From positions 3,286,001 to 3,350,000 of the forward strand of contig NZ_CP095045.1 of NCBI RefSeq assembly GCF_022919155.1: a stretch of DNA of 64,000 bases, in the 5' to 3' direction. The position numbers and the translations under genes were made by a program. The DNA is from Leucobacter allii (GTDB lineage: Bacteria; Actinomycetota; Actinomycetes; Actinomycetales; Microbacteriaceae). Position 1 is the stretch's first letter. Each line of letters opens with the position of its first letter. Positions 1-64,000 of this stretch are shown piece by piece. The notes beneath the pieces were generated by a model. That model saw nothing but the letters and a program-made list of their open reading frames with translations, ran no database searches and had not been told where the DNA came from.

Positions 1-252
1 GCGCCTGGCACGGGGCGGCAGGGCCAGCAGATCGACGCCCTCGAGGCGCGCCTCCCCGCCGAGCACGCCGATCCCCGGCGGCAGCAGGCCCATGACCGCG
101 AGCATGCTGAGGGTCTTCCCCGAGCCGCTCTCGCCGACCAGTGCCGTCGCCGATCCGGCCTCGATCGCGAGTGAGAGCTCGTCGACGAGGACGCGCTGCG
201 TGTCCGGGAAGCCGACCGACAGCCGGTCGATCTCGAGCATCGGTGCGCTCAT
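1..252 (-). CDS. dppD: Peptide ABC transporter ATP-binding protein (partial, N-terminal part only)
   Basis: The first 84 residues of an oligopeptide/dipeptide ABC transporter ATPase; the rest lies beyond the left edge. The Walker A motif GESGSGKT is at residues 40-47, preceded by the usual beta-strand and by a bound-peptide-importer style start (MLEIDRLSVGF). The ATG at 250-252 overlaps the stop of the upstream permease gene as ATGA, so it is translationally coupled as the last visible gene of a leftward binding protein-permease-permease-ATPase operon. It would power peptide import at the inner face of the membrane. Family is clear; substrate is inferred only from the operon. Confidence 0.9.
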   Translation of the reverse strand, partial: MSAPMLEIDRLSVGFPDTQRVLVDELSLAIEAGSATALVGESGSGKTLSMLAVMGLLPPGIGVLGGEARLEGVDLLALPPRARR

Positions 253-1145
253 GAACGGTGCTCCTTCCTGCCGAGAATCGCCCGGTTCAGGCCTTCCCCG
301 ATGAAGTTCACCGAGAGGATGACGAGGAAGATCATCACGCCGGGGAAGAAGCCGCGCCACCACTGACCGCCGCTGATGACGGCGCGCTGCGCCTCCTCGA
401 GGAGCCCGCCCCAGGTCGCCTGCGGCGCCTGGAAGCCGAGCCCGAGGAAGGAGAGCGCCGACTCGGTGAGCACGGCGCCGGCGATGCCGAGCGTCGCCGC
501 CACGAAGATCGGTGCGAGGGCGTTGGGCAGGATGTGCGCCGCGATGAGGCGCAGGTCGCTCGCGCCGAGTCCGCGCGCGGCCTGCACGAAGTCGGACTTC
601 TTGAGGCTCAGGATGCTGGCGCGGAGCAGCCGCGCGGTGGTCATCCAGCTGAAGGCGGAGATCGCGAGGATGATGGATGCGAAGCCGGGGCCGATGAGCG
701 CGACGAGCAGGATGACGACGAAGAGCGCCGGCATCGAGTAGAAGACGTCCGCGATCCGCATGAGCACGTTGTCGATCCAGCCGCCGAAGTAGCCGGCGAT
801 GGCGCCCACGACCACGCCGACGACGATGGCCACGCCGACGGCGATGAGGGCGACGAGGATCGTGAGGCGTCCGCCGTCGAGCACCCGGGCGAGCACGTCG
901 CGGCCGAGTTCATCCGTGCCCATCAGGTGCGCGAGCGTCGGCGGCTGCCCCTTGGCGGCGAGGTCGATCTGCTCGGGGGTGTAGGGCACGAACGCCGGCC
1001 CGACCACGACGAGCAGCAGGATCGCCGCGAAGGCGATGAGGCCGAATCGTGCCGGCCCGCTCCTCCAGTAGAGGGCGAAGAAGCCCGGCTGCGCGGGGTC
1101 CTGGAGCCGCACGAGGCGGGTCTTCGGAGCGCTGGTCCTATTCAT
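249..1145 (-). CDS. dppC: Peptide ABC transporter permease, DppC/OppC type
   Basis: A 298-residue inner-membrane permease with a long cytoplasmic N-terminus, about six membrane segments and the BPD_transp_1 core. The EAA loop lies in the stretch DFVQAARGLGASDLRLIAAHILP. The N-terminal segment GTDELGRDVLARVLDGGR is the typical OppC/DppC signature. Its start lies 8 bp inside the end of the DppB-type gene and its stop overlaps the ATPase start, so the genes are tightly coupled. It forms the channel together with the upstream permease. Substrate (di- or oligopeptide, possibly nickel or sugar oligomer) is not determined by sequence. Confidence 0.93.
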   Translation of the reverse strand: MNRTSAPKTRLVRLQDPAQPGFFALYWRSGPARFGLIAFAAILLLVVVGPAFVPYTPEQIDLAAKGQPPTLAHLMGTDELGRDVLARVLDGGRLTILVALIAVGVAIVVGVVVGAIAGYFGGWIDNVLMRIADVFYSMPALFVVILLVALIGPGFASIILAISAFSWMTTARLLRASILSLKKSDFVQAARGLGASDLRLIAAHILPNALAPIFVAATLGIAGAVLTESALSFLGLGFQAPQATWGGLLEEAQRAVISGGQWWRGFFPGVMIFLVILSVNFIGEGLNRAILGRKEHRS

Positions 1146-2106
1146 AACTGATCCTTGGATCGAGCCGACTGTAGACGAGGTCGGCGAGCAGATTGGCGAG
1201 GAGCACGAGCAGCGCGGCGATCATGAGGATGCCGAGCAGCACCGGGTAGTCGCGCAGGTCGGCCGACTCCACGAAGAGCCGGCCCATCCCCGGCAGGCCG
1301 AAGATGGTCTCGGTGACGACGGCGCCGAGGAACAGCTCGGGCAGCATCAGCACCGCGATGGTGACGACCGGCAGCGAGGCGTTCTTCAGCACGTGCTTGC
1401 GGATGACGACCGGTTCGGGAAGACCGCTCGCGCGCGCCGAGCGGATGTAGTCCCGCTCGAGCACCTCGATGACGGAGGAGCGGACGTGCCTGGCGAGACC
1501 CGCGACCGAGACGAGCACGAGGGAGAGCACGGGGAGCACGAGATGCCGCGCGAGGTCGAGGACGGCGCCGGCGCCCTCGTGGGAGGCCCGCAGGTCTCGC
1601 AGGCCGGAGCTCGGGAGCCAGCCGAGGCTGTAGGAGAAGATGAAGATCAGCATGAGCGCCAGCCAGAATCCCGGTACGGCGAGGCCGCCGTAGGTGAGCG
1701 CCGTGGCGACGTGGTCGAACCAGCCGTCCTTGCGGATGCCCGAGCGCACGCCGACGAGGAGGGCGATGAGGAGGGCGATGACGAACGCGGTGAGCGTGAG
1801 CAGCAGCGTGGTCGGCACCCGTTCCCCGATCACGTCGAGCACGGGTCTGCCCGTCTGGTAGGAGCTCCCCCAGTCGCCCGTCACGACCCCCCACAGCCAC
1901 TTGGCGTACTGCACGATGATGGGGTCGTTCAGGCCGTACCGGCCGCGCAACCGCTCGAGTTGCGCGGCCGTGGCGCCGGAGGCTCCGCCCTCGCCCACCG
2001 ACATCGGCCCGCCCGGCGTCATCTGCATGAGCAGGAAGACGAGCACGCTGATGCCGAAGAGCAGCGGGACCGACTGCAGGAGTCGGCGCAGCAGGTACGA
2101 AGCCAT
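1138..2106 (-). CDS. dppB: Peptide ABC transporter permease, DppB/OppB type
   Basis: A 322-residue permease starting MASYLLRRLLQSVPLLFGIS, the standard OppB/DppB opening (first membrane helix directly at the N-terminus). The rest contains the family EAA region (YIRSARASGLPEPVVIRKHVL) and the conserved C-terminal end DLVYSRLDPRI. The open frame continues far upstream, but the ATG at 2104-2106 gives the family length and lies 5 bp downstream of the binding-protein stop. It pairs with the DppC-type permease to form the membrane channel. Confidence in family is high. Confidence 0.93.
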   Translation of the reverse strand: MASYLLRRLLQSVPLLFGISVLVFLLMQMTPGGPMSVGEGGASGATAAQLERLRGRYGLNDPIIVQYAKWLWGVVTGDWGSSYQTGRPVLDVIGERVPTTLLLTLTAFVIALLIALLVGVRSGIRKDGWFDHVATALTYGGLAVPGFWLALMLIFIFSYSLGWLPSSGLRDLRASHEGAGAVLDLARHLVLPVLSLVLVSVAGLARHVRSSVIEVLERDYIRSARASGLPEPVVIRKHVLKNASLPVVTIAVLMLPELFLGAVVTETIFGLPGMGRLFVESADLRDYPVLLGILMIAALLVLLANLLADLVYSRLDPRISYE

Positions 2107-2111
2107 CGTGT

Positions 2112-3815
2112 CTACTCGCCCGATCCCGAGAAGCTCCAGTGCACGGAGCTCGTGGTGTCCCAGGGCCCGTTCCAGGAGTCGTCGGTGACCCCGGAGAGCT
2201 GGGAGGACCAGGCCCATGCGGTCGGGGAGGCGTAGATCGGGATCGCCGGCCGCTCGGCGGCGAACAGCCGGTTCGCCTCGTGCACGGCCTGCTCGCGCAG
2301 CTCGGGATCGAGCTCGGAGTTCACCGTGTCGACGAGCGCGTCGTACTCCGCATTGCTCCACCAGGCGTAGGAGTAGCCGGGCGTGTCGGGGCCCGAGGGG
2401 ATCCGCGCGGAGGCGAACTCCATCATCCACTCCGACGGGTCGGGCAGCTTGCCGGCCCGGGACATCATGATGTCGAAGTCGCCCGTGGCGAGCAGGCCGC
2501 CGTCGGCGGCATCGCCGAACATGAGGTTCGACGGCACGTTCTCGATGACCGTCTCGATCCCGATGTCCTTCAGGTTCTGCTGGATCACCTGCTGGTACAG
2601 GGCGCGCACCTCGTCGCCGCTGATGGTCTGGAATTTCACCGAGGCCCGCACACCGTCCTTGGATCGGACGCCGTCGCCGCCGAGCGTCCACCCCGCGTCC
2701 TCGAGCACCTCCCGCGCCGCCTCGGGGTCGAAGGGCGCGGTCTCCGTGAGCTCGCCCCCGAAGCCCGAGTAGACCAGGGAGTTGCTGAGCGTCCCGAAGC
2801 CGCCGAGCACGTCCTCGAGGATGCCCTCGCGGTCGATCCCGAGGTCGATCGCCTCGCGGATCGCGGGGTCCCCGAGCACGGGATGCGGGGTGCCGAGCTG
2901 GCCGCCGGCCGAGTTGTTCAGCCACAGCCATTCGACGAAGCCCGTGTTCTCGGGCTTCTCGTGCAGTTCGATGGGCGCCCCGGAATCGACCGCAGCGGCG
3001 ACCTCGTCGAGGTCCCCGGCGGTCAGGCCGAACACGAGGTCGAACTCGCCGCGGGTGAAGCCGTTGACCGCCGTCGTCAGATCGGGGTTGATCTTGACCG
3101 TGACGCCGTCGAGCAGCGGCGGGGTATCGGTTCGCCAGTAGTGCTCGTTGCGCACGAACGCGATCTCATCGCCGGAAGTCCACTTGTCGATGACGAAAGG
3201 ACCGGTGCCCGTGGGCTCGCGCAGCTCGGGGTCGTCCTCCGCGATGCTCGGACCGTCGAAACGGTGCTTCGGCAGCACCTGCCGGAAGAGGTTGAGGTAG
3301 TTCGGCTGCGGCGCGACGAAGGTGACCGCGATGGTCTGCGGATCGACCACCTCGTAGGAGGCGACCGAGGCGTACTCGGGGTCGGGGATCGCGAGGGTGC
3401 CCGGCTCCTTCGTCACGTCGATGGTGAAGGCGAGATCGTCCGCGGTGAAGGGCTCGCCGTCGGACCAGGTGATCCCGTCGTGCAGGGCGTAGGTGACGGT
3501 GAGTCCGTCCTCGCTGACCATGCCGTTCTCCCGGGTGGGGATCTCGGCGGCGAGGTTGGCGACGCGCTCCCCGGTGTCGAGGGTGGTGAAGAGCGGCTCC
3601 ACCACGAAGGCGAAGGTGAGGTTCGATCCGCTCTGCGTGTTGAACATCGGGCTCAGCATGCCCGGCTCCTGGGTGAGCGCGACGACCGCGATGCCACCGG
3701 CCTCGGGCGCCGCGTCGCCTCCGGGCGACGCCGCGCAACCGACCATCGCCACTGCGATCGCGGCCCCCGCCGCGATCGCCTGCGCCGCCCGCCGGGGGCG
3801 GGACGAGCTATTCAC
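2112..3815 (-). CDS. dppA: Peptide ABC transporter substrate-binding lipoprotein
   Basis: A solute-binding protein of family 5 (SBP_bac_5), about 567 residues. A basic N-terminus, a hydrophobic stretch and a Cys in AMVGCAAS make a lipobox, so the mature protein should be membrane-anchored outside the cell. The body has the family features DGITWSDGEPFTADD, GTGPFVIDKW and repeated aspartate/tryptophan motifs. No ATG exists in this frame near the signal peptide: a GTG at 3815 follows GGAG by 11 nt, and a TTG at 3824 is an alternative. It delivers the ligand to the two permeases encoded just downstream. The very long upstream open frame is a high-GC artefact. Confidence 0.9.
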   Translation of the reverse strand: MNSSSRPRRAAQAIAAGAAIAVAMVGCAASPGGDAAPEAGGIAVVALTQEPGMLSPMFNTQSGSNLTFAFVVEPLFTTLDTGERVANLAAEIPTRENGMVSEDGLTVTYALHDGITWSDGEPFTADDLAFTIDVTKEPGTLAIPDPEYASVASYEVVDPQTIAVTFVAPQPNYLNLFRQVLPKHRFDGPSIAEDDPELREPTGTGPFVIDKWTSGDEIAFVRNEHYWRTDTPPLLDGVTVKINPDLTTAVNGFTRGEFDLVFGLTAGDLDEVAAAVDSGAPIELHEKPENTGFVEWLWLNNSAGGQLGTPHPVLGDPAIREAIDLGIDREGILEDVLGGFGTLSNSLVYSGFGGELTETAPFDPEAAREVLEDAGWTLGGDGVRSKDGVRASVKFQTISGDEVRALYQQVIQQNLKDIGIETVIENVPSNLMFGDAADGGLLATGDFDIMMSRAGKLPDPSEWMMEFASARIPSGPDTPGYSYAWWSNAEYDALVDTVNSELDPELREQAVHEANRLFAAERPAIPIYASPTAWAWSSQLSGVTDDSWNGPWDTTSSVHWSFSGSGE

Positions 3816-4152
3816 ATGTTTCAAGGCTCCGTTACCTTTCCTGCTGCGTTCGCTGGCTACGCCCGTGCGTCTCGCGGGGAGCCGCCCCGGCGCCAGAACT
3901 GCACGGGTGTTGTGATCTCCACAAAATTGACTGATGTGGAGAAATTCATCATAAGGTCCGGGGTTTGCCGTGACTACGCCTCGCATCACCCGATGTTGGC
4001 GAGAATCCGAAGTACGCAGAATTCGGGCGATAGGACCGCGGATATCGGAATCGGGGCGCACCGGACCGCCCTCCCCGGGACACAATTGACCCCGCTCGCG
4101 CGGGCACGGCGAGGACGCCGCGACCCGCTTCACCCGCAGATCGGAGACCCGC
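3816..4152. promoter_or_regulatory. Divergent promoter region with an 8-bp perfect inverted repeat
   Basis: Intergenic region of 337 bp between the peptide-transporter operon (leftward) and the nitrilase-BKACE gene (rightward). It holds a perfect inverted repeat, TCTCCACA at 3916-3923 and TGTGGAGA at 3935-3942, separated by 11 bp that include TTGACT. This AT-richer island (about 3918-3957) stands out from the GC-rich surroundings and is a good operator/promoter candidate about 100 bp upstream of the binding-protein start. No gene is supported here. Confidence 0.5.
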
Positions 4153-5694
4153 TTGAGAATCGCCGCCGCACAGTTCGCCCCGACCGCCGACCCGGAGTCC
4201 AATCTCGCGCGCATCGAGGCGCTCGCCGCCGAGGCCGCCGCCGCGGACGTCTCGATCCTCGTCCTGCCGGAGGAGGCGATGGCGCACACCGGCGACGTCG
4301 CCGGCTCCCTCGCGCCCGTCGCCGAGCGATCCTGGGCCCGGTTCCGCGACGGCCTCGCAGCCGTCTCCGCCCGCCACCGCATCGCGCTCATCGCCTCGGG
4401 TCTCGAACCGAGCGGAGGGCGCCGGCCGTTCAACACGATGCTCGCGGTGGACCTCGACGGCCGCATCGCCGGCAGCTACCGGAAGCTGCATCTCTACGAC
4501 GCCTTCGCCTACCAGGAGTCCGCCCGCGTGCAGCCCGGCGACGCGCTGCCGCCCGTCGTGGAGCTCGCGGGCCGGGCGGTCGGGCTCCTCAACTGCTACG
4601 ACCTGCGATTCCCCGAGCTCTCCCGCGCGCTCGTCGACGGGGGCGCCGAGGTGCTGGCCGTCTCGGCAGCCTGGATGCGCGGTCGCCGCAAGGAGGACCA
4701 CTGGAGCACGCTGCTGCGCGCCCGCGCCATCGAGAACACGATCTGGGTCGTCGCGAGCGGCAGCGCCTGCGAGGAGTGCGTCGCGGGCAGCGCGATCGTC
4801 GACCCGATGGGCGTCGTCGTGGCCGATGCCGGCGAGGCGCCGCTGGCGTGGTGCTCGGCCGAGGTCGCCCGGGAGCGGACCGCGGAGGTGCGGCGGGCGC
4901 TGCCCGCTCTCGCGAACCGCAGGATCGCCGCGAGCTACGCCGTCACGCGGTCGCTCTTCGTGAAGGCCGCGGTGAACGGCGGCCGGAGCCGCGACGAGAC
5001 CCCGCACGTGCCGCTCGCGCCCGAGGAGATCGCCGCAGAGGCGGCGGCCGCCGTGCACGACGGCGCCGCCGTGGTGCACGCCCACGCCCGCACGCCCGAC
5101 GGCGCTCAGACCATCGATCCCGAGCACATCGCCGCGCTCGTGCGCGCGGTGCGCGAGCGCGATCCGGGAATCGTCGTGGGCACGACGACCGGGCTCTGGA
5201 CGTGCGAGGGCCACGACGATCGGATGGCGAAGATCGCCGCGTGGCCCCGGGAATGGCTGCCCGACTTCGCCTCGGTGGCCTTCTGCGAGGACGGCGCCGC
5301 CGAGGCGGCGCAAGCGATCGTGGACCGCGGCATGACGCTCGAGAGCGCCGTCTGGTCGATGGCGGACGTGCCCGCGCTGCTCGCCTCGCCGACGCTGCAC
5401 GACAACGTGCGGGTGCTCATCGAACCGCTCGACGAGGATCCCGTCCGGGCCGTGGCGGACTGCCGGGAGATGGCCGAGGCGCTGCGCGCCGGCGGAGTGA
5501 CGGCGCCGCTGCTCTATCACGGCCTCGAGGGCTCCACGTGGGCCGTCGTGCGCGCGGCGATCGAGGACGGCGCCGAGGTGAGAGTCGGGATCGAGGACGT
5601 CACGGTCGACGAGCGCGGCGAGCTCGCCTCGAATAGGATGCAGATCGCGGAGGCCCTCCGGATCCACGATGAGCTGCGCGCGGTGCGCGAGTGA
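4153..5694 (+). CDS. Nitrilase-superfamily amidohydrolase fused to a BKACE (DUF849) beta-keto acid cleavage domain
   Basis: A 513-residue two-domain enzyme. Residues 1-about 265 are a carbon-nitrogen hydrolase with the full nitrilase catalytic triad: Glu40 (LPEEAM), Lys111 (YRKLHLYD) and Cys148 (LNCYDLRFPE). Residues about 272-513 are a short-form BKACE/3-keto-5-aminohexanoate cleavage domain: metal-binding HAHAR at 309-313, a TTTG strand, and R477...E481-D482, matching the spacing of catalytic Arg, metal-ligand Glu and Asp in Kce. Start is TTG at 4153 with GGAG 6 nt upstream. The reader continues into an Lrp-type gene 37 bp downstream. Likely cytoplasmic; the nitrilase half would deamidate an omega-amidated or nitrile substrate and the BKACE half would cleave a beta-keto acid with acetyl-CoA. 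Substrate is unknown; the pairing is inference. Confidence 0.88.
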   Translation: MRIAAAQFAPTADPESNLARIEALAAEAAAADVSILVLPEEAMAHTGDVAGSLAPVAERSWARFRDGLAAVSARHRIALIASGLEPSGGRRPFNTMLAVDLDGRIAGSYRKLHLYDAFAYQESARVQPGDALPPVVELAGRAVGLLNCYDLRFPELSRALVDGGAEVLAVSAAWMRGRRKEDHWSTLLRARAIENTIWVVASGSACEECVAGSAIVDPMGVVVADAGEAPLAWCSAEVARERTAEVRRALPALANRRIAASYAVTRSLFVKAAVNGGRSRDETPHVPLAPEEIAAEAAAAVHDGAAVVHAHARTPDGAQTIDPEHIAALVRAVRERDPGIVVGTTTGLWTCEGHDDRMAKIAAWPREWLPDFASVAFCEDGAAEAAQAIVDRGMTLESAVWSMADVPALLASPTLHDNVRVLIEPLDEDPVRAVADCREMAEALRAGGVTAPLLYHGLEGSTWAVVRAAIEDGAEVRVGIEDVTVDERGELASNRMQIAEALRIHDELRAVRE

Positions 5695-5731
5695 CCCGGA
5701 AGCGGATCCGGCGGTGAGGAAGGGGCGGCAG

Positions 5732-6265
5732 ATGGACGAGCTCGATGCCGCGATCCTCGCGATGCTCGGCCGCGACGGCCGCCGCTCGTTCACGTCCATC
5801 GCGGCGCAGCTGGGACTCAGCGAGGGCACGGTGCGTCATCGCGTGCAGCGCATGACCGACACCGGCATGCTCGTCTTCGTGGCGCTCTGCAATCCGCTCT
5901 CCCTCGGGCTGCAGGCGCTGCGGCTGTTCATCTCGGTCGACCGGCGCGTCGCCGCCGCCGAGGAGGTCTGCGCGGCCCTCGCCGAACTGCCCTGCACGAA
6001 CCGGGTCTCGCTCGGCACGGGGTCGCGGGACGTCTACGTGGAACTCACCTGCCGGGATCTCAGCGAGGCGCAGCGCGCGCTCGACGAGATCCGGTCGATC
6101 CGCGGGATCGCTGACCTGCAGACCTCCGTGCTCACCCGCTTCGACAAGGACCACTCCTGGGGCGGCCTGCGCGGCGGCACCGGGCAGGCCGGCGCGCTGC
6201 CGGCGGCCGCGCGCGGAGCCCGAGCGGCGCGGCGCCTCACCCCTCCCAGACGTAGGAGTCCTTGA
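5732..6265 (+). CDS. Lrp/AsnC family transcriptional regulator
   Basis: About 177 residues: an N-terminal AsnC-type winged helix-turn-helix (LDAAILAMLGRDGRRSFTSIA... LSEGTVRHRVQRM, residues 3-50) followed by a RAM-like ligand domain. ATG at 5732 has AGGAAGGGG upstream; an in-frame GTG at 5714 is possible. It lies 37 bp after the nitrilase-BKACE gene on the same strand, so it probably senses an amino acid-like effector and regulates that gene and perhaps the divergent peptide transporter. Its low-complexity Ala/Arg tail runs 29 bp into the convergent second Lrp gene, so the natural C-terminus is less certain. Confidence 0.85.
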   Translation: MDELDAAILAMLGRDGRRSFTSIAAQLGLSEGTVRHRVQRMTDTGMLVFVALCNPLSLGLQALRLFISVDRRVAAAEEVCAALAELPCTNRVSLGTGSRDVYVELTCRDLSEAQRALDEIRSIRGIADLQTSVLTRFDKDHSWGGLRGGTGQAGALPAAARGARAARRLTPPRRRSP

Positions 6266-6689
6266 TCACCTCCGCCGTGCGGAGGAATTCGACGCGGCGC
6301 ACGCCCCCGTAGGCCGGCAGCTCGCTCGTGATGAAGCGCTGGAACGCCCCCGGATTCGGGAAGACCACGTCGAGCACGAGGTCGGCCGCGCCCACGGCCG
6401 CCGCCACGAGCCTGACCTCGGGACGGCGGCCGAGCTCCTCGGCCAGGCGCCGCGTCTCGCCGCCGAGCACCTGGATCGAGAGATGCCCCTCGACCGTGCC
6501 CACCGTGTGCAGATCGGCGAGGCCGACCACCTGCACGATCCCGAGGGAGGAGAGCCTCGCGTAGCGCGCCCGCACGGTCGATTCGCTCACGCCCAGCTCG
6601 GCGGCGATGCGGCGGAACGGGCGACGGCCGTCCGCGCGCAGCGCATCGATGATGCGCCGATCGATCTCGTCGGCGACCTGCACGTCCAT
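6237..6689 (-). CDS. Lrp/AsnC family transcriptional regulator
   Basis: A 150-residue Lrp/AsnC protein: HTH at residues 7-55 (IDRRIIDALRADGRRPFRRIA, then VSESTVRARYARL) and a C-terminal RAM domain ending in the typical EVIKDSYVWEG-like tail. It is convergent with the other Lrp gene (29-bp overlap) and 119 bp downstream of copA on the same strand. The two Lrp proteins are clearly paralogous in architecture but differ in sequence, so they probably respond to different effectors. The target may be its own promoter or the flanking catabolic/transport genes; no operator is obvious. Confidence 0.9.
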   Translation of the reverse strand: MDVQVADEIDRRIIDALRADGRRPFRRIAAELGVSESTVRARYARLSSLGIVQVVGLADLHTVGTVEGHLSIQVLGGETRRLAEELGRRPEVRLVAAAVGAADLVLDVVFPNPGAFQRFITSELPAYGGVRRVEFLRTAEVIKDSYVWEG

Positions 6690-6808
6690 CCTGCCGCTCC
6701 GCTCCTGGCTGTGTCCCGGCGCCGTCGCGATCGACGGCGCCCCTCCATCTCAGCACATGGCGGGCATCGCATCGCACGCGGAATGCGCCGCGCGTGGATT
6801 CGAGCGCG

Positions 6809-9079
6809 TCACCGCGAGGCGACGCTCCTGAAGCCGCGCAGGCGGAGGCTGTTGCCCACGACGAAGACGCTCGAGAACGCCATCGCCGCACCGGCGAGCA
6901 TGGGATTGAGCATGCCGAGCGCCGCGACGGGGATCGCCGCCGTGTTGTAGGCGAACGCCCAGAACAGGTTGGTCTTGATCGTCGACAGGGTCTTGCGCGA
7001 CAAGCGGATCGCGTCGACGGCCGAGCGCAGATCGCCGCGCACGAGGGTGATGTCGGCCGCCTCGATGGCGACGTCGGTGCCGGTGCCCATCGCGAGGCCC
7101 AGATCCGACTGCGCGAGCGCGGGGGCGTCGTTGACGCCGTCGCCGATCATCGCGACGACCCTGCCCTCCCGCTGCAGCCGGGCGACGACGTCGACCTTGT
7201 CCTGCGGGAGCACCTCGGCGATCACCTCGTCGATGCCGACCTCCGCGGCGATCCGCTCCGCGACCGCGGCGTTGTCGCCCGTGAGGAGCACCGGGGTGAG
7301 ACCCATCTCGCGGAGTCCCGCGATGGCCTCCGCGCTCGTCGGCTTGACCGTGTCGGCCACGAGGAGGACACCCCGTGCCCGCCCGTCCCAGCCGACGGCG
7401 ACCGCCGTCTTCCCCTCGCGCTCGGCGCGCGCCTTGGCCGCCGCGAGCTCCGGGGAGAGCCGCTGCGACCAGTCGGCGAGCAGCGCTTCCCGGCCGACGA
7501 TGACGGCGGAGCCGTCGACGATGCCCTGCACGCCCGTGCCCGCGACGCTCGCGAAGCCCTCGACCGCCGGCAGCGGCCCGACCTCCTGCGCGGCGCCCCG
7601 GGCGATCGCCTGGGCGATCGGGTGCTCCGAGGCGCTCTCGAGGGCGCCGGCGAGACGCAGCAGCTGCGCGCGGTCCGCTCCGGGCTCGACCACCGCGTCG
7701 ACGAGGGTCATCCTGCCGGTGGTGACCGTGCCGGTCTTGTCGAGCACGACGGTGTCGACCTTCCGGGTCGACTCGAGCACCTCGGGGCCCTTGATGAGCA
7801 CCCCCATCTGCGCCCCGCGCCCGGTGCCGACCAGCAGGGCCGTCGGGGTCGCGAGGCCCAGCGCGCACGGGCAGGCGATGACGAGCACGGCGACCGCTGC
7901 GGTGAACGCGGCTGCGACGGGGAATCCCGCGCCGAGCCAGGCGCCGAGGGTGACGACGGCGATGACGATGACGATCGGCACGAACACGCCCGAGATGCGG
8001 TCGGCGAGTCGCTGCACCTCGGCCTTGCCGGTCTGCGCGTCCTCGACGAGCCGCGCCATCTGGGCGAGCTGCGTGTCGGCGCCGATGCGGCTCGCCCGGA
8101 TCACGAGGCGCCCCCCGACGTTGACGGTGGCGCCGGTGACGGCGGCGCCCGGCCCGACCTCGACCGGCACGGACTCGCCGGTGAGCATCGAGGCGTCCAC
8201 CGCGGAGGTGCCGGAGACGACGACGCCGTCGGTCGCGATCTTCTCTCCGGGGCGCACCACGAACTCGTCCCCCACGAGCAGCTCGTCGCTCGGGATCCGC
8301 GCCTCGGCGCCATCCCGCAGCACGGAGACCTCCTTCGCGCCGAGCTCGAGCAGCGCACGCAGCGCGGCCCCGGCCCGGCGCTTGGAGCGCTTCTCGAAGT
8401 AGCGGCCCGCGAGGATGAACATCGTCACCCCGGCCCCGACCTCGAGGTAGATGTTCGCCGCGCCGTCGGAGGGGGCGATGGTGAGCTCGAAGGGATGCGT
8501 CATCCCCGGGGCGCCCGCGGTGCCGAGGAACAGCGCGTACAGCGACCACAGCAGCGCGACGGAGGTGCCCATCGAGATGAGCGTGTCCATCGTCGCGGTG
8601 CCGTGCGTGAGATTCGTCCAGGCGGCCCTGTGGAACGGCCATGCCGCCCAGACGATGACCGGCGCTGCGAGTGCGAGCGATGCCCACTGCCAGAAGGTGA
8701 ACTGCAGCGCCGGGATCATGGCCATCGCGATCACCGGAACCGTGAGCACGATCGAGCCGATGAGGCGGTTCCGCAGCGAGGTCAGCTCGGGATCGGGCGC
8801 CTCGGCGTCACCGTCGGCGCCCCGGGCCGAGCCGCGGCTCGGGGGGCTCGGGAGCGCGGCCGTGTAGCCGGTCTTCTCCACCTCGGCGATCAGCAGCGCC
8901 GGATCGTACCCGGCGGGCACCGTCACCCTGGCCTTCTCCGTGGCGTAGTTGACCGTCGCCTCGACGCCGTCGAGCTTGTTCAGCTTCCGCTCGATCCGGT
9001 TCGCGCAGGAAGCGCAGGTCATCCCGCCGATCTCCAGCTCGATGCCCGACTCCCGGGCGATGGGGGCTGATGCATGCAT
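6809..9079 (-). CDS. copA: Copper-translocating P-type ATPase
   Basis: A 756-residue P1B-1 ATPase exporting Cu(I) across the cytoplasmic membrane. One N-terminal heavy-metal domain with GMTCASC (residues 19-25), then membrane helices, actuator TGES motif, transmembrane ion-binding CPC at 403-405, phosphorylated Asp447 in DKTGT, SEHP and GDGVNDAP hinge motifs. Start ATG at 9079 follows GGAAGGAAG. It is the last gene of copZ-(His-rich protein)-copA, 45 bp after the middle gene, and should be expressed from the promoter upstream of copZ. All catalytic motifs are present, so the pump is expected to be active. Confidence 0.97.
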
Positions 9080-9124
9080 CGTTCTTCCTTCCTGTTGCGC
9101 ACGAGGCGCGGTGACCGCTCGGGA

Positions 9125-10060
9125 TCAGTGGCCGCCCGCGTCCGCATGCGCGGCGCGGTCGCCGTGACCGGCGTCGATGACGAACGCGGCGGTGCGCACC
9201 GTCCCGTCGACCTGGAAGTCGAAGTACAGGAGGTAGCGGCCCGCGGTCGGCGGCTCGGCGGCAAACCCGATCCTCGGGCCGGCCGTGTCGCCCGCGCGGG
9301 GCTCTGCGCCTTCGGCGTGGACATGGAGATACGCCAGGTCTCCCTCGCGCAGCGCGACCAGATGACCGAACGCGCCGAGGTACGGCTCGAGCTCCGTGAC
9401 GGGCTCGCCATCGCGCTCGACCGTGACGGTCAGATCGCCCGACGCGCCGGCCGCGAGCTCCCCGTCGAGGCTGACGGTGAAGCCGTCGACCTCGACGGTG
9501 CGCCGCACCTCCGTCGCGACGGGCGAGAACGCGCCGGCGACCTGCATCGTTCGGGAGAGCGTCACGCCCTCCGCCCCGGCGACGGCCGGGGTGACATCGG
9601 CGACCACGCGATACGTGCCGGCCGCATCCCACTCCCACGGCAGCGACCACGTCCCGGTGGCCTCGTCCAGACGAGGATGGGCGTGCCGGTACCCGGCGCC
9701 ATCGCTGCGGACGACGATCAGGTGGAGATCCTTCTCGTGGGCCTCGGCGAACTCGGTCACGACCTCGCCCGCTGCGGTCACGATCCGGAAGCTCAGCTCG
9801 CCCTCGGCACCCACGGTCCCCGGCGCCTCGACGGGCGAGAGCACGAAGCCGCTCGCCTCGATCGAGACACCGCTCGGACCGTGCGCGCCTGCCGGCTCCC
9901 CGCTTCCGCCGTGGCCTGCATCCTGCGCATCCATATCGCTTCCCTCCGTCCACGCGGCGACGAACTCGTCTGGCACGACGGCACCGGCGGCAGCGAACGC
10001 GCCGCCGAACGCCACCACCAGTCCCGCTCCGTACAGCGCGAGCCGTGCGCCGGCCCGCAT
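9125..10060 (-). CDS. Membrane-anchored His-rich protein of the copper operon
   Basis: A 311-residue protein with an N-terminal membrane segment (residues 4-27), a Gly/His/Asp-rich linker containing DAQDAGHGG, and two beta-rich domains with HEKDLHLIVVRSD and AHPRLDE, then a His-rich tail (AGHGDRAAHADAGGH). The ATG at 10060 overlaps the copZ stop as ATGA, so it is co-translated with the copper chaperone and precedes copA. The exposed His clusters suggest that it binds copper at the outer face of the membrane, perhaps as a buffer or periplasm-like sink. Such genes recur between copZ and copA in actinobacteria under names such as heavy metal-binding or YtkA-like; its exact role is unknown. Confidence 0.75.
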   Translation of the reverse strand: MRAGARLALYGAGLVVAFGGAFAAAGAVVPDEFVAAWTEGSDMDAQDAGHGGSGEPAGAHGPSGVSIEASGFVLSPVEAPGTVGAEGELSFRIVTAAGEVVTEFAEAHEKDLHLIVVRSDGAGYRHAHPRLDEATGTWSLPWEWDAAGTYRVVADVTPAVAGAEGVTLSRTMQVAGAFSPVATEVRRTVEVDGFTVSLDGELAAGASGDLTVTVERDGEPVTELEPYLGAFGHLVALREGDLAYLHVHAEGAEPRAGDTAGPRIGFAAEPPTAGRYLLYFDFQVDGTVRTAAFVIDAGHGDRAAHADAGGH

Positions 10061-10269
10061 CAGACCCGCACCGCCGTGTACCCGGCCTCCTCGACCGCGG
10101 CCAGCACCTGCGCATCGTCGATCCCGGCCGCGCCGCTGACGATCAGCCTGCCCGTCTGCGCGCTGACCTCGACCCCCTCGACGCCCTCGATCGTCTCGAC
10201 TTCTTCACGGACGGACATCTCGCAGTGCCCGCAGGTCATCCCGGTCACCCGGTACTCGTTCGCAGCCAT
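10060..10269 (-). CDS. copZ: Copper chaperone, HMA domain
   Basis: A 69-residue single heavy-metal-associated domain, with the metal-binding motif GMTCGHC near residues 9-15 and the usual beta-alpha-beta-beta-alpha-beta length. It carries Cu(I) in the cytoplasm and hands it to CopA. The ATG at 10267-10269 with AGGAGGG 6 nt upstream is preferred over an in-frame ATG further up, which would fall inside the promoter/operator sequences. First gene of the copper operon; the stop overlaps the next start. Confidence 0.95.
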   Translation of the reverse strand: MAANEYRVTGMTCGHCEMSVREEVETIEGVEGVEVSAQTGRLIVSGAAGIDDAQVLAAVEEAGYTAVRV

Positions 10270-10290
10270 CGGCCGCCCTCCTCTCGCGAC

Positions 10291-10352
10291 GGTACCCCCG
10301 CGGGGTACCTTCTCACGCATCAACGTTATACCCCCCTAGGGTATTCCGCAAA
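10291..10352 (-). promoter_or_regulatory. copZ promoter with two CsoR-like G/C-tract palindromes
   Basis: Two sites resemble CsoR operators (C-tract, G-tract, TA flanks). Site 1, GGTACCCCCGCGGGGTACC at 10291-10309, lies 21 bp upstream of the copZ start. Site 2, ATACCCCCCTAGGGTAT at 10328-10344, overlaps a candidate promoter read leftward: -10 TATAAC (complement of 10325-10330) and -35 TTTGCG or TTGCGG (complement of 10346-10352) with 15-16 bp between. CsoR repressors bind such sites and release on Cu(I). No csoR gene is in the window, so the repressor would act in trans. Confidence 0.7.
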
Positions 10353-10434
10353 CGTCGAGGCGTGCGGATCCGCGGCCGCCACCGCGCTCCGCGATTCCGT
10401 TGGGCCGCCCGTAGCGGCCCGGGTCGGCGAGCCG

Positions 10435-10857
10435 CTACTTCCGCGCCCCGAGCAGGAGCGCCGCGCCCAGCAGCCCGAAGAGCGGGCGGTAGTACGTCGC
10501 GTCCAGCCGGGAGAAGCGCTCACCCGCCGGCGGGAGCCGGAGAGCCGCCAGTGCGGTATCGCCGCCGAGCACGGCGCGCGCCAGCAGCCCCGCGCCCATG
10601 ACGCGACGCAGGGCGACCGCTGCGCGTCCGTCGCCGAGCCCGCCGGCGGCCACGGCCCCTCCGAGCAGCGCCGCAGCGGCGACGGTCGCGGTCGGCGCGG
10701 CTCCGGGCATCGTCCGGGACCCGACGACGGCTTCGGCGAGACGCTTCCGATTCCGCTCCGGCCACGACGATCCGGTCGCCCAGACCGCGTGCAGCACCCC
10801 CGCGGAGGTCAGTCCCGCCCATCCGATGCACCTCGCGAACCGCTTCAGCCGAGCCAT
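10435..10857 (-). CDS. DUF3995-like membrane protein
   Basis: A 140-residue protein with an opening like DUF3995 proteins (WAGLTSAGVLHAVWATGSSWP), which are small multi-pass membrane proteins of unknown function. About four hydrophobic segments fall at residues 8-24, 53-72, 80-100 and 122-137. ATG at 10857 is chosen because the upstream in-frame extension overlaps the next gene. It lies 31 bp downstream of rarA, on the same strand. Function is not known. Confidence 0.7.
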   Translation of the reverse strand: MARLKRFARCIGWAGLTSAGVLHAVWATGSSWPERNRKRLAEAVVGSRTMPGAAPTATVAAAALLGGAVAAGGLGDGRAAVALRRVMGAGLLARAVLGGDTALAALRLPPAGERFSRLDATYYRPLFGLLGAALLLGARK

Positions 10858-10888
10858 GCCACCAGGATCGCACAGGGGCGTCGGCTCG

Positions 10889-12241
10889 TCACCCCTCCCC
10901 CGCGCCGCCCGGGTCCTGAGCATCCTCCGGCTCGCGCCCGCGCCGCTCACGCAAGCCCCCGCGAAGGCGCTCCCACTCGGCGAGGCGCTCGCCGACGGTC
11001 CGCTCATGGCCGTTGCGCGTCGGCCGGTACACCCGCTCGCGCTCCATGCCCTCGGGGAAGTAGTCGGCGCCGGAGAAGCCGTCCTCGGTATCGGGATCGT
11101 ACCGGTACCCCTCGCCGTAGCCGAGATCCTTCATCAGCCGCGTCGGGGCGTTGAGGATGTGCGGCGGCGGCATGAGGGACCCGGTCCGCTTCGCGAGCTT
11201 CCGAGCCGCGCCGAAGCCGCGGTAGACGGCGATCGATTTCGGCGCCGTCGCGAGGTACACGACCGCCTGCGCGATCGCGAGCTCGCCCTCCGGCGAGCCG
11301 AGGCGCTCGTAGACGTCCCAGGCGGCGAGCGCCTGGTGGACGGCCTCCGGGTCGGCCATCGCGATGTCCTCGTTCGCGAATCTCACGAGCCGCCGGGCGA
11401 CGTAGAGGGGGTCCTCTCCGCCGTCGAGCATCCGCGCCAGCCAGTACAGCGCCGCGTCGGGGTCGGATCCCCGCATCGACTTGTGCAGCGCCGAGATGAG
11501 GTTGTAGTGCCCCTCCTGCGACTTGTCGTAGAGCGGGGCGCGCTGCTGCACGAGCCGGGCGAGCCCGGCCACGTCGAGGGGAGCATGCACCGCCTGCAGC
11601 TGCTCGACGAGGTTGAGCAGGTAGCGGCCGTCGCCGTCGGACATCGCCACGAGCGCGTGGCGCGCCGCCGGGTCGAGCGGGAGCGCACGGCCCATCGCCT
11701 GCTCCGCCCGCGCGACGAGCGTCGTGAGGGCGCGCTCATCGAGGCGTCTGAGCACGAACACCTGGCAGCGGGAGAGCAGTGCGCCGTTGAGCTCGAAGCT
11801 CGGGTTCTCGGTCGTCGCCCCGACGAGCACGATCGTGCCGTCCTCGACGTACGGCAGGAAGGAGTCCTGCTGGGCGCGGTTGAAGCGGTGGATCTCGTCG
11901 ACGAAGAGCAGGGTGCCCTGGCCGATCTCGCGGCGCTTCTGCGCCGCGCCGAACACCTTCCGCAGATCGGCGACTCCCGAGAAGGTCGCGGACAGCGGCT
12001 CGAAGACGAGATCGGTGCGCTCGGCGAGCAGGCGGGCGATCGTGGTCTTCCCGCACCCCGGCGGACCCCAGAGGATCATCGACACGAGGCGCCGTTCGGC
12101 GACCATCCTGCCGATCGGCCCGTCCTCGCCGAGCAGATGCTCCTGACCGACCACCTCCTCCAGCCGGGACGGGCGCAGCCGGTCGGCGAGCGGACGCGCC
12201 GCGTCGTCCGGCTCGAACAGCGAGAGCTGATCCTGACCCAT
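10889..12241 (-). CDS. rarA: Replication-associated recombination protein A (MgsA/WHIP family AAA ATPase)
   Basis: A 450-residue AAA+ ATPase with Walker A GPPGCGKTT, Walker B DEIHRF and sensor region VGATTENPSFELNGALLSRC, diagnostic of RarA/MgsA. The C-terminal half has the tetramer/clamp-loader-like helices (LISALHKSMRGSDPDAALYWLARM). RarA acts at stalled replication forks with RecA and SSB. Start ATG at 12241, nine nt after GGAAGGGG; residues 1-6 (MGQDQLSLF) resemble an SSB/clamp-binding-type tail motif often seen in this family. Acidic C-terminal tail is Gly/Pro-rich. Confidence 0.95.
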   Translation of the reverse strand: MGQDQLSLFEPDDAARPLADRLRPSRLEEVVGQEHLLGEDGPIGRMVAERRLVSMILWGPPGCGKTTIARLLAERTDLVFEPLSATFSGVADLRKVFGAAQKRREIGQGTLLFVDEIHRFNRAQQDSFLPYVEDGTIVLVGATTENPSFELNGALLSRCQVFVLRRLDERALTTLVARAEQAMGRALPLDPAARHALVAMSDGDGRYLLNLVEQLQAVHAPLDVAGLARLVQQRAPLYDKSQEGHYNLISALHKSMRGSDPDAALYWLARMLDGGEDPLYVARRLVRFANEDIAMADPEAVHQALAAWDVYERLGSPEGELAIAQAVVYLATAPKSIAVYRGFGAARKLAKRTGSLMPPPHILNAPTRLMKDLGYGEGYRYDPDTEDGFSGADYFPEGMERERVYRPTRNGHERTVGERLAEWERLRGGLRERRGREPEDAQDPGGAGEG

Positions 12242-12428
12242 CGCGCCATGCCCCTTCCGCACCCGCCCCTCGGCGGCTCGCTCCCCCTTCGGAGGCCGGG
12301 CACCGCCGAGTCTACCGAGCGCACCTGCCGGGGCCACCCTCATGCGCCCGGTCGTCGATCTCGGTGCGATCCGTGGTCGTCATCGTCACCGTCACCGTCG
12401 CCGTGGGCGATCGGTATCGGCCAGGAAC

Positions 12429-12731
12429 TCACGGGTCGCGCTGCCCCGTATCGCCGGCGGGTCGGCGCCTGCTCGGCCGGAAGAGCGCAGCCGCTCGCAG
12501 CTGCGAGATGCCGAACCAGACGAGGCCGGCGCCGAAGACTCCGATATGCACGGACGCGAGCCACAGCGGGAGACCGTATCTCCGTCCGCTGACATGGAAG
12601 TTCGGGTCCCAGTCCGCGCTGATCCAGCCGACGAGTATCGCCGCGCCGCAGAAGACCCCGATCGCCGTACTGATGGAGCCCCGCCGCAGGTGGCGCTTCC
12701 GAATCACGGAATCCGTGGGCGCCCCGATCAT
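12429..12731 (-). CDS. Small two-helix membrane protein, unknown function
   Basis: A 100-residue protein with two predicted membrane helices (about residues 20-37 and 56-76) separated by a short loop with DWDPNFHVSGRRYG, and an Arg-rich C-terminal tail. The frame stays open upstream, but the ATG at 12731 gives the only sensible membrane-protein start. No family is recognised. It sits divergent from the following membrane-protein gene. Confidence 0.5.
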   Translation of the reverse strand: MIGAPTDSVIRKRHLRRGSISTAIGVFCGAAILVGWISADWDPNFHVSGRRYGLPLWLASVHIGVFGAGLVWFGISQLRAAALFRPSRRRPAGDTGQRDP

Positions 12732-12918
12732 GAGCGCCCGCCGACCGGCAGGGGCGGCACCGCCCGACTCGCGACGCCGTGCTCTCGCGCTCGCTCGCGC
12801 TCGCGCTCCGTCCCGTTCGGCGTCTCGTCCATGCAGCCAGTGTCCCACCGAAGTCGATGCAGGCTCCGGCGAACTCGCGGAGGCATCGGAGGCGACGCGG
12901 AGGTGCGAAGATCGACGC

Positions 12919-13425
12919 ATGCACGCAGGACTCGAGGCCCCCGAGCGCGCCGAGCGCGCGGCGTTCCTCAAGGAGCGGATCTATCTCACCTTCGCCGCAC
13001 TCGCCGTCGTGCTCACGCTCGGCAGCCATGGCCATGTCGAGCCGGGCGACGCCGTCGTGACGCTGCTCGTCACGGTCTTCGGCACGCTGTCCGCCGTCTT
13101 CACGGCGGATCTGATCTCGCACATCGTCGCCCACGGCCGCCTGATGACGGCGGCCGAGCTGCGCCACGCGGCCGTGACGACGTTCGGTGCGCTCGGCGCA
13201 GTGGCGCTCCCGTTCGTCTTCCTCGGGATCTCCGCGCTCGGGACGTGGCCCGTCGAGCACGCGCTGCGCGCCGCCGCCGCAGCGCTCGTGGCGTCGCTCG
13301 TGGCGATCGGCTGGATCGCGGTGCGCCGCATCCCGCTGAGCTGGTGGCAGCGGCTCGTGGCGCTCGGCGCTGAGGCCGCGCTCGGACTCGGCGTGATCGC
13401 CCTGCAGCTCCTCGCGCACGGCTGA
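12919..13425 (+). CDS. Multi-pass membrane protein, unknown function
   Basis: A 168-residue protein with four to five hydrophobic helices: residues about 23-40, 44-68, 87-109, 114-133 and 144-165. The motif DLISHIVAHGRLM lies between helices 2 and 3. ATG at 12919 has GGAGG about 15 nt upstream. No named family is recognised with confidence. It is monocistronic; a 183-bp gap precedes the SLH-domain gene. Confidence 0.65.
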   Translation: MHAGLEAPERAERAAFLKERIYLTFAALAVVLTLGSHGHVEPGDAVVTLLVTVFGTLSAVFTADLISHIVAHGRLMTAAELRHAAVTTFGALGAVALPFVFLGISALGTWPVEHALRAAAAALVASLVAIGWIAVRRIPLSWWQRLVALGAEAALGLGVIALQLLAHG

Positions 13426-13608
13426 GCCCGCGCACCCCACTCTGCCCCCGGAGCCCGACAGGTGCGCCGTGCACAGCGGACGCATGGGCTATAAAAACGG
13501 TTTCCCGACCCTGTGGACTGATGGCGTACAGGCTTCGCCGCGAGGTCGGTGTTCGGCGGAATCGCGGGCTAGGCTGGCGCTGTTCACCGGACCCCAGGGG
13601 AGACACAC

Positions 13609-15531
13609 ATGGGATCGAATACGGCCATTCATCATGCGGACGCGCGTTCGCCGCAATCGAGGCTCGCGCGGGGGATGGCGCTCCTCATCGGCTTCGCGAT
13701 GCTGTGCTTCGGCATGGTCACCGGCGCCGGCGCGGCGCAGGCCGCGGGGACCCACACGGTCAGCGGGACGATCCAGTTCCCGGCCAGCGCCCCGAGCAGT
13801 CTCAAGGTGCCCTGGCAGCCCGACGGCACCGGCACGGGCGGCTACGTCGGCGTCTACCTCACGCTCGACGTGAAGCAGGACGGTCCGGTCGAGGGCTGGC
13901 AGCTCGGCCAGGACGCCAATGTCAGCTTCGACCCGGCGACGGGCGCCTGGGCGGTCACCGACGTGCCCGAGGGCGTCTACCGCCTGACCATCAACGTGAG
14001 CCTGCCGGGCAACGGCTCCGCACCGGGCACCCACCAGGAGCTGACCGTGGACGACGACGAGGCCGTCGGGACCACGGTCATCACCGAGGAGGGTCGCCTT
14101 CGGGCATCGATCGCTCGATGCGGCTGGGTGAACGGCGACGAGACGGCCTTCTACGCGAAGAACGTCGCCACCGGCACCGTCTACGAGGCGGAGTCGGCGC
14201 AGAGCGGCTGGACCGAGCCGAGCACCGCCTGCCCGCCCGAGGTCTCCTACGGCAACTACGGCTTCTCCGGCCTGCCCGCCGGCGACTACATCGCCTACTC
14301 CGTGTGGAACGGCAATACTCAGTACTACACGGGCCTGGACGCCCCGACCGCGGCCGCGGAGTCCGGCGCCCTCCAGTTCGCAGTCGAGAACTGGGCAGGA
14401 ACGGGCATCCAGACGCTCGTCTTCGCCCCGGTCGCCTCGGCGACGCCCACGATCTCGGGCACCGCGAAAGTCGGCGCGACGCTGACCGCGTCGCCCGGCA
14501 GCTGGGGCCCCGCACCCGTCGCCCTCTCGTACCAGTGGCTGCGGAACGGCAGTGCGATCAGCGGCGCGACCTCCGTCGGCTATACCGCGGTCCCCGCGGA
14601 CGCCGGCAAGACGCTCTCCGTGCGGGTCACGGGGACGAAGACCGGCTACGCAACGGTCACGAAGACCTCCGCCGCGACCGCCGCAGTCGCCGCCGGCACC
14701 CTCACGGCCGCCACACCCACGATCTCCGGCACGGCGCGGCCCGGCGAGACGCTCACGGCCTCTCCGGGCACCTGGGGCCCGGCACCCGTATCGCTCTCCT
14801 ACCAATGGCTGCGGAACGGCGTCGCGATCGACGGGGCGACCGCGGCGAGCTACACGCCGGAGGGCGCGGACATCGGCCGCACCCTCTCGGTCGCGGTGAC
14901 CGGCACCAAGACCGGCTACGCTTCCGCCACCCGTACCTCGACCGAGACCGCGAGCGTCGCGCTCGCGTCGGCGCCGTTCATCGACGTCCCCGAGGGGCAC
15001 CAGTTCTACACGGAGATCTCGTGGATGTACGGCTCCGGCCTGTCGACGGGATCGGCGAGCGCCGACGGTCGCATCTACCGGCCGAAGGCCGGGGTCACGC
15101 GCGAGGCGATGGCGGCCTTCCTCTACCGTCTCGAAGGGGCCGACTTCCAGGGCCCGGCGACATCGCCGTTCGTCGACGTCCAGCCGGACGACCGGTTCTA
15201 CGACGAGATCGCCTGGATGTACGAGCAGGGCCTGTCCACGGGGACGAACACCTCCGCCGGTCGCGTGTACGAGCCGACGGACACCGTCTCGCGCGCGGCC
15301 ATGGCGGCCTTCCTCTACCGCCTCAAGCAGGCGGACACCACGGGTCCGGCCACCTCCTACTTCGCGGACGTGCAGCCGGGCCACAAGTTCTACGACGAGA
15401 TCTCCTGGATGTACGAGACGGGGCTCTCGACGGGCACCCAGCAGCCGACCGGCCTGCCGAAGTACCTGGCGAGCTCGGACGTGTCGCGCCAGGCGATGGC
15501 CGCGTTCCTGTTCCGCATCGAGGCCCCCTGA
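13609..15531 (+). CDS. Secreted cell-surface protein with Ig-like repeats and three SLH domains
   Basis: A 640-residue exported protein. Signal peptide through about residue 46 (AAQAAG). A beta-rich N-terminal region (47-275) is followed by two tandem Ig-like repeats starting at about 278 and 368 (each opening ATPTISGTA and holding SYQWLRNG), and three S-layer-homology repeats from about 455 (FIDVPEGHQFYTEISWMY and later copies). SLH repeats usually bind pyruvylated wall polysaccharide, so the protein is probably wall-attached non-covalently. ATG 13609 has AGGGGAG 6-7 nt upstream. A GC-rich hairpin at 15561-15588 follows the stop. Confidence 0.9.
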   Translation: MGSNTAIHHADARSPQSRLARGMALLIGFAMLCFGMVTGAGAAQAAGTHTVSGTIQFPASAPSSLKVPWQPDGTGTGGYVGVYLTLDVKQDGPVEGWQLGQDANVSFDPATGAWAVTDVPEGVYRLTINVSLPGNGSAPGTHQELTVDDDEAVGTTVITEEGRLRASIARCGWVNGDETAFYAKNVATGTVYEAESAQSGWTEPSTACPPEVSYGNYGFSGLPAGDYIAYSVWNGNTQYYTGLDAPTAAAESGALQFAVENWAGTGIQTLVFAPVASATPTISGTAKVGATLTASPGSWGPAPVALSYQWLRNGSAISGATSVGYTAVPADAGKTLSVRVTGTKTGYATVTKTSAATAAVAAGTLTAATPTISGTARPGETLTASPGTWGPAPVSLSYQWLRNGVAIDGATAASYTPEGADIGRTLSVAVTGTKTGYASATRTSTETASVALASAPFIDVPEGHQFYTEISWMYGSGLSTGSASADGRIYRPKAGVTREAMAAFLYRLEGADFQGPATSPFVDVQPDDRFYDEIAWMYEQGLSTGTNTSAGRVYEPTDTVSRAAMAAFLYRLKQADTTGPATSYFADVQPGHKFYDEISWMYETGLSTGTQQPTGLPKYLASSDVSRQAMAAFLFRIEAP

Positions 15532-15560
15532 CACGGCCCCGACGAGGCGAACGGCGCAGC

Positions 15561-15588
15561 GCGGGCCCGGGCATTCGCCCGGGCTCGC
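15561..15588 (+). terminator. Hairpin downstream of the SLH gene
   Basis: GCCCGGGC at 15565-15572 and its exact complement at 15577-15584 enclose a 4-nt ATTC loop; the stem extends outward with one G-T pair. It begins 30 bp after the stop codon. No U-run follows, as is common in high-GC actinobacteria. A second hairpin at 15607-15624 (GGCCGCC/GGCGGCC) probably serves the convergent gene. Confidence 0.55.
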
Positions 15589-15634
15589 GCTCGTGTGCGG
15601 ACCGCCGGCCGCCGAGCGGCGGCCGCGTCCCGGT

Positions 15635-16810
15635 TCAGTTCTCGGGGAGCTGCTCGTCGTCGTAGCAGGCGAGGTCGCTCTCGTGGATCGCGCGCGCCTT
15701 GGCGTCGGTGGTCTCGTTCATGATGTACTCCGGGACGGCGCGCCCCGAGCTCTCGAGCTCCGTACGGTCGGCGCCGAGGTAGAGGGCCGCGTACGAGTTC
15801 GTCACGCCCTCGCCGTACGCCGCGTTCCACGCGGTGGCCGAGAGATCGCCGCACTGGACGTGGATGAGCTTGTGGGCGATCTCGTGCCGCATGGTGTTCA
15901 CGAAGCTCGGTTCGGTGACGTGCGCCATGCCCGCCGGGGTGTAGGTGATGAGACCCCACCCCGCCTCCGTGCCGAGGCAGACGAAGGCCAGGGTCTCGAC
16001 CCCGGCGGGATCGGGCATGTCCTCCGGGCATCCCGCGGCCGCCTGGTCGGTCGTGATGGTCGACCCGACGAGTCCGGCGAGGGCATCCGCCGCTTCCAGA
16101 TAGCTGCCGTCTGCGCCGGGGGCGACGGTGGCGGCCGCGATCTGCTGCTCGATGGCGACGACCGCCGGATCCTGCGGGAAACCCGTGGTCGCGAGCTCGG
16201 TGCCCGTGCCTCCGAAAAGGAGTCCGTCGGTCTGCTCGGCGATCTCGGCGGCGAGCGTCGAATAGGCGTAGCTCTCGGCGTCGTCGAGCGTGGCGAACGT
16301 CGTCTCGCCCTCCGCCTCCACGTCGGCGATCACCTGTTCGACGGCGGCGCGGGCGGCGGCCGTGTACCCGGGGGATTCGCGAAGCCCCCAGGCCCCGGTC
16401 GTCTGTTCGAGGGCGACGGTCGGCTCCGGGGGGAACATCTCCCGGAGATTCCGGAGCTCCCGCTGGTAGAAGTCCGCATCGGCGAGCCGCACCTCGCCGC
16501 CATCTCCCGCAGCCGCGGCCGCCCCCGCGGTGAGGCCCGAGGTGAGCCGGGTGACACCCCAGACCCCCGCTGCGGCGATGCCCAGGAGCACCACGGCGCC
16601 GGCCGCGGCCCAGACGATCCAGCCGCGGCGCTTCCGCGGCGCTCCCGCGGCAGCCGTCGCCGGCATCGGCTCGATCGGGCCCGGTGCGGGAACCGGCTGC
16701 GCCGCGTCCTCGTGGAGGTGAGCGGTCCAGGACGCGCCATCCCAGTAGCGCTGCCGGTGCGGGGCTTCGGGATCCGGATACCAACCGGCTGGCGGGGGGA
16801 GCTGGCTCAT
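15635..16810 (-). CDS. DUF2510 membrane protein with a HEIAH zinc-protease-like ectodomain
   Basis: A 391-residue protein. Residues about 5-28 form the short DUF2510 motif (GWYPDPEAPHRQRYWDGASW), facing the cytoplasm; a Pro-rich linker leads to a membrane helix at about 59-80; the rest is extracellular. The outer domain contains H309-E310-I-A-H313 followed by AYGEGVTNSYAAL, the layout of a HExxH zincin with a possible downstream Glu ligand. Start ATG 16810 follows AGGAT. Probably a membrane-anchored metallopeptidase of an undescribed type, or a catalytically inactive relative. Substrate unknown. Confidence 0.7.
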   Translation of the reverse strand: MSQLPPPAGWYPDPEAPHRQRYWDGASWTAHLHEDAAQPVPAPGPIEPMPATAAAGAPRKRRGWIVWAAAGAVVLLGIAAAGVWGVTRLTSGLTAGAAAAAGDGGEVRLADADFYQRELRNLREMFPPEPTVALEQTTGAWGLRESPGYTAAARAAVEQVIADVEAEGETTFATLDDAESYAYSTLAAEIAEQTDGLLFGGTGTELATTGFPQDPAVVAIEQQIAAATVAPGADGSYLEAADALAGLVGSTITTDQAAAGCPEDMPDPAGVETLAFVCLGTEAGWGLITYTPAGMAHVTEPSFVNTMRHEIAHKLIHVQCGDLSATAWNAAYGEGVTNSYAALYLGADRTELESSGRAVPEYIMNETTDAKARAIHESDLACYDDEQLPEN

Positions 16811-17017
16811 GGTCAGATCCTGCCACGATTTCCGCGACGCGCAAATCAATGGGCGGCGCGGTCCGGGCGGGCCGGCACGCGAACCCGGAACGTGACCCCC
16901 GAATACCGGTCAGGCCGGCTCGGAGGCGACCCGGCGTCGCCGGACCGAGCTGTACTCCGGAGAGTGATGCTGCGCACAATGGACGCATCGGTCATCGTTC
17001 GGATCGGGGGCACCGCC

Positions 17018-17623
17018 ATGGACCGCTCACTGCCGAGCCGATCGCGGTTCGACCGCCCCCTGCGCGTCGCCGCGGTCCTCCCCGTCGTCGCCCTGCTCAC
17101 CGTGAGCGCCTGCGCGGGATCCGCGCCGGCGCCCGGCACCGCCTCTTCACCGGCCCCCTTCGACGGTGCGACGGGCGACGTCGCGGCCGCGGTGACGCAC
17201 GAGGGGGACGGTGCGACGGGCGACTCGGCGATGATCCGGGGCGTCCTGCGACTCGAACGGGCCTGCGTCTCCCTCCGACTCGCGACCGGGGAACAGATCG
17301 GGCTCTCCCTCCCGCGCGGACTCGACCCGACCGTCTCGGCGGACGCGCTGCGGATGGGCGGGCAGCGCTACGACGCGGGCGAACCCGCCGCGTTCGGCGG
17401 CGGCATGAGCGGCGCCGAGGGCGCCCTCGGGAACTCGGGCTGCGAGGCGGACGCCTGGTTCGTCGTGGCCGCCGTGGCGCCCTCGTCCTCTGCGGCGAGC
17501 GCGTCCACCGAGCGCAGATCGCCGCGCGCCAGCGCGCCCACCGCGGCCAGCACCCGATCGGATGCGAGTATCCGATTGTGCCCGCACCCCTCGGTGAGCA
17601 GCAGTCGCGACCGACCGGCGTGA
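17018..17623 (+). CDS. Putative lipoprotein, unknown function
   Basis: A 201-residue lipoprotein: basic N-terminus, hydrophobic core and lipobox Cys at residue 32 (LLTVSAC). The central part (about 65-150) is rich in beta strands and has two further Cys. ATG at 17018 follows GGGGG by 7 nt. From about residue 152 it becomes Ser/Ala/Arg-rich and runs antisense to the 3' end of the alpha/beta hydrolase gene (256-bp overlap), so its true C-terminus may be closer to the AWFVVAAVAP segment if a frameshift exists. Function not recognised. Confidence 0.6.
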   Translation: MDRSLPSRSRFDRPLRVAAVLPVVALLTVSACAGSAPAPGTASSPAPFDGATGDVAAAVTHEGDGATGDSAMIRGVLRLERACVSLRLATGEQIGLSLPRGLDPTVSADALRMGGQRYDAGEPAAFGGGMSGAEGALGNSGCEADAWFVVAAVAPSSSAASASTERRSPRASAPTAASTRSDASIRLCPHPSVSSSRDRPA

Positions 17624-18372
17624 GCGCCCCGCAGACGCACCGCCTCGCCACAGGGCATCGTCCGGTCCCCGCGGTCGTGGGCCACGAGGAGCTCGGTGGA
17701 CGCCGGCAGCGGGTGCCGGACCGCGTCGTAGCGCCGCGCGAACTCGTCCTCGTCGACGGCGAGCCGGCGGCGCAGACGTACGAGCATCTCCTCGGCCACG
17801 CCCCCAGCCAGCCCGAGCCCGTGCGCGAACCGCTCGACGAATGCGACCGGGCTCGTCGCGCCGGCGATCGAGACGACGGCCGGCACGGGGACCGCGGAAC
17901 GGGCGCAGGCGAGCGCGGCCAAGGCCCCGAAGGAATGCCCCACCACGACGCCGAACGGGCCGTGCGATGCCTGCAACCGCTCGGCCGCATCGACCCAGTC
18001 GCGGATGTCGGCACGCCGCCCCGGCGAGGCCCCGTGCCCGGGGGCGTCGAACGCGACGACGCGGCATCCCTGCGCCAGGAGCTCCCGCACGAGCGGGGCG
18101 AACTGGGTCGCACGCCCCCTCCAGCCGTGCATGAGCAGCACCGCGGGCGCACCCTCGCCCCACTCGAAGACGGCGATCGCTCTGCCCCGCACGCGAAGCG
18201 ATGCACGACGCGCCTCGTGGAAGAGCGCCGCCTCCGCCTCGCGCACCGGCATCCGCGGGGAGGTCGCGAAGAACGCGCGATACGCCAGCGCACCCCCGAG
18301 GGCGGGCGAGACGCGTGCGGCGGCTCGGATGCCTCCGCCCACGAACTCCTGAAGTCGGCGACGACGCGGCAT
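17368..18372 (-). CDS. Alpha/beta hydrolase
   Basis: A 334-residue alpha/beta-hydrolase fold enzyme: oxyanion HGWRG segment, nucleophile elbow GHSFG (Ser), an acid in LLVAHDRGDRT and the catalytic His in GCGHNRIL. ATG 18372 with GGGGG upstream. The core ends near residue 290; the remaining Ala/Ser/Pro-rich tail overlaps the convergent lipoprotein gene and may not be natural. Divergent from a TetR regulator across 73 bp with palindromic repeats, so probably repressed by it. Ester or acyl substrate unknown. Confidence 0.85.
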   Translation of the reverse strand: MPRRRRLQEFVGGGIRAAARVSPALGGALAYRAFFATSPRMPVREAEAALFHEARRASLRVRGRAIAVFEWGEGAPAVLLMHGWRGRATQFAPLVRELLAQGCRVVAFDAPGHGASPGRRADIRDWVDAAERLQASHGPFGVVVGHSFGALAALACARSAVPVPAVVSIAGATSPVAFVERFAHGLGLAGGVAEEMLVRLRRRLAVDEDEFARRYDAVRHPLPASTELLVAHDRGDRTMPCGEAVRLRGAHAGRSRLLLTEGCGHNRILASDRVLAAVGALARGDLRSVDALAAEDEGATAATTNQASASQPEFPRAPSAPLMPPPNAAGSPAS

Positions 18373-18394
18373 GAGGTCCCCCTTCGAGCAACAA

Positions 18395-18434
18395 TACGAA
18401 CGATCGTACCGATAGTTTACGCACGATCGATCGT
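18395..18434. promoter_or_regulatory. Paired palindromic operators between hydrolase and TetR genes
   Basis: The 73-bp divergent spacer contains TACGAACGATCGTA at 18395-18408 and the perfect 12-bp palindrome ACGATCGATCGT at 18423-18434; both share the half-site ACGATCGT or CGATCGT. Their position over both promoters is typical for a TetR-family dimer that represses itself and its divergent neighbour. Confidence 0.65.
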
Positions 18435-18445
18435 ATACTTCTGGC

Positions 18446-19102
18446 GTGCAGGATCATCCCGGGGACGGACGACGGGCGCGAGGGGACGCCTCGCGCCGCG
18501 CCGTGCTGCAGGCGGCGACGGACCTCGCCTCCGTGCACGGCCTGGACGGCCTCACGATCGGTCGTCTCGCCTCGGCCTCCGGGTTCAGCAAGAGCAGCGT
18601 CGCGACGCTGTTCAACGGGAAGGAAGGCCTGCAGCTCGCCACGGTCGCCGCAGCCCGCGACATCTTCTTCGCACGCATCGTGGCACCCGCGAGGTCCGAG
18701 TCGCACCGGGCCCGTCGGCTCGCGGCCCTCCTGCGCAACGCGCTGCTCTACTCGAGGAACCGCGTATTCACCGGCGGCTGCTTCTTCGCCGCGGTGAGTG
18801 CCGATGTCGATTCCAAGTCGGGGCCGGTCAATGAGGCGGTCCGCGCCGCCATCACCGACTGGTATCGATACGTCGAAGCGCAGGCCGAGCAGGCCGTCGC
18901 CGCCGGCGAGCTCGGCTCCGAGCGCCCTCGCACGCTCGCGTTCGAGCTGATCGCCCTCACCGAGCAGGCGAACTCCCGCTCCCTGCTCCTCCGCACTCCC
19001 GAGCCGTACGATATCGCCGCCGAGGCGATCCGCGACCGGCTCCGCCTCGCGCGCGCCGACGATCGAGCGCTCGCGATGCTGCACCTCGCCGCGCCGGCGT
19101 AG
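18446..19102 (+). CDS. TetR/AcrR family transcriptional regulator
   Basis: A 218-residue TetR regulator with the N-terminal HTH (residues 17-63: RRAVLQAATDLASVHGLDGL, then SGFSKSSVATLFNGKEGL) and a C-terminal ligand domain of the TetR_C_6-like type. GTG start at 18446 lies 11 bp after the ACGATCGATCGT palindrome. It is divergent from the alpha/beta hydrolase gene, whose expression it most likely represses until a ligand (perhaps the hydrolase substrate) binds. Confidence 0.9.
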   Translation: MQDHPGDGRRARGDASRRAVLQAATDLASVHGLDGLTIGRLASASGFSKSSVATLFNGKEGLQLATVAAARDIFFARIVAPARSESHRARRLAALLRNALLYSRNRVFTGGCFFAAVSADVDSKSGPVNEAVRAAITDWYRYVEAQAEQAVAAGELGSERPRTLAFELIALTEQANSRSLLLRTPEPYDIAAEAIRDRLRLARADDRALAMLHLAAPA

Positions 19103-19132
19103 CGGCGGAGCGGCAGGGCCGCGCCCGACGCG

Positions 19133-19996
19133 TCAGGGACTCGCGGCATCCCGTCGGCCGCCGCGCTGCGCGGCCGCCCCCGCGACGATCACGATGGCGA
19201 TCCCGAGCAGTTGCATGGGCGACGGCGTCTGGGCGAGCACGAGCAGTCCGATGAGGATGCCGAACGCGGGCTCGACCGAGAGCAGCGTGCCGAAGGCGGT
19301 GTGGGTCATGCGTCGCAGGGCGAGCATCTCGAGCCCGAACGCGATCACGGGCGTGATCAGCGCGATCCCCGCCGCGGCCGGCAGCACCCACCATGCGAAC
19401 TCGCCGCCGACGAGCTGCGGCAGCCCGAGCGGCAGGGTGGCGAGCGCCGCGACCGGGATCGTCAGCGAGAGCCCGGAGATGCCCGAGAACCGATCCCCCA
19501 CGTGCTGCGTGAACAGGTTGTACAGCCCCCAGCAGACGCCGGCGGCCAGGGCGAACCCGACGCCGGCGAGGTCGATGCCCCCGTGCCACGGCTCCGTCAA
19601 GAGCACCACGCCGATGAGCGCCAGGAACGGCCAGACGAGAGCTCTGCGCTGCCGGCTCATCAGCCCCGCCACGGTGAGCGGCCCGAGGAACTCGATCGCG
19701 ACGGCGGTGCCCAGCGGGATCCGATCGACCGCGGCGAGGAAAAAGGTCGTCATGAACCCCGTGACCACGCCGAGCGCGAGCAGCGCCGGAAGGTCCGCGC
19801 GCCGCAGGGAGCGGATCGCCGGGCGCGCGATGATCCAGAGGAACACGACGCCGAAGCACATGCGCAGCCAGGCCGTGCCGGCCGGACCGATGCGCTCGAT
19901 CACCGGCACCGACAGCGCGTTCGACAGCTGCACGGCGAGCATCGCCGCGACGGCCATCGACCACGGGGGAACGCCCGTCGATCGTCGGCGGTTCAC
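19133..19996 (-). CDS. EamA-family drug/metabolite exporter, RhtA-like
   Basis: A 287-residue protein with ten membrane helices in two EamA repeats. RhtA-type features include LGTAVAIEFLGPL in the first repeat and VEPAFGILIGLLVL in the second. Members export threonine, homoserine and other amino acids. The ATG at 19996 is just downstream of the XRE-cupin regulator gene on the same strand (21-bp gap to its stop), which suggests that the regulator controls the exporter. Confidence 0.88.
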   Translation of the reverse strand: MNRRRSTGVPPWSMAVAAMLAVQLSNALSVPVIERIGPAGTAWLRMCFGVVFLWIIARPAIRSLRRADLPALLALGVVTGFMTTFFLAAVDRIPLGTAVAIEFLGPLTVAGLMSRQRRALVWPFLALIGVVLLTEPWHGGIDLAGVGFALAAGVCWGLYNLFTQHVGDRFSGISGLSLTIPVAALATLPLGLPQLVGGEFAWWVLPAAAGIALITPVIAFGLEMLALRRMTHTAFGTLLSVEPAFGILIGLLVLAQTPSPMQLLGIAIVIVAGAAAQRGGRRDAASP

Positions 19997-20017
19997 GGGG
20001 CCACCGGCCGCTTCGCC

Positions 20018-20634
20018 TCAGGCATCCGGGGCCTCCGCCCGATGCGCGGCGCCGACGCCCGGCTCGAACACCGCGAGCGAGAATCGGGCGGGCGTCGGAC
20101 CCGGGTTGATGTAGGCGTGATCCGCGTCCCCTCCGAAGGAGAGGGCGTCGCCGGCCGCGAGCTCGTAGCGCTCGGTCTCCACGACGACGACGAGCGCCCC
20201 CGCCTGCAGCTGCAGCAGCTCGCGCGTCCCGTCGCGGTGCGCCTCCGTGTCGTGGCGCTCTCCGGGCGCGAGCGTCCACTCCCACAGCTCGACCACGTCG
20301 GGCGGCTCCGTGCCCGCCACGAGCACGCCCCGGCCCCGGCCGCCCCGGTCCAGAGCACCGCGCCCTCGCCGGCGCGCGTGAGCCTCGCCGCGCGCGAGGC
20401 CGGGGGCTCGACGAGGGCCGGCAGCCCGACGCCGAGCGCATCGGACAGACGCAGGAGCGTGCCGACGCTGGGATTCACGGCCCCCTGCTCGACGCTCACC
20501 ACCATCCTCCGGCTCACGCCGGCCAGCTCCGCGAGCCGATCGAGCGTCCATGCGCGCGACACCCGCTCCTGCCGCACCCGCGCACCGATCGCGCGTGCGA
20601 GCTCCTCCGCACCCTCGTCCATACCGTGCATCAT
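20018..20634 (-). pseudogene. XRE-cupin transcriptional regulator, frameshifted
   Basis: The N-terminal HTH_3 part (RQERVSRAWTLDRLAELAGV, then SRRMVVSVEQGAVNPSVGTL) and the C-terminal cupin part (LAPGERHDTEAHRDGTRELL, then AGALVVVVETERYELAAGD) lie in different frames. The break is in a GC repeat at about 20325-20350, between LTRAGEGAVLW and GVLVAGTEPPDVVELWEW. Restoring one base would give a normal regulator of about 200 residues. A sequencing error in the homopolymer-like GC stretch is as likely as true decay. Start is one of three ATGs at 20622, 20631 or 20634; GTGCA-N6-TGCAC at 20626-20641 overlaps them and may be the autoregulatory site. Confidence 0.8.
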
Positions 20635-20825
20635 ACTGCACGATTCGGGCACGATAGATCCTCACGACCCGAGCCCGGCCCGGCCCGAACCCGGCCCGAT
20701 GGCCACGGTCGCACCCGGCCGCCCCGGCTCCTCGCCCCGGGCGGGTTCATCCGCCGTTCATGGACCGTTCCGTTCCGAGTCCCCCAGTCTCGTAATTCCC
20801 GGCCATCTTCGGCTGTTTGGATTTC

Positions 20826-20846
20826 GATATCGCCGATCGCGATATC
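20826..20846. promoter_or_regulatory. Perfect inverted repeat upstream of phnD
   Basis: GATATCGC (20826-20833), spacer CGATC, GCGATATC (20839-20846): an 8-bp perfect inverted repeat ending 23 bp before the phnD start. A likely operator for the TetR-family regulator encoded at the end of the same operon. The 235 bp from 20635 to 20869 holds no gene. Confidence 0.65.
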
Positions 20847-20869
20847 GCATCTCCCGGAAGGAATCGACC

Positions 20870-21811
20870 ATGCGCCAGCGCGCCTCCGCCGCTCTCACGC
20901 CCCGCATCACCGGAGCCCTCGCCCTCGGCGCGCTCGCGCTGGGCGCCCTCACCGGCTGCGCCACTCCGGCTTCCGACGCCGTCACGGCGGACGATCCGAA
21001 CGCCCCGCTCACCTTCGCCGCCACACCGCTCGGCGACGACCCGACCGCGGTGAACCCGATCGAGGCCTTCGCCGAGCTCGTCGCGGAGGAGACCGGGCGC
21101 GAGGTCGAGATCGTCGACGTGCCGGACTACACGGCCGTCGTCGAGGCGCTGCGCAACCACCACGTCGACATCGGCTTCATGAGCGGCTTCCCCTCCGCGC
21201 TCGCGGTGAACACCGGCGAGGTCGACGCGCTCGTGGCCTGGCCAGGCGACGACGAGACGCCGGTCTCCACCTGCCTCGTGCTCGACGGCTCCGAGCTCGA
21301 GACCCTCGAGGACATCACCCCCGAGACGGTCGTCGCCTTCGCCGATCCGGCGTCGAGCTCGGGTTACTTCATGCCCGTCGCCATGCTCCACGAGGCCGGC
21401 CTCGAGCGGGACGTCGACTACACGTCGATGTTCTCCGGCGGGCACGACATGAGCTTCATCGCGCTCAAGGAGGGCCAGGTCGACGTGGCGTGCACCTCGA
21501 CCATCATGCCGACGATGACCGGCACCGACATGTTCCCCTTCGCCGAGGGCGAGACCCGCTCGCTCGGCGAGAGCGCCTCCATGCCCGTCGCCGTCACCGT
21601 GCTCGCCGACCAGGGCATCGCCGCCGACAAGCGCGAGCTGCTGCTCGACGCGCTGCCGCAGGTCTTCACCGAGGAGAACGCCGAGGCCCTCGGCGCGATG
21701 TTCTCCGCAATGCAGGGCAGCGATCCCATCCTCGAGCCCGATGCCGCGATCTTCGAGCCGTTCGTCGAGATCGCCGCGATCGCCGACGTCGACATCTCGG
21801 ACCTGGGCTGA
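20870..21811 (+). CDS. phnD: Phosphonate-type ABC transporter substrate-binding lipoprotein
   Basis: A 313-residue PhnD-family binding protein. Lipobox Cys at about residue 30 (GALTGC). The family core is present: TPLGDDPTAVNPIEAF, VDIGFMSGFPSAL, and the Ser/Thr-rich loop DPASSSGYFMPV that typically clamps the phosphonate or phosphite oxyanion. ATG at 20870 follows GGAAGG. First gene of phnD-phnC-phnE-phosphatase-TetR, 2 bp before phnC. PhnD proteins bind alkylphosphonates, phosphite, hypophosphite or phosphate esters; which one is not determined. Confidence 0.92.
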   Translation: MRQRASAALTPRITGALALGALALGALTGCATPASDAVTADDPNAPLTFAATPLGDDPTAVNPIEAFAELVAEETGREVEIVDVPDYTAVVEALRNHHVDIGFMSGFPSALAVNTGEVDALVAWPGDDETPVSTCLVLDGSELETLEDITPETVVAFADPASSSGYFMPVAMLHEAGLERDVDYTSMFSGGHDMSFIALKEGQVDVACTSTIMPTMTGTDMFPFAEGETRSLGESASMPVAVTVLADQGIAADKRELLLDALPQVFTEENAEALGAMFSAMQGSDPILEPDAAIFEPFVEIAAIADVDISDLG

Positions 21812-21813
21812 GC

Positions 21814-22701
21814 ATGTCCGTCTCGCCCCTCGCACCGGCCGCCAGGCCCTCGGCCCCCGCGCCCCCGCAGTCGGGCGTCCCGGGCACGAGCCCGGCGGCC
21901 GCGCCGGCGGCCGCCGGGCTGCGCCCGCGGCTCCCGCTCGCCTCGGTCCGCGGGCTCCGCGTCGCCTACGGCGACGGCCCGCTCGTCCTCGACGGCATCG
22001 ACCTCGATCTCTTCCCCGGCGAGACCGTCGCCCTGCTCGGCTCCTCCGGATCCGGCAAGTCGACCCTCATGAAGAGCCTCACCGGCTTCGCCCCGATCTC
22101 CGGCGGCACCGCCCGCCTCGCCGGCTACGACCTGGCGAACCTGCGCCGCGGCCAGCTCCGGCAGCTGCGCGCCGGCGTCGGGCAGGTGTTCCAGCAGTTC
22201 AACCTCGTCGGCCGGCTGAGCGTGCTCACCAACGTGCTCACCGGCGGCCTGCACGACGCCGGTCCGCTGAACCTCGTCGGCGGGTTCGGCCGCGCGCACC
22301 GGAGCCGCGCGCTCGAGCTGCTCGAGCGGGTCGGGATCGCGCACAAGGCGAACGAGCCGGCGCGGGCGCTCTCCGGCGGCCAGCAGCAGCGCGTCGCCAT
22401 CGCGCGCGCCCTGATGCAGCGCCCGCAGCTCATCTTCGCCGACGAGCCGGTCGCCTCGCTCGACCCGAAGATGTCGCACCAGGTGCTCTCGCTGCTGCAG
22501 GAGATCGCCAGGGAGGACGGCATCCCCGTGCTCGTGAGCCTGCACGTCATGCCGCTGGCCCTCGCGCACTCCGACCGCATCATCGGCCTCCGGAACGGGG
22601 AGATCCTCGTGTCGGCGCCCACGTCCGAGCTCGACGCCGCGGCGCTCGAGCCCATCTACGCCCACGATCAGGAGGACGGCGATGCCGACGACGACGCCTG
22701 A
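21814..22701 (+). CDS. phnC: Phosphonate-type ABC transporter ATP-binding protein
   Basis: A 295-residue ABC ATPase: a Pro/Ala-rich N-terminal extension of about 40 residues, Walker [10 protein letters not shown], signature [15 protein letters not shown], Walker B LIFADEP and the H-loop in SLHVMPLA. PhnC-specific features include [21 protein letters not shown]. It energises the PhnDE importer. ATG 2 bp after the phnD stop; its 3' end overlaps the permease start by 20 bp, so the operon is tightly coupled. Confidence 0.93.
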
Positions 22702-23524
22702 GCGCGCGCGGGCCACGGCCGCGCCTCGCCTCGAGCCGCGCGAGCGCGAGCGCCTGGAGCGCGCGTTCCGCGTGCCCCGCGCCCGCTTCCTCCTCGGCCT
22801 CCCGGTCGCCGCGGTGCTGCTGATCTGGTCGTTCGTCGGCGCCGGCTTCGACTTCGCGAAGCTCGGCGAGGGCGCCGTGAACATGGGCGACTTCCTCTCC
22901 CGGCTCTTCCCGCCCACCTGGGACAAGTTCGGCACGATCGTCGCCCTGCTCATCGAGACGCTGCAGATGGCGATCGTCGGCTCCGTGCTCGGCGCGGTGC
23001 TCTCGCTCATCGTGGCCTTCGGCGCCTCCTCGAACATCGCCCCGAAATGGCTCTACTACCCCACGCGCTGGATCATGAACGTGATCCGCTCGCTCCCCGA
23101 CCTCGTCTTCGCGCTGATGTTCGTCTCGGCCGTCGGACTCGGGCCCTTCGCCGGCATCCTCGCCATGACCATCGGCTCGATCGGCTCGATCGGCAAGATC
23201 TTCGCCGAGGCGATGGAGTCGGTGGACCGCGGACCGGTCACGGCCATGCAGGCCGTCGGCGCCTCCCGGCGCCAGGTCGTGCAGTACGGCATCCTGCCCC
23301 AGGCCGCCCCCCTCCTCGTCTCCTACACCCTGCTCCTGTTCGAGGGGAACGTGCGCGGCGCGACGATCCTCGGCATGGTCGGCGCAGGCGGCATCGGCCT
23401 CGAACTCACCACCGCCATGAAGATGTACGACTACGGGCACCTGTCCGCGATCGTCATCTGCATCATCGTGCTCGTCACGGTCATCGACCAGGCGAGCGCC
23501 GTCATCCGAAGGAAGATCACATGA
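22682..23524 (+). CDS. phnE: Phosphonate-type ABC transporter permease
   Basis: A 280-residue PhnE-family permease with about six membrane segments and the EAA region EAMESVDRGPVTAMQAVGASRRQVVQYGILPQ. Only one permease gene is present, so it probably acts as a homodimer. Starts inside the end of phnC and ends in an ATGA overlap with the phosphatase gene. Confidence 0.93.
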   Translation: MPTTTPERARATAAPRLEPRERERLERAFRVPRARFLLGLPVAAVLLIWSFVGAGFDFAKLGEGAVNMGDFLSRLFPPTWDKFGTIVALLIETLQMAIVGSVLGAVLSLIVAFGASSNIAPKWLYYPTRWIMNVIRSLPDLVFALMFVSAVGLGPFAGILAMTIGSIGSIGKIFAEAMESVDRGPVTAMQAVGASRRQVVQYGILPQAAPLLVSYTLLLFEGNVRGATILGMVGAGGIGLELTTAMKMYDYGHLSAIVICIIVLVTVIDQASAVIRRKIT

Positions 23525-24312
23525 CCACCACCGCATTCGACGCCCCCGCCACGACCATCCCGGCCCCCGCGCTCACGCTCTCGGCGCCGGTCAACCTCCG
23601 CGACCTCGGCGGCATCCCCGTCGCGCAGGGCGTGATCCGCCCCGGCTTCGCGATCCGCGCCGACGACCTCTCCACCGTCACCGAGGAGGTCGCCGACGCG
23701 CTCGTCGGCGACGGGCTGCGCACGGTGATCGACCTGCGCTCCGCCGACGAGGTCGCCCTCACCGGCCGCGGCCCCCTCGGCGCACGGACGACGGTGAACT
23801 ACCACCACGTGCCGTTCCTGACCACCGTCGCCGACGGTGCGGAGGAGATCGACCTCGCCCAGCCGAACTTCGCCGGGATGTACCGGCGGATGTTCGCCGG
23901 AGCCGCCCCGCAGATCGTCACGGCGCTCGCGATCATCGCGCACGCGCCGGGAGCGATCGCCTTCCACTGCGCCGCCGGGCAGGATCGCACGGGCGTGCTC
24001 GCCGCCTCGCTCCTCCTCGCGCTCGGCGCCGACGACGCGGAGATCGTCGCCGACTACGCGCGCACCGGCGACAACTCCGCGGCGATCCACGAACGCCTCG
24101 CGCCCACGATGCAGCCGCTGATGGCGAAGTTCGGGTTCGACCTCGACGCCGCGGCCCGGGCGGCGATGGCGACCGGCTTCTCGCCGGCGCCGATGCAGGG
24201 GCTGCTCGCGTGGCTCGGCGAGCAGGCCGAGGATCGCCTCGCGCTGCTGCGCGCCGCCGGTCTGAGCGACGCGCTGATCGCCCGGCTGCGCGAGCGCGCG
24301 GGCACCGCGTGA
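23521..24312 (+). CDS. PtpB-type tyrosine/phosphoinositide phosphatase
   Basis: A 263-residue phosphatase of the Y_phosphatase3 (PtpB-like) family. N-terminal NLRDLGG motif at about 25-31 and the CX5R active loop HCAAGQDRTG (about residues 148-157). No signal peptide, so cytoplasmic. The start overlaps the phnE stop as ATGA and its stop overlaps the next gene as GTGA, so it is a full member of the transporter operon. Inference: it dephosphorylates an imported organophosphate to release phosphate, rather than acting on proteins. Classical members (M. tuberculosis PtpB) act on phosphotyrosine and phosphoinositides. Confidence 0.88.
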   Translation: MTTTAFDAPATTIPAPALTLSAPVNLRDLGGIPVAQGVIRPGFAIRADDLSTVTEEVADALVGDGLRTVIDLRSADEVALTGRGPLGARTTVNYHHVPFLTTVADGAEEIDLAQPNFAGMYRRMFAGAAPQIVTALAIIAHAPGAIAFHCAAGQDRTGVLAASLLLALGADDAEIVADYARTGDNSAAIHERLAPTMQPLMAKFGFDLDAAARAAMATGFSPAPMQGLLAWLGEQAEDRLALLRAAGLSDALIARLRERAGTA

Positions 24313-24959
24313 CCCTCGTCGACGCCGCCGGGGCCGCGCCCGCACCGGGATCCCCGGTGCGGCGCGGCCCCGGCCGTCCCCGGGACGCGGGGCACGATGC
24401 GCGCATCCTCAGCGCCGCCATCGCGCTCATGGAACGCGGCGAGGAGGTCACCGTCGGCCGCGTGGTCGAGCTCAGCGGCGTGAGCCGGGCGGCGATCTAC
24501 CGTCGCTGGCCGAGCATGACCGATCTCCTCGCCGCCGCCCTCGACCAGGGGCGGGAGGCGCCGCCGCTGCCCTACGGCGATGATCTGCTCGGCGCCCTGC
24601 TGGAGGGCTACACCTCCCCGCTGCCGGCGATGGGCGCCGGGTACAGCGAGGAGCGGCTGCGGCTGCGGCTGCGGCTCGCGCTCTCGGACCGGCGGCTCGC
24701 GCAGGCGTACTGGCGCTCGCACGTCTCCCGGCGGCGCAGCGGGATCACCGCGCTGCTGCAGGCCGGGGTCGCGCGGGGCGAGCTCCGCGAGGACCTCGAC
24801 CTGGAGGCGACGATCGACTTGATGAACGGGGTGTTCTACTACCAGTACGTCGTGCGCGGCGTCTCCTTCGACGACCCGTCGATGCTGCCCCGCTGCCGCG
24901 AGGCGCTCAGGATCGTCTGGCGCGGGATCGTCCGGGAGCCGGACGCGCACCCCGGCTGA
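24309..24959 (+). CDS. TetR/AcrR family regulator of the phn operon
   Basis: A 216-residue TetR protein: basic GRPRD tail, HTH at about 30-75 (ILSAAIALMERGEEVTVGRVV, SGVSRAAIYRRWPSM), and a TetR_C_16/33-like ligand domain. GTG start at 24309 overlaps the phosphatase stop. Being the last gene of the operon, it probably binds the GATATCGC palindrome upstream of phnD and autoregulates the whole unit. Confidence 0.88.
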   Translation: MTLVDAAGAAPAPGSPVRRGPGRPRDAGHDARILSAAIALMERGEEVTVGRVVELSGVSRAAIYRRWPSMTDLLAAALDQGREAPPLPYGDDLLGALLEGYTSPLPAMGAGYSEERLRLRLRLALSDRRLAQAYWRSHVSRRRSGITALLQAGVARGELREDLDLEATIDLMNGVFYYQYVVRGVSFDDPSMLPRCREALRIVWRGIVREPDAHPG

Positions 24960-25013
24960 GCGGATCGGGGCTCGAGCGCGGGCCGCGCGCATCGGCCGCC
25001 GAGCCCGGTCCGC

Positions 25014-25760
25014 TCATCGGCTCCGGAAGATCCGCGTCAGCACGAGCCGCTCCCCCAGCGTCCACGCCGTCGTCGTGGCCAGATACAGCCCGGCGGCGAG
25101 CGGCACGAACGCCGCGAAGACGGCGGTGAGGAACGGCATGAAGCTCATCGCGCGGAGCATCCCGGACATGTCGGGCATGCCGGGCTGCGGCGGCTCCGGC
25201 TGCGGCATCGGGAGCAGCCTCCGCGAGGCCTGCGCGACCACCGCGATCACGAGCATGACGGCCGCGAAGACGAGCGCCGCGCCCCCCGAGATCGTCCCGG
25301 CGCCGACCATCCCGAGCAGGCCCGCATCGAGCGGGACGCCGAGGAAGGTGTGCGCCAGCAGGCCGTTCGCGGCGCCGCCGATCTCAGGGAGCACGAACAG
25401 CCCGTAGACGGCCATGAGCACGGGGGCCTGCGCCAGCACCGGCAGGCAGCCCGCCATCGGCGACGCCCGCTCCGCCGCGTAGAGTTCCATCGTCCTGCGG
25501 CGGAGCTGCTCCGGGTCGTTCCGGTACCGCTGGCGCAGCCGCGCCAGCTCCGGCGCGAGGCGCTGGCGCACCAGGCCGGCCTTGATCTGCGAGCGCCCCA
25601 CGGGGATCAGCAGCACCCGCACCGCGACCGTGAGCAGGATGATCGCGATCGCGGCGCTCTGCGCGCCGAGCAGCGGCGCGAGCAGTTCGCTGAGCCGGGT
25701 GACGACCGCGGAGGCCGCCTCCACGAGCACCCTGATCGGGAAGAACTCGTAGAGGTTCAT
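25014..25760 (-). CDS. YidC/Oxa1 family membrane insertase (second type)
   Basis: A 248-residue insertase with five membrane helices and the 60KD_IMP core: PIRVLVEAASAVVTRLSELL, the conserved VAVRVLLIPVGRSQIKAG with its functional Arg, then KPEL-like cytoplasmic hairpin QRLAPELARLRQRYRNDP and a Met/Pro-rich loop (MPQPEPPQPGMPDMSGM). It is shorter than housekeeping YidC and not linked to rnpA-jag, so it is a paralogue, probably for particular membrane proteins. The downstream small gene (25972-26277) is its usual partner in related genomes, from memory. Confidence 0.88.
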   Translation of the reverse strand: MNLYEFFPIRVLVEAASAVVTRLSELLAPLLGAQSAAIAIILLTVAVRVLLIPVGRSQIKAGLVRQRLAPELARLRQRYRNDPEQLRRRTMELYAAERASPMAGCLPVLAQAPVLMAVYGLFVLPEIGGAANGLLAHTFLGVPLDAGLLGMVGAGTISGGAALVFAAVMLVIAVVAQASRRLLPMPQPEPPQPGMPDMSGMLRAMSFMPFLTAVFAAFVPLAAGLYLATTTAWTLGERLVLTRIFRSR

Positions 25761-25971
25761 CGTCCCCTCCCGCGCTCGGGGGCGGATGCGGTGCGGGGTG
25801 CGGGGAGGAGGCGGATGGCGGCGCTCCGGGCGCCGGGGACGTGGGAATGCATGACGAGCTCGTTTCTGTCGCGGGTCGGGATCGGGTGATCGCCGCGCGT
25901 GAACGAGAGCCGCGAGGGTGCGCCGAAGTGATGCCGATCACGGAAGATCGGCGGGCGAGTGGACGGGTCGT

Positions 25972-26277
25972 TCAGGCGGGGGCGTGAACGAACCGCGCGG
26001 GCGCCCGTGCGAGCCGCGATCCCGGCGTGCCGGGGTCGCCCGGGAGGCGGTACTCGCGGACCCTCCGCTCCGGGCGGCCGCGGCCATACCCGGGAACGGG
26101 GCCGACGAGGACGTGCGCCAGGATGCAGACGACGGCGAGCACGAGCGGGAGCAGGGCAAGCGCCCCGGCGACGAGCAGCAGGATCGCCGGCACCGGCGAT
26201 CCCGGCGCGTTCGCCGCGAATCCGACCGAGAGGGCGAGCATCACGAGCTGCGCGATCATCCACATCGACATCAGCAT
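25972..26277 (-). CDS. Small two-helix membrane protein (DUF6412-like)
   Basis: A 101-residue protein with two hydrophobic helices (about 8-25 and 32-58) and an Arg/Pro-rich cytoplasmic tail with VREYRLPGDPGTPG. ATG at 26277 has GGAGG 8 nt upstream; a GTG at 26286 is a weaker alternative. It is upstream of yidC2 on the same strand, separated by 211 bp in which no gene is supported. It resembles DUF6412 proteins that accompany YidC paralogues in actinobacteria; function unknown. Confidence 0.65.
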   Translation of the reverse strand: MLMSMWMIAQLVMLALSVGFAANAPGSPVPAILLLVAGALALLPLVLAVVCILAHVLVGPVPGYGRGRPERRVREYRLPGDPGTPGSRLARAPARFVHAPA

Positions 26278-26339
26278 GCTCGGCACCTCCGCTCGGTTCC
26301 CATGGTACCGAACCGTCGCATCCGGCGCCCCGACCGCGG

Positions 26340-26720
26340 CTAGGGGGCGTGCGGGTCCAACTGCCGGATGAACTCGTCCGCCGCCTCGAGCTGCTTGGCG
26401 AGCTTCGCCCGGCGCGCCTCGGCGTCAGCCCGGAAGTCGCCGAGCGCGCGTCGCGCGTCGTCCCCGGCCGCCCCGGACGTGTTCGCCTGGTCGATCGCCC
26501 GCAGCAGGTCGCCCATCTGCTCGAGGGAGTAGCCCAGCGGCTTCATCCGGCGGATGAGCATGAGCCGATCGTGATCCTCCTCGGTGTAGAGCCGGAAACC
26601 GCCCTCGGAGCGCCCGGAGGGCTCGAGAAGGCCGATCTCGTCGTAGTGCCGGATCGTGCGCAGGGAGAGCTCCGTGCGCTCCGCAAGCTCGCCGATATGC
26701 ATCATCGTCCCGTCGCCCAT
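26340..26720 (-). CDS. MerR family transcriptional regulator
   Basis: A 126-residue MerR protein: HTH (HIGELAERTELSLRTIRHYDEIGLL), wing SEGGFRLYTEEDHDRLMLIRRMKPLGYSLEQ, coiled-coil C-terminal helix. No Cys-rich metal site is visible, so the effector is probably organic or oxidative. ATG at 26720 follows GAGGA by 6 nt. Divergent from the SulP transporter across 55 bp with a MerR-type operator. Confidence 0.9.
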   Translation of the reverse strand: MGDGTMMHIGELAERTELSLRTIRHYDEIGLLEPSGRSEGGFRLYTEEDHDRLMLIRRMKPLGYSLEQMGDLLRAIDQANTSGAAGDDARRALGDFRADAEARRAKLAKQLEAADEFIRQLDPHAP

Positions 26721-26747
26721 CCCGATTCCTCACTCCCGCTCGCACCA

Positions 26748-26769
26748 AACCTCACGTTACGTTAGGGTT
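26748..26769. promoter_or_regulatory. MerR-type operator upstream of the SulP gene
   Basis: AACCTCACG-TTA-CGTTAGGGTT is an imperfect palindrome in the 55-bp divergent spacer, ending 7 bp before the SulP GTG. Its centre (CACGTTACGT) resembles MerR-family sites lying in the long spacer of their target promoters. Confidence 0.6.
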
Positions 26770-26775
26770 AGTGCC

Positions 26776-28296
26776 GTGACCAGCACTCCCACTGTAGAAG
26801 ACCCCGACCGCTACCGCGCCGACCCGTCCGTGCTCGCTGCGCTGAGGAGCCCCCGGCTGCTCACTCGCGAAGCGCTCGCGGGCCTGGTCGTCGCGCTCGC
26901 GCTGATCCCGGAGGCGATCTCGTTCTCGATCATCGCGGGTGTGGACCCGAAAGTGGGGTTGTTCTCGTCGTTCATCATGGCGATCACCATCGCGTTCGTC
27001 GGAGGCCGTCCCGCGATGATCACCGCCGCGACCGGCGCCGTCGCCCTCGTGATCGCACCGGTCGCCCGCGAGCACGGGATGGACTACTTCATCGCGACCG
27101 TGCTCCTCGCCGGCGTGCTGCAGATCGTGCTGGCGGCGTGCGGCGTCGCGAAGCTGATGCGCTTCATCCCGCGCAGCGTCATGGTCGGCTTCGTCAACGC
27201 CCTCGCGATCCTCATCTTCATGGCGCAGTTGCCCGAGCTCATCGGCGTGCCGTGGATGGTCTACCCCCTGGTCGCGGTCGGCCTCCTGATCATGATCGTC
27301 ATGCCGCGGATCACGAAGGCGGTCCCCGCCCCGCTCGTCTCGATCGTCGTCGTCACCGCCGCGGCGGTGGTCTTCGCGATCACCGTGCCGACCGTCGGCG
27401 ACACGGGCGAGCTGCCCCGGAGCCTGCCCGAGCTGGTCATCCCGAACGTGCCGCTCACCGTCGAGACGCTCGCGATCATCGCCCCCTATGCTCTCGCGAT
27501 GGCACTGGTCGGCCTGATGGAATCGCTCATGACGGCCAAGCTCGTCGACGATGTCACCGACACGCATTCGAACAAGACGCGCGAGAGCTGGGGCCAGGGC
27601 GTCGCCAACCTCGTCTCCGGACTGTTCGGCGGCATGGGCGGGTGCGCGATGATCGGGCAGACCATGATCAATGTGAAGGTCTCCGGGGCGCGGACCCGCA
27701 TCTCGACGTTCCTCGCGGGCGTGTTCCTCCTCATCCTGATCGTGCTGCTCGGGGATGTCGTGGCGATCATCCCGATGGCGGCGCTGGTCGCGGTGATGAT
27801 CATGGTCTCCGTCGGCACCTTCGACTGGCACTCCATCCGACCCGCGACCCTGCGCCGGATGCCGAAGAGCGAGACCACGGTGATGGTCGTCACCGTGGCG
27901 GTCGTCGTCGCCACCCATAACCTCGCGATCGGCGTCGTGGTTGGGGTGTTCGTCGCGTCCGTGATGTTCGTCCGCCGCGTCGCCCACTTCGCGACCGTCG
28001 CGCGCGAGGTGACGGAGCATCGCGGCGAGGCGCGCGCCCACTACACCGTCATCGGCGAACTGTTCTTCGCCTCCAGCAACGACCTCACCACGCAGTTCGA
28101 GTACGCGAACGACCCTCGACGGATCGTCATCGACATGACGCAATCGCACATCTGGGACGCCTCCACCGTCGCCGCGCTCGACGCGATCGTGACGAAGTAC
28201 GAGCAGCGCGGCAAGACGGTCGAGCTCATCGGGATGAACGCGTCCACGACCGCGTTCCATACGAGGCTCTCCGGCGGCCTCGGCGCCGGGCACTGA
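26776..28296 (+). CDS. SulP family anion transporter with STAS domain
   Basis: A 506-residue SulP/SLC26 protein: about eleven membrane helices in a 7+7-type fold (LAGLVVALALIPEAISFSII near the start) and a C-terminal STAS domain from about residue 420 (HYTVIGELFFASSNDL, VIDMTQSHIWDASTVAALDAI). SulP proteins transport sulfate, bicarbonate or other anions. The GTG start at 26776 has no clear ribosome site and lies just after the operator, so the transcript may be leaderless. Divergent from merR and convergent with trkH (10-bp gap). Confidence 0.92.
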   Translation: MTSTPTVEDPDRYRADPSVLAALRSPRLLTREALAGLVVALALIPEAISFSIIAGVDPKVGLFSSFIMAITIAFVGGRPAMITAATGAVALVIAPVAREHGMDYFIATVLLAGVLQIVLAACGVAKLMRFIPRSVMVGFVNALAILIFMAQLPELIGVPWMVYPLVAVGLLIMIVMPRITKAVPAPLVSIVVVTAAAVVFAITVPTVGDTGELPRSLPELVIPNVPLTVETLAIIAPYALAMALVGLMESLMTAKLVDDVTDTHSNKTRESWGQGVANLVSGLFGGMGGCAMIGQTMINVKVSGARTRISTFLAGVFLLILIVLLGDVVAIIPMAALVAVMIMVSVGTFDWHSIRPATLRRMPKSETTVMVVTVAVVVATHNLAIGVVVGVFVASVMFVRRVAHFATVAREVTEHRGEARAHYTVIGELFFASSNDLTTQFEYANDPRRIVIDMTQSHIWDASTVAALDAIVTKYEQRGKTVELIGMNASTTAFHTRLSGGLGAGH

Positions 28297-28306
28297 GCCC
28301 GGCCGG

Positions 28307-29707
28307 CTAGCCGATGATGGGACGCTCGTCGGGGAGCCGGTAGAGCTCTCTGCGCTGGCGCACCGCCAGTGCGGAGGCGAGCACGATCGGTCCGACGCGT
28401 CCCACGAGCATGAGCACGGAGAGGACGTACTTCCCGAACGGACCGACCTCCCCGCTGATGCCGACGGAGAGACCGCAGGTCGCGAACGCCGAGATCGTCT
28501 CGAACAGCAGCCGGTCCAATGACGCGTCGCTCACGATCGTGAGGAGTGCCGTCGCCGTGAGCACCAGCGTGGCACCGAGGAACACCACGCTGATCGCCAG
28601 GCGCAGCGTGCTGTTGGGGATCCTGCGCCCCGCCGCGTTCGTATGCTCGGTGCCCTTCGCCTCGGCCCAGATCGCCAGGAAGAGCACGGCGAGCGTGGTC
28701 ACCTTGATGCCGCCAGCGGTCGATCCGGATCCGCCGCCGACGAACATGAGCGCGTCGCTGAGGAGCATCGTCGTCGCCGTCATCGACTCCGTATCCACGA
28801 CGGCGAAGCCGCCGGACCGCAGCATCGCCGAGGCGAAGAGCGCGTTCCCGATCTTCGCAGACCAGGTCTCGCCGCCGATCGTCCCCGGGTTCGTCCACTC
28901 GAATCCGGCCCAGGCGACCGCGCCCAGCGCGAAGAGGACCACGGTCGTGACGATCGTGAGCTTCGTATGGAGCGTCCAGCGCTTCCGCGTCCACTTCGCG
29001 CGGATGAGATTGAGGAACACGGGGAATCCGAAGCTCCCCACGAACACGCCGAGCGCGAGCGGGGTCAGGATCCACGGGTTGCCGGCGAACTGGCCGATGC
29101 CCCCGGCATGCGGCGTGAAGCCGGCGTTCGCGAACGCCGAGATCGCGTAGAACACCCCGTACCAGACTCCGCGCCCGAAGGACTGCTCGACGACGATGAA
29201 GGCGGGGACGAGGGCCAGCATGAGCGCGAGCTCGATCGAGAGCGTCGTGACCACGACCACACGGAGCAGGTGCTTCACATCGCCGAGACCCGTGGTGCCG
29301 ATGCTCGACCGAGCGAAGACGCGGCCGCTGACACCGAGCCGGCGCGTCACCATCCGCGCGAGGAGCAGCGCGATCGTGACGACTCCGAGCGCGCCGGTCT
29401 GAATGGCGGCCAGGATCACGAGCTGCCCGATCATCGACCAGTGCTCGCCCGTATCCACGGTCGTGAGCCCGGTGACCGTGACCGCGGAGACCGCGGTGAA
29501 GAGCGCGTCGTCGAGCGGGGTGACCGCGCCGGTCCGGGAGGAGAACGGCAGCATGAGGAGCGCGGTGAAGAGCAGCACCGCGGCCGCGAACACCAGAATG
29601 GCGATTCTGGCCGGCGAGTGCCCGGCGAGATAGCGGGTGCGTGTGACGGCACGATGCGCGAGGCCGCGCACGCGCTCGCTGAGGCTCTTCACCCTGCGCG
29701 ATTCCAT
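28307..29707 (-). CDS. TrkH/KtrB-type potassium transporter membrane subunit
   Basis: A 466-residue K+ translocating protein with the four M1-P-M2 repeats of the Trk/Ktr/HKT superfamily; filter-region signatures include VTVTGLTTVDTGEHWS, SAFANAGFTPHAGG, GGGSGSTAGGIKVTTLA and ISAFATCGLSVGI. It imports K+ across the membrane, usually gated by a TrkA/KtrA RCK subunit, which is not in this window. ATG at 29707 with GAGGGG 8 nt upstream. It is preceded by a structured leader (29731-29789) that shares sequence with the divergent leader at 29853-29932. Confidence 0.92.
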   Translation of the reverse strand: MESRRVKSLSERVRGLAHRAVTRTRYLAGHSPARIAILVFAAAVLLFTALLMLPFSSRTGAVTPLDDALFTAVSAVTVTGLTTVDTGEHWSMIGQLVILAAIQTGALGVVTIALLLARMVTRRLGVSGRVFARSSIGTTGLGDVKHLLRVVVVTTLSIELALMLALVPAFIVVEQSFGRGVWYGVFYAISAFANAGFTPHAGGIGQFAGNPWILTPLALGVFVGSFGFPVFLNLIRAKWTRKRWTLHTKLTIVTTVVLFALGAVAWAGFEWTNPGTIGGETWSAKIGNALFASAMLRSGGFAVVDTESMTATTMLLSDALMFVGGGSGSTAGGIKVTTLAVLFLAIWAEAKGTEHTNAAGRRIPNSTLRLAISVVFLGATLVLTATALLTIVSDASLDRLLFETISAFATCGLSVGISGEVGPFGKYVLSVLMLVGRVGPIVLASALAVRQRRELYRLPDERPIIG

Positions 29708-29730
29708 TCCAGGCGCCCCTCGTCCGTGAA

Positions 29731-29789
29731 CGCCGCCGGGGTCGGCGGCGTGCCGACCAGACTTCCCGGCGCACCGCACCCGACTCTAC
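29731..29789 (-). ncRNA. Candidate structured leader of trkH (copy 1 of a shared element)
   Basis: Read leftward: GTAGAGT box (complement of 29783-29789), then a 19-nt core GCCGGGAAGTCTGGTCGGC (complement of 29752-29770). The end of the core can form a hairpin GGTCGGC-ACGCC-GCCGACC (29740-29758) that excludes an overlapping 8-bp hairpin CGCCGCCG-ACCC-CGGCGGCG (29731-29750). The core and box are identical or nearly identical in the divergent leader. The element ends 23-32 nt before the trkH ATG. This is the layout of a cis-regulatory RNA; I cannot assign it to a named family. Confidence 0.6.
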
Positions 29790-29852
29790 CCCGAGGGCGG
29801 CCCGAAGATCGAGCGCCTCCGGCGAGGGGTGACGCCCTCCGCGCCTGAGGGC

Positions 29853-29946
29853 GTAGAGTGGGATGCCGCTGCTCGGGTTCGCCCGACGCAGCGGCTGGTG
29901 TGCCGGGAAGTCTGGTCGGCGAATGACCGACCCGAGCCCCGAGGAG
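29853..29946 (+). ncRNA. Candidate structured leader (copy 2 of the shared element)
   Basis: Same order as copy 1: GTAGAGT at 29853-29859, then a 13-bp hairpin with TTCG tetraloop inserted (29865-29895: arms GCCGCTGCTCGGG and CCCGA/GCAGCGGC), then the identical 19-nt core at 29902-29920, then hairpin GGTCGG-N7-CCGACC (29914-29932). CTCGGG at 29872-29877 could alternatively pair with CCCGAG at 29931-29936, next to the ribosome site GAGGAG at 29941-29946. It precedes the gene starting at 29953 and, further on, nhaA. Confidence 0.6.
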
Positions 29947-29952
29947 TCTTTC

Positions 29953-30441
29953 GTGCCCACCCCGTTCCTGGTACGCGGCGATCCGGTCACCGCGGTGCCG
30001 CCCGATACCGATGCGCCGGAGGGCGCGCCCTCGCGCGGACTGCTCTGGGGCGTGGACCTCGCGGACTGCGCGACCCGGAGGGCGGCTCGCGACCGATGGC
30101 ATCGATCCGTGCACGGCCTGAAGCGCGAGCTCGATCGGCTCCCCGGCATCCGGCGGCTCTGCGTCGCCTGCCGCAGGCCGACCCGCTTCCCGCAATCGAT
30201 GCTCGTGCAGGTCCCGTCGGATGCGGCCTCACGGATCCACACGGATCTCGAGCGCGACCGCGCGCGATATCTGCAGGTGCTCGTCCTCGACATCACGGAC
30301 TGCGCAGCTCCGGTGACACTGCAGCGTCGCCTCGAAGAGGCGCTCGGCTCCCGATCCGGGGCGTGGACCGACGTCACGCTCGCCTGGCGCGATATCGAGG
30401 GGTGCGGATTCACCGAGGCGTGGGCCGGGGATGCGCTCTGA
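29953..30441 (+). CDS. Hypothetical protein upstream of nhaA
   Basis: A 162-residue soluble protein with no signal peptide and no recognised family. A Cys pair lies in [12 protein letters not shown], suggesting a small metal or redox site, and the C-terminal half ([11 protein letters not shown]... [15 protein letters not shown]) reads as alternating beta/alpha. GTG at 29953 follows the perfect site GAGGAG by 6 nt; an in-frame ATG at 29923 would lie inside the leader hairpin and is rejected. Between two monovalent-cation transport genes, it may be a regulator or accessory factor, but nothing in the sequence proves it. Confidence 0.6.
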
Positions 30442-30701
30442 TCGCGGCCGCGCCGCTGGTATTCTGGACTGCGATGATGCTTCCCTGCCCGCCCCGTTCG
30501 GCATTCACGCCGACCGCATGGGTGCTGCCGCACCCGGGCACGAACGGATACATCTCCTCGTGGGGGCGATGCTCTCCGGCACCGTCCCGACCGTCGATCC
30601 TGCTGCCTGATCCCGGCTCGGTCCCCCGCACCCCGAGCGGTGCGGACGCTCCGACTCGAGCCGGTCGCTTCCCGTCCGGTCGACCACTCAGAGGAGAATT
30701 C
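30442..30701 (+). promoter_or_regulatory. 260-bp region upstream of nhaA: promoter and probable leader
   Basis: No gene is supported. A -10-like TATTCT lies at about 30460-30466, predicting a 5' leader of over 200 nt. It can form hairpins GGGTGC-TGCC-GCACCC (about 30520-30535) and CCGCACC-N6-GGTGCGG (30626-30645). GAGGAG at 30691-30696 is the nhaA ribosome site. A long folded leader in front of a Na+/H+ antiporter is a regulatory candidate. Confidence 0.4.
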
Positions 30702-32045
30702 TTGGATCCCGCATCCGCACCCGCCCGCCGCACCTTCCCCCGGTACGGGTCGTTCGCCGAGGCGACACGCATCGGCGCACTGCTGCGCAAGGAGGCCGTC
30801 GGCGGCATGCTGCTCGTCGCCGCAGCGCTCATCGCGATCATCTGGGCGAACACGCCCGCCGCAGACGGCTACTTCGCCCTGCGGGACTTCACGATCGGCT
30901 ACGAACCCTGGCATCTGAAGCTCAGCCTCGGAGCGTGGGCCGCCGATGGCCTCCTCGCCGTCTTCTTCTTCCTCGTCGGCCTGGAGCTGAAGCGCGAGTT
31001 CGTCGCCGGCGACCTCAGGAAGTTCCGCACCGCGATCGTCCCCATCGCCGCCGCCGTCGGCGGCGTGGCCGTCCCGGCGCTCATCTACACCGCGATCGTC
31101 GCGCAGCACCCCGAACTCCACTCCGGCTGGGCGATCCCGACCGCCACGGACATCGCCTTCGCCGTGGCCGTGCTCGCGATCATCGGCTCCCACCTGCCCC
31201 CGGCGCTGCGGATCTTCCTGCTCACCCTCGCAGTCGTCGACGACCTGCTCGCGATCAGCATCATCGCCGTGTTCTACACCGACCACATCGAGATCCTGCC
31301 GCTGCTGCTCGCGTGCGCCGTCATCGCGATCTACGGCTTCATCGCCCAGCGCTACCGCGCCTTCTTCGGGCTGCACGCGTTCGCGGCCTGGCTGATCCTG
31401 CTCCCCATCGGAGTCGTCGCGTGGGCGCTGATGCACGCCTCGGGCGTGCACGCCACGATCGCCGGCGTGCTGCTCGGATTCACGATCCCGGTGCTGCATC
31501 GCCGGGCGGACCGCGAGACGGCCGCCGAGCGCCCGGGGCTGTCGGAGGAGTTCGAGCACCGCTTCCGTCCGCTCTCGGCGGGGTTCGCGGTGCCGATCTT
31601 CGCGTTCTTCGCCGCGGGTGTCTCCGTCGGCGGCGCCGAGGGGATCCGCGACGCGATGACGAATCCGCTGACCCTCGCGATCGTGGCCGCCCTGGTCCTG
31701 GGCAAGCCGCTCGGCATCGTGACGACGACCTGGCTCACCACGAAGGCCCTCCGCACGAGCCTCGACCCCGCGCTGCGCTGGATCGACATGATCGGCGTGG
31801 GGCTGCTCGCCGGCATCGGCTTCACCGTGTCGCTGCTCGTCGCCGAGCTCAGCTTCGCCCCGGGCACGGCCGAGCACGACGGGGCCAAGGTCGCGATCCT
31901 CAGCGCCTCCGTGATCGCGGCGCTCGGCGCCGCGGTGGTGCTCGGGGCACGCAACCGCCGGTACCGTCGCATCGCGCAGCGCGATGCGATGGATGCGGAC
32001 GAGGACGGCATCCCCGACGTCTACCAGCAGGAGGATCGCGACTGA
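30702..32045 (+). CDS. nhaA: Na+/H+ antiporter NhaA
   Basis: A 447-residue NhaA with the family signatures: [44 protein letters not shown] (the paired Asp of helix V) and GFTIPV. It has twelve membrane helices and extrudes Na+ in exchange for protons. The hydrophilic C-terminal tail ends [20 protein letters not shown] start at 30702, 5 nt after GAGGAG; the frame is open much further upstream, but that part is leader sequence. Confidence 0.95.
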
Positions 32046-32109
32046 GCGCGGTCCCCGCCGCCGGCGCGTCGCCCGACCGCGAGGCGCGCGGCGCCCGGGG
32101 ACCGGCCGA

Positions 32110-32517
32110 TCAGGGCGCGAGGAGCTCCGCGAGCAGGGCGGCGACGCGGTGCTTGATCTCGTCGCGGATCGGGCGCACCGCCTCGATGCCCTGCCCGGCC
32201 GGGTCGTCGAGCACCCAGTCCTCATAGCGCTTGCCTGGGAAGAACGGGCACGCGTCGCCGCAGCCCATGGTGATCACCGCATCGGATGCCCGGACGGCCT
32301 CCGTCGTCAGGATCTTCGGTTGTTCGGCGGTGATGTCGATCCCCACCTCGCGCATGGCCGCGACCGCGACGGGGTTGATCTGCTCGGCGGGCAGGGAGCC
32401 GGCGGAGCGGACCTCGACGCGGCCGGCGGCGAGCTCGCGCAGCCAGCCGGCGGCCATCTGGGAGCGGCCGGCGTTGTGGACGCAGACGAAGAGGACGGAG
32501 GGCTTCTGATCGGTCAT
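32110..32517 (-). CDS. arsC: Arsenate reductase, LMW-phosphatase type
   Basis: A 135-residue arsenate reductase of the low-molecular-weight PTP fold, with P-loop VCVHNAGRSQ (Cys12) and the redox Cys pair in ITMGCGDACPFFPG. In actinobacteria this type is usually coupled to mycothiol/mycoredoxin or thioredoxin. The ATG at 32517 overlaps the stop of the arsR-arsC fusion as ATGA. Last gene of acr3-arsRC-arsC; it reduces arsenate to arsenite for export. Confidence 0.93.
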   Translation of the reverse strand: MTDQKPSVLFVCVHNAGRSQMAAGWLRELAAGRVEVRSAGSLPAEQINPVAVAAMREVGIDITAEQPKILTTEAVRASDAVITMGCGDACPFFPGKRYEDWVLDDPAGQGIEAVRPIRDEIKHRVAALLAELLAP

Positions 32518-33530
32518 GGTCGGTTCCTTCCGTCGGCGAGCGCGGCGAGGAGCCCGCGGACCCGGCCCTCGATGTCATCGCGGATCGCGGCGACGCCGTC
32601 GGGCGACGCCAGCGCGGGGTCGCCGACGGCCCAGTCCTCGTACCTGACACCGGGGATGATCGGGCAGACATCGCCGCAGCCCATCGTCACGACCACGTCC
32701 GCCGCGCGGACGGCGTCGTCGGTGAGCGGTTTGGGGAACGCCGTCTCGGCCCCCGGCGTCCCCTCGATCTCGGCGAGCAAGGATCGGACGTGCGGATGCA
32801 CCTCCGACGCGGGAGTCGACCCCGCGGAGCGGGCGATCACGCGGCCGTCGGCGAGCCTGTTGGCGATCGCGGCGGCGAGCTGGGAACGGCCGGCGTTCGC
32901 GACGCAGACGAACAGCACCTGCGGAACGCCGGTCTCGCGGTCTCGGGTGAGGTCGGCGAGGCGCTGGCGGGCGAAGCGCTCGGTGAGCGGGATCAGGTGC
33001 CGGGTGAGCTTCGCCGACCGGACCAGCCCCGCGTAGGACTCGCGGACGATCGCGGTCACGAGATCCCGGTGCAGATCCGACAGCTCGTCCGCCAGCTCCT
33101 CGGCGAGGCGGGTCACGCGGCCGTCCATCGCCTGCAGCGCCTCGGCGCGTTCGGCGTCATCCGTGATCGCGTCCAAGGTGGCGGCGGGGGCGAAGGCGTC
33201 CAGGAGCGCCGTGACGGCCGCCCGTCGCGCCGGGGCGATCCGGTAGTAGACCCACGTGCCGCGCCGCTCCGAGAGCAGCATGCCCGTCTCCTTGAGCACC
33301 TTCAGGTGGTGGGAGATCGTCGGCTGCGAGACGTCCGCGAGCTCGGCGAGGTCGCAGACGCACGCCTCACCGCGCGGGTCGGCGGCGATGGCCGAGAGCA
33401 TGCGCAGCCGCAGGGGGTCCGCAAGCGACTTCAGGGTTCCCGCGACCGCCGTCGCGGCGTCGCGGCCCATGGCGCGGCTCGTGGACGGAGCACAGGCCTC
33501 GGCGTCGGTGATGAGCGCAGTGTCGGTCAT
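32514..33530 (-). CDS. ArsR repressor fused to an arsenate reductase (ArsR-ArsC)
   Basis: A 338-residue fusion. Residues about 22-115: ArsR winged helix (DPLRLRMLSAIAA, CVCDLAELADVSQPTISHHL) with the As-binding Cys in ACVCDL. Residues about 125-195: a three-helix bundle of the type found N-terminal to corynebacterial ArsC. Residues about 200-338: LMW-PTP-type ArsC with P-loop VCVANAGRSQ and MGCGDVCP. ATG 33530 overlaps the acr3 stop. One polypeptide could thus both sense arsenite and reduce arsenate. Followed by a second, stand-alone ArsC. Confidence 0.92.
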   Translation of the reverse strand: MTDTALITDAEACAPSTSRAMGRDAATAVAGTLKSLADPLRLRMLSAIAADPRGEACVCDLAELADVSQPTISHHLKVLKETGMLLSERRGTWVYYRIAPARRAAVTALLDAFAPAATLDAITDDAERAEALQAMDGRVTRLAEELADELSDLHRDLVTAIVRESYAGLVRSAKLTRHLIPLTERFARQRLADLTRDRETGVPQVLFVCVANAGRSQLAAAIANRLADGRVIARSAGSTPASEVHPHVRSLLAEIEGTPGAETAFPKPLTDDAVRAADVVVTMGCGDVCPIIPGVRYEDWAVGDPALASPDGVAAIRDDIEGRVRGLLAALADGRNRP

Positions 33531-34624
33531 GACGTCCTCGATTCGGTGGCGTGGGGGTCGGTGCGGAACCAGGCGCGGGCGGCCCAGAGCGAGACGTAGA
33601 CGAGCCCCACGAGCACGGGCACCTCGATGAGCGGACCGACGACACCCGCCAGCGCCTGGCCGGACGCCGCGCCGAAGGTGCCGATCGCGACCGCGATGGC
33701 GAGCTCGAAGTTGTTGCCCGCGGCGGTGAACGCCAGCGTGGCCGACCGCGCATAGCCGAGGCCGAGGCCCCTGCCGAGCAGGAGCCCGGCGAACCACATC
33801 AGCCCGAAGTAGATCAGCAGCGGCACCGCGATGCGCGCGACGTCGAGCGGCTTCGCGAGCACGGCGTCGCCCTGCAGGGCGAACAGCAGCACGATCGTGA
33901 ACAGCAGGCCGTACAGCGCCCACGGGCCGACCGCGGGGAGGAACCTCTCCTCGTACCAGGCGCGGCCGCGACGCCGCTCGCCGATCCAGCGGGACGCGAA
34001 CCCCGCCACCAGCGGCACGCCGAGGAACACCAGCACGTTCAGCGCGATCTGCCAGACCGAGACCTCGAGCCCCTGCGCGTCCAGGCCCAGCCAGCCGGGC
34101 AGCACCGTGAGGTAGAACCAGCCGAGCACGGAGAACATCACGACCTGGAAGACCGAGTTGATCGCGACGAGCACCGCGGTCGCCTCCCGATCGCCGCACG
34201 CCAGATCGTTCCAGATCACGACCATCGCGATGCACCGTGCGAGCCCGACGATGATGAGCCCGGTCCGGTACTCCGGCAGCTCGGGCAGGAAGATCCACGC
34301 GAGGGCGAACATCACCGCGGGGCCCACCAGCCAGTTCAGCACGAGCGAGGAGACGAGGAGCTTCCTGTCCCCGGTGACTGCCGCGACCCGGTCGTAGCGG
34401 ACCTTCGCGAGCACCGGGTACATCATCACGAGCAGGCCGAGCCCGATGGGCACCGAGATGCCGGCGACCTCGAGCCGGCCGAGAAGCTCCGACAGGGCCG
34501 GGACGAATCGACCGAGCACGAGGCCCGCGACCATGGCGAGGCCGATCCAGAGCGGCAGCCACCGGTCCAGCGAGGAGAGTCGCTTCGGCGCGGTACGCCG
34601 CTGCGCCAGGCTCTGATTCGACAT
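33527..34624 (-). CDS. acr3: Acr3 family arsenite efflux transporter
   Basis: A 365-residue Acr3 (ArsB-type 2) with ten helices and the conserved segment GLARCIAMVVIWNDLACGD containing the essential Cys, plus LAFTAAGNNFELAIAVAI. Exports arsenite (and perhaps antimonite) using the membrane potential. ATG at 34624. First gene of the operon; an ArsR-type inverted repeat overlaps its promoter. Confidence 0.95.
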   Translation of the reverse strand: MSNQSLAQRRTAPKRLSSLDRWLPLWIGLAMVAGLVLGRFVPALSELLGRLEVAGISVPIGLGLLVMMYPVLAKVRYDRVAAVTGDRKLLVSSLVLNWLVGPAVMFALAWIFLPELPEYRTGLIIVGLARCIAMVVIWNDLACGDREATAVLVAINSVFQVVMFSVLGWFYLTVLPGWLGLDAQGLEVSVWQIALNVLVFLGVPLVAGFASRWIGERRRGRAWYEERFLPAVGPWALYGLLFTIVLLFALQGDAVLAKPLDVARIAVPLLIYFGLMWFAGLLLGRGLGLGYARSATLAFTAAGNNFELAIAVAIGTFGAASGQALAGVVGPLIEVPVLVGLVYVSLWAARAWFRTDPHATESRTS

Positions 34625-34632
34625 GTCTCTAT

Positions 34633-34648
34633 ATTGATGGAAATCAAT
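34633..34648. promoter_or_regulatory. ArsR operator upstream of acr3
   Basis: ATTGAT-GGAA-ATCAAT, a perfect 6-bp inverted repeat 9 bp upstream of the acr3 ATG, in an AT-rich island. Matches the actinobacterial ArsR/SmtB site type (ATTGA...TCAAT) and is presumably bound by the ArsR half of the downstream fusion. Confidence 0.75.
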
Positions 34649-34711
34649 GCAATACGCAAGAGCCGGCGGGCGCGCTGGCCGAGAGGATCGAGGGGCTCGC
34701 GTCCGACGAGC

Positions 34712-35305
34712 TCAGTCGAGCGCGAGCACACCCCCCGTGCCGATCCCTTCGACCGCGCGCACGAAGGCGAGCCCCACCCGCTCGTCGGACACGGGGACGA
34801 AGCCGGGGAAGGCCTCGTGGTACCCGGTGGCCGAGGCGAGCACCGTCGGGCTCACCGCGTTCAGGCGGATCCCCCGCGGCAGTTCGCCGGCCGCCGACCG
34901 CACGAAGGACTCGACGGCGCCGTTCGCCATCGCCGCGGCGGATCCCTCCGGGATCGCCTCGCGCGCGAGGATCCCGGTGGTGAGGGTGACCGATCCGCCG
35001 TCGTTCACGTGATCGAGACCGATGCGCAGCAGGTTCAGCTGGCTGAGCACTTTCCCGGCGAAGGCCGCCGTGAGGTCCTCGGGCGTGAGTTCGGTCGCGG
35101 GCTTGAACGGCGCCGAGCCGTACGCCGAGATCAGGGCGTCGAATCGGCCCAGCCGGTCGAACGCGGCGGCGATCGAGGAGGCGTCGCGCAGATCGATCGC
35201 GGGGTCCGAGCCGCGGCTGATCCCGACCACGTCGTGCCTCGGCTCGAGCGCGGCGGCAGCGGCGGAACCGACATGCCCGCTGGCACCGACGATCAGAATT
35301 CTCAT
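34712..35305 (-). CDS. Short-chain dehydrogenase/reductase
   Basis: A 197-residue SDR: Rossmann motif GASGHVG at 7-13, NAG-like segment ISAYGSAPF, and the YxxxK region replaced in part (AMANGAVESFVRSAAGEL; no canonical Tyr is obvious), then LNAVSPTVL. This short, atypical class is common in actinobacteria; the lack of the usual Tyr-X3-Lys makes catalytic activity uncertain. ATG 35305 follows GGGAGAG. Monocistronic, divergent from the MFS gene. Confidence 0.85.
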   Translation of the reverse strand: MRILIVGASGHVGSAAAAALEPRHDVVGISRGSDPAIDLRDASSIAAAFDRLGRFDALISAYGSAPFKPATELTPEDLTAAFAGKVLSQLNLLRIGLDHVNDGGSVTLTTGILAREAIPEGSAAAMANGAVESFVRSAAGELPRGIRLNAVSPTVLASATGYHEAFPGFVPVSDERVGLAFVRAVEGIGTGGVLALD

Positions 35306-35521
35306 GGGCTCTCCCTGTCTCGTGCGGGGCGTCGGGCGCGTGCCCGAGCCGCGGCGTCCGTGGTGCGCATCCAGGATCCCATCGGATCGGCCGGGGCGGG
35401 CGGTTGCACCGTCCGCCAATCTGGGATTCTTCTTGTATCCTAGTTCTCGCAGGACATCGCGCGCTCCCCGCGCGGTGCCGGCTCGACACGCACGCTGCCG
35501 CGCAGCCTCGGGAAAGCACGC

Positions 35522-36805
35522 ATGGAACCCTCGACGACCACCCCTCCGCCGACCGCCGGACGGAACACCCGCCTCGCCCGAGTGCACCGGCGCACCATGA
35601 TCGTGCTCGTGCTCTCGCAGATCGTCGGCACCGTCGGCGTCGGCGTCGCGCCGTCCATCGGCGTGCTCCTCGCCGGCGAGGTCACGCAGAACGAGGCCTG
35701 GGCCGGCCTGGCCCGGACCGCGAGCACCCTGGGCGCCGCGCTGCTCGGCCTGCCGCTCGGCGCGCTGGCGGCGCGGCGCGGGCGCCGCTTCGCCCTCACC
35801 ACGGGATGGTGGATCGCCGCCGCCGGCGCGGCGCTCCTCGTCCCGGCGGCGCAGTGGGACCTCGTGGTGCCGCTGTTCATCGGACTGCTCCTGATCGGCT
35901 CGGGCTCGGCCGTGAGCCTCCAGTCGCGCTTCGCCGCCACCGATCTGGCCGAGCCACGGCACCGGGCGCGCTCGCTCGCGCTCATCGTCTGGGTCGGCAC
36001 GATCGGCTCCGTGCTCGGTCCGAATCTCGGCGCGCCCGGCGGCCTCATCGGCGGTGCGACCGGGCTGACGGTCTACGCCGGCGCATTCCTCATCGCGGCC
36101 GTGTGCCTGGCGCTCGCCGGTCTCATCGTCTTCCTCGTCCTGCGCCCCGACCCCCTCCGGCTCCTCGACGAGGCCTCCGGCGCCGCCGGGCCCTCGCGCA
36201 CCGCCCGCAACGGCGGCCGATTCGCGCCGATCATCGCCGAGATCCGCAGCAACGCGCCGGCCCGCATCGCGGTCATCGCGATCCTCACGGCTCAGATCGT
36301 CATGGTGTCGATCATGACCATGACACCGGTGCACCTCGTGCATCAGGGCGGCAGCGTGAACCTCGTGGGGATCACCATCAGCCTGCACGTGCTCGGCATG
36401 TACGCGCTCGCCCCCGTCGTGGGCTGGATCACGGACCGGTACGGCCATCGCTTCGCCATCTGGACCGGCATCGCGGTGCTCCTCGCCTCCCTCGTGCTCG
36501 GCGCGCTCTGGCCCGATCGGACGGGCTGGATCGTCGCCTCGCTGATCCTGCTCGGGATCGGGTGGTCCTGCGTCAACGTCGCCGGATCCGCGCTGTTCGC
36601 CGCCACCGTCGACGCCGAGGTCCGCGCGTCCTCGCAGGGCGGCGTCGACGCGCTCGCGAACCTCTGCGGCGCGATCGCCGCGTTCCTCGCCGGCCCGCTG
36701 CTCGCCGTCAGCAGCTTCGCGGCGCTCTCGATCCTCGCGATGGTCGTACTCGTCCCGCTCATGCTGTTCGTCGTGCGCCGCATCCCCGTCTCGCGTGAGG
36801 AGTGA
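35522..36805 (+). CDS. MFS transporter
   Basis: A 427-residue major facilitator with twelve helices; the A-type motif appears as GLPLGALAARRGRRFAL between helices 2 and 3 and again as GWITDRYGHRFAI. Drug-exporter-like (DHA1) organisation. It is followed 117 bp downstream by a GntR regulator on the same strand, which may control it. Substrate unknown. Confidence 0.9.
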   Translation: MEPSTTTPPPTAGRNTRLARVHRRTMIVLVLSQIVGTVGVGVAPSIGVLLAGEVTQNEAWAGLARTASTLGAALLGLPLGALAARRGRRFALTTGWWIAAAGAALLVPAAQWDLVVPLFIGLLLIGSGSAVSLQSRFAATDLAEPRHRARSLALIVWVGTIGSVLGPNLGAPGGLIGGATGLTVYAGAFLIAAVCLALAGLIVFLVLRPDPLRLLDEASGAAGPSRTARNGGRFAPIIAEIRSNAPARIAVIAILTAQIVMVSIMTMTPVHLVHQGGSVNLVGITISLHVLGMYALAPVVGWITDRYGHRFAIWTGIAVLLASLVLGALWPDRTGWIVASLILLGIGWSCVNVAGSALFAATVDAEVRASSQGGVDALANLCGAIAAFLAGPLLAVSSFAALSILAMVVLVPLMLFVVRRIPVSREE

Positions 36806-36922
36806 CCGGGAGCGAGGCGCGGACGACCGCATCGGCATGCGCGGCGCCGGGGTGCGCGCCCGCGAAGCTGAGATACTCGTGGGAGCTGTGATGGAGTTTC
36901 CGACGAGTGAGGTGCCCGAGAG

Positions 36923-37600
36923 TTGATGCAGGAATCGGAGTCCGCCACGACCCGCGCCTACGAGCACATTCGGGACGGCATCATCGAGGGACGGTACGCC
37001 ACCGACGAGATGCTCGGCGAATCGGGACTCGCGGCGGAGCTCTCGATGAGTCGCACCCCGGTCCGGGCGGCGCTGGTGCGGCTGCAGGAGGAGCAGTGGA
37101 TCACGATCTATCCGAAGCGCGGCGCGCTCGTCCGCGGACTCGGGGATCGCGCGATCGCGGATCTCTCGGAGGCGCGCTACATTCTCGAAACCGCTGCGGT
37201 GCAGCGCGCGGACCCCGGGCAGATGGAGACGCTCGCCGGGACGCTCACGCGGGTGATCGCCGAGCAGCAGGCGGCGCTCGAAACGCAGGACGTGCACCGC
37301 TTCGTCGACCTGACGACGGCGTTCCACCGATCGTTCGTCGAGGTGTGCGGCAACCAGGTGCTCCTCGAGCTCAGCGATCGGCTCGCCGACCGGCAGCGCT
37401 ACATGCTGTTCAGGCTCGGCGGCCGGCTGCTCGAGCAGTGCCAGCTCATCCTCGCCGAGCACCGCGAGCTCGTCGAAGCGCTGCAGGCCGGCGACCCCTC
37501 GCGGTTCGCCGACGGTCTGCGGAAGCACATCACCGACGTGCACACCGAGCGCGCGGCCCCCGTGCCGCCGATGGACGCTGCGGGCGCCGATCGGGCGTAG
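36923..37600 (+). CDS. GntR/FadR family transcriptional regulator
   Basis: A 225-residue FadR-type GntR: winged HTH (TTRAYEHIRDGIIEGRY, LGESGLAAELSMSRTPVRAALVRLQEE) and FCD effector domain with metal/ligand His residues (TTAFHRSFVEVCGN, EHRELVEALQAGD). TTG 36923 (GAGG 10 nt upstream) or ATG 36926 are the starts. Downstream of the MFS gene, likely acting on it or on a catabolic gene elsewhere. Confidence 0.88.
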   Translation: MMQESESATTRAYEHIRDGIIEGRYATDEMLGESGLAAELSMSRTPVRAALVRLQEEQWITIYPKRGALVRGLGDRAIADLSEARYILETAAVQRADPGQMETLAGTLTRVIAEQQAALETQDVHRFVDLTTAFHRSFVEVCGNQVLLELSDRLADRQRYMLFRLGGRLLEQCQLILAEHRELVEALQAGDPSRFADGLRKHITDVHTERAAPVPPMDAAGADRA

Positions 37601-37849
37601 CCGGGCCGCTCGCCTCGATCAGCGCGGCGGACCGGCCGCGTCGGGGTGCGTACCGCCTCGAGCGGCGGCGCTCCGCGGGCACGAGCATCCGCGGATCGCT
37701 CGCGAGATCACGCTGTGAGACACTGGGGAGGACGGCAGGGGCGCCGCCGGTGTCCGTCGGCGAAGCGGCACCCGCCCTTCGCGCGCACCGCACGAGCCAC
37801 CCGGTTCCGCGCATCGGCGCTCCCCGATCCAGGACGGGGGCGAGCGAGG

Positions 37850-38692
37850 ATGCGGATCACTTCGGGCGACAACGTCGAGATCTGGGCCCGCGTCTCCAGC
37901 GGCCGCCCTCCGGGAGTGCTGCGCCCGGGTGACGTCCCGCGCCCGGAGTCCGTCGACGAGGTCGCGGCCTGGGCCGGCAGCGAGGACTTCCGCCGCACCG
38001 TGCTCATCGCCGCCCCGATCCTCTGGGTGGCGCTCCCCCTTGCGGCTCTCGGGTTCCTGATCCAACAGGCCATCGCAGATCCGACGGGTCAGGGGTGGAA
38101 CACGTCCTTCTTCGGCGAATCCGTCGACGTCTGGCCGAGCTGGTTCCTGTGGCTCGTCTGGATCGCAGTGAGCCTCTGGCTGCTCGGCGCGGTGGGCGTC
38201 CTCCTGCTGCGGACGAGCGCCTGGAGAGCGCTGGACGCCGAGAACGCGCGGATCTTCGCGCACGGACGCGCGCACTCCGTCCACCGGATGTCCGTCGACC
38301 ACGACGACGGAGAGGCCGGGTGGGCGACGTACGTCGCGCTCGACCACCGGCTCGACGACCGGCGGGCGGCGCGGATCCACGAGGCGTTCGAGCGCTGGCT
38401 GGCCGGCTCGGGGACGCCGCCCTCGGGTTCGGCTCCCATCTCGTCGGAGGCGCTGTTCGGTCCGCAGGCGAAGGGCGGCTACTTCTTTCTGCACCTGCCC
38501 GTCTCGCAGGCGGCCGGCGAGACGACGGAGCATCAGTGGGTGCTGATCACCGATCCTCCCGGGTCTGCCGGCCCCCTCGACCCGGGCGACGATGCGCCCG
38601 AGGTGATCGTGACCCCGGTGCCGGTACCGAAGCGCCTGCGGAGGATCCGGGCACGGCTCCGCCGGAAGGCCGAGCGGCGGCGCGCTCCATGA
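37850..38692 (+). CDS. Membrane protein of unknown function
   Basis: A 280-residue protein with two membrane helices (about 52-74 and 92-115) and a soluble C-terminal half rich in His and Arg (SVHRMSVDHDDG, YFFLHLPVSQ), ending in an Arg-rich tail. ATG 37850. The stop overlaps the next start (ATGA). First of three coupled genes that all carry membrane helices followed by beta-rich domains; no family recognised. Confidence 0.65.
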   Translation: MRITSGDNVEIWARVSSGRPPGVLRPGDVPRPESVDEVAAWAGSEDFRRTVLIAAPILWVALPLAALGFLIQQAIADPTGQGWNTSFFGESVDVWPSWFLWLVWIAVSLWLLGAVGVLLLRTSAWRALDAENARIFAHGRAHSVHRMSVDHDDGEAGWATYVALDHRLDDRRAARIHEAFERWLAGSGTPPSGSAPISSEALFGPQAKGGYFFLHLPVSQAAGETTEHQWVLITDPPGSAGPLDPGDDAPEVIVTPVPVPKRLRRIRARLRRKAERRRAP

Positions 38693-39156
38693 TGTGGCCG
38701 TTCTGGATCGTGATCGCCCTCGTCGCCCTGTTCGTTATCGGCATGCCGCTGCTCATCAGACGCGCGATCCGTGATCAGGATCGTCCGATCCCGCTCATCG
38801 ATCGGAGCCGCGCATACCCCGCGACGGTGATCCGCGCCTTCGACACCAGCGGCGCTGAGACCGCGGAGCCGAACGTGCGGGTCGCATACGTCGATGCCGA
38901 CGGGGAAGCCCGGGAGCGGTACCTCGCCGATGTGATCGACGACTCCTGGCTCGACCGCTTCGCACCGGGCAGCGTCTGGTGGATCCACGCCTACTCCCCC
39001 GAGACGACGCGGGTCGTCCTCACCGAGGCGCACGAGGAGGTGTGGCGCTGCGGCTGGAACGTCGACGGCGTCCACGGGCTCGGCGGGAGCTCGGGGCCGG
39101 TCGATGTCGGACCGGGGTCCCCGTTCCCGCATCGGCCGAGGGGATGCGCGTCATGA
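38689..39156 (+). CDS. DUF3592-like membrane-anchored protein
   Basis: A 155-residue protein: one N-terminal helix (residues 3-24), then a beta domain with SRAYPATVIRAFDTSG and VRVAYVDADGEARERYL, the pattern of DUF3592-type domains (small beta sheets after a membrane anchor). ATGA-coupled to the preceding gene. The stop overlaps the 10-codon frame that leads to the next gene. Function unknown. Confidence 0.65.
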   Translation: MMWPFWIVIALVALFVIGMPLLIRRAIRDQDRPIPLIDRSRAYPATVIRAFDTSGAETAEPNVRVAYVDADGEARERYLADVIDDSWLDRFAPGSVWWIHAYSPETTRVVLTEAHEEVWRCGWNVDGVHGLGGSSGPVDVGPGSPFPHRPRGCAS

Positions 39157-39185
39157 TCGCCCGCGCAGGGCGGGGGCGGCGCTGA
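39153..39185 (+). other. Ten-codon open frame bridging two genes
   Basis: ATG at 39153 overlaps the preceding stop (ATGA) and the frame MIARAGRGRR ends with TGA at 39183-39185, overlapping the next gene's ATG (TGATG). Ribosomes finishing the 38689-39156 gene could thus be handed on to the 39185 gene. It may have no function as a peptide. Confidence 0.4.
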
Positions 39186-40033
39186 TGGCCGCCGGAGCAC
39201 TCCCGACCCCGGACGACGGCTGGGCGCGCGTCCTCCTGCAGGCCGGCGTCGTCGCGGGCCTCTGGGCGATCGCGACCTTCCTGATCGCGGCGGCGGCGCT
39301 GCCGCAGATGGATCCGCAATGCTTCTCGGACTCCCCCACGGGAGGCCGGGTCTGCCCGCTGCAGCGCGACCCCGTGCTCACGCACCTCTTCGACGTCCGT
39401 TGGCCGGCGGTGCCGGAAGCCGTGACGGTGTCCGGCGTCCTCCTGACGATGCTGCTCGGCATCGGGCTCGCGTTCTTCCTCGACACGTCGGAGCCCTGGT
39501 CCGAGCGGGGCGGCGCCCCCACCGCCGCCGGAATCGTCTCCGGGCTGCTGGGCGGCGGGCTCGGGCTCCTCGTCGCCGGGCCGGGCTTCGTCCACCCGCT
39601 CATCGCGCTGGGGGTCACCGCGCTCGGGGCGCTGCTGGCGCTGCTGGGCTCGCTCGCGCTGCGCGCCTTCCTCCGGGCGCTGCGCCGACGATACGCCGGG
39701 CACCTGCGGCGCGAGCAGCTGCGCGAGCACGGCACCCGCACCGTCTCGCGGATCACGTCCCTCGACTGGCAGTACACGCACCCGGACGACGACTCCGTGT
39801 TCACCCTGACGGCGGAGTTCGATACGAGGGACGGCAGGAGGTCGGTGACCGAGGAGTTGTGCGTGCCGCGCCGGGACGCGCCCGTGCTGGGGGGCACGGT
39901 CATCGTCGTCCACGACGACGATGCGGCTCACGCGACCGGTATCGATGCGCTGCTCGCGCTGGATCCCGATGGCCTCCGGGATCCCGACGCACTCGAGAAG
40001 TACCCGGAGGCCCCGGAGCCATCGCCGAGCTGA
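39185..40033 (+). CDS. DUF3592-like membrane protein
   Basis: A 282-residue protein with four to five helices in the first 160 residues (VAGLWAIATFLIAAAALP, VSGVLLTMLLGIGLAFF, and two Gly/Leu-rich helices) and a C-terminal beta domain (TVSRITSLDWQYTHPDDDS, FTLTAEFDTRDGRRSV) like the neighbour's. Two Cys in QCFSDSPTGGRVCP may form an external disulfide. Third gene of the unit. Function unknown. Confidence 0.65.
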   Translation: MAAGALPTPDDGWARVLLQAGVVAGLWAIATFLIAAAALPQMDPQCFSDSPTGGRVCPLQRDPVLTHLFDVRWPAVPEAVTVSGVLLTMLLGIGLAFFLDTSEPWSERGGAPTAAGIVSGLLGGGLGLLVAGPGFVHPLIALGVTALGALLALLGSLALRAFLRALRRRYAGHLRREQLREHGTRTVSRITSLDWQYTHPDDDSVFTLTAEFDTRDGRRSVTEELCVPRRDAPVLGGTVIVVHDDDAAHATGIDALLALDPDGLRDPDALEKYPEAPEPSPS

Positions 40034-40771
40034 GCGGGCTCCGACCGCTCGGGGGCGCGGCGCTCGGGATCCCCGCGGGGACCGTGTCGTCGCGACTGCA
40101 CCGAGCTCGACGCGCACTGCGGAGGCCGCGGAACTCCTGCGGAGAGCGGCGGAGCAGGTGCGCTTCCAGGACCTCGAGCTGCGACCGGGCGAGTTCCGTC
40201 GCACCGAGGGCGAGTACACCGGGCTCGTGGGGGTGCTGCCCCCGGCGGAGACCGATGCCAGGGGCCTCGAGGGGCGAGGCTCGCGCGAGCTGGAGCCGTA
40301 CCCGGTGGCCCTCGTGACGCGGGGGCAGGCTTCAACTGGCTGCTCCCGCTCGTCACTGCCCCGGACGTGTTCGGCGACCCGAGCGGGGTACCGGTCGAGG
40401 TCCGGTCCGCAGCGTTCACGGCGATGTCGGAACTCGACGGCGTCGAGGTCTCCGAATGGGCGGTGGAGCTCGCCGGACAGACCGGCACGGGGATCGCCTT
40501 CGAGACCGCGCAGGGCATCCGCACCGAGCTGGTGCTCGATCCCGAGACCGGGAGGCACATCGGGTCGCGCACGGTGCTCCTGCACGAGAGCCCGGTCATG
40601 CCGATGGTGCCGGCGGGCGCGGTGCTCTCCTCCAACGCGAACCGCACCTCATACGTCGACGCGCTCCCGTGCATCGCGGACGAGCTCGACGGCAGAGCCA
40701 TGATGTGGAACGAGCAGGCGGCGGCCAGCGGCACCGGGTGCGATCGACGATTCGAGGTTCTGCCGGACTGA
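40034..40771 (+). pseudogene. Decayed ECF sigma factor / CU044_5270 family remnant
   Basis: A 795-bp stretch (to 40828) without an intact gene. Three frames hold pieces of known neighbours: the C-terminal region 4 of an ECF sigma factor (ALGIPAGTVSSRLHRARRAL, about 40060-40115), joined to the middle of a CU044_5270-type protein (AAELLRRAAEQV, FRRTEGEYTGLVGV, from about 40107), whose C-terminal part continues in another frame (40367-40771: MFGDPSGVPVEV, GTGIAFETAQGIRTELVLDP). The usual gene order sigma-CU044_5270 is retained, so an internal deletion and frameshifts destroyed both. Confidence 0.65.
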
Positions 40772-40828
40772 GCGACGACAGGCAAGACGAACGATGCGCC
40801 GATCTCGCGGCTTTGACATGATCGAGAC

Positions 40829-41539
40829 ATGACGCGCGCACGGGGCTCCCAGATCGCAGGCTTGGCCTGGACGCACGCCAGCGCGTTCGGGGGTGCGGTC
40901 GCCGACCGCATGAGCGGATCCGAACGACGTGTCCGCACGGACTCGGTCTCGCCCCGACAGCGCCGGACGAGGCGCTGGGCGGCGATCGGCGTGCTGCCGA
41001 TGTCCTGGATCACCGTAACGACGTCGTGGATGCGCCGCAGCCTATACGCGACGACGGACAGCCGCGCGATGGTCGTCGTGCGTCGCAGATCCGTCGGCAC
41101 GGACGTGGCGCTGATCACGATCCTCGCGGTCGGCTTCGTCTCGCTCTTCATGCTCCTGCAGTTCGGATGCGTCCTCCTTCTAAGAGCCGGGTACTCGGTG
41201 GCGGTGGCGCTCTCGCAGTGCATCGCGTTCGCGTACCTCCTCCTGGCGCTCTGGCTGATGATCGCTGCAATCCTGATGATCTGGCAGGGCAGCGCGTCGA
41301 AGAGCCTCGCCGCCGTCGGGCCGGAGACACCGGCAGGCGAGCACTGGGTCGTCGAATCCCTCGCCGCGAGGACCGCGGCGGACGGCGCCGCGGTGTTCCG
41401 GCTCGCGGTGCGCACGGTCCGGTCGATGCCGGCGGGGCGAGTGCTCGTCGCGGTCGCCCGCACCCCCGAGCTGCAGGCGGGATACGTGAAGCTCGGGTTC
41501 ACGCCCGGCGACCACCAGCGCGTCTACAGCGTGACCTGA
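40829..41539 (+). CDS. Membrane protein with a GNAT-like C-terminal end
   Basis: A 236-residue protein. After an Arg-rich N-terminal part, two helices (about 93-115 and 124-148) are followed by GEHWVVESLAARTAADGAAV and a tail PELQAGYVKLGFTPGD that looks like the end of a GNAT acetyltransferase (YxKLGF). Start uncertain: ATG 40829 lies in TTGACATGATCGAGACATG; an in-frame ATG near 41000 would remove the atypical N-terminus. Composition here is less GC-biased than around it. Function not established. Confidence 0.5.
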   Translation: MTRARGSQIAGLAWTHASAFGGAVADRMSGSERRVRTDSVSPRQRRTRRWAAIGVLPMSWITVTTSWMRRSLYATTDSRAMVVVRRRSVGTDVALITILAVGFVSLFMLLQFGCVLLLRAGYSVAVALSQCIAFAYLLLALWLMIAAILMIWQGSASKSLAAVGPETPAGEHWVVESLAARTAADGAAVFRLAVRTVRSMPAGRVLVAVARTPELQAGYVKLGFTPGDHQRVYSVT

Positions 41540-41648
41540 GGCGCTCCGGTCGTATGCCTCGCGATGCCCCGAGGCTTGCCCTGCGGTTCGACCGGCCACG
41601 GGAACGACCGCCGCATTGCCGGGCACCTCACGGACGAAGACGGGCCTT

Positions 41649-41680
41649 CGGCGTCCGGGGCCGAAGCGCCCCGGACGCCG
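41649..41680 (-). terminator. Strong hairpin after the DUF11 gene
   Basis: CGGCGTCCGGGGC and its complement GCCCCGGACGCCG (41649-41661 and 41668-41680) with a 6-nt loop lie immediately after the stop codon of the leftward DUF11 gene, and also face the end of the rightward gene at 41539; probably bidirectional. Confidence 0.7.
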
Positions 41681-41681
41681 T

Positions 41682-43154
41682 TCACCGGTTCTGCGACGAG
41701 GCCCTCCGACGGCGCGCGGCGCTGACGCCGAGCAGCCCTCCGCCGCCGAGCAGCGCGAGCAACGCGATGCCGAGGCCGGCCGTCGCCGTCTCCTGGCCCG
41801 TCTTGCTGAGGGCGGGCCCGCCGGCCGGCGTGGCCAGGGCCGGATGCACCGCCGCGGGCGACGGCACCGGCGGAGTCGAGGGCGTCGGCGGGGTCGGCTT
41901 CACCGGCGGAGTCACCGGAGGAGTGAAGGGGAGCACGGCGGTGACGACCGCGTCGTCCGCGTTCGAGCTGACGGGTCGGCCGGCCGCGATGCCGTTGGCC
42001 GTCGCGGTGTTCACGATGCTGCCAGCCGCGAAATCTGCGGCGGTCGCGTCGTACGGCGCGGTGCAGACCACGACGTCGCCCGGTTCGAGCGTCGCGGTCG
42101 CGCAGGTGATGTTCAGTGCGGGACCAGCAGGGGCGGTGAACACGTCGTCGATGACGAGGTCGGAAACGGTGGCGTTGCCCGTATTGGTGACCCGGAAGGA
42201 ATACCCCACCTGCTGGCCGATGGCGGTGACCGACGTCGGGGCGGCGCTCTTGTCGAGCGACAGCGACGGCCGCAGCGTGTCGATGCTCACCGTGCACGCG
42301 TTCGGCGCCGCGGAGCAGTCCGGGGCGTCCGGTCCCGTCAGCCCGACGGTGTTGGAGACCTCAGTCACCCCGGACGGAATGGGATCGTCGACGATGACGC
42401 GGAACGTGAGATCGACTGACTCGCCACCGCCCGGCACCGTGACATCCGTGTGCGCAGCGCAGCCGGTCCCCCCTGGGGCTCCGGCGGCGCAGGCGAAGTC
42501 ATCCATGCCGGCGGCCGTCGTGTTCGCGGGCACCGTCTCCAGGATGTCCGAGGCGAGCAGCGTGGCGGCGGCGTTGCCGGTGTTCGTGAACCGCATCTGA
42601 TACGTCAGCGTCTCACCGGGTTCGGCGAGACCCGGAACGCTTCCGGACTCCTCGATGATCGACTTCTCCACCGACACCTCGGCGACGAGCTCGGGTGTGG
42701 TCCATTCCACCGTCACCTGAGACTCTCCGTGGGGATCCTCGTCGTAGTCGGTCCAGACGAAGGTGAGGCTGTGAGCACCGGGCGAGTTCGGCGCGATGAT
42801 CACGCAGTTGACGGCGTTGCCGATGGCCGAGGCGTCGGGCGACACGAATGCGCCGCCCTCGCTCGGGAGCGGTGAGGGGATCGTATTCACCCCGTCATCG
42901 CAGGTGAACATCGTGCCGTCCGGTCGATCCGGCGACGTGAGGGTTGAGAGGTGCGGGCCATCGATCGCGAGCTTTGTCGTCACCTGCAGGTCAATGGTCA
43001 CAGTGGATCCCGTCTGCACGGATCCGCCTCGCACCTGTGCGGTCGTCGACACCCAGGGGTTATCGGACTCGGTTGCGCTGGCAGCACCAGCGGTCCCCAC
43101 GATCGATCCCACGACGATCGCTGCGGTCAATGACAATGCGGTCAACTTCTTCAT
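41682..43154 (-). CDS. Secreted DUF11-repeat surface protein with LSKTG-type sorting signal
   Basis: A 490-residue exported protein. Signal peptide MKKLTALSLTAAIVVGSIVG, cleavage near AASA-TESD. Two or more DUF11-type beta domains (LTYQMRFTNTGNAAATLL and VGYSFRVTNTGNATVSDL) then a Pro/Thr linker and the C-terminal LSKTGQ-hydrophobic helix-RRRR tail, the layout of a sortase substrate. ATG 43154 is at the right distance after AGG. The motif differs from LPXTG and resembles the LAXTG-type used by class E sortases; one is encoded at 57009-57788. Confidence 0.88.
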   Translation of the reverse strand: MKKLTALSLTAAIVVGSIVGTAGAASATESDNPWVSTTAQVRGGSVQTGSTVTIDLQVTTKLAIDGPHLSTLTSPDRPDGTMFTCDDGVNTIPSPLPSEGGAFVSPDASAIGNAVNCVIIAPNSPGAHSLTFVWTDYDEDPHGESQVTVEWTTPELVAEVSVEKSIIEESGSVPGLAEPGETLTYQMRFTNTGNAAATLLASDILETVPANTTAAGMDDFACAAGAPGGTGCAAHTDVTVPGGGESVDLTFRVIVDDPIPSGVTEVSNTVGLTGPDAPDCSAAPNACTVSIDTLRPSLSLDKSAAPTSVTAIGQQVGYSFRVTNTGNATVSDLVIDDVFTAPAGPALNITCATATLEPGDVVVCTAPYDATAADFAAGSIVNTATANGIAAGRPVSSNADDAVVTAVLPFTPPVTPPVKPTPPTPSTPPVPSPAAVHPALATPAGGPALSKTGQETATAGLGIALLALLGGGGLLGVSAARRRRASSQNR

Positions 43155-43481
43155 TGCAGTCGCCTGGCTTTCTCTGCGTTGCGGTATCCCGTGAAGCGGC
43201 GGAGCCCCACAGCCCGCAACGAGAATCACTGCTGTCAGTGTAGGTGAGATCGACGCGTCGAAGTGAGCGAGTGCGGCGAGATGACGCGCGCGTTGCGGGC
43301 ACATTCCTACTTCTTGAACTCCGGGTGGGCTCGTCCCCCGACGGCCGCACCGGTGACCCGCACCATCCGCGGTATGACGCGACAAGGCCCGGCCGAGGCT
43401 ACCCTCGCGCCCCGAGAGGTCCCCCTAGCGACCGTAGTCTTGAGGTCGGGGATGCGCACGGCGGCTCCGGGGAGGAACACG

Positions 43482-44303
43482 ATGGCCAGTCATGAGCAGG
43501 CGTCGGCGTGGCATCGGTTCTGGGAGCGCGGCGGCTGGTGGCGGTCGCTCGTGGCCGTCGCGGTCTACTACGCGCTCTACCAGGGACTGTCCATCGTGGT
43601 CGTGAGTCCCGTCGCCGCGTCCATCGGCGAGGACCCCGCCGCCGCGATCTGGGTCGACTACGCGCTCCCCATCGCGCTCGGCGGAGTGCTGCTGATTCTG
43701 TTCGCGTGCTCGCTCGGCTGGCTCCGCGGACTGTTCGGCCCGCAGCCCATCCGCGGACCGTGGTGGATGTGGATCGGGGTCGCCGTCCCGTTGCTGTTCG
43801 CCCTGCTGCACGTCGCCTCCATCGACTACGCCCGGGCCGGGCCTGGCGTCGTCATCGCATGGCTGGCCGCGGGTCTCTGCATCGGATTCGCGGAGGAGAC
43901 GCTCACCCGCGGTGTGGTCGTGAAGCTCATGCGCTCGGCCGGGTATCGCGAGATCTCCGTGGCCGCCGTGTCGTCGGCGCTGTTCGCCGCCCTGCACGCG
44001 GGAAACCTGCTCTCCGGCCAGGACCTGCTCTCGACGGTGATCCAGCTCGTCTACACGTTCGCCTTCGGCATCTGCATGTATCTGACGCTGCGGGTCACCG
44101 GAAACCTGATCTGGCCGATCCTGCTCCACGCCTCGACCGACCCCTCGACCTCGCTCATGGCGGCGTACCCCGCAGACAACGGCCTCGCCGGGGTCGCCGG
44201 GCTGGGCAACTTCGTCGTGATCTTCGTCGGGCTCGTGCTGCTGATCTTCATCCGAGGTCGCGTCGCCGAGCCTCGCGCAGATGGGCTGACACCTGACGCT
44301 TGA
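43482..44303 (+). CDS. CPBP family intramembrane metalloprotease
   Basis: A 273-residue CPBP/CAAX-type protein: eight hydrophobic segments with EETLTRGV (EExxxR), FAALHAGN (FxxxH) and LHASTD in the last motif. ATG 43482 follows GGAGG. Such proteins cleave membrane peptides or serve as immunity/maturation factors; substrate unknown. No linked bacteriocin gene is seen. Confidence 0.88.
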   Translation: MASHEQASAWHRFWERGGWWRSLVAVAVYYALYQGLSIVVVSPVAASIGEDPAAAIWVDYALPIALGGVLLILFACSLGWLRGLFGPQPIRGPWWMWIGVAVPLLFALLHVASIDYARAGPGVVIAWLAAGLCIGFAEETLTRGVVVKLMRSAGYREISVAAVSSALFAALHAGNLLSGQDLLSTVIQLVYTFAFGICMYLTLRVTGNLIWPILLHASTDPSTSLMAAYPADNGLAGVAGLGNFVVIFVGLVLLIFIRGRVAEPRADGLTPDA

Positions 44304-44408
44304 CGCCGAAGCGCGACACGGGTGGGGCCTCCGTACTGAATCGAATGCCGATTCCTGCTCCTCTCTATGTCCCTAGACTCGAAGTGCATATCTATCCGAA
44401 AGGCCGGC

Positions 44409-45428
44409 ATGAACATCTGGGGCATCCACAACGACACGTTGACCAACGAGCTCGTGGATGATGCGTTCATCAGCCTCGGCTGGGATGAAGTCGGAGACCT
44501 CCGCAAGATCCCACATGGTCGCGAGGGCATCAAGCGGGTACTCGCGGACCAGGAACCGAACGCCAAGCAGCGTTCAATCGCCAACCAGGCCGGCGTTCTC
44601 TTCCGGTTCCGTGATGAGATGCGCGTCGGTGACACCGTGATCGCGCCGTACAAGCCTGACTCGACCATCAACATTGGTGTGATCATCGGAGGGTACGAGT
44701 ACGTGGTCGATGCCCCGACACATCGGCATCGTCATGCCGTTGAGTGGAAGAAGATTGGCATTCCGCGGACCGTCTTCTCACAGAGCGCTCTCTACGAGGT
44801 TGGTTCGGCTATCACCGTGTTTCGCGTGCGCAACCACGGCAGGGAGTTCCTTGCTGCACTCGAATCTGATGGCGCGTCTATTGATGAAGTGACCATCGCC
44901 GTCGATCAGGTGGCAGCACGCGAGAGCGATGATGCCGTCAGTGACGAGCCGCGTGCCTCACGCATCGATCGCCACACGCGCGACTTCGTACTTGAGACAC
45001 TGCACAAGAACATCACGCACCGCGAGTTTGAAGAGTTCACCGCGGCTCTCCTGCGCGCGCTTGGATACGAGGCACGCGTCACCCAGTACTCCCAAGACGG
45101 CGGCGTCGACGTCATCGCACACCGTGACCCGCTCGGCGTGGAGCCGCCTCAGATCAAGGTGCAGTGCAAGCACCTCACAGGCACCATCGGATCCCCCGAC
45201 GTGCAACGACTCGTCGGCACCCAAGGCCCTGGCGAGCACTCGCTATTCGTAACTCTGGGGAGCTACAGCAAGGACGCACGAATGATCGAGCAGCAAAGAC
45301 CTGGCCTGCGTCTCCTCAGCGGCGAAGACATCGTAAGCCTCGTGCTCGAACACTACAGTGAGCTTCCCGAGCGATGGCGGAACGAGATCCCACTGACCAG
45401 TGTGCTTGTGGTGTCAGACGAGGCGTAG
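44409..45428 (+). CDS. Mrr-type restriction endonuclease with N-terminal PUA/EVE-like domain
   Basis: A 339-residue nuclease. Residues 1-about 130 are a PUA-like/EVE-type fold (NIWGIHNDTLTNELVDDAFI, VGDTVIAPYKPDS); residues about 195-310 are the Mrr catalytic domain with the D-QxK nuclease motif: FTAALLRALGYEARV, GGVDVIAH, IKVQCKHL. ATG 44409 with AAAGG 5-6 nt upstream. Codon use is visibly less GC3-biased than neighbours, pointing to transfer. The EVE half could read modified bases, so it may cut methylated DNA. Next to an IS3 remnant; probably a defence island fragment. Confidence 0.88.
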   Translation: MNIWGIHNDTLTNELVDDAFISLGWDEVGDLRKIPHGREGIKRVLADQEPNAKQRSIANQAGVLFRFRDEMRVGDTVIAPYKPDSTINIGVIIGGYEYVVDAPTHRHRHAVEWKKIGIPRTVFSQSALYEVGSAITVFRVRNHGREFLAALESDGASIDEVTIAVDQVAARESDDAVSDEPRASRIDRHTRDFVLETLHKNITHREFEEFTAALLRALGYEARVTQYSQDGGVDVIAHRDPLGVEPPQIKVQCKHLTGTIGSPDVQRLVGTQGPGEHSLFVTLGSYSKDARMIEQQRPGLRLLSGEDIVSLVLEHYSELPERWRNEIPLTSVLVVSDEA

Positions 45429-45662
45429 GGGTTCGGCGGTATCGACGAGCCATTTCGTAGGCCTGTTCGCCGCATCCGAGGGTGCGGCACGCCACCGCGA
45501 CCGGCCCCCTGTCCCGAGCACCGGTCGCGGCCAGCTCGTGGACGAGCGGGTAGGTCATCTCGGGGTCGTGATATAGACCTGCGACACACATACCGCCGTG
45601 CTACGAAGCACCTCGTTCTCCATCTCGAGCTCCCGGAAACGCTTCACCGCGGCAGAAATCGC
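45421..45662 (-). mobile_element. IS3-family remnant (orfA and orfB fragments)
   Basis: Read leftward, one frame gives the end of an IS3 OrfA (AAVKRFRELEMENEVLRST) and the overlapping frame gives the start of an OrfB (MTYPLVHELAATGA, PVAVACRTLGCGEQAYEMAR), as in intact IS3 elements where OrfA and OrfB are linked by frameshifting. The DDE catalytic part is missing, no terminal repeats are visible, and small insertions disturb the frame. It is a dead fragment whose left end overlaps the restriction gene's stop by a few bases. Confidence 0.65.
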
Positions 45663-45775
45663 GCACGAGCTCATCACTGTAGTTCTGTATTGATCCTTCC
45701 AGCACCGCGGCCATCGCCAGTGCCGCTCGGCTCCATCCCGATGGCGAACCGCTCGGGCTCACCGTGGTGCGCGCC

Positions 45776-46360
45776 CTAGGCGAACGCGATGCTCGCGATG
45801 ATCCGCTCGCGGAGCAGATGGGCCTCGTCCTCTGACATGGTGACCGGGGTCTGAATTTCCACGGTCCACTGCCGATCCTCGTGGAGCCCGCCCAGCCAGA
45901 GGGAGCGCATGAGGTCGTCCGAGGCCTCGGCAGTCCAGGCCTCCACTCCGTCGACCGTCCGGTCGTCGAGCCGGGTCGGCTTCGGGTCGTTCGCGGAGAC
46001 GTCGAGAAAGGCCTGGGCGTCGAGATCGAGATCGCTCTGCACGGCCGGCAGATCACTGATCGTCACCATCACCGGGTATCCGTCGTCCATGAGGGCGGTC
46101 GCCGATACCGTCAGCTCCCCAGACTCCGGTCGAAGCCAGCGCAGATCCTCGGTGAGGCGCAGGGTCAAAGTCCGGATCTCGAGCATCTCGCCCTCCGCAG
46201 GAGGAACCTCAGGCTCAGCCGGCCCGGAAGGCGCGGTGCTCGTCGGGGCCGTCGTGGACTCCCGAGGTTCCGCGCCCGAGAGGCCGCAGCCCGAGAGCGC
46301 GAGCATCAGCGAGAGGCCGATCAGCACGACACCTGCGGCAGAGGGGGAACGCATTCGCAT
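45776..46360 (-). CDS. Putative lipoprotein, unknown function
   Basis: A 194-residue lipoprotein: signal peptide, Cys25 in LALSGC, Thr/Pro/Ser linker, then a beta-rich domain with LDLDAQAFLDVSAN and AEASDDLMRSLWLGG. ATG 46360 after AGGAG. Not close to a named family I can state. The region 46361-46687 that follows on this strand contains only the hairpin at 46606-46639. Confidence 0.75.
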   Translation of the reverse strand: MRMRSPSAAGVVLIGLSLMLALSGCGLSGAEPRESTTAPTSTAPSGPAEPEVPPAEGEMLEIRTLTLRLTEDLRWLRPESGELTVSATALMDDGYPVMVTISDLPAVQSDLDLDAQAFLDVSANDPKPTRLDDRTVDGVEAWTAEASDDLMRSLWLGGLHEDRQWTVEIQTPVTMSEDEAHLLRERIIASIAFA

Positions 46361-46605
46361 GAGAACTCCTGAGCGCCGTGGCCGTATTCACCCGGCCAGT
46401 GCTCTCAGTTCCCTGAGTTCCGGAGCTCCCACGTGATGCCTCGCGAAGCACGGGGCTGGGCGTGAGGAATCGCGCGTAAGAAAGCTGACCGTCACCACAT
46501 CGTACCCGAGATTGCGAATCGACCTTGGAGTCATGACCACACCGCTGGAAGCCTCGCATGAACACGTATCGGTTCGCGAGCAGCACACTCACGCACGAAC
46601 GACGA

Positions 46606-46639
46606 AGCGGCTCGGATCCTGAACCGGATCCGAGCCGCT
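46606..46639. terminator. 14-bp perfect stem-loop near tRNA-Leu
   Basis: AGCGGCTCGGATCC (46606-46619), loop TGAACC, GGATCCGAGCCGCT (46626-46639). Perfect 14-bp stem, 49 bp beyond the tRNA 3' end on its strand; the most likely role is transcription termination of the tRNA. No U-run. Confidence 0.65.
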
Positions 46640-46687
46640 CTCGCCATTTCGTGAACTCGGGCTTCACATGAAGTGAAACACCCCTCG

Positions 46688-46771
46688 TGCGCGAGGGGGG
46701 ACTTGAACCCCCACGCCCTTGCGGGCACTGGCACCTGAAGCCAGCGCGTCTGCCAATTCCGCCACTCGCGC
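46688..46771 (-). tRNA. leuT-like: tRNA-Leu(CAG)
   Basis: Leftward class II tRNA of 84 nt. Acceptor stem GCGCGAG/CTCGCGC, D-arm with GGCGGAATTGGCAGACGC, anticodon loop TTCAGGT giving anticodon CAG, a long variable arm (TGCCCGCAAGGGC) and T-loop GGGGGTTCAAGTCCCCC; discriminator A. The CCA end is not encoded (ACG instead), which is normal in many actinobacteria. Gene symbol is only descriptive. Confidence 0.97.
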
Positions 46772-46962
46772 GAGTCGTGATCCGGGCGGCCTCGCCTGGA
46801 CAACTCTGCAATCTTAGCAGCACCGCGGCGCTCACACCAAAGCGTCCGGTCGGCGGGCTAAACTGGGCCACATTCGGCCGCCTTGGCTAGGGTGGCACAC
46901 TGACGACAGCACGGACACGACGGCGCGGCAGCGCAGGAGCACACGGAACGGGGGTGGGGCGC

Positions 46963-47841
46963 ATGGGCATTCTGGACAGCGTGGAGCGCGGGCTCGAGCG
47001 CGCCGTCAACGGCGCCTTCGCCCGCACCTTCCGCTCGGGCGTGCAGCCGGTGGAGATCGCCTCGGCGCTCAAGCGCGAGCTCGACATCGGCGCCGTGATC
47101 GTCGACCGGGATCGCGTGCTCGCCCCCAACCGCTTCGTCGTCCGCGTCTCCGAGAAGGACGCGACGCGCCTGCAGAATCTCGGCGCCTCGCTCGAGCAGG
47201 AGCTGCGCGGGGTCGTGCTCAAGCACGCGAAGCGCCAGAGCTACCAGCTGATGGGCGAACCCGACGTCGAGATCCGCGCCGACCACGCCCTCACGACCGG
47301 GGTCGTCGAGATCGACGCCTCCCGCGTCGAGGGCGCCGTCGACTGGGTGGCCGTGATCGACGTCGACGGGGCGCGGCACGAGCTGCGGCGCGGCACGACG
47401 ACGGTCGGCCGCGGCACCGACTGCGGGATCCGGATCGGCGACAGCGCCGCCTCCCGCAAGCACCTCGAGATCATCTGGGACGGCCAGGCCGGCATCGCCC
47501 GAGATCTCGGCTCCACCAACGGCTCGAAGATCAACGGCCAGCGCTTCCGCGAGGCGGCCCTCTCCCCCGGCATCGCCATCACCATCGGCCAGACCGCGCT
47601 GCGCTTCCAGCTCGTCCCGGGCCGCGCCCAGCGCTCGGTGCCCCAGGCGCAGCCCCAGGCCCAGGCCCAGGTGCGCCCCGCCGCGCCGAGCGCCCCGCAG
47701 CCGCAGCCGCCCCGCCCGGCCCCCGCAGACCCGCACGTTCCGTCTCGCGCGCACCGCGCGCCCGGCGCCGCCCCGCAGGCGCCCGATCCCCGGTCCGGCG
47801 ATGCCCCGAGCATCGACCAGGACTTCTGGAGGGGCCTATGA
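46963..47841 (+). CDS. fhaA: FhaA: DUF3662 and FHA-domain protein
   Basis: A 292-residue protein: N-terminal DUF3662 domain (1-about 120, GILDSVERGLERAVNGAF...), a FHA domain at about 145-215 (GRGTDCGIRIGDSAASRKHLE, STNGSKING), and a Gln/Pro-rich linker tail. In actinobacteria it binds phospho-threonine on PknA/PknB and on the MurJ/CwsA group, restraining peptidoglycan synthesis. ATG 46963; a GTG at 46954 is in frame. First gene of the envelope cluster; its stop overlaps fhaB. Confidence 0.92.
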   Translation: MGILDSVERGLERAVNGAFARTFRSGVQPVEIASALKRELDIGAVIVDRDRVLAPNRFVVRVSEKDATRLQNLGASLEQELRGVVLKHAKRQSYQLMGEPDVEIRADHALTTGVVEIDASRVEGAVDWVAVIDVDGARHELRRGTTTVGRGTDCGIRIGDSAASRKHLEIIWDGQAGIARDLGSTNGSKINGQRFREAALSPGIAITIGQTALRFQLVPGRAQRSVPQAQPQAQAQVRPAAPSAPQPQPPRPAPADPHVPSRAHRAPGAAPQAPDPRSGDAPSIDQDFWRGL

Positions 47842-48401
47842 GCGAATTGACCCTGTTGATCCTGCGCATCGGCTTCCTGGTGCTGCTGTGGTTCTTCATC
47901 TTCGCGATCGTCTACGCGCTGCGCAGCGACCTCTTCGGCGCCCCGGTGCGCCGGCTGAAGGGCGACTCGGGCGCGCCGCAGGTCGTCACGCCGCAGTCCC
48001 CGGCCCCGGCCCCCGCGGCGCCGCGGCCGTCGCAGGCTGCGGCGCCCCCCTACACGGGCCCCGCGATCACGCCGAGCGGCGGCGCGCTGCCCTCGGCCGG
48101 CGGCGGGGGCGCGGCGCGCTCCCTCGTCATCACCTCGGGGGTCGCCTCCGGCACCGCGATCACGCTCGATGAGGATCTCGTGACCATCGGCCGCTCCAGC
48201 GACTCCACCCTCGTCATCGTCGACGAGTACACCTCCACGCATCACGCGCGCCTCGCCCGCACCGGCGAGCAGTGGATCCTCACCGACCTCGACTCGACCA
48301 ACGGCACCCGCCTCGACGGCGCCCGCGTCACCGCCTCCGTCCCCGTCCCGCCCTTCACCCCGGTCACCATCGGCACGACGACCTTCGAGCTGAGGCCCTG
48401 A
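47838..48401 (+). CDS. fhaB: FhaB (FipA): membrane-anchored FHA-domain protein
   Basis: A 187-residue protein: membrane helix at residues 5-28, Pro/Ala linker, FHA domain at about 108-180 (IGRSSDSTLVIVDEYTSTHHARL, STNGTRLDG). Scaffolds phosphorylated cell-division partners (FtsZ/FtsQ in mycobacteria). ATGA-coupled to fhaA and 2 bp before pstP. Confidence 0.93.
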   Translation: MSELTLLILRIGFLVLLWFFIFAIVYALRSDLFGAPVRRLKGDSGAPQVVTPQSPAPAPAAPRPSQAAAPPYTGPAITPSGGALPSAGGGGAARSLVITSGVASGTAITLDEDLVTIGRSSDSTLVIVDEYTSTHHARLARTGEQWILTDLDSTNGTRLDGARVTASVPVPPFTPVTIGTTTFELRP

Positions 48402-48403
48402 GC

Positions 48404-49678
48404 GTGGGAGTCGCCTACACCAGCGCCATCGGCTCGCATGTCGGGATGGTGCGGTCGAACAACCAGGACTCCGGCTTCGCCGGCGGGCACCTCTTCCTCG
48501 TCGCCGACGGCATGGGCGGCCACGCGGGCGGCGACGTCGCCTCCGCCATCGCCGCGAAGGCGCTCTCGAGCCTCGACGTGCCGCCGACGGGCAGCGCCGA
48601 GACGGCCACGAACGCGCTCCGCACCGCCATCCTCGAGGCGAACGCGAAGCTCCGCGCCACCGTGCGCGAGCGCCCCGAGCTCGCCGGCATGGGCACGACC
48701 TTCACGGGCTTCATCCCCGTCGGCGACCGCCTCGCCCTCGCCCACATCGGCGACTCGCGCCTCTACCTGCTGCGCGACGGCGCGCTGCAGCAGATCACGA
48801 AGGATCACACCTTCGTGCAGCGCCTCGTCGACAGCGGCAAGATCACCGAGGAGGAGGCGAAGACGCACCCGCGGCGCTCCGTGCTCATGCGCGTGCTCGG
48901 CGACGTCGACTCCTCCCCCCAGGTCGACACCCGCGTGCTCGACACCCGCCCGGGCGATGTCTGGCTGCTGTGCTCCGACGGCCTCTGCGGCTACGTCGAG
49001 GACGACGACATCGAGAAGATCCTGCGCCGCCGCACCTCGTTGCAGGGCGCCGTCGACGCCCTCATCGACAAGAGCCTCGCCCACGGCGCCCCCGACAACG
49101 TGACGGTCGTGCTCGTCGAGACGGAGGCCGCCCCGGAGCTCGATCCCGACGACACCCGCGAGCTCGTGGAGGCCGAGCGCCGCTTCGTCGGCTCCGCCGC
49201 GACCGCGCCCGAGCCGCGCGACGGCGCCGTCTCCACCGCCCGCACCCGCATCCTCGGCCGCCGCCGGCCGGTGCGCCGCCCGCCGGTCGTCGAGGAGAGC
49301 CACTTCGAGCCGCGCGTGGACGAGTACCTCGCCGAGCTCATCGCCGAGACCCGCCGCCGCAACCGCAACCGGCGCGTCCTGTGGGCGCTCGGCGCCGTCG
49401 TCGTGCTGCTCGGGATCGCGGGCGCCCTCGGCCTCGGCTACCAGTGGACGCAGTCCCGCTACTTCGTCGGCACCGACGGCGAGACCGTCATCATCTACCG
49501 CGGCGTGCAGCAGAACCTCGGATCCTTCTCCCTGCACAGCGTCGCCGAGGACACCGACATCCCGCTCTCCGAGCTGGACGGCCTCGAGCAGCGCCAGGTG
49601 GAGCGCACCCTCGGCGCCGGCTCCCTCGAGGAGGCGCGCGACATCGTGCTGCGATTGGGGGTGCACGAGGATGAGTGA
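48404..49678 (+). CDS. pstP: PP2C-type protein phosphatase PstP
   Basis: A 424-residue membrane phosphatase: catalytic PP2C domain 1-about 240 with VADGMGGHAGGD, GDSRLYLL, SDGL and GAPDNVTVV; membrane helix about 325-345 and an extracellular tail. It removes phosphate from PknA/PknB and their substrates, balancing the kinases downstream. Starts at GTG 48404, 2 bp after fhaB; overlaps rodA by 8 bp. Confidence 0.95.
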   Translation: MGVAYTSAIGSHVGMVRSNNQDSGFAGGHLFLVADGMGGHAGGDVASAIAAKALSSLDVPPTGSAETATNALRTAILEANAKLRATVRERPELAGMGTTFTGFIPVGDRLALAHIGDSRLYLLRDGALQQITKDHTFVQRLVDSGKITEEEAKTHPRRSVLMRVLGDVDSSPQVDTRVLDTRPGDVWLLCSDGLCGYVEDDDIEKILRRRTSLQGAVDALIDKSLAHGAPDNVTVVLVETEAAPELDPDDTRELVEAERRFVGSAATAPEPRDGAVSTARTRILGRRRPVRRPPVVEESHFEPRVDEYLAELIAETRRRNRNRRVLWALGAVVVLLGIAGALGLGYQWTQSRYFVGTDGETVIIYRGVQQNLGSFSLHSVAEDTDIPLSELDGLEQRQVERTLGAGSLEEARDIVLRLGVHEDE

Positions 49679-51059
49679 GCCCCGCAGCTTCGAGAAGACC
49701 CGCACGAGCGAGACCGTGCTGCAGCGCATCACGGCGCTGCGCGCGCCCCGACTCCTCCTCACCCTCGAGCTCGCGCTCCTCCTCCTCGCCGTGGCCATCG
49801 GCGTCGCCGCCGTCGTCATCGTCGACCTCACCGTGCGCGGCGCGCTCTCCACCGAGCTCCTCCCCGCGGGCGTCGTCTTCGTGCTCGCGCTCATGGCGCT
49901 GCACATCACCATCCGCCGCATCGCGCCCGACGCCGACCCGCTCATCATGCCCATCGCGGCCTTCCTGAACTCGGTCGGCATCGCGATGATCTACCGCATC
50001 GACCTCGCCCGCGAGGTCAGCGGCTGGGAGTCCACCTCGGTGCGGCAGCTCGTGTGGTCCACGGTCGCGCTCGTCGCCGCCATGGCGGTGCTGTTGCTCA
50101 TCCGCAACCACATGGTGCTGTTCCGCTACACGTACCTCACGGGGCTCGCCGCGGTCATCCTGCTGCTGCTGCCGATGCTGCCGGGCATCGGCCAGACGAT
50201 CAACGGCGCGCGCGTGTGGATCCACATCGGCTCCTTCTCCTTCCAGCCCGGCGAGATCGCGAAGATCCTGCTCGCCGTCTTCTTCGCGGGCTACCTCGTG
50301 CGCAACCGTGATTCGCTCGCGATGGTCGGCAAGAAGGTGCTCGGCATCCGCTTCCCCCGCGCCCGCGATCTCGGTCCGCTGCTCGTCTTCTGGCTCGCGG
50401 CCATGTCCGTGCTCGTGTTCCAGCGCGACCTCGGCACCTCGCTGCTCTACTTCGGCCTCTTCCTGTCCATGCTCTATCTCGCGACGGCGCGGATCGGCTG
50501 GATCATCCTCGGCGTCGGTCTCTTCCTCGTCGGCGGCCTCGTCGCGAGCCAGACCCTCTCCTACGTGGGCGACCGCTTCGCGAACTGGCTCGACCCCTTC
50601 GCCGACGCGCACGGCGCGAGCTACCAGATGGTGCAGGGCCTCTTCGGCATGGCGAACGGCGGCATGACCGGCACGGGCCTCGGCCAGGGCTACCCCGACG
50701 ACACGCCCCTCGCCCAGAGCGACTACATCGTGCCGAGCCTCGGCGAGGAGCTCGGGCTCATCGGCCTGTTCGTCGTGCTCGCGTGCTACCTGCTGCTCGT
50801 GGGCCGCGGGCTGCGGATCGGCTTCGCCGGCCACGACGACTTCGGCAAGCTCCTCGCCTCCGGCCTCGCCTTCTCGATCGCGCTGCAGGTGTTCATCGTC
50901 GTCGGCGGCGTCACCCGCGTGATCCCCCTCACCGGCCTCACGGCGCCCTTCCTCGCCGCGGGCGGATCCTCCCTCGTCTCGAACTGGATCATCATCGCCC
51001 TGCTCATCCTCCTGTCCGGGTCGGTCCGCAGTCGTCCGAAGCTGGTGATCCGCGCATGA
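49671..51059 (+). CDS. rodA: Peptidoglycan polymerase RodA/FtsW (SEDS family)
   Basis: A 462-residue SEDS glycosyltransferase with ten helices; signatures GARVWIHIGSFSFQPGEIAKI, QRDLGTSLLYFGLF (catalytic Asp region), SDYIVPSLGEELG. Works with the class B PBP encoded immediately downstream (ATGA overlap at 51056) to polymerise lipid II in elongation. Confidence 0.95.
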   Translation: MSEPRSFEKTRTSETVLQRITALRAPRLLLTLELALLLLAVAIGVAAVVIVDLTVRGALSTELLPAGVVFVLALMALHITIRRIAPDADPLIMPIAAFLNSVGIAMIYRIDLAREVSGWESTSVRQLVWSTVALVAAMAVLLLIRNHMVLFRYTYLTGLAAVILLLLPMLPGIGQTINGARVWIHIGSFSFQPGEIAKILLAVFFAGYLVRNRDSLAMVGKKVLGIRFPRARDLGPLLVFWLAAMSVLVFQRDLGTSLLYFGLFLSMLYLATARIGWIILGVGLFLVGGLVASQTLSYVGDRFANWLDPFADAHGASYQMVQGLFGMANGGMTGTGLGQGYPDDTPLAQSDYIVPSLGEELGLIGLFVVLACYLLLVGRGLRIGFAGHDDFGKLLASGLAFSIALQVFIVVGGVTRVIPLTGLTAPFLAAGGSSLVSNWIIIALLILLSGSVRSRPKLVIRA

Positions 51060-52543
51060 ACAAGCCGCTGAAGTTCATTTCCCGCACCGTGTTCGGCATG
51101 TTCCTGGTGCTGTTCTTCTCCGTCACGATGATCCAGTTCGTGTCGGCGGACGAGCTGCGCGCGAACGAGCTCAACACGCGCACCATCAAGAACGGCTACA
51201 AGGTCGAGCGCGGCTCGATCCTCGTGAACGGCGACCCGATCGCCTTCTCGACGCCCACCGACGACTCCTTCCGCTACCTGCGGCAGTACTCGGCCGGCCC
51301 GCTCTACGCGCCGGTCACCGGCTACTACTCGCACACGCAGGGCATGACCGGCCTCGAGGCCGCCATGAACCAGGATCTCTCGGGCATCGGCAACGCCCAG
51401 TTCTTCACCCGCCTGATGAACACCCTGAACGGCGTCTCGCCCCAGGGCAGCTCCGTGGAGACGACGATCGATCCCGCGGCGCAGGAGGCGGCGGTCGCGG
51501 CGCTCACCGAGGGCGGCTTCTCGGGCGCGGTCGTCGCGATCGAGCCGGACACGGGCAGGATCCTCGCGCTCGCCTCTACGCCCTCCTACGACCCCAATCT
51601 GCTCTCGAGCAACAGCGACGCCGACATCATCACGAACTACAGCCAGCTCGAGGACGATCCGGGGCAGCCGCTCGTGAACCGCGCGATCGCCGGCGACCTG
51701 TACCACCCGGGCTCGGTGTACAAGCTCCTCGTCGCGGCCGCCGCGATCGAGGCCGGCGAGGCGAAGCCGAGCTCCGAGTACGCGAACCCGGCGCAGCTCG
51801 CGCTGCCGCAGTCGAGCGCCGTGATGCAGAACGCCTCGCGCAGCACCTGCGGCGCGGGGGCGAAGGCGACGCTCGAGCAGGCCATCGTCATGTCCTGCAA
51901 CATCCCCATCGCCGAGCTCGCGATGAGCATGGACCGCGACGCGGTGCCCGAGATGGCGCACGCCTTCGGCTTCGGGCAGGACATCGAGATCCCCCTCGCC
52001 GTCACCCCGTCGACCTCCGAGATCCCCGAGGACCAGGCGCAGACCGCGCTCTCCTCCATCGGCCAGCTCGACGTGCGCGCGACGCCGCTGCAGATCGCCA
52101 TGGTCTCGGCCGGCATCGCGAACGGCGGCGAGGTGATGACGCCCTACCTCGTGGAGAAGGTCATCACCCCCGACCTGCGCGCGGAGAAGGAGTTCTCGCC
52201 CGAGACCTTCAGCACGCCGATCTCGCGGGAGACCGCGGACGCGGTGGGCGAGATGATGGAGCACGGCGTCTCGAACCCCGAGGGGCTCGCGCAGAACGCC
52301 GGGATCGACGGCGTGCGCGTCGCGGGCAAGACCGGCACCGCGGAGAACGGTACGGACGAGGACGGGAATGACCTTCCCTTTACGCTGTGGTTCACGGGCT
52401 TCGCGCCGGTCGACGACCCGCAGGTCGCGGTCGCGGTCGTCATCGAGGACGCGGGCGGCGAGGCATACAACTTCGAGGGCGGATCGTCCGATCTGCCCAC
52501 GGCTGTCGGAAAACGAGTAATGGAAGCGGTGTTGAGCGAATGA
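51056..52543 (+). CDS. pbpA: Class B penicillin-binding protein PbpA
   Basis: A 495-residue transpeptidase. N-terminal anchor at 9-31, then the transpeptidase domain with S220-V-Y-K223 (nucleophile tetrad), S280-C-N282 and K425-T-G. The usual SxN is SCN. It crosslinks peptidoglycan as the RodA partner. ATGA overlap with rodA and with pknA. Confidence 0.95.
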
Positions 52544-54360
52544 GGCCATCGGCAGGGATCACATTCGGCGGACGCTACGAGCTGAGCTCTCGGATCGCCG
52601 TCGGAGGCATGGGCGAGGTCTGGAAGGCCACCGACAGCATCATCGGCCGCACCGTGGCCATCAAGATCCTCAAGGACGAGTACATGGGGGATCCGGGCTT
52701 CCTCGAGCGCTTCCGCGCCGAGGCCCGCCACGCCGCGCTCGTCAATCACGAGGGCATCGCGAACGTCTTCGACTACGGCGAGGAGCAGGGCTCCGCGTAC
52801 ATCGTCATGGAGCTCGTGCCGGGCGAGCCGCTCTCCTCGATCATCGAGCGCGAGGGGCGCCTGCCCGCCAACCGCGTGCTCGGGATCGTGGCGCAGACGG
52901 CGACCTCCCTCCAGGCCGCGCACGACGCCGGACTCGTGCACCGCGACATCAAGCCGGGCAACCTGCTGATCACGCCCGAGGGCCGCGTGAAGATCACGGA
53001 CTTCGGGATCGCGCGGATCGCGGATCAGGTGCCGCTGACGGCGACGGGCCAGGTCATGGGCACCGTCCAGTACCTCGCGCCCGAGCAGGCGAGCGGCCAC
53101 ACGGCGACCCCCGCGACCGACATCTACTCCCTCGGCGTCGTCGCCTACGAGTGCCTCGCGGGGAAGCGCCCCTTCACCGGGGAGTCGCAGGTCGCGATCG
53201 CCATGGCGCAGATCAACGACACCCCGCCCGACCTCCCGGCCGATGTGCCCGAGCCGGTGCGGAACCTCGTCTACGCGTGCCTCGCGAAGGACGCCGCGGG
53301 CCGTCCGCAGACCTCCGCGAAGCTCGCCCAGGCGGCCACGGCGCTGCACCGCGGCGACGTGCAGCTCGCGGCGAGCTACGTGCCGCAGGTGCTCGGCGCG
53401 CAGGAGCCGGCGACCACGGCACTGCCGCAGACGACCACCGCGATGGACGCGGCGACCACCGCGCTGCCGCAGACGACCGCGCTCGCGGGGCAGACCGGCG
53501 CCACGACCGCGCTGCCCGACGGCCTCGACGCCGAGGGCGAGGCGGAGGAGGAGCTGCAGCCGAAGAAGAAGAGCCGCTGGCGCTGGCCGCTCATCACCCT
53601 CATCGCCCTGCTCGTGCTCATCGGCGCGGGCACCGCCTTCGCCCTGTGGGGCAACACGGGCGGCGGCGAGGAGAAGCCGACGACCACGAAGACCACGACC
53701 ACGAAGAAGCCCACGACCTCGGCCGCGCCGACGACGGGCGTCGTCGACGAGAGCCAGATCGTGGGGCAGAACGTCGACGTGGCGGTGGGGTATCTCGAGG
53801 GGCTCGGCTTCACGAACATCGTCACCCGCGCCGGCAACCAGGCGCCCGACGACCAGGTGAATATCGTCACCTCGGTCAACCCGACGGGGAACAAGGTCGA
53901 CTTCGCCGAGGAGATCGTGCTCACCTACAACGTCGCCTTCGGCGACGTCGCGGCGCCCGCGACGCCGACCGCGAGCCCGGCCACGGTCGACTCGGGCGGC
54001 ACGACCACCGTGAGCTGGCCGGTCGCGAGCTGCCCGACGGGGCTCACGCTCCAGGCCTACAACGTGAGCATCTCCGGCGACGGCTCCGGCTCCGGTTCGG
54101 TGCCGAGCCCGAGCGTCACGATCACGGCGGCGACGCTGGAGCCGGGCGCGGCCGATGGCGCCATCACGGTCTCCTACTCCGTCACCTGCGGCAACGGGGC
54201 GGACGTCAAACGCGACTCGGTCGCCTCCGAGGCGATCACCATCGTCGTCACGGCCCCGCCGGCCGAGGACGACGATGACGCCGACGCGAACGGCAACCCC
54301 GAGGGCAGCAGCTCGAGCGGCGGCAACGGCGCGAACGGCACCGCCAGCACGGGCGGCTGA
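52540..54360 (+). CDS. pknA: Ser/Thr kinase PknA with extracellular PASTA and Ig-like region
   Basis: A 606-residue receptor kinase. Kinase domain 1-about 270: GGMGEVWK glycine loop, Lys42, H134-R-D136 and DFG (KITDFGIA). Linker with ALPQTTT repeats, membrane helix at about 347-370, then one PASTA domain (about 403-468, [17 protein letters not shown]) and a Ser/Thr-rich Ig-like domain (about 470-560, [13 protein letters not shown]... VSYSVTCG) with a Cys pair, ending in a low-complexity tail. PknA of mycobacteria lacks any PASTA, so this is an unusual extracellular part. ATGA coupled to pbpA. Confidence 0.92.
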
Positions 54361-54457
54361 ACGGCGCGGGGCCCGGGGTTCCCCGCGACCCTGCAGGGAT
54401 CGCCGCCGCGACAGGATAAACTGATCGCGGACCATACTGAGCACGGAAGAGGTGAAC

Positions 54458-56151
54458 ATGCCGGAGTCGACGGGCGTGGGCGAGCAGCGCATTCTCGCCG
54501 GGCGCTACGCCATCGGCGAGTTCGTCGGGCAGGGCGGCATGGCCACCGTGTACCGCGGCACCGACACCAAGCTCGGCAGACCCGTCGCCATCAAGGTGAT
54601 GAAGGCCGATCTCGCGGGCGACGAGCAGTTCCGCTCGCGCTTCCGCCAGGAGGCGCAGTCCGCCTCCCGCATGGCGCACCCCACCGTCGTGCGGGTCTTC
54701 GACGCCGGCGACGACCTCATCCAGACCGCGGAGGGCCCGAAGCGGCTGCCCTTCATAGTCATGGAGTTCGTCGAGGGCACGAACCTGCGCCAGCTCGCCG
54801 CCGAGGGCAGCTCTCCCAGGCCGAGGCGTGCCGCGTCGTCGACGCCGTGCTCACCGCGCTCGAGTACTCCCACCGCGCCGGGATCGTGCACCGGGACATC
54901 AAGCCCGCGAACATTATGATCACCAAGACCGGCCAGGTGAAGGTCATGGACTTCGGGATCGCCCGGGCCGTCTCCGAGACCTCCTCGACGCTGCAGCAGA
55001 CGACCGCGATCCTCGGCACCGCCGCGTACTTCTCGCCCGAGCAGGCCAAGGGCGAGGCGATCGACGCCCGCACCGACCTGTACTCGACGGCGGTGCTGCT
55101 CTACGAACTCCTCACCGGCGAGGTGCCCTTCCGCGGCGACACCGCCGTCGCGGTCGCCTACCAGCACGTCAGCGAGCGCCCGACGCCGCCGAGCGAGCGC
55201 AAGAGCGGCATCCCGCCCGAGCTCGACCGCGTGGTGCTCTACGGTCTCGCGAAGGATCGCGCGAAGCGCTTCCAGTCGGCCGCGGAGTTCCGGGACGCCC
55301 TGCGCATCGCCGCGAGCGGCAAGATGCCGAAGCTCGCCGTGCAGAACCAGGACACCGTGCTCTTCTCCGGCGGCGAGGAGGTGTCGGAGTCCGATCTCGC
55401 GCTCCGCCAGCTCGCCGAGGGCGGCGGCGGGGCCCGCACGCAGAGCCGTCCGCCGGTGATGTGGACGTGGGCGGCGATCCTCACCATCGGCGCCGTCATC
55501 GTCGCCGTCGTCTTCTGGCTCGTCACCCTCGCCCCGAAGCAGTTCCTCCCGGACAGCTCGCGCGAGGTGCCGGCCCTCGTCGACCTCGACCGCGCCTCCG
55601 CGATCGAGCAGCTGCAGGAGCGCGACCTGGTGCCGGTGACCATCGAGCGCACGAGCGAGGACGTGGACGCCGAGCACATCATCTCGAGCGACCCCGAGGC
55701 CGGCGCCGTGCTCAACCCGGGCGACGAGGTCACGCTCTACATCTCGACCGGCCCCAAAACGGCCGAGGTACCGGACTTCTCGCGCATGTCGATCGACGAG
55801 TACACCCTCGAGATCGAGAAGCTCGGGCTCACCATCGGCCTCGTCACGAGCGTCGACAGCCCGATCGAACCGGAGAAGCGCGTGCTCGCGGTCTCCCCGG
55901 AGCCCGGCTCCGAGCTCAGCTCGGGCAGCGCCGTCGACGTGCAGGTGTCCAACGGCAGCGTGCAGGTGCCCGACGTGCTGAACCAGCCGCTCGAGCTCGC
56001 CCAGAACATGGTCGACAGCCTCGGACTCGAGATGATCCTCACGCCCGTCAAGGACTGCCCGTCGGTCGGCGGCTACCCGATCTTCGAGCAGTCGGTCGTC
56101 GGCCAGCAGCCGCAGGGCAGCCGGCTCGAACTCAAGTACTGCACGGGCTGA
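54458..56151 (+). pseudogene. pknB: Ser/Thr kinase PknB, interrupted by a one-base frameshift
   Basis: The kinase is split at about 54806. Residues 1-115 (GGMATVYRG loop, Lys46, MEFVEGTNLRQLAAEG) are in one frame; the rest (LSQAEACRVV, TALEYSHRAGIVHRDIKP, VMDFGIARAV, membrane helix WTWAAILTIGAVIVAVVFWL and three PASTA domains) is in another. Adding one base in CCGAGGGCAG at 54801-54810 restores an uninterrupted 563-residue PknB. pknB is essential in relatives, so a sequencing or assembly error is more likely than inactivation. Expected: membrane kinase sensing muropeptides. ATG 54458 after GAGG. Confidence 0.9.
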
Positions 56152-56218
56152 CGCCGGGTCGGCTCCCGCGACCGCTCCGCCTCCGGCGGGGCGGAAAGCC
56201 GGCGCCCGCCGCCGCGCC

Positions 56219-56854
56219 TCAGCGCGACAGCAGCGGCGAGAGGGTCTTCGCGACCTCGGCCGCGTTCGGCACGCCCACGACCGTGAGCCAGTTGCCGAGC
56301 TGCTGGTAGCCGCCCTCGGTGAGCACCGACTCGGGGTGGTACTGCACGCCGTAGATGGGCAGCTCCTCGTGGCGCAGCGCCATCACGATGCCGCCGGCCG
56401 TCTCCGCCGTGACGACGAGGCTGCCCGGCACCGTCTCCCGGACGACGGCGAGCGAGTGGTAGCGCGTCGCGTCGAACTCCGCGGGCACGTCGGCGAAGAA
56501 GGCGTCGCCCGTGTGCCGCACGCGCGACACCTTGCCGTGCATGAGCTCCTCGGCGTGCGTGACCGTGGCGCCGAGGGCCTCGGCGATCGCCTGGTGCCCG
56601 AGGCAGACGCCGAGGAGCGGGATCCCGGTCCGCAGCGCGATCCCGACCATGGGGATCGAGATCCCCGCCTCCGCGGGAGTGCCGGGCCCGGGCGAGATGA
56701 GCACGCCGTCGTACTCGGCCGCGAGCTGCTCGAGCTCACCGGCGGACACCTCGTCGTTGCGGATCACGCGGGTCTCGGCGCCGAGCTGCTGCAGGTAGCC
56801 GTTCAGCGTGTAGACGAAGCTGTCGTAGTTGTCGATGATCAGGATGCTGGTCAT
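56219..56854 (-). CDS. pabA: Glutamine amidotransferase (anthranilate/aminodeoxychorismate synthase component II)
   Basis: A 211-residue class I glutamine amidotransferase: NYDSFVYTL, GPGTPAEAG, the nucleophile GVCLGHQAI (Cys) and the His/Glu of YGVQYHPES. Supplies ammonia for folate or tryptophan synthesis; the partner (pabB/trpE) is not in the window. It is translationally coupled to the upstream small membrane protein (ATG at 56854). In actinobacteria a copy sits beside pknB, which fits here. Confidence 0.93.
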   Translation of the reverse strand: MTSILIIDNYDSFVYTLNGYLQQLGAETRVIRNDEVSAGELEQLAAEYDGVLISPGPGTPAEAGISIPMVGIALRTGIPLLGVCLGHQAIAEALGATVTHAEELMHGKVSRVRHTGDAFFADVPAEFDATRYHSLAVVRETVPGSLVVTAETAGGIVMALRHEELPIYGVQYHPESVLTEGGYQQLGNWLTVVGVPNAAEVAKTLSPLLSR

Positions 56855-57009
56855 GTGCCGACCGTCACTTCCTCTTCGGGGAACTGCAGGGCCACCCACG
56901 GGTAGACGTAGGCGATGAGCGCGTACACGAGCGCCGCGAGCGCGAGGAGCAGCACGATGACCCGCAGCCACGCGGGGCCGGGGAAGAAGCGCCAGATCAG
57001 GGAGAACAT
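56851..57009 (-). CDS. 52-residue membrane protein coupled to pabA
   Basis: MFSLIWRFFPGPAWLRVIVL... with one membrane helix (about 15-40) and an acidic tail ending EEEVTVGT. ATG 57009 overlaps the sortase stop (TGATG) and the stop overlaps the pabA ATG. The small gene is conserved in this position between srtE and pabA in related genomes, from memory; function unknown. Confidence 0.75.
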   Translation of the reverse strand: MFSLIWRFFPGPAWLRVIVLLLALAALVYALIAYVYPWVALQFPEEEVTVGT

Positions 57010-57788
57010 CAGGAGGCGTCTCCTCTCGGGGCCTGCGTGGCCTCCATCGTCGGGTTGAGCTCCACGAGCTCCGCCGGCGGCCCCGCGCTGCGCGGCTGGT
57101 AGCCCTCGAACACGGAGTACGCGATCGCCCGCTCGTCGCTGCCCGCGAGCTTCGGGTGGCAGGTGGTCAGGGTGAGGATCTGGTCCTGCCCGGGCGTGCC
57201 GTCGAGACGCGGGAAGGGGTTGAGCACGTCCGTCTCGTCGGGCAGCACGTACTCGATCGAGCGGAAGCGGTAGGTGTACCAGCCGTCGGCGGTCTCGATG
57301 AACAGCGGGTCGCCGACGCGGAGGTTCATGATCTCGCGGAACGAGTTGATGAGCGGGCCGGAGCGGTGCCCGGCGAGCGCGACGTTGCCCGGCTCGCCGG
57401 GCATCTGCGTCGTCTCGTAGTGGCCGATGCCCTTGTCGTCGAGGTTGAGCACCGTCCACCAGTCGGTCGTCTCGGCGACCCGGTTGGCGTACGTCGTGCC
57501 GAAGGCCGGCGCGTGGAGCACGGCGAACACCTCGCCCTCGGCGGGCCGCTGGGCGACGGGGACCACCCCGTCCCACGGCTCGGCGCTCGCCTCGCTCTGC
57601 CACTTCGCGGAGTCCTGCGCCGAGAGGTCGGTCTGCTTCGCCGTCACCGCGAGCCCCGTGTGCCACGGCTGCCACACGATGTAGCCGAAGACGCCGAGTC
57701 CGCCGAGCAGCAGCAGCTCGCCGATCACCGTCAGCGGGCTCAGCCGGGCCCGGCGGCGCCTGCCGCGTGCTGCGCGCGTCTCATCCAC
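57009..57788 (-). CDS. srtE: Class E sortase
   Basis: A 259-residue sortase: cytoplasmic Arg-rich start, membrane helix at about 24-44, then catalytic domain with His141 (LAGHRSG), Cys210 (TLTTCHPKL) and Arg in DERAIAYSVF. Class E sortases anchor secreted proteins bearing LAXTG-like motifs to the wall. GTG 57788 lies 6-8 bp downstream of a -10-like TAGAAT, so the mRNA is probably leaderless. Divergent from crgA. A possible substrate is the LSKTG protein at 41682-43154. Confidence 0.9.
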   Translation of the reverse strand: MDETRAARGRRRRARLSPLTVIGELLLLGGLGVFGYIVWQPWHTGLAVTAKQTDLSAQDSAKWQSEASAEPWDGVVPVAQRPAEGEVFAVLHAPAFGTTYANRVAETTDWWTVLNLDDKGIGHYETTQMPGEPGNVALAGHRSGPLINSFREIMNLRVGDPLFIETADGWYTYRFRSIEYVLPDETDVLNPFPRLDGTPGQDQILTLTTCHPKLAGSDERAIAYSVFEGYQPRSAGPPAELVELNPTMEATQAPRGDAS

Positions 57789-57866
57789 GCTCCATATTCT
57801 AGGTCGCCCTCCCTGGACGCCGGTTTCGCTCTCGGCACGCAGGCGAATCCCGGTACAATCGGAGCC

Positions 57867-58142
57867 ATGGCAGCAGCTGGGAAGAATGTAAGCAAGCGCA
57901 AGTCGGCGGAGCTCGACAAGAACCGCGCGGAGTTGGCGGCGGCGCGCAAGGAAGCGCCCAACCCGGTGTGGTTCAAGCCGGTGATGTTCGGCTTCATGCT
58001 GCTCGGCCTCATCTGGATCGTGCTCTACTACATCACGAGCGCCAACCTGCAGCTGCCCGTGCCCGTGCTCGGCCAGGCCAACATCTTCGTCGGCTTCGGC
58101 CTCGTGCTCGTGGGCTTCCTCATGACGCCCTGGTGGAAGTGA
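57867..58142 (+). CDS. crgA: Cell division protein CrgA
   Basis: A 91-residue protein with two membrane helices (about 40-60 and 71-87) joined by a short loop, the CrgA family layout (PNPVWFKPVMFGFMLLGL... FVGFGLVLVGFLMTPWWK). It recruits FtsZ/PBPs at the division site. ATG 57867 lies 7 bp after TACAAT (57854-57859), a -10 box, so probably leaderless; the GGAG at 57861 is only 2-3 nt away. Confidence 0.95.
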   Translation: MAAAGKNVSKRKSAELDKNRAELAAARKEAPNPVWFKPVMFGFMLLGLIWIVLYYITSANLQLPVPVLGQANIFVGFGLVLVGFLMTPWWK

Positions 58143-58246
58143 GGCGCGCGGAAGCGAGTCCCGCTCCGGGCGCATCGCCCCGCTCCGCCCGGCGAATCAC
58201 ACCGGTGTCATTCCTCCCCAGCTGGGGATAGGCCTGTGGATAACAC

Positions 58247-58280
58247 GACTGCGGCCCCGACAACCGTCGGGGCCGCAGTC
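58247..58280. terminator. 15-bp perfect hairpin between crgA and rhomboid gene
   Basis: GACTGCGGCCCCGAC (58247-58261), loop AACC, and its complement (58266-58280). It lies 17 bp beyond the leftward rhomboid stop (58297) and downstream of crgA, so it can terminate both. Confidence 0.75.
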
Positions 58281-58296
58281 ACGTTCCGGGCGAGGC

Positions 58297-59235
58297 TCAG
58301 ACGCCCGCGGGCAGCCACACGAAGTACGCTCCGGCGAGCAGCACGAGCAGGACGCCGAGGCCGGCGAGCACCGCGATCCTCGCGCCGCGGCGCCGCGGCC
58401 CGCGCGTCGCGAGCAGCAGCCCCATCGTCGCCGCCCCCGCGATCGCCCCGCCGAGGTGCGCCTGCCACGAGATCCCCGCGCCCGGCAGCAGTCCGATCCC
58501 GAAGTTGATCGCGATGAGCACGGCGAGCGAGGTGATGTTCACGCGCGCGGCACGATACGCGACGAGGGTCGCCGCGAGCACGCCGAAGATCGCCCCGGAG
58601 GCGCCGACGGTCGGCACGTTGATGCTCGTCGGATCCGCGTAGACCCAGAACATGACGGCGAGCGAACCGCCGAGCCCGGCGAAGAGATACAGCAGCACGA
58701 AGGCCGTGCGCCCGATCATCTGCTCGAGGTTGCGGCCGAAGAGCCACAGCGCGTACATGTTGAACAGGATGTGCAGAATGAAGCCCGTGGAGTGGGCGAA
58801 CATCGCCGTCGCCATCCGCCACGGCTCGAAGGCGAGCCCCGGGGGCAGCACGGCGTCGGGCAGGGAGTAGAGCGGGGCGTACCAGAGCGCCCGCGTCACC
58901 TGATCGGCGCCGAAGTAGTGCGTCGCGAGCTGCGCGAGGAAGACCGCCGCGCACGCGATCATGATGCCGTAGGTGACCGGGGCGTCCGAGCCGGCGAAGC
59001 GCCGCCCCGCGACCCTCGCCGTCCGCGCCGAGCGCTTCGCAGCGCCCGGCCGCGTCTGCCGCACGCACTCCGGGCAGAGCACGCCGACCGCCGAGACGTT
59101 CTGGCAGTCCGCGCAGATCGTGCGGCCGCAGCGCTGGCAGAGCGTGAAGCTGTGCCGGTCGGCGTGACGGTAGCAGACGTCGTCGGGCCCGTACTCGACG
59201 CGCTCGCCGAATGCCGGGCCCGATCCGTTCGTCAC
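58297..59235 (-). CDS. Rhomboid family intramembrane serine protease with N-terminal zinc finger
   Basis: A 312-residue protein: a B-box-like Cys/His zinc finger at about 21-58 (CYRHADRHSFTLCQRCGR, CADCQN, CPEC), then the rhomboid domain: HILFNMYALWLFG, catalytic Ser in GASGAIFG and catalytic His in WQAHLGGAIAG. Cleaves transmembrane substrates; function in this group unknown. The hairpin at 58247-58280 follows the stop. Confidence 0.93.
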   Translation of the reverse strand: MTNGSGPAFGERVEYGPDDVCYRHADRHSFTLCQRCGRTICADCQNVSAVGVLCPECVRQTRPGAAKRSARTARVAGRRFAGSDAPVTYGIMIACAAVFLAQLATHYFGADQVTRALWYAPLYSLPDAVLPPGLAFEPWRMATAMFAHSTGFILHILFNMYALWLFGRNLEQMIGRTAFVLLYLFAGLGGSLAVMFWVYADPTSINVPTVGASGAIFGVLAATLVAYRAARVNITSLAVLIAINFGIGLLPGAGISWQAHLGGAIAGAATMGLLLATRGPRRRGARIAVLAGLGVLLVLLAGAYFVWLPAGV

Positions 59236-59240
59236 GCCGC

Positions 59241-59750
59241 TCAGGCCTCGGCGATGTCGACGCCGGTGATCACGACGTCCTCGACGGGGCGGTCCATGGC
59301 ACCGGTCGGCACGGCCTCGATGGCGTCGACGACGGCCTTCGAGGCGTCATCGGCGACGGCGCCGAAGATGGTGTGCTTGCCGTTGAGGTGCGGGGTGTCG
59401 ACGGTGGTGATGAAGAACTGCGAGCCGTTGGTGCCGGCGAGGCGGCCGGTCATGTCGGGGCGCTTGCCCGCGTTCGCCATGGCGAGCAGGTAGGGGGCGT
59501 TGAAGACGAGCTCGGGGTGGATCTCGTCGTCGAAGGTGTAGCCGGGGCCGCCCGTGCCGGTGCCGGTGGGATCGCCGCCCTGAAGCATGAAGTTGCGGAT
59601 GATCCGGTGGAAGATGACGCCGTCGTAGAAGCCCTTCTGGGCGAGGTCGACGAAGTTCTTCACCGTCTTCGGCGCGTGGTCGCCGAAGAGGTGCAGCACG
59701 ATATCGCCGTGGTTCGTGTGGATGGTGGCAACGGAGGTGTGAATGGTCAT
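59241..59750 (-). CDS. ppiA: Peptidyl-prolyl cis-trans isomerase, cyclophilin type
   Basis: A 169-residue cytoplasmic cyclophilin: [24 protein letters not shown], and the [19 protein letters not shown] region contain the active-site Arg, Phe and His residues. Catalyses proline isomerisation during folding. ATG 59750 lies about 8 bp after TACACT, so probably leaderless. The frame extends upstream without support. Confidence 0.95.
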
Positions 59751-59961
59751 GGGATCTAGTGTATGCGGGGCCTCCCGGGGGAATCCCCGGCCCGCGGAGC
59801 GCGTTCGCTCCCGGCGTGGCCGGCCCCGATCCGCGCGTGCACGCTGGGAATCTCGTGCGATCGCGCCACCCGCCCCCGTACGGGCCGCGCCGGTTCGGTG
59901 TAGCGTGGACGTACGAGCGAAGTCGCTCATGGCATTGCCTCGCCGAGCTAGGAGGACAGGA

Positions 59962-60459
59962 ATGAATCTCTCACGCAAGCGCCGACGCGAACTCCGTCGT
60001 CTGCGGGGTGACGCGCAGGAGCTGCTCGATCAGCAGCGCATCGTGCTCGGGCACGCGGGCGACGTCCTGAACGAGGCGGGTCGCCAGGCGAAGCGTCTGA
60101 GCGACGAGCACCTCGCCCCCCGCGTCGAGGACGCGCTCGAGGCGGCGCGGCCGACCATCGACCGCGGCGTCGCCTCGGCGCGGCGCGCAGCCGACACGAT
60201 CCGCCGGGTCACGACCCCCGTGGTCGCCGGCGCGCTCGCCACGACCATCCACAAGCTCGACGAGCTCGAGCAGCGCGACGCCGCGAAGCAGATCCGCGGC
60301 TTCGGCGAGCGCACCGGCTACCTGCAGCCGGCGAAGAAGCGCGGCGCCGGCGGCGTCATCGCCCTCGTGCTCGGCGGCATCGCCGCCGTGGGCGTGGGCT
60401 ACGCGCTGTGGCAGGCGTTCCGCACCGACGACGAGCTCTGGGTCGCGCCCGAGAACTGA
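59962..60459 (+). CDS. Membrane-anchored helical protein, unknown function
   Basis: A 165-residue protein: long basic alpha-helical part ([20 protein letters not shown]..., coiled-coil-like) and a C-terminal membrane helix at about 134-152 ([20 protein letters not shown]). Conserved DNA-binding-like or apolipoprotein-like helices but no named family I can state. ATG 59962 with AGGAGG. Divergent from the cyclophilin gene. Confidence 0.7.
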
Positions 60460-60523
60460 TCGCCGCGTCCGAAGCGACGGCGTCCGGCTGCGGCCGGGCG
60501 CCGTTTCGCGTTCCCGCGGGCGC

Positions 60524-61033
60524 CTACTTCTTCGGCTTGCCCGATCGCGGTTTCGCGCCGGGCTTCTGCCCGCCCTTGGCCGGGGCCTTCGCCCCGCCCT
60601 TCGCCGGCGGACGCCGGTTGATGCCGGCCATGCGCATGCCGGTCTGCACAAGCGAGAGGGTGCGCAGCGCCTTGATCTCCCGGATCGGCACCCAACGGGC
60701 CTCGTCCGAGGAGCCGTCCACCTCGTTGACGAGCGGGCCGTCCTTCACGGAGGCCCGGTAGACGATGCGGATCGTGTGGAGCTCGGGATCGCTGCCCTCG
60801 GGCACCTCCTCGCGCACCATGACGCGCGAGTCGACGCCGAGGAGCTTGCCGATCCTCGCTTCGAGCCCGGTCTCCTCCATGACCTCGCGGACGACCGCGT
60901 CACGGGGATCCTCCCCGCTCTCGAGGCCGCCGCCCGGCAGCGTCCAGCCGTGGAGATGGCCGCGCCGCCAGTGCGTGAGCAGGATCTTGCCGCGTCGCTC
61001 GACGACCGCGTAGGCCGCAACTCGAAGATCCAT
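60524..61033 (-). CDS. NUDIX hydrolase
   Basis: A 169-residue NUDIX protein; the box GGLESGEDPRDAVVREVMEE with TGL is complete (about residues 36-57), followed by a Lys/Pro/Gly-rich tail with AKGG repeats that could bind nucleic acid. Substrate (oxidised nucleotide, nucleotide sugar or other) unknown. Immediately downstream of an alpha/beta hydrolase gene on the same strand, 9-bp gap. Confidence 0.9.
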   Translation of the reverse strand: MDLRVAAYAVVERRGKILLTHWRRGHLHGWTLPGGGLESGEDPRDAVVREVMEETGLEARIGKLLGVDSRVMVREEVPEGSDPELHTIRIVYRASVKDGPLVNEVDGSSDEARWVPIREIKALRTLSLVQTGMRMAGINRRPPAKGGAKAPAKGGQKPGAKPRSGKPKK

Positions 61034-61042
61034 GACTCGAGC

Positions 61043-62098
61043 CTACTGCGTCGCGGGGCCTCCGCCGCGCCGCTCGGCCGCGCGCCAGCCGGTCACCCAG
61101 CGGTCGAGCCTGGCGTAGGCCTCGGCACGGGGCCCGTCGGCTGAGAGGAAGACGTCGTGCAGCGCGCCGTCGACCCGGTCGATCGTGGCCGTGGCCCCGA
61201 GCCGCAGCGCCGCCCGGGCCACGGCGTCGACGTCGAGCACGGTGTCCGCCCGCGTCATCTCCTCGCTCCAGCGCAGGGCCAGCGCCGAGCGCGCCGACAG
61301 CAGCACCTGCGCGGGTTCGGCGAGGTCGAGGCCCGCGTCCACGAGGGCGTGGCCCGCGAGGATCGCCTGCATCCAGCCCGCGTGCACCGAGTGGGTGAAG
61401 TCCGGCCGCCACTCGGCGTTGACGCCGGCGAGCTCCTCGGCGGCACCCGCCTCCCGCTGCGCCCGGGAGTAGAAGCCCAGATCGAGCTGCGGGGCGACCT
61501 CGCGCGGATTGATGCGGGCCCCGAACCCCACGATCGGCGTGATGAGCTGCCTGATCCGGCCCGCGAGCTGGAACTCCAGCCAGGGGCTGTTGAGCACGAG
61601 CCCCTGCGCACGACCGCGGTGCCGCGCGCTCCACAGGCTGAGGATCAAGCCGCCGGTCGAGTGCCCGAAGAGCACGAGGGAGCGCCCGCCCGCCCCCCGC
61701 CGCGGGACGCGGTCCGCCGCCGCCTCGCGCTCGATCGCCTCGAGCGCGAGGCCGATCTCCGCGTCGTACTCGGCGAGGTCGTCGATGTATCCGGGGGTCT
61801 GACCGGGTCGCAGACTGCGCCCGTACTTGCGCAGATCGAGCGCGAAGAAGCGGGCCCCGCGCGAGGTCCAGAAGTGCGCGAGGCCGCGCTGGAAGAAGTA
61901 GTCCGACCAGCCGTGCACGTAGAGCACGTCGACGCCCGCGAGCGGCGGCGGGTCGTCGAGCCAGCGCGCGAACCAGCCGCGGTGCTCCGGCACGGCGCGC
62001 ACGAGCGTCGCGAGCAGCGGCCCCTCCGCGTCGCTGCCGAGTTCGAGGTCGGTGCACGCGAATCCCGGACCGAGGAGGTCATCGCGCCAGCGGGTCAT
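61043..62098 (-). CDS. Alpha/beta hydrolase (serine aminopeptidase/lysophospholipase-like)
   Basis: A 351-residue alpha/beta hydrolase: YVHGWSDYFFQ oxyanion region, nucleophile GHSTGG, acid in the TVLDVDAV region and His in GALHDVFLS. The GHSTGG elbow and the insert lid suggest a lysophospholipase or monoacylglycerol-lipase-type esterase. Substrate unknown. Probably co-transcribed with the NUDIX gene. Confidence 0.88.
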   Translation of the reverse strand: MTRWRDDLLGPGFACTDLELGSDAEGPLLATLVRAVPEHRGWFARWLDDPPPLAGVDVLYVHGWSDYFFQRGLAHFWTSRGARFFALDLRKYGRSLRPGQTPGYIDDLAEYDAEIGLALEAIEREAAADRVPRRGAGGRSLVLFGHSTGGLILSLWSARHRGRAQGLVLNSPWLEFQLAGRIRQLITPIVGFGARINPREVAPQLDLGFYSRAQREAGAAEELAGVNAEWRPDFTHSVHAGWMQAILAGHALVDAGLDLAEPAQVLLSARSALALRWSEEMTRADTVLDVDAVARAALRLGATATIDRVDGALHDVFLSADGPRAEAYARLDRWVTGWRAAERRGGGPATQ

Positions 62099-62157
62099 GG
62101 CCCCAGTCTACGTCCGGGCGGCGGGGCGCGGCGGGGGCGGCCCGCCCGGCCCGCCCG

Positions 62158-63144
62158 TCAACGCAGCAGGACCTCGGCGGCGCGGGCGCGCACGACGACC
62201 TCGTGCGCGGAATCGTCCGCCGAGGCGAGGCGGTTGTCGACCTCGCCGAGCTCCCCGCGCACGTCCACGCGGTACTCGGCCTCGGGGAGCTGCAGCTCGG
62301 CGCTGCCCATGCTCGCGTCCAGACGGACCGCGTCGGGTGCGGTTCCGGTGAGCCGGGTGCGCGCCTCCCCGGCGCTGAGATCGATCTCCGCGGTCGCGAC
62401 GTCGGCGAGCTCGAGGCGCGACTCCCCCGCCTGCACGTCGAGCTCGAGCGCGCGAGCCGAGCCGCTCATCTCGACCTCCCCGCCCGTGATCTCGAGGCCG
62501 AGCCGGTCGAAGTCGCCCGCGCCCCGCAGGGTGCCCGCGGCGACGTCCGCCTCCACGCTCAGCTTCCCGGACTCGGCGAGGCGCTGGGGCAGTGTGAGGG
62601 TGACGCGGTCGAGGTGATCGTTCGAAGCGCAGTCGATGAGGCAGGCCGCCGCGAAACCGGTGTCGGGCGCCTCCACGGAGAGGGTGCCCTCCTCGGTCTC
62701 CCAGTTCCAGGAGCCCGCGCGGGGACCCGCGACGCGGAGCTCGGCCTCATCCGTCTCGGCGAACGCGATCGTGAACTCCGCGGCGGAGATGTCGAGCTCG
62801 AGCTCCGCGACGTCGCTCGCATCGAGGAACTCGTGCTGCTCCGTGCCGTCGGCGGCGCCCCCGGAGGAGACCGTCGCCCCGTCGGTGAACTCCTCGAGGA
62901 CGACGCCCGGCCCGGGGGCGAACGCGCCCGCGGCGGTCTGCGCGCCGATGGTGAGCAGCGCGACCCCGCCCACGACGGCGGTGGCGATGAGGGTCGCTCG
63001 CGCGGCGGTGCTCGGGGCCGCGGCGCCGGGCGTGCCGGCACTCGGGGCGCCGACGCGCGGGGCGGCCGCGTGCGGGCCGGGCGTCTGCGTCGGGTCGGGC
63101 GCGGCGCGGTCCTCCGGGGTGCCGGTGCGGTCGTCGTGAGTCAT
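62158..63144 (-). CDS. Membrane protein with DUF4097-type beta-helix repeats
   Basis: A 328-residue protein: a Pro/Ala-rich cytoplasmic part, a membrane helix at about 53-72, then a parallel beta (adhesin-like, DUF4097 type) domain with many LELDIS/LSVEA/LEITGGEVEM repeats and two Cys (ACLIDCASN). In actinobacteria DUF4097-like proteins are often controlled by the linked two-component system, encoded next in the same unit (4-bp overlap with the regulator). Confidence 0.8.
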   Translation of the reverse strand: MTHDDRTGTPEDRAAPDPTQTPGPHAAAPRVGAPSAGTPGAAAPSTAARATLIATAVVGGVALLTIGAQTAAGAFAPGPGVVLEEFTDGATVSSGGAADGTEQHEFLDASDVAELELDISAAEFTIAFAETDEAELRVAGPRAGSWNWETEEGTLSVEAPDTGFAAACLIDCASNDHLDRVTLTLPQRLAESGKLSVEADVAAGTLRGAGDFDRLGLEITGGEVEMSGSARALELDVQAGESRLELADVATAEIDLSAGEARTRLTGTAPDAVRLDASMGSAELQLPEAEYRVDVRGELGEVDNRLASADDSAHEVVVRARAAEVLLR

Positions 63145-63860
63145 GGTCGCTGTCCCGTCTGTGCGATGGTCGTGGCGGCGCCGTTCGGGGCGCCGGATGG
63201 CGCGGGGTGCACGCCGGTGCTGGTGAGGTGGGCGATCGCCGCGAGCACGCGGCGGTTGCCTCCGCCGTCGGCATCGAGGCCGAGTTTCTGGAAGATCGCG
63301 GTGATGTGCTTCTCGACGCTCGCCTCCGAGAGGAAGAGCAGCCCCGCGATGGCCTGATTGGAGCGGCCTTCGGCGAGGGCCGCGAGCACCGTCCGCTCGC
63401 GGTCCGTGAGCGCCGCCATGCGATCGTCTCGTCCCCGTCGGGCGAGGAGCTGGGAGACGACCTCGGGGTCGAGGACGGTCGCGCCGTCCGCGATGCGCCG
63501 CACGGAGTCGAGGAAGTCCCCGACGTCGGCGACCCGGTCCTTCAGCAGGTAGCCGAAGGCGCCGCCCTGCCCCGCGATGAGCTCGCTCGCGTAGCGCTCC
63601 TCGACGTACTGGGAGAGCACGAGCACCGGCAGCCCGGGCCTCGCCCGGCGCAGCTCGATCGCCGCGCGGATGCCCTCATCGGTATACGTGGGCGGCAGCC
63701 GGACGTCGAGGATGCACAGCTCGGGATCGGTGTGCTCGACGGTCGCCGACAGCTCGTCCGCGTCCGGCAGCGCCGCGACGACCTCGAGCCCGCCGTGCTC
63801 GAGCAGGCGCACGAGCCCCTCACGCAGCAGCACGGAATCCTCGCAGATCAGGATGCGCAT
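63141..63860 (-). CDS. Two-component response regulator, NarL/LuxR type
   Basis: A 239-residue regulator: receiver with the phosphorylatable Asp in LCILDVRLPP and Lys in YLLKDRVAD, then a LuxR HTH (LTDRERTVLAALAEGRSNQAIAGLL, SVEKHITAIFQKLGL) and a Pro/Ala tail. ATG 63860; the upstream kinase gene ends 13 nt inside. Controls the linked DUF4097 gene, by position. Confidence 0.93.
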   Translation of the reverse strand: MRILICEDSVLLREGLVRLLEHGGLEVVAALPDADELSATVEHTDPELCILDVRLPPTYTDEGIRAAIELRRARPGLPVLVLSQYVEERYASELIAGQGGAFGYLLKDRVADVGDFLDSVRRIADGATVLDPEVVSQLLARRGRDDRMAALTDRERTVLAALAEGRSNQAIAGLLFLSEASVEKHITAIFQKLGLDADGGGNRRVLAAIAHLTSTGVHPAPSGAPNGAATTIAQTGQRP

Positions 63861-64000
63861 GGCACGCTCACCTCCAACGACGTCGGCCCGCCGATCGGGC
63901 TGTCCAGACGGCTCGTCCCGCCGGCGGCGAGCACGCGGTTGCGCACGCCGTCGAGTCCGCCCCCAGGCACGATCCTGGCCCCGCCGATCCCGTTGTCCTC
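63848..64000 (-). CDS. Sensor histidine kinase, partial (C-terminal end)
   Basis: The last 50 residues of a NarX-type (HisKA_3) kinase, running off the right edge. The visible segment has the ATPase G-box EDNGIGGARIVPGGGLDGV and the following LxSR-like helix. The stop overlaps the regulator by 13 bp, so kinase, regulator and DUF4097 protein form one operon. Confidence 0.85.
   Translation of the reverse strand, partial: EDNGIGGARIVPGGGLDGVRNRVLAAGGTSRLDSPIGGPTSLEVSVPCAS

Follow-up and report, generated by a model that had tools for sequence, protein, structure and literature searches.

A 25-nt leader element before trkH and nhaA in Leucobacter allii, a candidate cation-responsive RNA of Actinomycetota

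The intergenic region that separates trkH from a small gene and nhaA in Leucobacter allii carries the same short sequence twice, on opposite strands, which raises the question of what such a repeated element does in front of divergent cation-transport transcripts and whether it acts as DNA, as RNA, or as a translated leader.

Two copies between divergent cation-transport genes

The window, that is, the whole 64,000-nt stretch of DNA analysed here, contains the 19-nt core GCCGGGAAGTCTGGTCGGC exactly twice, at 29752-29770 on the minus strand and at 29902-29920 on the plus strand, as the first-pass annotation had described; a search of the whole genome allowing up to one mismatch returned these two cores and no third. 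Copy 1 lies 44 nt from the ATG (29707) of the K+ importer gene trkH (28307-29707, minus strand; PF02386 TrkH, 3.7e-50) and copy 2 lies 32 nt from the GTG (29953) of a small open reading frame (29953-30441, plus strand, ~162 aa), distances that correct the 20-32 nt first given for both. Further downstream, the Na+/H+ antiporter gene nhaA has its profile-matched stretch at 30780-31943 on the plus strand (PF06965, 5.7e-126; genome C1:3316780-3317943). The small gene had no Pfam match when a longer frame containing it was searched; homologues 52-64% identical to it occupy the same place in three other loci (L008, L015, and L090), where the divergent layout of trkH versus small gene and nhaA is found again, with two cores in each.

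Aligned leaders extend the core to a unit of 25 nt, GGWGN-GYCG-G-GAAGNCUGG-U-CGRC-N, which starts at GGTG, 5 nt ahead of the 19-mer, and ends one base past it. These limits were set where information drops: of the 16 positions flanking the core on each side, only those of the -10 region (up to 0.47 bits) and the base directly after the core (0.54 bits) exceed 0.33 bits; the pattern used for this measure fixed most core positions, whose invariance there is by construction. The loop was likewise fixed in most search patterns, so that its invariance is partly by construction. With the six inner stem positions left free, the matches listed still had almost only GCCG..CGGC or paired variants; among the listed matches to the one-mismatch pattern, mismatches fell mostly at position 3. 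Within the unit, positions 6-9 pair with 21-24 (4 bp) and, with an unvarying G•U at 10/20, close the 9-nt loop GAAGNCUGG. Beneath this stem, positions 5 and 25 form a non-Watson-Crick pair, U•G or C•A in most leaders, and the GGWG flank lies ahead of it. The 24-nt blocks of copy 1 (GGTGCGCCGGGAAGTCTGGTCGGC, 29752-29775, minus strand; 25th position A at 29751) and copy 2 (GGTGTGCCGGGAAGTCTGGTCGGC, 29897-29920, plus strand; 25th position G at 29921) differ by one mismatch and share their final 19 nt. Both have the stem GCCG/CGGC and the loop GAAGUCUGG, and their pair 5/25 is C•A in copy 1 and U•G in copy 2.

The GTAGAGT box that had been counted as part of the shared leader does stand upstream of each copy (29783-29789, minus strand; 29853-29859, plus strand). 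It belongs to the promoter and not to the RNA, since it contains TAGAGT, a -10 hexamer of the form TANNNT, located 7 nt upstream of the copy 1 core for the trkH transcript (29783-29788, minus strand) and 37 nt upstream of the copy 2 core for the small gene-nhaA transcript (29854-29859, plus strand). In a de-duplicated set of 176 leaders, 114 have their nearest TANNNT 7-8 nt ahead of the core; the hexamer occurs 3-9 nt from the core in 128, versus 6 in a control window, and within 50 nt upstream in 162, versus 7 within 50 nt downstream and 16 in a window farther upstream. Given this gap of 7-8 nt and the usual spacing between a -10 element and the start of transcription, most of these messages should begin at or beside the first G of the core. 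Other leaders have spacings of up to ~40 nt, and some, including window copy 2, carry a longer 5' stretch before the core, in which some relatives have a hairpin of unrelated sequence. The additional TTCG-loop hairpin attributed to copy 2 is present in the sequence and in the predicted fold between promoter and core (29865-29895, plus strand). As a 5' extension absent from most leaders, it is outside the conserved unit, because positions before the core share no sequence except the -10.

Distribution of the core and its downstream genes

The core is by no means restricted to this locus. Its pattern, with one mismatch allowed, occurs in 263 of 393 genomes of the class and in 78 of 123 genera, against about 2 of the 393 for the reversed control pattern, which excludes chance; with the stem positions left free, 251 of the 393 still match. 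In a sample of the phylum, 38 of 119 genomes match, against 3 genomes for the control. The 109 genomes from other classes contribute 28 of these matches, although the stems of three or more (G466, G472, and G553) look like chance. The matches listed in a contig scan, at least 119 stretches, comprise 118 from Actinomycetes and one from the Acidimicrobiia (NCBI rank), and none of those listed is from another phylum. Carriage by phages was discarded, with 0 exact core matches in viral contigs. Stems with a base other than C at position 7 were found in 30 of 394 genomes, but most of these rows are chance matches, since the reversed control gave a figure of similar order (~15).

What follows the core is mostly a cation-transport gene: 149 of 185 occurrences in fetched loci, a set that leaves out the window and in which only cluster representatives were searched with Pfam, and 100 of 132 in the contig-scan loci alone. 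The expected recurrence before nhaA, trkH, and related genes is thus borne out. NhaA is the first called gene in 114 of the 185 (blastp against the NhaA of L010; 113 of the 114 also match the window NhaA); in L015 an overlong called frame makes nhaA appear first, although it is actually the second gene. The others comprise CPA1 exchangers (Na_H_Exchanger, 11/185), a CBS protein (8/185, with a CitMHS transporter behind the CBS gene in 7), TrkH (4/185, 75-88% identical to the window TrkH), KimA-like proteins (4/185, of which that of L120 matches KimA 6s3k at 4.1e-29 and the other three are 62-66% identical to it), CitMHS (3/185), a small gene followed by nhaA (2/185, L008 and L090), and CitMHS_2, a Mrp/Nuo type, and TrkA_N (1/185 each); NhaD types are also found among the cation-transport genes behind the core. 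Seen from the transporter side, in a subset of the NhaA genes from 37 genomes of the class, 33 of 60 have a core 0-350 nt upstream on the same strand. Taken together at the sequence level, this makes control of cation homeostasis in cis a highly probable role for the element.

The presence of the core differs with the length of the NhaA frame (31 of 42 open frames shorter than 600 aa have one upstream, versus 2 of 18 longer ones), as if two NhaA types, of at least 600 aa and shorter, were under different control. In 36 of the 185 occurrences no recognised cation transporter follows. These include an ABC ATPase (5), PPDK/PEP-utilisers (3), alpha/beta hydrolases (3), DUF2254 (2), and DUF6653 (2), the rest being unassigned or odd genes plus 3 without a called ORF. 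Cores in L119, L105, L117, L133, and L169 precede genes for an ABC ATPase (nearest solved relative Rv1218c), a PPDK/PEP-utiliser, alpha/beta hydrolases, and a methyltransferase or glycosyltransferase, with no evident cation link. The same RNA stands before DUF2254 membrane proteins in L168 and L086 (by Pfam) and, by the look of the sequence, in L243 and L244, a placement that may point to a so far unnoticed function in cation or osmotic stress. We take the membrane proteins behind the core in L137, L103, L247, and L248 to be NfeD- or YqiJ-like from their appearance; that of L137 had no Pfam match.

Evidence for a folded RNA

The two halves of the stem change together. Among 195 occurrences with an upstream TANNNT, 181 have GCCG/CGGC, 12 GUCG/CGAC, one GCUG/CAGC (L236, before NhaA), and one the mismatched GCCG/CGAC (L237, before an exchanger), that is, 13 double changes that keep the stem against 1 single change that breaks it. 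Cores without TANNNT add 15 GCCG/CGGC and 7 variants, none of them fully paired and all chance-looking. A fully paired GGCG/CGCC stem (L232), apparently a transversion covariation, was not counted because it lies in no recognisable leader. In a set of 60 sequences picked to include stem variants, 99.7% of cells are paired, versus 96.2% in shuffles and at most 60% when slid, and stem covariation is 0.141 versus 0.071 in shuffles, none of 500 of which reached it; pairs changed on both sides number 2 versus 1.0 expected (12 of 500 shuffles as high), and the count of pair types is uninformative in this set. Mapped on the NhaA tree, the change at 7/23 is represented on supported branches by no more than 3 independent pairs, each of them concordant (p 0.25).

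Outside the promoter, mutual information peaks at positions 5 and 25, where it is 0.526 against a neutral mean of 0.043 and maximum of 0.138. Across 191 leaders they form U•G in 85, C•A in 50, A•A in 17, A•G in 11, U-A in 10, C-G in 0, and other combinations in 18, and so avoid Watson-Crick pairing. U•G and protonated C•A+ pairs are isosteric. In a tree test covering 76 of 107 rows, ~12 independent pairs on supported branches were on average 10.2 concordant, 0.0 discordant, and 1.8 undiffering (median p 0.002). The compensatory changes that the first-pass annotation had called for are found in the stem, and 5/25 covaries in non-Watson-Crick form.

Orientation is consistent. NhaA follows directly on the same strand for 68 of 127 motifs, and for 2 more, also on that strand, the offset is estimated at -2 or -3 nt. 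NhaA is farther off in 8, and the stretch has no NhaA match in 49; no reversed core was seen beside an NhaA gene, all 70 adjacent cores being on the strand of the gene. A conserved structure with covariation, a position in the 5' leader on the strand of the gene, and a consistent gene theme are general marks of riboswitches, and we are close to certain, from these comparisons, that the element is a structured RNA.

An operator for a transcription factor bound just past the -10 might also produce a sharply bounded block at a fixed 7-8 nt from the hexamer in 114 of 176 leaders, and CCG-N3-AGNCT-N3-CGG is indeed partly symmetric. Such a DNA site is very improbable, however: the spacing reaches ~40 nt elsewhere, the core is always downstream of the -10 where one is found and has a single orientation, the stem halves change together, the asymmetric middle is kept, and covariation of 5/25 between U•G and C•A without C-G has no simple reading in DNA. 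Still harder to credit is an upstream reading frame, GUG NGY CGG GAA GNC UGG UCG, acting as an attenuator. A GTG occupies positions 2-4 in 169 of 191 leaders, but the start codon is missing in the other 22, no stop appears within 20 codons in 140 of 191, third codon positions show the same conservation as the rest, one second codon position (15) varies freely, and 5 covaries with 25. On these start, stop, and codon-position counts we rejected it. Two alternative folds of the RNA fared no better. A G-quadruplex, suggested by four G runs in the commonest sequence, was rejected, since in the CGAC and CAGC variants a G run is interrupted yet the stem persists, and a CCGG/CUGG hairpin, although preferred energetically, leaves the paired changes at 7/23 and 8/22 unexplained.

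It is the isolated 25-mer that folds by energy into this CCGG/CUGG hairpin and not into the covarying stem, and the folding energy of the window leaders is no better than that of shuffles for copy 2 (z 0.10), with z -1.55 for copy 1. The comparative fold would therefore need the help of a ligand or of tertiary contacts. The 3' half of the core has a second possible partner in the leader that follows, with which it forms a helix of at least 6 Watson-Crick pairs in 92 of 191 cases, versus 47.8 expected from dinucleotide shuffles; the 5' half (25 of 191 versus 27.9) and the middle (28 of 191 versus 30.3) have no such excess. More than half of the leaders lack a clear anti-core helix. The string GACCAGG, a fusion of anti-core and Shine-Dalgarno sequence, occurs 8 times versus 0.85 expected. 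A duplex-energy test on 79 of the 114 NhaA leaders gave a mean z of -0.82 with the 3' half, against 0.01 with the 5' half and -0.22 with the middle; swapping leaders between cores (-12.54 versus -12.81) is uninformative, the cores being nearly identical. In the predicted folds of L137 and L246, UCUGGUCGG pairs with the anti-core and the first Shine-Dalgarno bases, and in that of an L021 fragment the anti-core is not on the Shine-Dalgarno.

In the window, the copy 1 anti-core GCCGACC (29740-29746, minus strand) can pair with GGUCGGC of the core, and the copy 2 anti-core CCGACC (29927-29932, plus strand) pairs, by sequence and in the predicted fold, with GGUCGG, 8 nt upstream of the Shine-Dalgarno GAGGAG of the small gene (29941-29946, plus strand). 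These are the hairpins of equal length first proposed to follow each core, and both are indeed 19 nt long (GGUCGGC/GCCGACC and GGUCGG/CCGACC); they are not the conserved fold but a variable pairing that competes for the core's 3' half. The alternative hairpin suspected in copy 1 is there too: CGCCGCC/GGCGGCG (29731-29750, minus strand) can be read from the sequence and is part of the predicted minimum-energy fold, and its formation would make the anti-core of copy 1 inaccessible.

Candidate mechanism, ligand, and relation to known classes

Our best explanation, which we hold to be moderately probable, is that each copy is a 25-nt cis-acting RNA and a new ON switch of translation that responds to a monovalent cation, with Na+ the most likely one. 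Located at the 5' end of the message or close to it, the RNA would bind the ion in its fold. Without ligand, its 3' half CUGGUCGGC would pair with the downstream anti-core beside or over the Shine-Dalgarno and hold translation down; with the ion bound, the 3' half would stay in the aptamer and the message would be freed. Under sodium stress, Na+ exporters (NhaA, CPA1, Mrp, and NhaD/CitMHS types) and K+ importers (TrkH and KimA type) would thus rise together. In the window, trkH and the small gene-nhaA operon, which have divergent promoters, would both go up in response to a single signal. We infer the ON direction, and other modes are possible.

Na+ itself as the ligand is slightly better than an even bet. 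A riboswitch for another signal, namely Li+, K+, c-di-AMP, or pH (through possible protonation of the C•A form), is unlikely, even though K+ importers of TrkH and KimA types are found downstream, NhaA exports Li+ too, both Li+ riboswitch classes have nhaA at the head of their gene lists (PMC9646797, available excerpts), and c-di-AMP inactivates the KimA of B. subtilis (PMC10117811, available excerpts). Na+/H+ antiporters of several unrelated families dominate and fit Na+ best, and no Rfam model for these other signals matched. The first-pass annotation had suggested a switch linked to cations or to c-di-AMP: the dominance of cation genes agrees with the former, and the latter is less probable than Na+ given the preponderance of NhaA downstream. 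A structured RNA bound by a protein or a small RNA instead of an ion is more doubtful still. A short hairpin with a fixed loop is also a typical target of RNA-binding proteins and the comparative tests fit both readings, but the downstream genes share one physiological signal, cation stress, and the three other RNA classes with such genes described in excerpts of PMC9646797 and PMC9337991 bind ions directly.

That the Na+-sensing RNA forms a new riboswitch class spread across Actinomycetota, with a whole aptamer of ~25 nt, often at the very 5' end of the message and among the smallest natural ones, is a tentative proposal to which we give somewhat less than an even chance. In this reading, the conserved wobble, U•G or a protonatable C•A+, may tune the RNA jointly to sodium and pH, the two cues of NhaA. 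We take the element to be a new, abundant, and very small actinobacterial RNA class, for which control of cation transport is very likely. If the proposal is true, Streptomyces and relatives would have a directly testable salt sensor, present in about two-thirds of the sampled genomes of the class. It would also serve as a minimal model for how RNA discriminates Na+ from K+ and as a compact control part that responds to salt; its conserved non-Watson-Crick pair sharpens the structural question.

Searches with Rfam 15 of the window and of the core in 18 other loci gave only chance-level matches (E up to 10), among which the Li+-I, Li+-II, Na+-I, c-di-AMP, and cobalamin models are absent, and the cobalamin likeness once seen in the core is not upheld. 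Together with gene placement and covariation, this agrees with the initial view of an RNA-level leader tied to cation transport and outside named classes. The Li+-I model (nhaA-I, RF03057), run on the whole L. allii genome at E up to 10, found neither copy. It gave a sub-threshold match at C1:91724-91755 (L037; 29.4 bits, cut-off 37), which we set aside as probably due to chance, with P1 collapsed or missing and far from the core. No description of the element, and none of six core strings, was found in the open-licence PMC papers searched. The c-di-AMP riboswitch (ydaO type) is much larger; it resembles the element in occurring in actinobacteria and in touching K+ transport in other bacteria. 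It differs in its reported position before cell-wall hydrolases in Streptomyces (PMC10117811, available excerpts), which also counts against c-di-AMP as the signal here. A study that mined 50 genomes, including Streptomyces avermitilis, makes no mention of nhaA or antiporters in its main text (PMC11109978).

The closest parallels are the Na+ and Li+ riboswitches, for which the excerpts of PMC9337991 and PMC9646797 name hosts without actinobacteria and whose authors expect more Na+ and Li+ sensors. Li+-I, reported there from Proteobacteria, likewise precedes nhaA and is short, and it controls cation exporters translationally, as is proposed here (PMC9646797), but its Rfam consensus, GGGU-P1-AGGU..cGaUGGUCGGGCCGCCAuCg, has 55 positions in two parts, with another order and loop. 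Li+-II (nhaA-II) also leads nhaA and is reported in the same excerpts only from some Gammaproteobacteria (PMC9646797). Na+-I (the DUF1646 motif), whose phyla are named without Actinobacteria in the excerpts of PMC9337991, shares the cation transporter sets downstream and would share, on our reading, the ON switch and the ligand, Na+, that is our leading guess for the window element; it differs in having two extended stems, P1 and P2, with a conserved P1 base and P2 loop, where the present element has one 4-bp stem (PMC9337991). Judged by its genes and layout, the 25-nt element appears to work like Na+-I, Li+-I, and Li+-II without being a member of any of them.
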